DNA from: Sycon ciliatum
Taxonomy: Eukaryota > Porifera > Calcarea > Leucosolenida > Sycettidae
Direction: 5' to 3'
NCBI RefSeq assembly: GCF_964019385.1
Contig: NC_088644.1
Location: 43,222,873-43,286,872, forward strand
Length of the DNA stretch: 64,000 nucleotides
Shown: positions 1 through 64,000 of the stretch, piece after piece
Layout of the letters: every line of letters starts with the position of its first letter
Position numbering within the stretch: position 1 is the stretch's first letter
Made by a program: the position numbers and the translations under genes
The notes under the pieces: model-generated
What the model saw: the letters and a program-made list of their open reading frames with translations, nothing else
Databases searched by the model: none
What the model was told of the DNA's origin: nothing

Positions 1-1983
1 GGACGAGCGAGCAATGGCAGGACTAGCTGGACCGTAAGTAATAGCTGAATTGTGCATGACAACTTGACACCCATGCGGCACTCGCCACTTGCCACTGCAT
101 ATTTCTTGTCCACTAACAATGTCTCTCCTCTGCCCCCTGTGTGTCCACGGCCCTGTTTCTGAATTGGCCCGATGAATCGAATGTCTTCCGCAACTGGAAC
201 GGCCCCGTGAACGCTGTCGCGTCGGCGACTGAATGCGCAGGAGGGAAAATATTGCTGCGAAGACGTCTCCTCTAGACGACGGTAAGGCACCCCATTGATA
301 TGTTGCCAGTGTGTGCCAGGGTATCGCGTGTACGTATAACTTCTCCAAAAAATTTAATGGTCCACAGTCGTGTCGGAAGGGTACGGTGGGACTGTAGCCA
401 TGTTACCTTCTAACACGTTATCAGGTGGAGAGTGTCTTGTACTCACGTTATCACTATATAAGGTCGAGAGCGTATTGTAGTCACTCTCTCTATTCCTGTA
501 CTTCATTACGTTTCAGGTGTACGTATAACTTTTCCAAAAAAATTAATGGTTCACGTCTTCAGATAGAGAGCGTATTGCACCCACTGTCTAGTCTCTGTAG
601 TGCATTGAGATTTTGTTGATCGAACATGAAATGGATACAAAGACAAAGCCAGGCCAAGTACATGGCGAGATGTCGCCAGAAGAACGTCTTCAGGTAGAGA
701 GCGTATTGCACCCACTGTCTAGTCGATTTTGTGGATCGCACATGAAATGGATACACAGACAAAGCAGGCCAAGTACATGAGAGAGTGGACGATGTGCAGA
801 TCGACACGGTCTGCGGGTACTTCATTAAAGTTACCCGTGACATAACTAGGATAAAAGTTAATCACTGCAAAAACATTGCCAAGTATGTGAGCACTTTGGA
901 CTTGACAGAAGAGTGCACGGGCGACGTTGACAAAACATACCGCGGTGACTGTCACTATCATGACAGCAGGGCACATCGCACGCAGCATCGCAGATCGTGT
1001 TGAATTGCGCATCATAATATTGCAAAATTGCTCCTGTGCATGCAAGTGGATTTCATTGCACTTCTCAGTTTGGGAAATGCTCGATTATGACAATTCTCCG
1101 TGTGAGTGCACTAGCCCTGAACAGACATGTAGGTGAACCGTTTGCGGTGTCTCATAGCCTACCTCACGACCTTCTGCTTTCTTTCTTCATCACTTGTATC
1201 TTGCAGGTATATCATCCCGTGACGACCACATTGAAGTCTGAATTTGAAGTGTGAAGATGCTTCAGCAACCACATCGTACTTTTCCATTGCTTTTATTGTG
1301 CTTCTACTGTGCATGTGTGTAACTTGTGGAGTAAACATGTGATGACATTGTATGCTGGCGACACGGTCAGATGTTCATGCGTCTAACGTACACCTGCATG
1401 TTATGCATTGAAAAGGGTTTGCCACTTGCGATCCTGGGACGAGTATCAGGTCCGCTTTGTCCTGTGTGGGCTGTATCAGATTGCTGTTCACTTCTCTATC
1501 TGTTGGATATGTGACTTTCTGCAAGTTTCTGGTGTATGATGGCCACGTCCTTGCTTGTCACTTTGTATGATATTACATTCTGTATTCGCTGCTTCCATGG
1601 CATGGTCTGCAAACTGCAATCCTTGGGCAAATGTCATGTTTGCTATGTTGTGCTTTGGCCGTCAGCTTGTCTACACGCTGTAGTTGAATTATTTTTGTTT
1701 CACAACTGACTTCCTCAAGTACGATGGTCACTGCTTTGCATGGCATTATACATGAAGAATTTCCTGTTTGTGCCGTGTGCATGTGCGTATGTGTGCGTGG
1801 CCACGTGTGTGTGCCGTGTGCATACACATGTTTGTGTATCTGTGTGCGGGGTAGCGAGGCGGGGAGGGCTGGTATGTATCAGTGTGTTATTGCAGTCGCA
1901 TGGCTACATACAGTACATCGCGCGCGTGGTCATCATGTTTACCTTCGGGGTTGGGGTGGGGAGGGAACGGAAAAAGAGCGGAA
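1..1983. other. gene-poor stretch with a tandem duplication
   Basis: I see no coding region here that I can support. A roughly 120-bp segment occurs twice (about 558-660 and 690-780), both copies starting with the words CGTCTTCAG and GAGAGCGTATTGCACCCAC and ending near AAGTACATG. Position 33 starts a good donor-like GTAAGT after a short open stretch, so an exon could end at 32, but nothing identifies it. From 1775 to 1850 the plus strand is GT-rich. Confidence 0.4.
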
Positions 1984-2457
1984 ATTATCCATATAAAAAT
2001 CGCTCTGTGAGCGGTTCTGAAAAACCTTTACTGGTACTGCCCCGTCGTAAAAGTAAGAAATTAGAACTGGCCCATTGTCCCCCCAAACGCGAACTGATCC
2101 ACCTAAATCGCGAATGACGGGACCCGAACGCACCAGTAGCACGAGGTTCCTACCTGTGGATGCAGATGGGGACGTTGGTCCGGACCATAGGCCATGTGCT
2201 GTACTAGCGGTAGACTTACCTATCAAAATAATAAATTCTACTACTACTACTGGTGTTACCCTATGATAATTGCCGTGATCCTGTGCCCTCCCGACCTCGT
2301 GCTACTGGTGCGTTCGGGTCCCGTCATTCGCGATTTAGGTGGATCAGTTCGCGTTTGGGGGGACAATGGGCCAGTTCTAATTTCTTACTTTTACGACGGG
2401 GCAGTACCAGTAAAGGTTTTTCAGAACCGCTCACAGAGCGATTTTTATATGGATAAT
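1984..2457. repeat. perfect 163-bp inverted repeat with 148-bp spacer
   Basis: Bases 1984-2146 are the exact reverse complement of 2295-2457, with no mismatch in 163 bp as I read it. The spacer (2147-2294) ends in a CTA-repeat next to AATAATAAATTC, the 3' end of a dispersed short retroposon also seen near 39.5 and 50.15 kb. The two arms encode the same peptide frame on opposite strands, which is a consequence of symmetry and not evidence of a gene. It could be a foldback element, a recent inverted duplication, or an assembly artefact. Confidence 0.9.
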
Positions 2458-2543
2458 GTCTTTTTCGGTGGAGGTGATTTTTGTTGTTGTTATTGTTGTG
2501 GCTGGCGACGAGAAGGCTCTCATTTACGCTAGGTATCTCATAG

Positions 2544-3022
2544 ACAGAATGAGCCTGGTTTTTACGCCAAGCTGATGTTTTCAGCAGCAGTCCGCTGTGG
2601 AGAAAATTCAAGCAGTCTTAGGGGCCTGAAGTTTTCGCTGCTTCTTACCGGATCGACAGTGGGAAAGAAGGTACGTTTATTTTATTGTAATAAATCAGGT
2701 CGCGAGGTCGACACAATTGAGCTGTTCGTTGCACTGTGAATTTTGTTGCTTTAGGGTGGCAGCGTGCAGCACCCTGTGAAATGGAGAGACTTTATCCTCT
2801 ATGAACTTGGGAGTATGAAGATATCAGATATCAGTGACGATCTATCAGGTGATTTCATTTCATTTTGGGTGAATTTATTGAATGTATTCTTGCATGAATT
2901 TGAAAATCTCCCGTTTGTTTGCTGTAGATATTTTGATGGTTCGGGGAATGTTGGGCCCTTTCTCAGATGACGAATGTTTGAGGCTGCTGATGGAGCTTGC
3001 ACTGCTGTGCAGTGAAAAATAG
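2544..3022 (+). CDS. possible 3' exons of an unidentified gene
   Basis: Three segments join in frame: about 2544-2670 (followed by GTACGT), 2755-2848 (preceded by TTTAG, followed by the weak donor GTGATT) and 2928-3022 (preceded by CTGTAG, ending in a TAG stop). The phases agree (0, then 1). The joined C-terminal peptide of about 105 residues looks protein-like, for example KWRDFILYELGSMKISD and SDDECLRLLMELALLC, with an amphipathic helical end. I do not recognise the family. The 5' limit is uncertain because the inverted repeat lies just upstream. It could be a chance reading; transcript evidence would settle it. Confidence 0.3.
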
Positions 3023-6000
3023 AAGTGAAATAGTCACAAAAGGCACAATGGAGTTTTACGTGTAATAGTGCTCCACATTATTGTGTCGAGCCCTCTCCGC
3101 TGGCAGAAGGAAGTTTTCCTCCTTGAAATGAAATAGTCTATTTCTGACTTTCGAATCAGAAACTGGACAAAGGGGGTTGGGACCGAAGAATTTCCCTGCG
3201 AAGTTCTTTCCTCCAGGTTGGGATGCTTGCATTAACGTACATGGACAAGGCCCACGGGCTCACTACCTGATTACCTTCAAGCCTATGATTCGCTGTAGTC
3301 CATGTACGTTCCTGCAGTACTCCTCTGGATCTATGACAGGAGGGGATCGTGCTGCCCGGCAGTTTGTCTCTTCCACAGAAAAGGGCATTGATTAATCATG
3401 AGCTTACCGCAGAGCACAACGAAAGCATTGTAGCATGAAACTAATTTGTCTGAATACAAATCTGCACAATGGCACAGACGGCTAATGGAGGTAAAGCATA
3501 GCATCACCAGCATTGTATTCCTGGAAGCACTGCAAGTTATAGATTTAGGTATCAATATTTATCTAAGCTTTAGCGAAGTCCGGACGCAGTACATTACTAG
3601 TGTGAAAGATAGAAGAAAAAGCAATGATATCCGTATATACCCGGAAAGAGAGGTGAGAGTGGGTGGGAGTAAGTGAAAGCACTTGTACAAGCTAAACATC
3701 TGTGCAACCGGAAAGAGCAGAGAAAAGGGTAAAGCAATTACACAGGCCATGCGTACGAGGTAAATTAGCAGTGAGACCCAAACATTCTTGTAAACCAGAA
3801 TGCAGCTTCAGCACACATTTTCTATTTCTTCATGTTGCGCTGCTGTTGCCGTTTCCCAACGATATGATGAGGCTCTCCGTTATGCTTCTGCTGGTTTTCC
3901 TGTGCAGGTATGTGGTGCCGTAGCTCAGAGAAATCTTTGGCCAGGGTAGCCAAGATGGCATCACCCACATCCTCCTCTCCTTCAGGTTCACTTGTAGGTT
4001 TGGCATTCATGCTTGACATCTCCTTCAGTACTGTGTAGGTCTTCTCCTATTGGTTTTTGTCTGCCCATACCATTTGCACTGCTCAGTGATGGCGGCGACA
4101 GTCGCCTCCAGCTCACCATTTTCCATTTTTTCTTTACTTTTTGGATACGCTGTGTGTCCTTGAGGTAGCATTTGAGGCTGACCAGTTCTTCTACCTTTGT
4201 TTTGCAAACATTCTTGTCTAGTGTTCAGTGATCGAACCCAGTCAACGTTGAAGCACCCTTGTTATTTCTTTCCGTTTCTTTTTATTCTTGTACACCGCTG
4301 CCTGCAACCGTGCATTTTAATAGGTTTGCGAGAAATCTCTTTTCACCTGCAGCAACCAGAGTTTGAAAGTACCGACACGAACTGGAAGCATGCCCAGTTT
4401 CCAGACAACTAGCTGCTTCAAAAATTCTTATGTCAGATGAGTGACTGGTTGCGCAGCCGACATAATGGTGACATAATGTGTCCTTGTAGTTCTGTTTATT
4501 ATTACTTGTATATTTCACTGTTCGCGTCAAACTCGGCTAAAGGCCGAGTTTTCCGCATCCGTAGGAACGCCACCACCCTTCAAGGATCGTGTGTTTTAAT
4601 ATTATAGCAGTGTATTTTGGTATTTGCTTTGACCATCAGTCCTTGGCTGATGCTGGTCATACCTTCAACATGTTGACGCGTTTTTCAAGGCATTCAATAT
4701 ACGTAGGCCGCAAGATTCTATCTTTTCATACCGAATACCGATGGCTAGTGCTTCCCCACTAGCTGCGCAAGTGTCACATCTGGCTGCGGCCAACTACCCT
4801 TTAATTTGTGTGTTGCCGCTATTGCTGTCTATGTCTCTGTGTGTGCCAGTATATGAGGAACGAGAATTGGCGTTATTGTTGTTGTTGTTGTTGTTGTTGT
4901 TGTAGTCGTTGTTGTTGTTGTTCTGGTTGTCATGGGCTGTGGCTGTTGAATGTAGGCTGTTGCTTTTGTTGTTGTACTTTTAGTTGAAGCTGCATCACAA
5001 ATAGGTAACCACCTTGATGATGGTGCACAATATCCGTTGAAGAAGCCGCAAAAAAACACTATTCTCAAACCAGTGAGCTGCAGAATGAAACCAAGTATCA
5101 AGCTGGCAAAGCTGTCAGCCACTCTAAACGAAATTTACACCAAACAAGTTGCTATTTGTCAACAGGCAGTCATAAAATTCGACTCCCTGGCTCAGTTACT
5201 CTAGACTACGACTATACGAGTTGTACAGAGTACTGTATACGTGTAGTCACTGAGTAGTCTACGTCCTTGTGCATGACAGCATGCATCATGTCATGTCAGT
5301 ACATCGACATGGCAATGATGGCATGCATCCAGCACATGGCCATGGGAAAGCCCCTACAAAATGGCTTTCAGAGAAAGCCACGCGGTTGGAGAGGTAGTTT
5401 ACTCGAAAAAACTGAGAAAGAAGTGCTTTTCATCTTCTTGCTGTTCAATGTCAAGCCAGAAACAATTGAGAAGCTGCATGAAATGTGCAGAATGAGGCGA
5501 TTTCCCAGATCTTTGAAGCTAGAAAGCGCACTGGACCTGCAATCTTTTGGAACTGGTCCTTCTTGAGGACAGAGATCAGACTAGCCAGGTGACAATGCTG
5601 TGGTTTGTTGGCTGACAATATTTGGAGGAAGCTTCAGAAATGACCATGAAGAAGGTCAATTCTTGCTATTTCCTCAAGATCACCAAGGTAACAGATACTT
5701 TTCAGTGGAGAAGAAAATCATGATTCTTCGGAGTTGAGATCGCATCGGTTGTTCAATGTTTTTCACTTTCGTTTTTTTCGTTGTGTAACTGTTTGTCTTG
5801 TTGGCGTGGTTCACTGGTTTGATGCCTTACATTTCGATCATGGCCATAGTTCAGAGCAATTTTCTTCCTTCCAAGATCACTCTCTGCAGTAAATGCGCAA
5901 ATATTTTACGGAATTTCGGACTCTGTGGGATGTCATATAATTGCTGGTAATGATGTAGTGCAGAGCAGATCTGATCATTCCCCGGCAATCACTCTACCAT

Positions 6001-6533
6001 GCCTTCGAAATCGGCAGGCGACCGACATGTCGGCCGGTGTGGTAACACAGTCAAGCTGACCATACAGTCCTTTCACAAGTTTTCACATTTTATTTGACAC
6101 TTGAACATTTCCCTCATCAGGTTAGCAGGTGGTGTGCAAGCTCGCACATGAGCAGTTACAGCAGTACAATAGAGAGATTAAGATACACGTTATTTCCGAC
6201 GTGCTGACTTTCGGTGCTGGACCCGTCCACTGGAAATAACATTGCACCTAACTCCAGCAGTGCTATACGAGTATGTGCAGGCACCGACTATTAGTCAGCA
6301 CACACACACACAATGGTGATCCAGGACTCCCGAGTACTGTGTACTACATGTCAGTGAAAACAGGAGGAGTACCAAACAGTACATGCCAGCGAAAACAGGA
6401 GCAGTACCACTGACCAAACAGTACATGCCAGCGAAAACAGGTGCGTTTTAACGGTTTACAATACACTATCTGTGGTAGCTGTAGATTTAGGAGAGACACA
6501 AATTCATTCGTAGTTGGTGGACCAACGACTTAC
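3023..6533. other. gene-poor interval, probably intronic or intergenic
   Basis: No exon is identified. On the minus strand 3900-4200 has short open frames (for example one with DAILATLAKDFSEL) broken by frame changes, possibly a decayed gene or transposon fragment. A GTT-repeat lies at about 4870-4920. A small hairpin (AACTCGGC, loop TAAA, GGCCGAGTT) is at about 4531-4552. A plus-strand frame at 5267-5566 has no recognisable domain. I searched the minus strand for the missing last exon of the myosin light chain gene and did not find it. Confidence 0.4.
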
Positions 6534-10715
<4,182 letters not shown>

Positions 10716-11799
10716 CTTGGCGGTAAAGTTGAGGACAAAACGTTCTAAAGACCGATATGAGCTCTGTAGCTAGCAAGAAGCAAAAAGGATAAGATTCGTC
10801 TCGTCTTCTTCGTCAATGACTCGACTCTAGTGAAGTGACTGATTCACTGTACGTCAAATGCTTTGCCTTCCGCTCACAGCAAATGTGACGACGTGGGAGT
10901 AAAATCGCAGCTTGGCATTCACTTCTGCTGTGCTAGCGAAGTGCAACACGGTGCGCTGTGTACGGGTAGGGTGTACGCTAAACTGATACTGATACAGTGA
11001 TAGCTAGCCGACACTGAGTGATCAGATAGCAGCACACCTTTTCGCTGTTTGGGATCGTATTGTAACGAGCGGATTTTTCCGTAGAACAAGTGTCAGATGT
11101 CGTCGTTCTAGGCGGAGAGCATGCGCACCCCTAGCGCACATAGTTGTGAATGCGACCGATCCCTGCCCAGCTGCACCGGTACCGAGAATGCTGCACGCTA
11201 GCGTTCTACCAGTGTCTGGGTGGGATCACGGGCAACACACGCCTTGACACACGCACACACAGGAACTCAGGGTGACCTAGTACCTGGTGTCAGGGTCTTT
11301 CATTTTTCAACTCTTCGATCAGCTGGCGGCTGGCGCTTGCCTAGTGCCTACTGTCTGACAGTACTGTTGTGTTGTGACAGCGCGTGTGGCTGTCCACTCG
11401 ACACTGTCTGTACTGAGTCTGTATTATCTAGACTACAGAACACTACAGTCATGTAGCTCTGGTAGTCTGGGTGAGTCTGATCTGAGCTGTTGGGCTCAGT
11501 TTTGCTAAATATTTATACACCGATAGCCAGGACTGGCAGGAGGCAACTACATGTAGTATTGTTCTTGTAGTAACTAACGACGTGTTACTTCACACTACGG
11601 TAAAGTGTGTGCTGGGCTTGGGCATGGAGTCGTGGAGTTACGGCGTAGGCTCGTTCGGAACTGAAAGAGCAACACCACCGGTCAATGGAAGCCTTCAGCC
11701 TGAGTTCAGGCTTCACGGACGCAGTCGTATCCAGACATCATGATAATAAAAATAATGGAAAAGCTGACAGGATCGCTTTTCTAAATGTAGCGCCTACTG
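10716..11799. other. upstream region of the light chain gene; no other gene seen
   Basis: This contains the 5' untranslated region and presumably the promoter of the minus-strand light chain gene, whose ATG is at 10715. I see no convincing TATA box or open frame. Confidence 0.4.
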
Positions 11800-12119
11800 T
11801 AGGGCTTGAAAGTGATGACGTCAAAAACGGCCAGGGAGTAGTAAGTTGACATCAGATTTCTATTTTGGATCCACTACGGTGTGACTTTGCTATTGCTTCA
11901 GTATGTGGGTGCATAGCAACCCACTCATGTCGTATGCAGGTGTGACTTTTACTTCGCCACCAGTTGTAACCCCACCCCCAGTAGTCAAATCAGTCAGTTT
12001 CACTGGCTACATCACCTTGCGGTGAGTAAGACGGCTTGAAATGTGCTTGGATCCATACAAAAACTGTTTTGAATTTTTGAAATTGTTGCTATGCTGTGAC
12101 GTAGCACTTTCAAGCCCTA
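11800..12119. mobile_element. hAT-like MITE, intact copy
   Basis: A 320-bp element with the terminal inverted repeats TAGGGCTTGAAAGTG and CACTTTCAAGCCCTA. A second copy of the same sequence starts at 49330 and is broken by insertions. I could not read a clean 8-bp target duplication here. Confidence 0.75.
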
Positions 12120-12299
12120 TTATGTGAAGATCTACTACACTGTCGGATCGGACTCATGTTGTATTTTGGTATTTTTTTGTTTTACTTGACAGTCAATTTC
12201 GCTAATATTAACGACAATTCGCGAATAACGACAGAATTTCCATACCCAGAGCAAAGTCCCATCTAAACTGGAAACGATGGCTACCTGTATACCTGGCCA

Positions 12300-12351
12300 G
12301 TGGCCACCAGGGAGTAGTAAAATATGTATTTTACTACTCCCTGGTGGCCAC
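12300..12351. mobile_element. 36-bp palindromic insertion with 8-bp target duplication
   Basis: Bases 12308-12343 are an inverted repeat (CAGGGAGTAGTAAAATA and its reverse complement around a 2-base centre). They are flanked on both sides by GTGGCCAC (12300-12307 and 12344-12351). The ends match the 38-bp palindrome at 58980 and a partial one at 16083. Confidence 0.75.
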
Positions 12352-12693
12352 CCATCTGTATGCGCATCTTTAACACGGACATCTAGCGATCACGTTTTTT
12401 TCAAATAACGAAAAATGGTTGGTCGTTAAAACGTTTTTAAAATAGCTTCTAGACTTCGTGACTCGTTAAACTTTCCGGTTTTACAGTAATCGACTAGGTC
12501 ACAGTCGGTGCATATGCAGAACCACACAAGCCATGCAGTCCACCCTATGTGCAATGTGTGGAGCTGGTATACTACGTATTCATGTTCTTTGTTATCTTGC
12601 AAGGCATCACCCCGTGTTGGGGACGTGGTGGTGCTCAGCAAAACGCAACATTTGCAAGAAAGTGAAACTCACCACCACACACACTGACACATG

Positions 12694-12696
<3 letters not shown>

Positions 12697-12766
<70 letters not shown>

Positions 12767-12927
12767 CAGACCTCAGACGTGCCCATCGCGGAATTCCGGA
12801 AGCGATGATAGCGAACAGCTATGTTAGGCATATCAACTTGTGCTGGGATTACACCATTCAACAGCTTGCAAGGCTGATGAATTGACCGCCGCTATTTTCT
12901 AGCCTGGTATCCACCACACAGCTGATG

Positions 12928-13002
<75 letters not shown>
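12697..13002. repeat. two (CA)n microsatellites
   Basis: CA tracts at 12697-12764 and 12929-13002, separated by about 165 bp of ordinary sequence. Confidence 0.95.
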
Positions 13003-13004
<2 letters not shown>

Positions 13005-14955
13005 ACACTGACACAGTAATACGAGTGTGTCGACACGAGTACACAGTCACATTTGTGCGTCAAGTGACTGTGCATAAGATCGCTCCAGACCAGTACAACC
13101 CAAAGCCAAGCCCCCATGCAGAACACTGGCAAACGCGTCTATAGTGCCGCATGCGCGCAGGTCTCGGACACCACGCACAATTAAAGCCGGCGCGCTGCCA
13201 GGGCATGACCGTGTTCTCTCACGATCCCATCACCATCCAATGCAATCCAGGAGTAGAATATTTTAAGGAAATATTTCTTTTTTAAAGTAAGTTTGCACAT
13301 GACCATAAGAAGCAATACAATCATGTACATGTATATCACGAAGAGTCAAGTAACGAGGAGATAGTCAGACACGGCATATACGAGGGAGAGTTCAAAATCG
13401 AAAATCAAAGAACCACACCGGATAAAATAGAGCATTAAAATCAGGACAGCGGCTGCACTGGACAGGCACGGGTAACTCGCAGCTCAGCACAATCGTGTAG
13501 ACACAGCCAATGGAGAGCAGGGTACAGCACAGGAAACTTTCACGCACAATCCTTGCGGCGACTTACAGCCTACCAAGGTGTGGTGTATACAGCATATGAG
13601 CGGAAGAAGGACAAACTCACTATAAAAACACGTATTAAACGGCACGCGCATCTAGCATACACTGGCACTGCATGCCAGCGTTTATACGGCATGGTAGCCA
13701 GGAGTACTAAAAGAACAGGGCCGGCGGGGTTACATACACACACACACACGACGGATAAACGACGGACGTCCGGACCTAAGCTAAGAAACAGGTGTGACGG
13801 TAAAACGAGAGTCCACTAAACACATTAGAAAGAAGAAGAGAAATAATGAGAGCGGGAGTAGAAAAGCCCTTGGTACACCGCGGACACCAACGTTAAAAAA
13901 TGGCGACAGTGGGTGAACTGAGGCGAGTAGACAGGAAGCAAAGACGAGGGCACGAAGTAAGAAATAAACTAGCAGTACCAACTACGGATAAGTACACAAT
14001 CGGGAGCACTCGGATAAAAAGGAAGCTGATGAGAGCGGCGAGAGTCAAGATTCGCGATTTCTTATGAGCAGTTTTATAAAGGCAAGGGATGATGAGAAAT
14101 GATAGCTTGCTTGGAAGAAAAGTTCATGGCATTTTTGGCGATGAACAAATAAACGACCTCTTGAAAGAAATAGAAAATCTTAGAAAATCAGCACAAGGCG
14201 CTCAGGGCGCCAAGTTTTAAACAGCTGTAGCTCGGCAAGACAAATCACCATATTCATGTCATCTCAGAGATACTTTAAATTATAAGCAGACCACCGTGGC
14301 ATCATGCAGACCACCGTGGCATCATGCAGACCATGGCATCATGCAGACCACCGTGGCATCATGTATCATAAGTTGGTCAGGACACTTCGGCGACAGATCA
14401 CAGGTAATACATCAATCACACTCTCTATGATATCTACAGTCAAGCAGACAGGTATGTGGCTATACAGGGTAGGGGGTCCGGGTTGGTGCTATGTTCAAAC
14501 CGATGAGCAGCATGCGTGTGTGCGTGTGTGCGTGCGTGTGTGCGTGCGTGTGTGTGTGTGTGTGTGTGTTTCCAGAAAAGCAGCAGTACATAACGGCGAA
14601 AGCACTGGCATGCCAACACCCACGCTGATCTAGTACGTGACAGTACAATGCTCGGCGCGATGTTCTGCTTGTCTGACTTCTTAACTAGTCTCGTTACATA
14701 CAACAGGGAAACGATAGCATAAATAGGCAGCAGGCTGGGGTGCAGGGCGGGGGTTAGGGGACGACGCTATATACAGCGCGAGCGTGCATCACTAGTGCAT
14801 GCATATACGGGGTTAGTAACCAGCGTACTAGTAGTCATGACGACGACACCACCGGCAGATATTTGCCGACGAGCGTCACGTCCCTATATGTACACGTGTC
14901 ATTCAGTAAGGTTGCTTGGAAAGCGATGGTGATGTGGACTCCCCGTGTGCTCACC
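13003..14955. other. gene-poor stretch between two minus-strand genes
   Basis: No supported gene. It contains a 20-bp tandem repeat (GACCACCGTGGCATCATGCA, about four copies, 14288-14365) and a GT tract at 14516-14570. It lies 3' of the RasGAP gene and 5' of the light chain gene. Confidence 0.45.
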
Positions 14956-36358
<21,403 letters not shown>

Positions 36359-37355
36359 TGTCAGAGGAGGATAAGCTGCACTACAGGTCGAACTGAAAAG
36401 AGGAAATCACCTAAGCTGAGAAGATTTGGACGGGATCAAATTCAATCTTCCTTCGTACAAGGGAATGTCAATTTGGCTGAGTAAATCCATTTCAAGCAGC
36501 TCACTTCCTCCAAGAGACGAACATTGATTGCTAAATCGAGCCGCTGTCAGACGTGGAAAATCCAAGACTCAAAGCAGTTGATGAATGTCACCACGCATGC
36601 AGGCGACATGCGAGAGTATCCGGACGACACGCGTTTCTAATTCAGCACTACATAGATAATTTTGCAGCGAAATGTGACTTTTTCCACCGGCAGTCTCCAC
36701 TGGTCTCGTCGGAAGCAGAGTATCCCTTCTAGATCCTGTTTAGTTGTGATATGTTGTCAAAGCCGAGAATCACCAAACAAAGCCTGGAACAGTCAGTGGA
36801 AGGAAAACCTCTACAAATGTAGCATTGAGAAAACTGGCTGTGGGCCCTCACGGCCCAGTCAGGTTCAGTCAGTTGAGCTACAGATAAGACGCTCTCGTTG
36901 ATTTTTCCAAAGTTGATAGCACGTGGCAGCAGTGAAGTAAAGCAGTCAGCTCAACGTGCAACGTGTGCTCGTGGTACGTACTAAAATGTAGTACAGGTGT
37001 AGTACTACGACAGTTGTGGCCTTTCGGATCCGACCCGGCGATCGATCCGAAGGAGCTGGACCTCAAGCAGTCAAGGCTCAAGTCACGGCAGATCAGCAAG
37101 CACCCGTACAGCGTGCCTACATGTGGTGTCGCAGCATGCAGTCGAGTGCACGATCGGTACGACTCGTCACTGAACTGAGTGAGTACGAGTACGAGTCGTA
37201 GATTTACATTGTACATGACTTTGTACTACAGTCATTTTGTTACAAAATTTGTACACAACCAAGCAAGCATGCAATGATCATGCATGTACATGTGCATGTA
37301 GTTCTGTAAAAGCAGAAATAATTGTCGGTGGTGTTTTATTTTCGAGAACTAACAG
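36359..37355. other. upstream region of the RasGAP gene; no other gene seen
   Basis: The minus-strand frame of RasGAP exon 1 stays open to an acceptor-like TTTTCAG near 36389. A further 5' exon is therefore possible here, but I cannot identify one. No promoter element is convincing. Confidence 0.35.
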
Positions 37356-37765
37356 TTAAGCGGGATTCACAGAAGCTTTTTTGCGATGCGACACGCGATG
37401 CGACGCGATCTGCGACGGACGCGTGCGATGCGAACTCGCGAAATACCATTCACAGAAGAAGTCAGTGATCTTGCTGATTTGGCTACGTCACCATGATATT
37501 CGCGCGGTTTGATACAACTTGTACAAATTTATAGGCAACTCTTGAACCTTTGTACAACTTTGCTGTAGAAAAGGTCAAAATCGTACGCCAAATCGCTTGT
37601 CGCATCGCAAAAGTTGAGCCAAGCTCAACTTCTGCGATGGCCTGCGATGGCCCAGTTGCGGCAGTTGCGTGGAGTGCGACATGGCTGCGATTTGGGGTTT
37701 TCCCGGTTTCGCGCCTGTCGCATCGCGTGTCGCATCGCAAAAAAGCTTCTGTGAATCCCGCTTTA
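37356..37765. mobile_element. Harbinger-like MITE with TTA target duplication
   Basis: Element 37359-37762 has long inverted ends (AGCGGGATTCACAGAAGC and GCTTCTGTGAATCCCGCT) continuing into GCGATGCGAC repeats. TTA flanks both sides (37356-37358 and 37763-37765), as expected for PIF/Harbinger. Confidence 0.87.
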
Positions 37766-37837
37766 CTAGTATAGTATTATTACTTCCGTACCGACAATTT
37801 TACGGAAAAAAAAAATATATATATAATTATACTCAAT

Positions 37838-37883
37838 CTGCGGACAGCATGCTGTTTCGTTCTTTTTGAACTCATCAGTGCAG
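37838..37883 (-). ncRNA. hammerhead ribozyme motif A1
   Basis: On the minus strand: CTGATGA, stem II GTTC-AAAAA-GAAC, GAAA, stem III closing with TGTC, predicted cleavage after the C opposite 37843. Stem I has one mismatch next to the core (A against C) and then four pairs, so this copy may be weakened. Confidence 0.8.
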
Positions 37884-38065
37884 CACAGAGGAAATGAGGC
37901 CGAACCTGATAGCAATGAAAATAAAAATTTCCAATCAGGCCCGAACGTACCTTGCTAGAGTGCTCAAACTGACAAGTCAGTGAGCTCTGCATAACGCAAA
38001 CAGCAAAGGCACTACCCCACGCAAGAGTGCTCAACTGCTACAAGAGCAGGAGCGAAATACTCAAT

Positions 38066-38111
38066 CTGCGGACAGCATGCTGTTTCGTTCTTTTTGAACT
38101 CATCAGCGCAG
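38066..38111 (-). ncRNA. hammerhead ribozyme motif A2
   Basis: Same as A1 but with a fully paired five-base stem I (CTGCG with CGCAG) and intact CTGATGA, GAAA and GTC cleavage triplet. This is the most complete type A copy. Confidence 0.87.
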
Positions 38112-38155
38112 CACAGAGGAAATGAGATATATAATTATATATATCTACCCAATGA

Positions 38156-38199
38156 TGTAGACAGCAAGCTGTTTCGGCCATAAAGGCCTCATCAGTACA
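38156..38199 (-). ncRNA. hammerhead ribozyme motif B1
   Basis: CTGATGA, stem II GGCC-TTTAT-GGCC, GAAA, stem III CAGC-TT-GCTG, then TC and stem I (TGTA with TACA). All core positions of the hammerhead consensus are present. Confidence 0.88.
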
Positions 38200-38264
38200 G
38201 CTACGAGCTAAATAGGCCGAGCTACCAGCCGTGGTGCAAAGGAGGCACCACAGATATACTCAAT

Positions 38265-38310
38265 CTGCGGACAGAACTGTTTCGTCCTTTGTGGACTCGT
38301 CAGCCGGCAG
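38265..38310 (-). ncRNA. hammerhead ribozyme motif A3
   Basis: CTGACGA (the variable core position is C), stem II GTCC-ACAAA-GGAC and GAAA. Stem III is shortened (CAG-TT-CTG), ending in TC. Stem II differs from A1/A2 at paired positions yet still pairs, which is covariation. Stem I has a small insertion. Confidence 0.82.
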
Positions 38311-38540
38311 CACAGAGGAAATGAGGCCGAACCTGATAGCAATGGAAATAAAAATTTCCAATCAGGCCCGAACGTACCTTGCCAGAGTGCTCAAACTGAC
38401 AAGTCAGTGAGCTCTGCATAAAGCAAACAGCAAAGGCACTACCCCACGCAATAGTGCTCAACTGCTATATATATATATATATACCCAATGCTATGCAAGG
38501 GTGCTCAACTGCTACAAGATATATACACTCAATTTGCATA

Positions 38541-38925
38541 TACCGTAAAATCCCGCCAGAGCGCCCCTACCTCCTCGACGCTTCAGGTGGGGAGGGGCGG
38601 ATGGGCGAGTCCTACTTGCCGCATTCAGTGCTACATGAAAAAGAACTCACCCTACAAAAACTGTTCGTGCATCTCGTACACCGACCAAAGGTCAAGAGCC
38701 AGGAGTCGTACAGACCCGACAAAACGCAGGGTTTGTGCGATCCCTGGTCAAGAGGGTGGGCACTGTTGCGTACATTTCCAACGGGGTTGAGCACGCGTCT
38801 GCAGTACAGTACGGCATCACAGACTGCGACAGAGTCATACGAGGATACAATCAATCACGTCCCTGACAAGAAGTCAGGGAGGGGCGGATGGGAGAGACGG
38901 AGCGCTCTGGCGGGATTTTACGGTA
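38541..38925. mobile_element. 385-bp TACCGTAAAA MITE, copy 1
   Basis: Ends TACCGTAAAATCCCGCCAG and CTGGCGGGATTTTACGGTA, with terminal TA as probable target duplication. It is nearly identical to 39914-40298 over the same 385 bp. It is inserted inside the ribozyme cluster. Confidence 0.9.
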
Positions 38926-38945
38926 TATATATATATATACCCAAT

Positions 38946-38993
38946 GCTGTAGACAGCAAGCTGTTTCGGCCATAAATGCCTCATCAGTACAGC
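38946..38993 (-). ncRNA. hammerhead ribozyme motif B2
   Basis: CTGATGA, stem II with three pairs and one mismatch, GAAA, stem III CAGC-TT-GCTG, TC, and a six-pair stem I (GCTGTA with TACAGC). It is a diverged sister of B1. Confidence 0.83.
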
Positions 38994-39469
38994 TACGAGC
39001 TAAATAGGCCGAGCTACCAGCCATGGTGCAAAGAAGGCACCACAGACATTAAGATGGCTCGTCGCTCTAGCGCCAGAGCGCTCAAACTACAAAAAGTATA
39101 TATATATAACGCACCGAAAATTTCAGTACTAGTACATGTACATACTTGGACAACAGGTTTAGCGAAAATTTCCCTCCACCGAACCACCGATTTTGGAGAA
39201 TACCGACAATATTGCACCACCGAAAATTTCTGCTTTTACAGTAGTCGACGCTGGACGACTTGGCGCATGGAACCGGGCATTCCCCATACTGCCCATAGCT
39301 CAGAACCAGGAAGTGCTCCTTGCTCATCAGTTTTGATCAGGGAGTCGTATAATTGATGATTAGTTTATATCGCACGAATTGCAAATATAACAAAAAGAAG
39401 AAAAAAGAATCCAATGATGAAAACGTGTAGATTGGCATGGCATCATCATGATCATCGACAGTGCCGGGG

Positions 39470-40345
39470 TCAATGGCAAGAATAGACGTCTGCAGGGCCT
39501 TCCGGCCGGCTATCAAAATAGTGAATTCTACTACTACCGTAAAGTACCATTGATCCCGCCGCCCCCTCTCTAATTCCCGCCCCCTCTCTAATTCCCGCCC
39601 CCTCTCTAATTCCCGCCCCCTCTCTAATTCCCGCCCGCCTGTCAATTTTCTACCTGTGAAGCGATTTCGACGTATACAACGGAATACGATGTTGAACCGA
39701 CGCTTGCACTGCTGTACACGATATGTGCCAATCCATGATGAAAATGTGCACACTCCAGCACACCGAGTCTAATCCTCGACGTTGTTTTACACCGTACTGT
39801 ACTTCACAGCCTTGATCTAATTCCCGCCCCCTACCGAAAACCAGCTGGGAAGCGACACCGCGTGGGGGGGGGGGGGGATCAACGGTATTTTACGGTACTA
39901 CTACTACTACTACTACCGTAAAATCCCGCCAGAGCGTCTCCACCTCCTCGACGCTTCGAGTGGGGAGGGGCGGATGGGCGAGTCCTACTTGCCGCATTCA
40001 GTGCTACATGAAAAAGTACTCACCCTACGAAAACTGTTCGTGCATCTCGTACACCGACCAAAGGTCAAGAGCCAGGAGTCGTACAGACCCGACAAAACGC
40101 AGGGTTTGTGCGATCCCTGGACAAGAGGGTGGGCACTGTTGCGTACATTTCCAACGGGGTTGAGCACGCGTCTGCAGTGCAGTACGGCATCACAGACTGC
40201 GACAGAGTCATACGAGGATACAATCAATCACGTCCCTGACAAGAAGTCAGGGAGGGGCGGATGGGAGAGACGGGGCGCTCTGGCGGTATTTTACGGTACT
40301 ACAACTACTACTACTACTACTACTACAACTACTACTACATACATG
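39470..40345. mobile_element. short retroposon with two MITEs inside its (CTA)n tail
   Basis: The retroposon 3' end (GTCTGCAGGGCCTTCC, TATCAAAATAGTGAATTC) leads into CTA repeats. These are interrupted by one MITE (39535-39897, ends TACCGTAAAGTACC and GGTATTTTACGGTA) and then by a second (39914-40298). CTA units continue to about 40337. Related retroposon ends occur near 2235 and 50150. The first MITE contains an 18-bp tandem repeat (TCTAATTCCCGCCCCCTC, about 39560-39640). Confidence 0.82.
39914..40298. mobile_element. 385-bp TACCGTAAAA MITE, copy 2
   Basis: Same length and sequence, apart from a few substitutions, as the element at 38541. The high identity suggests recent movement. Confidence 0.9.
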
Positions 40346-40349
40346 TAGT

Positions 40350-40633
40350 TAGACATGGTTAGCATGTTACCGTTCATGCTAAACTAAAGTCCAACGGTAC
40401 TCATACCCAGCACCCAAAATACCGTTGGTTTGGTAGCGTTTCAACGATAGAAGGCTCTGTTTACCGGCACAACGAAACGGTATACGATTCCAACTACTGA
40501 GGCCGGGTGACATCACACGCCAATAGTTGTGTCAGAAACCGAAATGCTAACCATGACTTGAAAATGATGCAAAAAAAACAGTACAGGGCGACGGTCGAAG
40601 TTAGCGTGAACGTTAAAATGCTAACCATGTCTC
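40350..40633. mobile_element. MITE with AGACATGGTTAGCAT ends
   Basis: Left end TAGACATGGTTAGCATGTTA and right end TTAAAATGCTAACCATGTCT are inverted repeats extending inward (CGTTCATGCTAA with TTAGCGTGAACG). Confidence 0.72.
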
Positions 40634-40795
40634 ATGCCGCGGTTGAACCCCCCCCCCCCCCCCCCCCCAATCGAAGCACCGTTGGCTAAGGGTACGTTCG
40701 TTTATCCTCTGCCACAATCTCCAAAATTTGGAAGAGCATTTTTTATTCACTGGTTTAGGGAAATACGTTATTGTTATTATTATAAATTTTATGGG

Positions 40796-40921
40796 TTAAT
40801 GCATCGTAGGGAGGGCCTTATGGCTTGTTAGTGCCCGACAGGTTAGCCTGAGGGACGTAGGCCCGAGGGCAAACCTGAAGGGCACAAACAAGCCATAAGG
40901 CCCTCCCTGCCATGCACTAAC
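40796..40921. repeat. foldback repeat
   Basis: Arms containing GGGAGGGCCTTATGGCTTGT and ACAAGCCATAAGGCCCTCCC face each other around a short spacer. Confidence 0.8.
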
Positions 40922-41180
40922 TATTAATTTTTAGAACGAGGTTTCATGCATTATCTCACTTGCATTATGCTTACCTGCTTGTGTACCCTTATACAGACTG
41001 TAATGTGTAGTTGTGTGGTGTGTGCAGAGAGAATAGGTGTGGTAACTCAGCACCAATGAGGACTACTAAAAGGAGAATAGAAGAAAATGAAATGCTGGGC
41101 TCTTATTGCGAGCTTCATTCTAATTCATAGCTCAGTTGTGGAGCTATTTAGGGACTTCGAGAGCCCCTTTTCGATACTAG

Positions 41181-41378
41181 TACAGTCGTCCCTCTCTAAT
41201 CCAGCACTTTATAACTGATTGAACCAGCACCCTCCATAAACCAGCACAATTTTCAGTAGCCAAAATGTCCTCTTCATGCACATTGCAGCTGTTAATCCGA
41301 TTTGTTATTCCAGCACCCTCCCTAATCCAGCAGATTTTCCGTGGCACAAATGCTGCCGGATTATAGAGGACCACTGTA
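41181..41378. mobile_element. Tigger/pogo-like MITE, family 2, compact copy
   Basis: Element 41183-41376 has the ends CAGTCGTCCCTCTCTAATCC and GGATTATAGAGGACCACTG and TA on both sides. It contains a single CAGCACCCTCCCTAATC unit, the one that is amplified about 41 times in the sister element at 60252. Confidence 0.85.
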
Positions 41379-41594
41379 ATGACTTCGGTTGTATAGGGTT
41401 CCGCAAGCTGTTGGCAAAGGAAAATCGTACAGATGAAAGAGTACGGGAGGCAAAAACCGTACACACTTCTGAAATGCGTATCTTTTCGTAGTACACCGTG
41501 CATTTTATGCAGAGTACGAGTTCATTATCTGCACCGTACTATAATGCGTACAGGGAGTTGTACGCACCTGTTAAGAGTATATTCTGCGGCCTAT

Positions 41595-42391
41595 TAAAGG
41601 GGTCTATTATATGTGCAACTCCAGCCCGGGCTGGAGCTAGCGGGCCAGCCCGCCGAAAGTGTTTACATGTGCACGGCCGGGCTGGTCGCTAGCCCGCAGT
41701 GAGTTTATATGCGCTGAGCACACGCCAGCCCGTTGTGAGTATGCAACGAACACACTACAAGTACGATTGTAGTGTGCTGCCCCGGGCTGAAACGCAGGGC
41801 TGCAAGCCATACTCCTGTTATAAACCTAAACACTTTTTTTCTCACACAATGTATTCTTCTGCTGATTTCTTTTCGCGCTGTGGCACATGCTTGGTGTGTT
41901 GTATCATCTCGTTTCTTTTTCCTGTTTTCACATTTTACTTGTCCATATCAAAGCGTTTTGCAAGTGGTTCCCCTTCCATTGTAAAATACAATCATGCATG
42001 TCGACAAATAAACAGTGCTCACGGCACGTCCTTCTTGTTGCTGCACAAAAAGCTTCATAGATGTTCAAGACAATATCGGGAATCCTCTTTATAACTTCCC
42101 TCAAAAGGTAAAAGTACCTATTTTTTAGTATGAACACAGTGTCGACCCCATAATAATACAACTCTGGCCCGGCCGGGCTGGTCTGTTTATATGTGCTTTT
42201 TCTGGCCCGCCTAGCCGGGATTCCGGGTGCCTCGAGGCGGGATCCCACCTTGCCGGGCCAGCCCGCTTGCCATGTAAACGCACAACATGTTTTGTGTGGA
42301 TTTGCGTACAACCCCGAGATCCCGTTGCCTGGTGGGCTGGCCCGCCTGTCGACCAGCGCGGGCTGAAGCTGCACATATAATCACCCCCTAA
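41595..42391. mobile_element. Harbinger-like MITE with TAA target duplication
   Basis: Ends AGGGGTCTATTATATGTGC and GCACATATAATCACCCCC, with further paired GCCCGGGCTGG-type words inside. TAA lies at 41595-41597 and 42389-42391. Confidence 0.75.
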
Positions 42392-42397
42392 GAGAAA

Positions 42398-42725
42398 TTT
42401 CAACCCGGGTCGAGTTCAGCCTGGGTTGAAAGTCTGTACGATAGACAAAATAGGGGAGCGTTTACATGAAGACAGTTGACCCAGGTCAAATACTGATATG
42501 CCGCCAAAAGTCCACTTCTAGAGTCCTGTTTGGTCACGTGAATACTTTCCCACGAAATTTGCATGTGCAGTGCTGTTCAAACCTGGCGCGAGATACGCAC
42601 AGAAGTACGTTTGTACGATTTTCAACCCGGGTCAAGCGCAATGCGTCATGTAAACGCGCCAATCATTTTGTGTACATGGCGGGTTGAAATCTGACCCGGG
42701 TTGAAACCCCTCATGTAAACACAGC
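42398..42725. mobile_element. probable MITE with TTCAACCCGGGTC ends
   Basis: TTTCAACCCGGGTC near 42399 and GACCCGGGTTGAAA near 42692 form inverted ends. Internal TCAACCCGGG words add to the symmetry. The exact boundaries are unclear. Confidence 0.5.
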
Positions 42726-43627
42726 CTAATCCAAGGCCCTCGACGCGTCATCAAAGAGTAGTAAAATTACGATTGAGCGGGCTTTAAACTCTGATAAGGC
42801 CCTTGGCTGGAACGTCACTGATTGGTCGTCTCCTGGACAACGAGACAGACCTCGTTCTAATACAAGTTAAAAAGTCGGCGTGGAGACAAGAAACCTAGTA
42901 TCGATGAAAGTAAAGTGAGCACACTCATACCACAGGAACAATGGAACGATATTTTATAATTTGACCGGCGTCTTCATGTGATAATCATCAGAAATCATCA
43001 TCACACTTAGAGTTGGACAACAAAGGAAAGATATTTATGGCACCATAAAGTCACAGTGAACATTATCAGATCTAAAACTAATACAAGAAACACTAATTAT
43101 CTACCTAACACTGAAATTCTCCGTGAAGTCCAAATTTGAAATAATGCACTAATTATCTAATCTCTAATATTCTAAAGCTAGCACTACTGTCAGCTTTGCG
43201 TATAACGACACTCGGCGGGGCATCAGAAAAGTGTCAAAAATTTGGTTGCCAAGGGCACTCGCACACGGGGTCAGGAATTCTTGAACAGCGACAAGAAAAG
43301 CAAGAAATTCAGCCAAATTTTGGGAGCAAAGGGAAAAATGGATCTGTCGAATTCGCCTTTGAGAGGTGGCCTGTTGACCAAAATGGCAAATCCCAATCCG
43401 CGTGACCTGAATCCGGATTCGTACAATCGGACAGGTCTGAATTTGGCAAATCCAGGGCCCACAGGTTTGCGCAATCGAACATGCCCTTTGCAACTCAAGT
43501 CGACAGTGCCCGCTAGACATGGTAGAGAGACGTGCCTCGGTGTACATGTATCTGAGGTGTCATGATAAGAGACGTTTGACGGCCAGTGTACACATGCCTG
43601 ATTTACTGGCCAAGTGCGAGTGACTAC

Positions 43628-43916
43628 AAGGGGGGGGGGGGGGGGGCATGGGAAACACATACCCGTATCCCATTTTTCCACGTTCCAATATTGTCTTGCC
43701 ATGCTAAATGCTACGTATGGGGCGAATCTCCGACTTAGCCACAGACAAATGTGCCTTTATGAACCACCTAATACAGCAATAGTGACTTTCGACCACAGTT
43801 TCGCTGAATTGCATGAAAACACGAAAATCGGAAAATGAGTAGGAGGGGGGGGGGGCACTTTTTCAGTCACAGGGGGGGGGGCACTTTTTCAGTCACAGGG
43901 GGGGGGGGGGGGGGGC
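43628..43916. repeat. poly-G runs
   Basis: G homopolymers at 43631-43647, 43845-43855, 43872-43880 and 43899-43915. The last two are separated by a repeated GCACTTTTTCAGTCACAG. Confidence 0.9.
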
Positions 43917-44095
43917 TGCCTTTAATTTATAATAAAACCCTGGATATGCTGTATGGATTCTGATGGAGAGAAACCAGATCAGTGAGCTGGAGAAACAAGA
44001 AACTCGCGGCCCAACTCCAGTGTGGGACGAAGGAAAAATGGGAATGAGAACACAAACTGTGACGTGTAGATCAGCTAGCATGCATACTTTGAAGA

Positions 44096-44519
44096 CTAGA
44101 AAATAGGGCTCAAACGGTCACGGTTTTACCCCTGACGATTAACTGCTAAGCTAACGGTCGGTTAACCGGTTATAACCTATAAGCCACGGCAATCCTGCGG
44201 ACTCTTTTTTAACCGTATATTTGACTATACTCATTCAAAAAATGTACCCTGTTCAGTACAACGCGCACTTGTGCATTCTCTTGCATGCTCATTCATACAT
44301 ACTCTCACAGCAAGTGACCAGATATGACCGAGTTGACAGCCCAGAAATTGCGTACCCGTGCGACAGCCCGCGAAAGTGCACACTTTGCAACGACCTGATA
44401 CTTGAAAAATTGACTGAAAAGTTACTGCGCAACCGTTATCTTTATCGGTTAACCGTTAATTCTTCGTAACCGGTCTGAAACCGGTTAATCGGACTAATCG
44501 TTTGAGCCCTACTAGAAAA
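44096..44519. mobile_element. hAT MITE with perfect 8-bp target duplication
   Basis: Element 44104-44511 (408 bp) has the ends TAGGGCTCAAACG and CGTTTGAGCCCTA. It is flanked by CTAGAAAA on both sides (44096-44103 and 44512-44519). Inside, GGTTAACCGGTTATAACC-like words recur. Confidence 0.92.
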
Positions 44520-44728
44520 CCTCCGATGCAAATTATTGATCTCCGCTCATGATATTGACATGATGCTCAAGCGTCGTGACAGCCACGAGGTCATGTATCA
44601 AGCCGGTATTACCTGAATGCGAACGGGTACGTGGTGCTAAACACATGATGTGCCGCATTCGGGTCAGAATTTCACCTGCCACAACGTCACATGTAAACTG
44701 TTCAAGTCTGTGTTGGTCTGGACTTCAC

Positions 44729-44731
44729 AGA

Positions 44732-44774
<43 letters not shown>

Positions 44775-44775
44775 G
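44729..44775. repeat. (GTT)n microsatellite
   Basis: About 15 GTT units, followed by an A/T-rich stretch. Confidence 0.93.
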
Positions 44776-45354
44776 ATTTTATTTTAATTCGCAGTGACCA
44801 AACGAGCAGAGGTGCTCAATAGCAAGGAAGCGAATGAAGGTGCCAAGAAGCACGAGGAGACTTAAAAAAGCAGGAAATATTAGATAATGCCATTAATGGG
44901 GAAGGGTAGGTGGAGTCCGGTCCGAGTTGGACAATGAGAGCTCTGATGCCGAGGGGCAAACATTTAGGAGAGAAATATTTCAGAGGCCGGGGGATCGTCG
45001 AGTGCCATGAAAAGCAGCTGCCACCAGTAAGAAAGCTCAGAGTCTTGTATAAATGCTCACACAAGAGGCCGCCTTCCAGGCATAGGCGCAGAAGGCAGAG
45101 AGACAGACAGCCCAGCTAACAGAGTAATGGGCAGACCAGTGAAAATACAGACGCATCATGCGGCATGAGAGGAAGGCTAGAACACAAGGAAGGGGAAGGA
45201 GACAAACAGTACGACATCGCGGAGACACAGTCTGACAAGGAACGAGAAAGAGTTTGTGTGTGTGTGAGGTGATGCGAAAGACAGACAGACAGACAGAGAA
45301 AATGGTGGATGGACAGACAGATAAACAGAAAAAGAGATGCAACAATATGAGAGA

Positions 45355-45490
45355 GATGGATAGATAGATAGATAGATAGATAGAGAGAGAGATTGATTGA
45401 TAGAGAGATGAGAGAACGAGAGAGAAAGAGGGAGGTAGACAGAGACAGGGACAGGCTGGTAAGTAGAAATACAGACAGACAGACAGGCAG
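45355..45490. repeat. GATA/CAGA-type microsatellites
   Basis: GATA units (45358-45383), GAGA and CAGA units lie at the 3' end of the minus-strand LINE fragment. Confidence 0.85.
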
Positions 45491-45510
45491 CCTGGGAGAC
45501 AGAGAGATCA

Positions 45511-45997
45511 TGCTAGGGTGTGGGGAGTACAGTCCATGCGAAATTGACGGTATACAGACATCATCCGCAGCGCCGGTGGCAGGGCGTTCCAGCTAGAATA
45601 AGCACCACTGGAAGAGCAGCACGCTGCCCCAGCACGGCTGTGTGAGAGAGGCATGATCAGTCCCATGGGCTGCTGGTGCCGGGATTGCGACTTTGCCGAC
45701 CGAAACGGACAGATGCAGTGCCATTGACACAACGCCACACGAAGCAGAGCATCTTGTTGCGGAACAGTTCCTGTAGAGCATAATAGGGACGATGCAGCTA
45801 GGAGAGGGTGGTCTGATGCATGTGGAGGTTGGCCAAACGCAGCCCTGACAGCCCGCTTTTGAAGCTTCTGTAGTCGCTCCAGGTGATGTTGGCGGAGGGC
45901 AATCGAGAAGCAATTTGAGCCATACATGTACATGATGTCTGGCATGATCACAGCACGGAGAAATGTAATTCGACATCCAACTGCGGCGTGAGTTCAC
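45511..45997 (-). pseudogene. LINE reverse transcriptase C-terminal relic
   Basis: The minus-strand frame has HLERLQKLQKRAVRAAFG, then after decay WNALPPALRMMSVYRQF and a stop. This is the characteristic end of CR1/jockey-type non-LTR retrotransposon ORF2. The N-terminal side changes frame above about 45950. It is 5'-truncated and not functional. Confidence 0.72.
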
Positions 45998-48900
45998 GAG
46001 CTAGTCCCATATAGCTTCTCTGCAGCCAGCCTCCCAGTCCCACGAGGATCCGTCTTGTAGTCACTATCGGGCACCCTTTGGGCGAGTTGTAGTGGAAATA
46101 TTACTACTCTTGTGTCACTTTTGTGGAAATAGTGATGCCGTGTCCCCGTCAACATGTATATGATTCAGGGCGGTTACGGATATTTCAAAGCTACGGGCAG
46201 TACCCGGTCCCGGACTGCCCGGATAGACGAGGTATGGGGGGGGGGGGAGGGGATAGACGAGGTATGGGTGTACATGTCCTACAGTCCACATCCTCCGTGA
46301 CGGTGTATGCAAGCCTTGGCAGCACATCATAAGCAGTCGCAGGACACACAGTGTACTGCCATCTCATCATCAAAACACTTTCTCTGTCCTCTTATTGTTT
46401 GGCCATCTCATCATCATGATAACTCCATAGTAGTGCTCATGTCAGTTGCCGTCATGGTGTGGCTGAGTTTTGGAAATGTGCCAGGACATGTGCCGGGTGG
46501 CATTTAAGTCTCTACATTATAACTCGTAACGTACACATTACGTTGATTCAATAGCGGGGCGGGGGGCAGATCACCCGGCAAATTTCAAGCAAATAACCTA
46601 AACTTAAAGTGGAAGCAACCTTTTTCGTATGAGCTTCATCCCACACAGTGCAACTAGGGTGTTGGAAGATACCTTCAACCATTATCATACCTTCCATGAT
46701 CTACGAGGGTACATTGCATAATGGAGTGCCCATACCGCTTCTAAGCATGCCGTCTAGAAAGACTGGAGTGAGTTGTATTTACCTTTACTCTTCCTTCTCA
46801 GGTGGACTGTGCAGCTGCACCGGGCAGTATTGATCAAATACTATGATTACCTTTGAAGCCCTTGCCACTGAGGAGCGGTGGTGCTCTGGGCTGATTGGTG
46901 AGTTGACTGTGAGCAGTGTTATCACTTGACTTGCTGGAACGTCACTGATTGGTCGTCTCCTGGTGTCAACATGGTTTACGTTAAAGGCAATCAGCTATGC
47001 ACCCAGTACTGTAAGTCAACAAATATTCGGCGCGTCTTTAATTTCGGCTATTTTCGACCTGGTCATGTTTGGCCGAAAAATTTGTTGCGGCCGAAATTTT
47101 GTTTTGCAAGGTTCAGTGCGACACTGTATACAGGCGAGCGGTACGAGTACAGGCGGAACATTTCGGCCGAAATGGGTTTTAGCCCTAGGAGGCCGGAATT
47201 TGAACGGGCCGAAAATTTGTCAACTTTATGCGGCTCATACTCACTATTGAGCTGCTTGTGAGTAAAAAAAAGTAAAACGAAGTAAAGGTCGCACACCTGC
47301 TTCACTACCGGCTAAACAGCTGTGTTGAGAAACACAGCTGCGTGTACCCACCTATTAAATATGGCCGGAGCAAGCTGCCATGCAGAAAACCCACCTATAA
47401 AATATGGAACAAGCTGCCATGCAGAAAACATGGCGGCCGTGTTTGTGCGTAAGCACCCTGTATATAAGAATCCAGGATGTTGTAAACAGAACAGAGGCCA
47501 GCTGTGTGAATAGCATAGTGAGAGTTGACTTCCCTCCCAAACAGCAGAACACGCCAACTGATGTATAATTTCCGCGACATGCATGGTGCCCTCGCGTACG
47601 ATAAACTGACAGGGCAGGGCCGGCGCCACTGGTACGGCGTGGCCGTACCAGTTTCTACTAATTCCAGATTTCGCAGATTGTCAGTGTATGATCAATTGTG
47701 TCGAGGTACAGATAAGCTATCCTCGCTAGAGTCTCTCACCCATAAACTGTTCATCATGTCCTGTGAGGACTACTGAGCTAACTAGACTTAACTGTATACA
47801 TGCACATTACAGTCGATGTCATGTAATTACTAATTAGGCAAATTTGCCTGTTTGTTCTTCGACTCTAAATAAACAAACAAACAAAACAAAAAATTGTATC
47901 TGTTGCTAGCGTTACGTGTAGGTGGAACAACCAGATGTGATGCCGCACAGAGCAAGAGATGAATCCTCCCATGACACTGAAATAATTGGGCATGCGGAAA
48001 TTGTCGGCCCTGCAGCCGACCTGGGGCCGTACCACCCCAGCTTGGGAGCTGGCCCCGGGTTTGCAGGTGTTATGCCATTCAACTGCACACAGTGACTGGA
48101 CACCACTCCCCTAAATGTGAAACTTTGAATAAACCTCTATCACGATTCGGGACCTTTTAGAATCATGTCACTCCTCAAGTATCGCCGAAGTCGCCACGAA
48201 CCTCTTCCTCGTATAACGTCATGTATCGTGATGTAATCAACGTGACTGTCGAAAATTGACCAAACTGACTTGTGGGAATTGACATAGTTCCTCAACTTCC
48301 CTAGATCAACGTCAGAGACTTACTCCGTGTGTCGTACCGGGTCGGCAGTGGCACTCATGCTTCAGTGCTCCTTTTCAGAACGGTGTCCACTTAGATGACA
48401 TTGTTCCGGGCTGTAAACAGATTGGATAGTCTCACGCCACGCGCTATTGCACTTCCCGGTGTATTGGGGCTGTAGCAAGCTTGAAATTGAAGAGCGTCGG
48501 CTGAAGTATACAGTATCCCTTTATCCGGGCAGGTTGGATCATCGGGCACTGGCCCGAACTAACGTTAGGAGCTGCCGGTAACAGAGAACATACACACTGA
48601 GTGCTGCATGCAAGCAGACACTTGTTATGCCAACCAATAGTTTCTTCAGAAAGCGGTGGACATCACGCAACTGCATTATAAAGAAAAGGGGGTTTGTCAA
48701 CTGACAACCGCTCTATTTAGTTGCTATTCACTCTTGGCGCATGCGCTGGATGAAAATTCTTTCTGGGGTCTTTTTCACTGAAACTTAAACCGATGTTGTG
48801 AGTGGAGAGAGGCGAGAAAAGTGCGCAGTTGACGGATGTGCCTGGGTTATTTAGAGACATCCTGCAGGCAGGCATAGTGGGATGGTAGAACACAGAGGGT

Positions 48901-49329
48901 ACAGCGACGTCGATATGTATTATCGCCACTGTGCCAGGAATGAGACAGTGGCGACTGGCTGCGCATGCGCCAATCGCCACCGAGCGAACACGGCACAGCT
49001 GCAATTGTTGGCTGGAAGAGATCGTGCGACATTTCCACAGGTTTTTCTTAGGCTCTACCAAGGGCGCCATGGGAAAGTCGCTCACTGGCTACAACCATAG
49101 AGACGGCACGGTGAAACCTGAAGTATTCTGATGTTCAGTGATGGTTGCCTGAAAAATGTCGGCTTGTTTCAGGCAACGATGACCAAATCATACTGTCATG
49201 CGTCTGGCATAGCCTGCCTTCTAATAATAACACTGATGCTTTTCATGGAACACTTGGTCATACTGTACAGCTGTTTACAAATGCTTTGTACCATCTTCGG
49301 ATTGAGGTGCAACACACTCCTGCAGCTAA
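45998..49329. other. gene-poor stretch with repeats
   Basis: No supported gene. Seen: a short G-run with duplicated GATAGACGAGGTATGG (46214-46268); a 30-bp word ending ATTGGTCGTCTCCTGG at about 46932 that also occurs at about 42808; a GGCCGAAAATTTG/CAAATTTTCGGCC-type repeat region (47010-47230); a hairpin CAGCTGTGTT/AACACAGCTG (about 47318-47342); a local duplication of AAGCTGCCATGCAGAAAAC (47370-47430); and an A-rich retroposon-like tail at about 47865-47895. Confidence 0.45.
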
Positions 49330-49367
49330 TAGGGCTTGAAAGCGATGACGTCAAAACGCCCAGGGAG

Positions 49368-50034
49368 TACCGTAAAAGTCCGTAAATAAGTACCTGCCCG
49401 AAAGAAATACCGTAGAATCCCGCGGATAAGCCCATGCGCTTATCCGTTTCACAAGGACATTTCGGTGGGCTTATACAAGAACATGGGCTTATACGCAGAC
49501 ATGGGCTTATACGCTGACACCAACATTGTGCTATTGAAAAGTACCAAGGAAGTGAGAAGTACATTGCTGAAAGCCACTGTGCAAACAAAAACAACAGATG
49601 ATAGTGTTGAAATGTACAAAAAAACCCTACCATGCACTATGTACATGTACATGATACGACCAAGAGTCCATAATTTATGGACCCTTGGTACGAATTAGGC
49701 CCATGGGCTTGTACGACGAAGCCTAGTGATGTTCGAACTTTCCCTGGGCTTATACGCGGGATTCTACGGTACCCCAAGTTCATTCTTTTGGCTCTGTCTG
49801 TTGAAGTCAAGTCAAGCCCGATAAACATACTGCCCGAAATAAGTACCGGTACGGTGCGCACATGCAGCATGTACATCGACATGAAAACGACTTCTCCACT
49901 GCATACAAGTCAGGTCTGAAAGTAACACGTTAGTTAGTTCGTGCCCGAAAGTCAGTACCCGCCCGAAAGTTAGTACGGGGTGTGGTCACTAAATTCGAAA
50001 GTAAATACGTACTTATTTACGGACTTTTACGGTA
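49368..50034. mobile_element. TACCGTAAAAG MITE carrying a second MITE
   Basis: Outer ends TACCGTAAAAGTCCGTAAAT and ATTTACGGACTTTTACGGTA. Inner element 49408-49771 has the ends TACCGTAGAATCCCGCGG and CGCGGGATTCTACGGTA. Both belong to the TACCGTA-ended group found at 38.5, 39.5, 39.9 and 54.8 kb. Confidence 0.88.
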
Positions 50035-50078
50035 GTATGTTCAAGTCAGATTTCTACTTTTGAATCCACTAAGGTGTG

Positions 50079-50188
50079 ACTTTGCCCTGCTGGGAGCACG
50101 CTCTAGGGTTCCCTGTAACAAGACGGCAACGTCTGTAGGGCCTTCCCTATCAAAATAATAAATTCTACTACTACTACTACTACTTTGC
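50079..50188 (+). mobile_element. short retroposon with (CTA)n tail and target duplication
   Basis: Insert 50086-50181 ends in CTA repeats after AATAATAAATTC. ACTTTGC lies on both sides (50079-50085 and 50182-50188), and the host element continues correctly after the second copy. This defines the 3' tail of the family also seen at 2.2 and 39.5 kb. Confidence 0.82.
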
Positions 50189-50317
50189 TATTGCCTACAG
50201 TGTGTGGGTGCATAGCATCTCACTGCTGTTGCATGCAGGTGTGACCGTAGTTTTCCTCACCACACAGTTGTCACCCCACCCCCATTAGCCAACCCAGTCA
50301 ATGTCACAGGCTATAAT

Positions 50318-50710
50318 TAGGGACCTTTCGCACCCCGCGTACGGATACGAAACGAATGCTGATTCGTCACCTGGGTTCGAGGATTCGTCAGAGTCCCTGC
50401 GGAGAACTCGTTTTCACGAATGGAAGCCTCTTCATTCGTGGCACGCTCCGAATCCGTCAGGTACACATTTATTTGGATAGGTACACATGTTTTGCAAGGT
50501 ACACATTTTTCCCTTGATTCCCTGATCCATGCACGTGTGCGTGTAAAAACCCGTACGCCAAGCTACCGGCGCCCGCGGCCGTATTCGTAGTTGCCATGCA
50601 CATTTGCATGACGACTTGCGAAACCTGAAATCTGTTTTCAACGAAACGATTACGAGCCGAATCAAACTTTCGTTTTGCATTCGTTTCGTAGCAAATGCGA
50701 AAGGTCCCTA
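50318..50710. mobile_element. MITE with TAGGGACCTTTCGCA ends
   Basis: The 393-bp element has the ends TAGGGACCTTTCGCA and TGCGAAAGGTCCCTA, plus internal ACGAATGC/GCATTCGT words. It interrupts the hAT-like element. Confidence 0.85.
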
Positions 50711-51399
50711 TTATCACCTTGCTGTGAGTAAGACCGCTTGAAATATGCTTGGATCCATACAAAAACTGGATCCATATGGATCCAGTTTTTATGGATCCAG
50801 TTTTTGAATTTTTGAAAAAAAATTATTTTTTAAATATTCACATGCAAAATCATGAAAATGGCATGCAATTGAAAGCATGACTGTATGCCCTGGCACTGGT
50901 CACCTATGTCATTACATGTATACAGTACATGTCTATTTAAAAACAACAATACATACATCATTACATGTACACTCCGTGACAGCCATCGACATCGCTGTAT
51001 ACCGCCGACAGAAGTTTGCTCACTAGTAGTAGTAATGGATAAAGCAAGCCAGAAAAATCACCACAGGTTCCATCCTCGAACACAAAGCCAAAGCCAAGGG
51101 CCAGCTAGCAAAACAGGAAAAAGGCTCCACATGTGCACAGTGAACTCGCTCGACGCGCCAAGCTGGCCTGGGACTAGTCGACTGACAGTATGTCTTGACT
51201 AGTTTGAGGGAAACGGTATGCCCATTATTTTTTGAAGCTTTCGCCATCAGTGCAGCATGCATGCCTGCAGCGAGATTCGGCATCGTACAGCAGTCAGCAC
51301 ACGTGTAGGCGCGTATGCCATCACGTTCGTCCCGTACATTCATTTATTCTTGAAGTACGCATGCGCGGTTCCTAGGGGAATTTGGAAGAGTTTGGAAAA

Positions 51400-53517
51400 A
51401 TGGCCTCGCGTCCTGTGCGCACGAAGCCGCGATGGAGGCAAATTCCGCTCAGGGACATGACTGGTCCCAACCCAAGGCCAAGGCATGGACATAGAGCAGT
51501 GGCAATTCGTGATTTGATAATTATCTTTGGCGGTGGCAATGAAGGAATTGTTGATGAGCTCCACGTGCTCAATACTGCTACAAATCAATGGTTTACTCCA
51601 CCAGTACGAGGGGATATCCCCAGTGGCTGTGCAGCATTTGGATTCATTTGTGATGGTGTTCGTCTATTGATATTCGGAGGCATGGTGGAGTACGGACGAT
51701 ACACGAATGATTTGTATGAATTGCTTGCCAGCCGTTGGGAATGGCGGCGTCTCACTCCGTTGGGGGAACCCCCATGTCCCAGGTTAGGTCATAGTTTCAA
51801 CTTGGTCGGAGAACGAGCTTACATTTTTGCTGGTCTGGCAAACGATGCACAGGAGATGAAGAGGAATGTTCCACGCTATCTGAACGATCTGTTCACACTG
51901 GACGTGAAGGAAGGCACCACACTGCACTGGGGTGTACCCACTACGAGCGGGCCGCTGCCGCACGAACGCGAATCGCACTCGTGCGTGTCGATAAGCAGCA
52001 GCGACTCGCACGGTGGCGAGGGTGGAAAACTGCTCGTGTTTGGCGGAATGTGCGGTCACCGTATGAACGATCTATGGATGCTGGACATAAAATATATGAC
52101 GTGGTATGAGGTGTCGGCGGGTAGCGGCTTACCTCCCTCACCGCGCAGCTTACACACAGCAGTACTGATCAAGGATAAAATGTATGTTTACGGAGGCTGG
52201 GTACCTCTGGATCCGGATGATAAGTATGGAACAATGAGTCTAGCGCAGGCGGGTGCTACTAAATTATTAAACCGCTCAAGCACTGCAACCACCGACGCCA
52301 GAGCACCATCGGGCGGCGAGAGCTTGCCGAACAATGAAGACCTCGCGGAGCACGAGCGCGAGTGGAAGTGCACGAACAGTTTGGTTAGATACAATCTGGG
52401 CACACGCGCCTGGGAGTCGCTCTGCGTGGCGGAGTCTGTCAAGGAGGACCTGTGTCCTCGCTCTCGCGCCGGCCACTGTGCAGCGGGCGTGGACACTCGT
52501 ATGTACATCTGGTCTGGCCGCGACGGCCATCGCAAGCTGTCGCAGAACCAGCAGTGCTGCCGCGACCTATGGTATCTGGAGACGGAGCGCCCGCCAGCAC
52601 CACCTCGTGTTCAGCTGGTCAGGGCTTCGACCAATACGCTGGAGGTGTGCTGGTCGGGAACGCCAACGGCCGAGAATTACATCCTGCAGGTACAGAAGTA
52701 TGACGCCCCCAGTAAATCTGCAGCAGCCAGTGGTGCCGCTACTGGGCCTGCTTCCTCGGGACAGACAAGTAGCGGTGCTACAGCTGTCACTGCCAATGAG
52801 ACCTCGTCAGAAGCTGCTAGCAGCGCAGGCCTGCACTGGTACAACGTTGGCCGATGCAAGCAGACGACCATGGTTGTGACGCACTATGCGAACACCGAGT
52901 CTGACGACTTGCCCAGTGATGCCAACGTGCTCGGTGAAACCGATCCCACAATGAACAATCCAGCGAATCGTGTCGAGCTGCAGCCGGGCACAGCATATAA
53001 ATTCCGCGTGGCGGCCATCAACGCATGCGGAGTGGGAGAGTTTTCGGACATCGCTGCATTCAAGACTTGCTTGCCTGGTTTCCCGGGTGCGCCGAGTGCA
53101 ATTCGTATAAGCAAGGGTAGTGACGGGGCGCATCTGAGCTGGGAGCCTCCGGCTAACTCCGCCGGTACAATCACCGAGTACTCTGTGTATCTGGCGATCC
53201 GCAGTCCGAGCCAGGCGGCGGCAGCTGCCAGCGCCACGCAGGCCGTGCAGCTGGCGTTTGTGCGTGTCTACTGCGGCGCTGAGCCACTGTGTACCGTCTC
53301 CTCAACAAGCTTGTCCTCTGCGCACGTGGATGTCACGACAAAGCCGGCTATCATCTTCCGCATTGCGGCGCGCAATGAGAAGGGCTACGGTCCGGCTACC
53401 CAGGTCAGATGGTTACAGGAAGTCAAATCCGAGGCAACCGCCCCTACCAGTCAGAAACGTCCTGTAGATGCAGCTGCAGGTGCGGGCGGTGAGGCGAAGA
53501 AGTCCAAACTCGAGTAA
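51400..53517 (+). CDS. host cell factor (HCF), intronless, no long central region
   Basis: HCF is a nuclear adaptor that links DNA-bound factors to chromatin-modifying complexes. ATG 51400 is the first after an in-frame TAG at 51373 and has a good context (AAAATGG). The 705-residue protein has a six-bladed Kelch domain (about 10-395) with [64 protein letters not shown] and [12 protein letters not shown]. Next comes the first half of a fibronectin III fold ([18 protein letters not shown], about 398-440), an Ala/Ser/Gly linker of about 35 residues, and the second half (HWYNVGR to [18 protein letters not shown]). A second fibronectin III domain follows (about 561-685), ending [16 protein letters not shown]. 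The end has KRP and KKSK, a likely bipartite nuclear signal. The proteolytic repeats and long middle of vertebrate HCF-1 are absent, as in HCFC2 and the nematode protein. No intron interrupts it. Confidence 0.97.
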
Positions 53518-54778
53518 GTAGTGTGTGGTGTGGACGACCTGGACAACACACTAACCCATGTCTTGCTCTCCTCCGGACTGAACTGTAGCCTTTCCAGTTG
53601 TGTGTTGCTGCTGCTGTTGTTGCTACCCGTGCTAGTGTTTGGCCTCTGTGCGTGCTTGCCACCCCTACTGCTTGTTAGTGTGTGTGTGTGTGTGTGTACG
53701 TGTGAACATGTGAACATGTGTGTGTGTGTGTGTTTGTACGGTGCCATCTTGGCTTAGGTATCTTGCTGCTGCCGCCGCTCGCTACTTTCTATTACGTTTA
53801 CTCTCCCCTAGTAGATATTTGTACATTTTTTTATCCCCGTCGTTGTCCGCTTCTCCAGTGCTATGCGATACCGTGTACGGTTGCCGTGGCGATTCCATGT
53901 AAGGATAGGACTTAGTTGGGGCGGCCGCATTGATGCTGTGCCTGCTCACCCCGGGATGGACCGATGCTTTGTCCGGACGAGCTCGTCAAGACCACATTGC
54001 TTGTTTATTGTGTATATAGCTGGCTTATATATGCTCTCCTTTGGTGCCTCACACCGCCCGTTCTTGTACATGCTGGCTTTTCTGTAATTATGTTCTGTGT
54101 GCGTGCGTGTGTGTGTGTGTGTGCGTGCTCGCTGCCCAAGCTGCCAGGCTTTTTGTTTTTGTTTTTAGCTGTACGAAGTCTTTGTGTGATTGCTGCCCTT
54201 TGTTTTGGACGGACTATACTCTTTATACATAGTCTGTAGGTAGTAGTAGTAGTATCGGCATCGCGGTAGTATGCAGACATACTGGTACAGAAGCGATACT
54301 GGTGTACACGTAGTGCTTTTGTTCTTGTTTTCCATCTGCTCTTCTGCTTGTCTTGTTTCATTGTCTAGCTGTAGCTGATCTTGAATTATCGGCGTCAAAC
54401 CTTTTTTTTACTGTTACTTGAACAACGTGTTTTTGGTTAAAAATTTGAAGTGTGTTTTTGCAACGACGTTTTGGAGTGTTTGGTGGGCGTGCATACGAAT
54501 GTGTGTGTGTGTGTGTGTGCACTGTGTGCGTGTGGGTGTCTGTGCATGTGTGAGTGTCTGTGCATGTGCATGTGTGAGTGTCTGTGTGTATGTAGTCGCA
54601 CGTGTGTACATGACAGTACAGTCCTTGTACACAACTGAGATGCCTTCAGTCTGGGAAAGCTTCACGGACCATGCTACGGTACTGCACTTTCAGTTCTCTG
54701 TTGGGCTCTTGGCCCCGGTGGATATACCGCTCGCACGGTATGTGCAATCAAGAGTGCATACTAGTAACCAAGTACTAG
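53518..54778. other. downstream of HCF; GT-rich, no gene seen
   Basis: The 3' untranslated region of HCF presumably lies here. I see no clear AATAAA close to the stop. GT tracts occur at 53679-53697, 53715-53732, 54107-54122 and 54501-54518. Confidence 0.4.
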
Positions 54779-54950
54779 TACCGTATTTTCTCTAATAAGA
54801 GCCCGGGTTCTTATTGTTTAAGTGACAGCTCTACCCGCGCTACTATCAGAGATTGTGCTGTTATTGGAGACTGTGCTTTTATTTTTTCAATGCTCCACTA
54901 TCAAGCCAACTTCAGTCTATATACAGTCAACCTACCCTTATAACGATAAC

Positions 54951-55571
54951 CCCTATAACGATGGGGTTTGCTCCCCACGCTGGAGCTCGCGCTATTCCGC
55001 CGACTTTACTTTAGCACGAGCTCCAGTGTGGGAAGCAAACCCTTTCTTACAAATCATCGCCGAAGTCGCAACCACTACTTCGTACTGTTGTGCCCAGCGC
55101 GGGCTTGCGACTAGTTGGTTTGGAGGTGACAGCGTTGCGAATGACCGAGGGTCCTCAACGTCTGGTCTCACCGTCCAGGAGCGACACTGACTCACGCTGC
55201 TATCTGGTGTTCACGAGGTGTTTGTCGCGCTGGAAATGGAGCGTCTCTGTAAGTTTGTATCCCTGGTGATGTTTGTGCCTGGAGAGCACTATATAAGTGG
55301 TGCTCTTCAGCCACAATCTTCCTCAGCCTACTCAAGCTCAACTGATGAGGGGTGAATTCCCCGAAACACTGTGTATTGAGCAGGGAGTGGTGCTTTCTTG
55401 CAGGTTTGCCGAGTCGAAGGTTCGATGGACTTCTCGTGTGCTCTGGATGGCAGTCGTGAGTCAGTCAAGTGTCAAGTAAAGTCGGCGGAATAGCGCGAGC
55501 TCCGGTGTGGGGAGCAAACCCTTTCTTACAAATCACCGCCGAAGTCGCAACCACTACTTCCCTATAACGAT
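54951..55571 (+). mobile_element. hammerhead-bearing retroelement with 12-bp target duplication
   Basis: Insert 54963-55559 (597 bp) is flanked by CCCTATAACGAT (54951-54962 and 55560-55571). It carries about 60 bp of direct repeat (AGCAAACCCTTTCTTACAAA through CGCAACCACTACTT) at 55031 and 55513, and inverted terminal segments (GGGTTTGCTC and GAGCAAACCC). ACTATATAAG at about 55289 could be a TATA box 45-50 bp before the ribozyme. There is no protein frame. The layout suits a retrozyme or a Penelope-type terminal repeat unit. Confidence 0.75.
55336..55381 (+). ncRNA. hammerhead ribozyme motif C
   Basis: Stem I GCTCAA with TTGAGC (six pairs), CTGATGA, stem II GGGG-TGAATT-CCCC, GAAA, a very short stem III (CA-CTG-TG region), then TA before stem I. 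All conserved core bases are present. The cleavage site would be after A 55375. The minimal stem III resembles the hammerheads described in Penelope-like elements. Sequence outside the core is unlike types A and B. Confidence 0.8.
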
Positions 55572-56621
55572 ATTACCCTTATAACGTATTTTTCTGCCAA
55601 ACCAAATCACTCCGTTGACTTTTGTATACAACGCCTTACCCTTACTTCAAGTATAACAATACCGGTATTGCTATAACGATATTACCCCAAAAAACATGGG
55701 CTGACCAATCGACATTTTCCATTTTTATAACAATATCCAGCAGGGAATATCCAGCAGGGAATATCCAGCAGGGAATATCCAGCAGGGAATATGTAGAGTC
55801 CACTGTACTGTAGGGCAAGCTTCACTTGATAAGTCGCTAACAGTAACAGTTAGGACATGACGAAATGCGATGAGGGCACCAGTGGGCACCTTGCTGTGTA
55901 CATAATGTGCATGTACATACGTTTTTGACGCTATGAAGAGAGTAAGAAATGAACTAAATTCATGCATTATGACGTACATGTATGCATGAACCAGTTACCC
56001 TTATAACAATATTACCCTTATAACAATATTTCTTGGTCGGACGCAAATATCGTTATAAGGGTAGGTCGACTGTACTATAGGCATAAGCTGACTGTAGCAA
56101 GACTCATTATCTCAACCCTAAACTCAGGAATATTGTCAAAACTGATGTTTCACAATACAAACATGGGCGCCAGGAGGGAAGTAGTAGACTGAAAATCTCC
56201 TTACAAATATTATGTGCTTGGCATGCGACACTGCTGTTTTTTATATGCAGTCATTATACGCTTCAATTGTGGCCCGCGCTATCATTAGAGACTGTGCTTT
56301 GATTATTGCGAACAACTCTCACCCCGCCCGGGTCATTATTAGAGACTGGGGTCTTATTGGAGAAAATATGGTAACCTTGTTTCAGGTCGGCTGACCGGGT
56401 CATGTTAGAGAGGCTGCGCATAACGAATATTCGTAAGATTTGGACCGTCCAGGTTCGAGTAAAAAAAGTTGCTACAAAGATCCAACCGAACACGACCGAA
56501 ACAGACAACAACAGACGCTCAACTTGACGGCGTGGGACGGGACGGGCGGGGGATTCAGCCTGTTGGCGCCAAGGAAATACAGATCATACCATACAGTAAA
56601 TTTATAGAAAATGTGAAAAGG

Positions 56622-56777
56622 ACCAGGGAACTACAAGTGACGCTATAATGTCCACTAACACCACCAGTTACTAAACAATGAGCTCATGTGATAACATTGC
56701 ACGGTTAAGCTTATTGTTTAGTAACTGGTGGTGTTAGTGGAAATTATAGCGTAACTTGTAAATGTAGTTCCTTGGTT
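56622..56777. repeat. foldback element
   Basis: CCACTAACACCACCAGTTAC then TAAACAAT is mirrored by ATTGTTTA then GTAACTGGTGGTGTTAGTGG. The outer ends CCAGGGAACTAC and GTAGTTCCTTGG also pair. Confidence 0.85.
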
Positions 56778-56884
56778 CTTTTTTCCCTACACATTTATCT
56801 TTGGCTCTCCATCCAAGTCCATACCATACAAGACTAATAATATAGTTTCAGCAGCAGGCAAACTCGGAAAGTGATGTGCACCGT

Positions 56885-57091
56885 GTAGGCACCGGCGGAT
56901 TATGCCGGCAGAACAATTGGCAGAATTCGGTACTTTTTCTGGTAAGTTTCATGCATGTTTGGTATGTGGATAAAGAAATGGAGCAGAATTCGAGGAATTG
57001 CCCGCCATAAGGTTTGTATGGTTCTGCCAACTTCACTGCTTTTCGAGCAGAATCTGCCACCTTTTCGAGGAGAATCCACCGGTCCCTAGCA
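56885..57091. mobile_element. GGCACCGGCGGATT repeat, copy 1
   Basis: It starts TAGGCACCGGCGGATTATGC and ends near GGAGAATCCACCGGT. Its reverse complement is copy 2 at 58153-58363 with high similarity across about 210 bp. Its two ends are themselves inverted repeats (ACCGGCGGAT, ATCCACCGGT). Confidence 0.8.
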
Positions 57092-58152
57092 CCGTGCAAA
57101 CATCTAAAAGCCGTCCACACTGTCAGAAATTCACAGTCTGTACCAGCACCGTCAGGCAAATGTGACATTGGTCCATACCATGTGCACTTAATTATTTAGT
57201 CTAAGCGATCCTGTCAGCTTTTCTATTCTTGTGGTCACAATGTAAGAGCTAACGACACCGCTATTTGCACGTACATGTAGTTATTCATTGACCTGTACAT
57301 CTGGTAGTATACATGTAAGCATTGCTTTTGTCCGTCAATAGCTTATGTAAGCCTCAGGAGTCAGGATCAATGACAGAGTGGCCGACAACCAGGCGACTGA
57401 GTAAGGACAACAATAATTATTGTATGTTGATCATGATAATTACCAAAGCAGATGTGAAAAATTTCATCAGCATTTAGCCATTTAAATACCTGTTGATGCT
57501 CGACTCTTTGATTCTCGATAACAACCTCGAAGCTCGCTACGTTGTTCTCCTGTTGGACCTGTTGGACCTAACATACCCAAAATGCCTAAATTTGAAAATC
57601 GAGGCATTTGGAGTAGGTGCCGAATAAAGCCGAAATTAAAGAAGTACTGCTAGTTTGCATACAAACGTTTCAGAGACAGCAGCTTTTAATACAGGAACAC
57701 TGAGGACTAATAATTAGTAATGACAGTCTGAACAAATCCTCTCGTTCTTTCTCGTTGTGTGCCCTACAAATATCGTTTTGCAGCGAAATTAGTCCTCCTT
57801 GTTGCGGTACTTTTGTATATTAATTTTACACTATTTTTACAGTAACTGGTAACACTATTGTCTTTACTCTTTTCCATGATGCACTTGTACATTTACCTCG
57901 TTTATCCGGGCGGTTCGGGCCCGTATTATAAACTTCGAAATGTTCGTAACTCTGAATCACATACACTTTGATGGAGAAAGGCCATAACAGTTAGCTATGT
58001 GGCATGTGACATCACTAATTCCACAAAAGTGACAAAAAAGCAGTAACATTTCCACCGAAACGCGCTCAAAGGGTGCCCGGTAGACCGAAGTGCCTGTAAC
58101 TTTGAGTCCGGATAACCAAGGTATGAGTGTACTTGTAAAATTGGCTCACCGC
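57092..58152. other. no gene seen
   Basis: AT-rich, with ATAATTATTG words and no open frame of interest. It lies between two inverted copies of the GGCACCGGCGG repeat. Confidence 0.45.
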
Positions 58153-58363
58153 TAGGCACCGGCGGATTCTGCTCAAAAAGGTGGCAGTCTGGCAGATTCT
58201 GCTCGAAAAGCAGTGAAATTGGCAGAACCATACAAACCTTATGGCGGGCAATTCCTCGAATTCTGCTCCATTTCTTTATCCACATACCAAACATGCATGA
58301 AACTTACCAGAAAAAGTACCGAATTCTGCCAATTTTTCTGCCGGTATTATCCGCCGGTGCCTA
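58153..58363. mobile_element. GGCACCGGCGGATT repeat, copy 2 (inverted)
   Basis: It starts TAGGCACCGGCGGATTCTGC and ends ATCCGCCGGTGCCTA. A third, diverged and shorter copy with GGCAGAACCATACAA lies at about 59690-59850. Confidence 0.85.
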
Positions 58364-58380
58364 CTCACCATCCGAGTTTA

Positions 58381-59281
58381 AAGGGGATGTTAAGCCTAAA
58401 AATCAAACTTTCACCAGTTGTAGTCTTCGGGGTGCTGAGTTCAATGGTCTTGGTCCGAAGAAGCTGAGACGCTCCGTTCCTCCTTTATTCCCAATCGAAC
58501 TCGCGCACTTCCACCGAAACTGGGTGACTGCGCCCTACTAGATGGGGATTTGTACGCAAAATGTCACTAAAAGCGCCATTTCGTTCTTATAAAAGCACGG
58601 ATGACCGCGATTGGCCTATATGTTGTAGTCTTTCGGACGCTGAGTCAACTGGTTTTGGTCTGAGAAAGCTGCGATACAGCGTTCGGCCCATATTCCCAAT
58701 CGAACATAGTTGAATGAGGGGTCACGTGCTCATGTGTGCACAAGTCACCGTGCCTGCAGGCTACAACTTTCACACCAAGGTTCAACTCGGGTCACAGGAA
58801 CGTGCCCAAACAGGCTGTAAGTTGTACCCTGCAGGCACGGTGACCAGGTGACTTGTGCACGCATGAGCACGTGGCCGCTTATTCAACTTGACTATGTTCG
58901 GTTGAGAGTACTGGCCGGACGCTGCATAGCAGCTTTCTCGGACCAACATCAGTCGACTTGGCGTCCGAAAGACTACAACCAGGGAGTCGTCAAATACCGG
59001 TATTTGACGACTCCCTGACTACAACATATGGGCCAATCGCAGTCATCCGTGCTTTTATAAGAACGAAATGACACTTTTAGTGACGTTTTGCATATAAATC
59101 CCCATCTAGTAGGGCACAATCATCCAGTTTCGGTGGAAGTGCGCGAGTTCAATTGGGAATAAACTTACATAATAAAGGAGGAACGGAGCGTCTCAGCTTA
59201 CTCAGACCAAGATCATTCGACTCAGCACCCCGAAGACTACAACAATTGGTGAAAATTTGATTATAGGCTTAACTTCCCAGG
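58381..59281. mobile_element. long foldback element with nested 38-bp palindrome
   Basis: The left arm (58382-58740) and right arm (58850-59280) are inverted copies. They share, for example, CACCAGTTGTAGTCTTCGGG with CCCGAAGACTACAACAATTG, and GATGGGGATTTGTACGC with its counterpart. The arms are diverged by substitutions, so this is an old element. The insertion at 58980-59017 is in the right arm only. Confidence 0.85.
58972..59025. mobile_element. 38-bp palindromic insertion with 8-bp target duplication
   Basis: Bases 58980-59017 form a perfect palindrome (CAGGGAGTCGTCAAATACC and its reverse complement). They are flanked by ACTACAAC (58972-58979 and 59018-59025). The opposite arm of the foldback element shows the uninterrupted sequence, confirming an insertion. 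Confidence 0.88.
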
Positions 59282-59315
59282 GGCTGTCCCTATTTCATCA
59301 TTTCAGAGATCCGAA

Positions 59316-59573
59316 TACTGTGAGACCTGTCAAGACGACCACTTTGATAAGGCATCCAGCTGCCGTAGAGGGCCATTTTGACTCAGAAGGAAAATCATTT
59401 CTTGTCAAATGACCTGGGATGGCACAAGTGAAGTAGGCATCCCCGCTTACATCGCGATAGTGCTTATAATAATAATCATTTCTTGTCAAATGACCCTGGA
59501 TAAGGAGACCACCTGTACACGGGACCACATTTGTAAGGTCCCTTGAGCGGTCGGCTTAGACAGATTTTGCTGT
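59316..59573. mobile_element. MITE of the GACCACCTGGTAACAGAG family, copy with insert
   Basis: It begins GTGAGACCTGTCAAGACGACC and ends AGCGGTCGGCTTAGACAGAT. CATTTCTTGTCAAATGACC is duplicated at about 59396 and 59477, on either side of an extra segment. Confidence 0.7.
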
Positions 59574-60249
59574 GTGCAGCCAGTCTCTATCTCCAGCCAC
59601 GCAGGCCAGGGGACTGCTGACGGACACGCACAAATCGCAAGCGGGTGTCTTCCAATCTCAGATGTAGTGCACGCCAAATAATCAGCTCGAAAATTGGCAG
59701 ACTCTGGCTGCTCAAGAAACCTTGAAACCGGCAGAACCATACAAGGCGTATTGTGGCAGACAATTCCGTGATGTCTGTTCCTCTTCCTCATCTGAACATG
59801 CAGAAAACTCACCCAGTGATTTTTCTGCCAGCATCATCTGCCAAGGTCTACCCAGGTGGCCTCGATTCCCAGGAGGCCTCGATTCCCAGGTGGCTTCTTT
59901 TAAGAACAAAATTTAAGTTTTGTGACAGAGTTTTAGCCTGGGTCTAGTCTATGTGGATACATGCACACACACCACACTTCTTCACCTTAGTTTCCTCTGA
60001 GGCCGTTACAGTATTTAAGTGGCTGCCGGCTGATGGCTAACGTGTCCCCGGCTGGACGCGGAATGTTGCAGCACTGCACTACCACAGCTCATGTACATGT
60101 ACATCACTGGTGACGATGATTCATAGTGCGTAGTGCATCTCTACATGGCCCTACCTGTACCCTGGATATACCAGAATTTCCCATAATCCACGCCATGAGG
60201 TGCACAGATTCCCTACACAAGAACAAACAAAACCCCAACAACCAATCAG

Positions 60250-61110
60250 TACACTGCGGCCATCCCCGGCATAATCCAGCACTTTTTAGGCCAGCCTCTA
60301 TAAAGCAGCATAATTTTCAGTAACCTGAATGTCCTCTTCATGCACATTGCAGCAGAAAATCAGAGTTGTAAATCCAGCACCCTCCCTAATCCAGCACCCT
60401 CCCTAATCCAGCACCCTCCCTAATCCAGCACCCTCCCTAATCCAGCACCCTCCTTAATCCAGCACCCTCCCTAATCCAGCACCCTCCCTAATCCAGCACC
60501 CTCCCTAATCCAGCACCCTCCCTAATCCAGCACCCTCCTTAATCCAGCACCCTCCCTAATCCAGCACCCTCCCTAATCCAGCACCCTCCCTAATCCAGCA
60601 CCCTCCCTAATCCAGCACCCTCCCTAATCCAGCACCCTTCCTAATCCAGCACCCTCCCTAATCCAGCACCCTTCCTAATCCAGCACCCTCCCTAATCCAG
60701 CACCCTCCCTAATCCAGCACCCTCCCTAATCCAGCACCCTCCCTAATCCAGCACCCTTCCTAATCCAGCACCCTCCCTAATCCAGCACCCTCCCTAATCC
60801 AGCACCCTCCCTAATCCAGCACCCTCCCTAATCCAGCACCCTCCCTAATCCAGCACCCTTCCTAATCCAGCACCCTCCCTAATCCAGCACCCTCCCTAAT
60901 CCAGCACCCTCCCTAATCCAGCACCCTCCCTAATCCAGCACCCTCCCTAATCCAGCACCCTTCCTAATCCAGCACCCTCCCTAATCCAGCACCCTCCCTA
61001 ATCCAGCACCCTCCCTAATCCAGCACCCTCCCTGATCCAGCACCCTCCCTAATCCAGCACCCTCCCTAATCCTTAGCACAAAAGGTGTGGATTATAAAGG
61101 GACCACTGTT
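60250..61110. mobile_element. Tigger/pogo-like MITE, family 2, expanded by a satellite
   Basis: Element 60252-61108. The left end CACTGCGGCCATCCCCGGCA and right end GGATTATAAAGGGACCACTG match the compact element at 41183, including ATGTCCTCTTCATGCACATT in the interior. Confidence 0.85.
60371..61072. repeat. 17-bp satellite, about 41 copies
   Basis: The unit is CAGCACCCTCCCTAATC. Only occasional changes are seen (CTTCC, CTCCTT or TGATC variants). It is entirely inside the MITE above. Confidence 0.98.
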
Positions 61111-64000
61111 GCTGTCCTACACTGGCTACAGGTACAGTAATCATGATGCATGTCATACTACATACAGTAGATACAGAGTTGTGCTAGTATTATAGGATCA
61201 GAGTCAGTGGCTGTGCTGTGTCAGTCAGTACAGTACCAGTAGTATCAAGAGTAAAATAAGCTAATTATACTCTTGGTAGTATCAGTATCACTATCAGTGG
61301 TTGTTGTTGCTCTGAGTCCAAACACCACTACAAATTACTAGTAGTAGTACATGTATAGCAGTAAGCACTAAGTCCTCTACAGGCAGAGCTGCACCAAATA
61401 TGGGATTGCAGTGAAAGCCTTGAAAAACTGATGAAGTGCCCGCTCTCTAGCTCTCCTGCCTGGCCTTTTGAAAACAATCTCTCACAATCATCTACTCACG
61501 TGACTAGCACCTTACCCGGTCTGCAGCAGAGCAAAAGACAGGATTTTGATGTTGTCGAACACTACACGTTGACTGTACAGTACAGGACTGTGCATTCCCA
61601 AAGCATTCCCCCATCGCTACATCCAGACCATAGTGTAGATCTACATGTAACACAGACTGATCCACTCAGACGCTCCACATTCGCACTATCCTCGGGCTGT
61701 TTTCATCGTGTTGCCTTTTACTAGTTTTTAGGTTTCAAAGCAGAATTAGAAGGAGTCTCTCCAACACTGGATACAGAATCTGATGCACATGTATATGTAC
61801 ATCAGGGACTCGGTGTCGTACACAGAGATCGAGACTGGCAAGACTTGGTTGCTGGCAAGATAAGAGACTTTCAAGAGGGTGCATGCGGTGTCCTAAAACG
61901 ACAGCATCCGCCGAGCGGGACCGCTAGTCTACATCAAGCGGGGTTTGTAAAAAAATACATGTACAGGGGACCTGGTAGACCTACGACTCGTACTCCCTCA
62001 TGAGTGATATGATGTGCAGATCAGTTGAATGTCGAGTTCCAGTAGCCCAATCATACTACAAGTAAATACTAATTATTTACTTGTACACGATTGTACAAAT
62101 ACAATCATTATCATTCTAATCTGATGCTACATGAGTCATGACTGGGTCTGTGCAATGTCATGGGCATGTGCGGGTACTGCCCGGTAGTAGTACTAGTAGT
62201 AGTCACATCCTTTATTGCTGAACCCACAAATAATTGTGATACAGATTGTAAACCATTCGAGGAAGAAGAGAAAGCCATTAAAAAAAATAAAAAGGGTAGT
62301 AGTAGTACTACAATGGTAGACTCTGATCTGGCGTTGAACTGGGCACAGCTTGGACTGGGTACGGCTTGGACTGGATACGGCTTGGACTGGATACGGCTTG
62401 GACTGGATACGGCTTGGACTGCTTACAGTCTACAGTACACTGAGTGCAGTGTGAGGAGGAATCGGAAGCGGACGTTGACTGGCCGTCAGCCTAGCCAGCC
62501 CTGTTGATGCCATGGCATGGCGACGTCTTGGTGCAGCAGTCCGGCGAGGCGGATGCTGGCTGTAGACTACTCTTGTCTAGTACTAGTGTAGCCGAGTTGG
62601 ACTAGGCGATCGATGCATCCATCCTCTTTTGACAGTCTTCACCATGTTCACGGTCGGTAGACCATGGCAGACGGTAATCCTACTCGACGTAGATCTACTC
62701 CTAGTCTACCACGGAACTACAATACTCAGTCAATAGATCAACATCAATGCACGTACATAAACAACTGCATCTAGCAATGTGAGGACTCTGAGGAGTGAAT
62801 AATACGGGTCCGGGTACCGGTAATCGCGGCGGTGGCGTTTATTTACAGTACTACATTTTGTAGTAAAATCACTTTTTTAAACTTTCAACCGAACTACCTC
62901 CACACCACCGGTCACCCGAGACCCACATCCGGATACTGTATCCGCCACTACCATGACTACTGCACTAGCTTCAGCCGACCTCCCTACAATGATTATGATT
63001 GTTCATTGTAGTTTGCCAATCGTTGAAGCGGGGACCGTAGCATTGTCGATCGGTCGGTGGGCGAGGCATTCAGCAAGTGGAGTGCTATCAATACGTCAAG
63101 GGTTGTGTGTGAAGTGCTCCGTAGTCGGGCGTAGATGAGGCAGTCTAGATTCAGAATGTGAAAAGCACCGATACTAGTGCCTGTAGTGGGGCATGTATAT
63201 TATTCTACATCAGTTTAGATCTACTACCTTCGTATCAGTCGCATGTCTGCACCGCACACAGTAGATGACTGTACAACACGTTTGCGAAGAACGACGTCCG
63301 ACGGTGCTAGTGTTTGTGTCGCATCGCTCAGTTTCACTTGGCCTGAACACTACTCAGTCTACTGTCACAAGCAGCTTGTCAGATCGGAGACGAATCACTA
63401 CCACAGATCGGAGACGAATCACTAGTACATGTACTACCACAGATCGGAGACCGGATCGTGTTGTGTAGAGTTCGTGGCAGGAGGACGGGTTGTGAGAGTC
63501 GACGCGGCGATTGCTGCAACAGCAGTGCCAGCTGCAGTGCTGGTTTCGGAAGGTACCGGACACCAGGATTTCCTGTTGTCACGTCGCTCCGCCGAGGTAA
63601 GCAAGCGCATGAAAACTGAGTTGTGGGTTATTACACGTGCCTGTTTTGTTTGCGGGGAAAACATCTCCGGCATGGTCGTGTGTTGCTGGAACACCAACAC
63701 GATGCACGCATCACGTCAGCTGTTGTCACTACTCCGAAAATACTCGCTGTTATGTGGTGTAGTGGGATTGGTATGACAAACGCTGTTTCAAGTCCACGGC
63801 CTGACCCTTGTTGGCGTTTCCACGTGTCAGCCCATCCGACCTTTTGCACTGTTGAGTTTGTGCTTGTACTTTCCGCAATGGCTTTTGTCACAGAAGTATT
63901 TATTTCGTTGCTTGTGCAAAAAGATTGTCGGCGAGCGCAAGCCTAGCCCCGGCTTGGCAAGCCGCAGCTCTTCTTCACGGTTCTGGTAAACTCGTTCTTC
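61111..64000. other. gene-poor right end
   Basis: No supported gene. Seen: an 18-bp tandem repeat (TTGGACTGGATACGGC, about five copies, 62346-62420); a GATCGGAGACGAATCACTA repeat (63388-63450); and many GTACATGTAC words. A plus-strand open stretch ending at the donor-like GTAAGC (63597) could be an exon, but nothing identifies it. Confidence 0.4.

Follow-up and report, generated by a model that had tools for sequence, protein, structure and literature searches.

The window analysed here, by which we mean the whole 64,000-nt stretch of DNA, carries a nest of hammerhead-bearing copies of two families, A and B, and, on the other strand, an insertion of a third family, C, that resembles Penelope-like elements (PLEs). 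The positions of these features are collected in Table 1. A MITE-like element of 385-390 bp sits within the nest (38540-38927); it has a second, 97%-identical copy at 39914-40298, and its ends are terminal inverted repeats of 27-30 bp (TACCGTAAAATCCCGCCAGAGCGC). Between the nest and the family C insertion lies a single open frame of 713 aa (51376-53517) for a homologue of HCFC with Kelch repeats and fibronectin type III (Kelch_HCF, E 2.4e-144; HCF C-terminal chain, E 5.6e-80), from which we infer that the window belongs to an animal genome.

Table 1. Features of the hammerhead nest and of the family C insertion in the window
Feature	Position	Strand	Remarks
Left target-site duplication of insertion I, ATATATAATTATA	37819..37831		Exact 13-bp match to 38127-38139
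Insertion I, family A retrozyme, 1.29 units (228 bp + 67 bp)	37832..38126	minus	Start CTCAATC at 37832; a hammerhead at each end
Hammerhead A1 core	37843..37878	minus	Predicted cut between 37843 and 37842
Hammerhead A2 core	38071..38106	minus	Predicted cut between 38071 and 38070; three intact stems; Rfam HH9 28.8 bits (sub-threshold)
Right target-site duplication of insertion I	38127..38139		13 bp, perfect, ATATATAATTATA
Family B copy B1, 0.46 unit	38148..38257	minus	Canonical start CCCAAT at 38148
Hammerhead B1 core	38160..38195	minus	Both pattern scans and permissive Rfam
Family A copy A3, 0.92 unit	38259..38467	minus	Subtype with stem II GTCC/GGAC and shorter stem III
Hammerhead A3 core	38270..38303	minus	Rfam type I 25.8 bits (sub-threshold)
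Remnant, 9-nt B-type start fused to A/B-type tail	38484..38519	minus	Direct reading, by which it has no hammerhead
11-nt stub CTCAATTTGCA	38528..38538	minus	Direct reading
Family B copy B2, 0.67 unit	38940..39096	minus	
Hammerhead B2 core	38952..38987	minus	One stem II pair broken (GGCA/GGCC)
Target duplication of family C insertion, CCCTATAACGAT	left 54951..54962; right 55560-55571		
Family C insertion, PLE-like, 479-bp unit	54963..55559	plus	48-bp inverted arm and 1.15-unit direct arm
TATA-box-like CTATATAAGTGG	55289..55300	plus	Putative function; begins 53 nt upstream of the family C hammerhead core
Family C hammerhead, short stem III	55342..55375	plus	Predicted GUA cut after 55375

The first-pass annotation had reported five minus-strand hammerheads within 1.2 kb, and these are real. 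A scan for the core together with stems II and III returned six sites in the window as against 0.1 per simulated window, and a simpler core pattern gave six matches against a shuffle mean of 0.43; on these comparisons a chance origin of the hammerheads was rejected. The match of the simpler pattern at 35302 (+) fails the core-plus-stems scan, while the stem scan found a sixth hammerhead, of a different type, at 55342-55375 (+), for which Rfam gave no match even at E<=1. Absence of any covariance-model hit had been named beforehand as evidence against the ribozymes, and this was half borne out: at the gathering threshold Rfam has no match across the entire 64,000-nt window, but a permissive scan of 1.5 kb yielded five sub-threshold hammerhead matches, each on a separate core (HH9, 28.8 and 27.8 bits; type I, 25.8; type III, 25.9 and 22.4). 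A gammacoronavirus 5′ UTR match in the permissive scan is noise (21.3 bits vs 124.9). The annotation was right that there are two types but not that they strictly alternate, the actual order being A A B A B, and the 228-bp monomer spacing that it gave for type A holds for A1-A2 and not for the other type A cores. An A.C mismatch closes stem I in A1; the common type has no such mismatch.

The change of stem II from GTTC/GAAC to GTCC/GGAC, which had been taken as a sign of selection on structure, is likewise real, and the hammerhead stems covary in an alignment of eight distinct hammerheads out of the 41 found in the fetched loci. In this alignment 98.2% of cells are paired (0/500 shuffles as high), and both sides have changed in 14 cells, against a shuffle mean of 4.8 (0/500 as high) and 0-2 with the partner slid. 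Five pairs have a change on both sides (3.0 in shuffles; 16/500 as high); further pair types were not in excess (493/500 shuffles). We read the covarying cells as a few ancestral types rather than numerous separate events.

Both families are dispersed through the genome, which comprises 538 Mb in 313 contigs. A genome-wide search returned 3,614 exact A-type cores (reversed control, 0) and multiple dispersed tandem arrays of A units (228 bp, or 226 bp in a subtype) and B units (237 bp), which disposes of the suggestion that these units might be absent elsewhere. Stem II is of a matching type in 98 of the first 100 cores listed, the others having one C/A mismatch and one U/G pair. The arrays inspected consist of unit repeats alone, and beyond the hammerhead A and B have blocks in common, above all near the copy start. 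Both families have type I hammerheads with a conserved core and three stems, both have, where duplications are present, target duplications longer than 4 bp, and both coexist with PLEs, to which the genome has at least 57 matches. A scan of viral contigs with the family A core found no relatives.

Copy ends were analysed in 38 A loci and 39 B loci fetched from among the best-scoring matches; several loci were dropped as repeats of other insertions (L018, L029, L044, L045, L046, L078, L079 and L099), as were five arrays reaching the locus edge. After duplicate removal, 74 of 77 arrays begin at one point, CYCAAT, to within a few bases shared with the flank (cruder removal gave similar counts, 76/79 and 74), the non-canonical starts being L014, a fragment in L034 and one in L080. 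The start comes after TA in 65 of the 74 canonical arrays, and on the RNA its distance past the predicted ribozyme cut is 11 nt in family A and 12 nt in family B. Since the search queries began at the copy start, selection could favour canonical starts. The bias checks found a canonical start in 16/17 A arrays of at least 2.3 units (the seventeenth, L014, abuts an assembly gap), in 15/15 B arrays of at least 1.68 units, and in all seven assessable mid-unit matches (8 fetched of 40), including copies at 84-86% identity. The other ends lie 0.46-14.9 units beyond the start. For family A they fit a uniform spread over the unit (p=0.52), and for family B the fit is borderline (p=0.052, or 0.027 in the cruder count), with an excess near one full unit. 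Flanks of the arrays are 80% AT. Target duplications of at least 7 bp were found in 50/74 arrays, compared with a rate of 9.2% when mismatched pairs were scored; once simple and AT-only duplications are set aside, the complex ones that remain occur in 27/74 arrays, compared with 1.9%; 24 of the 74 arrays have no target duplication of 7 bp or more. Dispersed arrays, AT-rich flanks, target duplications and covarying hammerheads together uphold the earlier proposal of a non-coding, retrozyme-like family that inserted repeatedly in AT tracts.

The genomic copies thus present a fixed start, a variable end and target duplications, to which array homogeneity and an excess of 11-nt inserts at the predicted cut are added below. 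We consider it probable that the nest is made up of non-coding retrotransposons belonging to the non-LTR retrozymes of animals, which would move via target-primed reverse transcription of circular or multimeric RNA. Minus-strand RNA would fold its hammerheads and cut itself to unit lengths, and the unit-length RNA would then be sealed into circles. A reverse transcriptase from another element would prime on a nicked target, usually ending in TA. Copying would begin just past stem I, 11-12 nt beyond the cut, with the whole hammerhead copied first, and would continue round the circle, or along an uncut multimer, until the enzyme falls off.

The mobilising enzyme of A and B is, by our inference, most likely that of a PLE. 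The genome has an 807-aa PLE frame with GIY-YIG; this frame contains YGLPKDHK and YIDD, which we take to be PLE-typical motifs. Among the PLE matches listed are head-to-head arrays and five copies in tandem, spaced 2,935 bp apart. Hammerhead-like cores of a minimal sort lie beside the PLE frames in L127 and L128, and the hammerhead pattern was not found in the PLE stretches L126 and L129. Blastn gave no match of note between L126 and any of the three families, or between L127-L129 and family C, and an origin from the stretch compared was rejected in each case; comparison of L126 with A and B revealed no common start sequence. The viral contig scan with the PLE protein found no relatives. The PLE frame of L126 is flanked by inverted repeats of about 275 bp (490-762 and 3224-3501) with 95.7% identity.

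Family C provides a second view of copy ends in the same genome. Its 479-bp unit has 245 genome matches reported, the longest mostly at 97-99% identity. Insertions often consist of two head-to-head arrays with the RNA 3′ ends pointing outward, and most of the outer ends lie at one or other of two places separated by 32 nt. The count covers 38 clusters among the matches listed, 17 of them with one arm listed. Of the 21 two-armed clusters, 16 have one short and one long outer end (the short end being left in 7 and right in 9), and the remaining five have one long end and the other at neither place. One short and one long end also occur in L116, which is additional to the listed clusters, and the window copy has one long end, its other end lying 7 nt inside the usual short place. 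No long/long pairs were seen among the clusters listed; long matches score higher, so such pairs would not be under-sampled, and short/short pairs may be under-sampled for the same reason. All 11 insertions examined have target duplications, of 7-14 nt and mostly 12-14 (22 in one simple repeat). Ten of the 11 exceed the longest (8) among 90 mismatched pairs; the 7-nt duplication of L110 could be chance, and those of L117 and L121 are simple repeats. Around the window insertion, at 54890-56080, CCCTTATAACGATATT-like motifs recur, possibly a separate short repeat family that was the target of the insertion.

The two arms of a family C insertion are closely related. Divergence per kb is 3.95 between opposite arms of one insertion, 2.84 within the same arm and 10.28 between different insertions; mispaired arms were as close in 0 of 2,000 trials, and one of eight insertions is discordant (18.3). 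The arms meet at phases at least 100 apart in 7/11 insertions, on which ground snap-back self-priming was rejected as the general source of the inverted arms, and at phases within 17 in 4/11 (L106, L107, L121 and L124). Snap-back may explain a minority of the insertions. The arm phases suit priming from both target ends better than self-priming on antisense RNA, to which head-to-head PLE arms have been attributed (PMC3846280, as far as its text was available). The same source describes PLEs with an inverted head arm, an optional 31-bp tail at one inverted end, a TATA box and short target duplications. The Adineta vaga Penelope features of an inverted head arm, a 31-32 nt one-end tail and a TATA-like box recur in family C, and tandem copies and a target duplication are present in both (PMC3846280). 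Family C thus has an inverted head arm, a 30-40 nt tail at one end and a target duplication, and fits the structural part of the published PLE picture. It differs from PLEs in that its arms meet so far out of phase in most of the insertions and in that the unit has no long frame: a search for a frame with reverse transcriptase and GIY-YIG found at most 90 aa in the 479-bp unit, which also shows no blastn similarity of note to L126-L129. As judged from its structure, family C would be a non-autonomous PLE relative at most.

These observations bear on whether a LINE, rather than a PLE, mobilises A and B, which we regard as possible though short of probable. Target duplications of 7-16 bp also suit LINEs, and Nematostella retrozymes with 15-bp target duplications have been likened to LINE insertions in the accessible part of PMC4918200. 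Against a LINE stand the abundance of PLEs in this genome and the presence, in the same genome, of family C, whose PLE-type ends accompany target duplications in a similar size range (mostly 12-14 bp).

If the RNA is cut by the ribozyme, a linear product would end 11 nt beyond the copy start, and 11-nt inserts can therefore be read as a footprint of the cut. The stub CTCAATTTGCA in the nest resembles such a run-off product ending at the ribozyme cut, with two differences. Exact 11-nt inserts were found in L016 (CTCAATCTGCG, between copies of TGTGTATATATATA) and in L098. Genome-wide, the pattern for short A inserts gave 158 overlapping matches (reversed control, 0); 100 of these represent 47 distinct sites, and our counts cover the 35 with letters, leaving out 12 sites and the unlisted matches. 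Apparent lengths at the 35 sites are 7 nt (1), 8 nt (13), 9 nt (3), 10 nt (3), 11 nt (10), 15 nt (1), 18 nt (1), 19 nt (2) and 20 nt (1). Among inserts of at least 9 nt, 10 of 21 are exactly 11 nt and none is 12-14 nt (p about 2e-6 vs an even spread), in a test that was framed post hoc, L016 and L098 having been seen first; without the L098 site the figures are 9/20 and p about 1e-5. The 8-nt inserts (13/35 of the short class) outnumber the 11-nt ones and lie at the detection edge of the pattern. Since the pattern is blind below 7 nt, they may represent the upper end of a wide class of shorter inserts. The stub search for family B gave eight matches at about six places, with letters shown for one, which are too few sites.

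Inserts longer than 11 nt cross the ribozyme cut, so the template RNA must be continuous there. Any template that crosses the cut explains them, including one that is always a long uncut multimeric transcript, with no circle and with the hammerhead incidental to insertion. We think this reading rather unlikely. Stubs that end at the predicted cut suggest that cut RNA reaches the reverse transcriptase, and multimers from mixed or diverged source arrays should sometimes give mixed arrays. Yet 19 of 20 A arrays are subtype-consistent, and none of the 18 multi-unit arrays among the first 100 core matches listed mixes core types; a homogeneous source array would also give unmixed arrays. Unit differences, compared with nine near-duplicate loci left out and the window copies outside the sample, are 1.6 within A arrays vs 3.08 shuffled (20 arrays; 0/2,000 as low) and 1.5 within B arrays vs 3.73 shuffled (7 arrays; 0/2,000 as low). 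Those first 100 core matches fall into 70 arrays, with sizes 1 to 6 represented by 52, 12, 3, 1, 1 and 1, a near-geometric series. Homogeneity and array sizes favour copying of a circle, and homogeneous linear multimers would fit too. In support of uncut templates, an Anolis PLE with a mutated hammerhead still inserted normally in vitro, and no RNA ends at the cut were detected (PMC11167929); provided that the helper is an enzyme of the PLE class, this argues against cutting being required. In the arrays of L016 and L028, unit variants recur in a repeating order, and some expansion therefore took place after insertion or on multimers. This pattern suggests that several units were duplicated at once, or that templates were multimeric. 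Tandem arrays as such, and these repeating variants as a sign of DNA-level duplication, would also be expected of satellite DNA in which unequal crossing-over multiplied a fragment carrying a relic hammerhead and the ribozyme has no role, but we hold this to be very improbable, since the arrays are dispersed and nearly all share one start point, many with target duplications, so that they mark separate insertion events, and since the hammerhead stems are kept by paired changes and the short inserts end at the predicted cut.

Returning to reverse transcription from ribozyme-cut RNA, a further reading, which we offer tentatively, is that PLE-type reverse transcription in this genome works from RNA circles made by the ribozyme, with family C primed from both break ends. 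The two ends of a single staggered break would each prime on a copy of the same RNA; synthesis of one strand would begin at the inner site, that of the other 32 nt away at the tail site, and copying would roll round from both sides until the DNA strands meet. If this is true, PLE hammerheads, whose role is described as unknown in the part of PMC7761336 available, would exist for making circular templates; such templates would also explain tandem and head-to-head PLE arrays, and the 11-nt inserts, as abortive products, would record past ribozyme cutting in the genome like fossils. With the purified Anolis Poseidon PLE, copying begins at two internal sites that lie close together; AT-rich DNA is its preferred target, and both strands are cut and extended by it (PMC11167929). 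The two internal start sites and the AT-rich targets have counterparts in family C. In that study no difference between the two strands in start site was found, RNA ends at the cut were not detected, and the normal insertion of the hammerhead mutants in vitro counts against the circular-template reading (PMC11167929).

Animal retrozymes are described as tandem units with circular RNA and large target duplications (PMC7229834, in the text available). Families A and B resemble the non-LTR retrozymes of that account in their type I hammerheads with short stem III, their non-coding tandem units (about 170-400 nt in the published cases), large target duplications when present and PLEs in the genome (PMC7229834). 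Beyond that account, as far as it was available, we measured a fixed start, near-geometric arrays and inserts ending at the predicted cut, which are known here from genomic sequence. Plant LTR retrozymes share with A and B non-coding, hammerhead-bounded units and a proposed circular RNA route, but differ in having mostly type III hammerheads, LTRs and 4-bp target duplications (PMC4918200, available part). For PLEs, published work describes copying from a fixed internal start as well as a tail on one side; for retrozymes we found neither in the literature searched. In titles and abstract openings, a range outside which most subscription papers lie, there was no fixed retrozyme start, no 11-nt stubs and no short/long arm rule. 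The return of animal retrozymes to DNA has hitherto been a proposal, as has the copying of RNA circles into multimers, in the available text of PMC7229834 and PMC7761336 for the former and PMC7761336 for the latter. Here one genome yields measurable footprints of copying start, crossing of the cut, runs of more than one unit, stops at the cut and stagger length, and family C carries the two-armed, one-tail PLE signature on a small hammerhead unit, linking retrozymes and PLEs. The elements themselves belong to a known kind; what deserves following is family C together with the copy-end footprints, and the footprints give concrete predictions for other genomes and for in vitro work. Two further observations were made beside the arrays: another hammerhead family (CTGAGGAGCTCT..AGAGCGAAAC) lies near A and B arrays in L025 and L083, and a tRNA-like sequence (L015:2664-2731; Rfam tRNA, 37.9 bits) adjoins a nine-unit A array.
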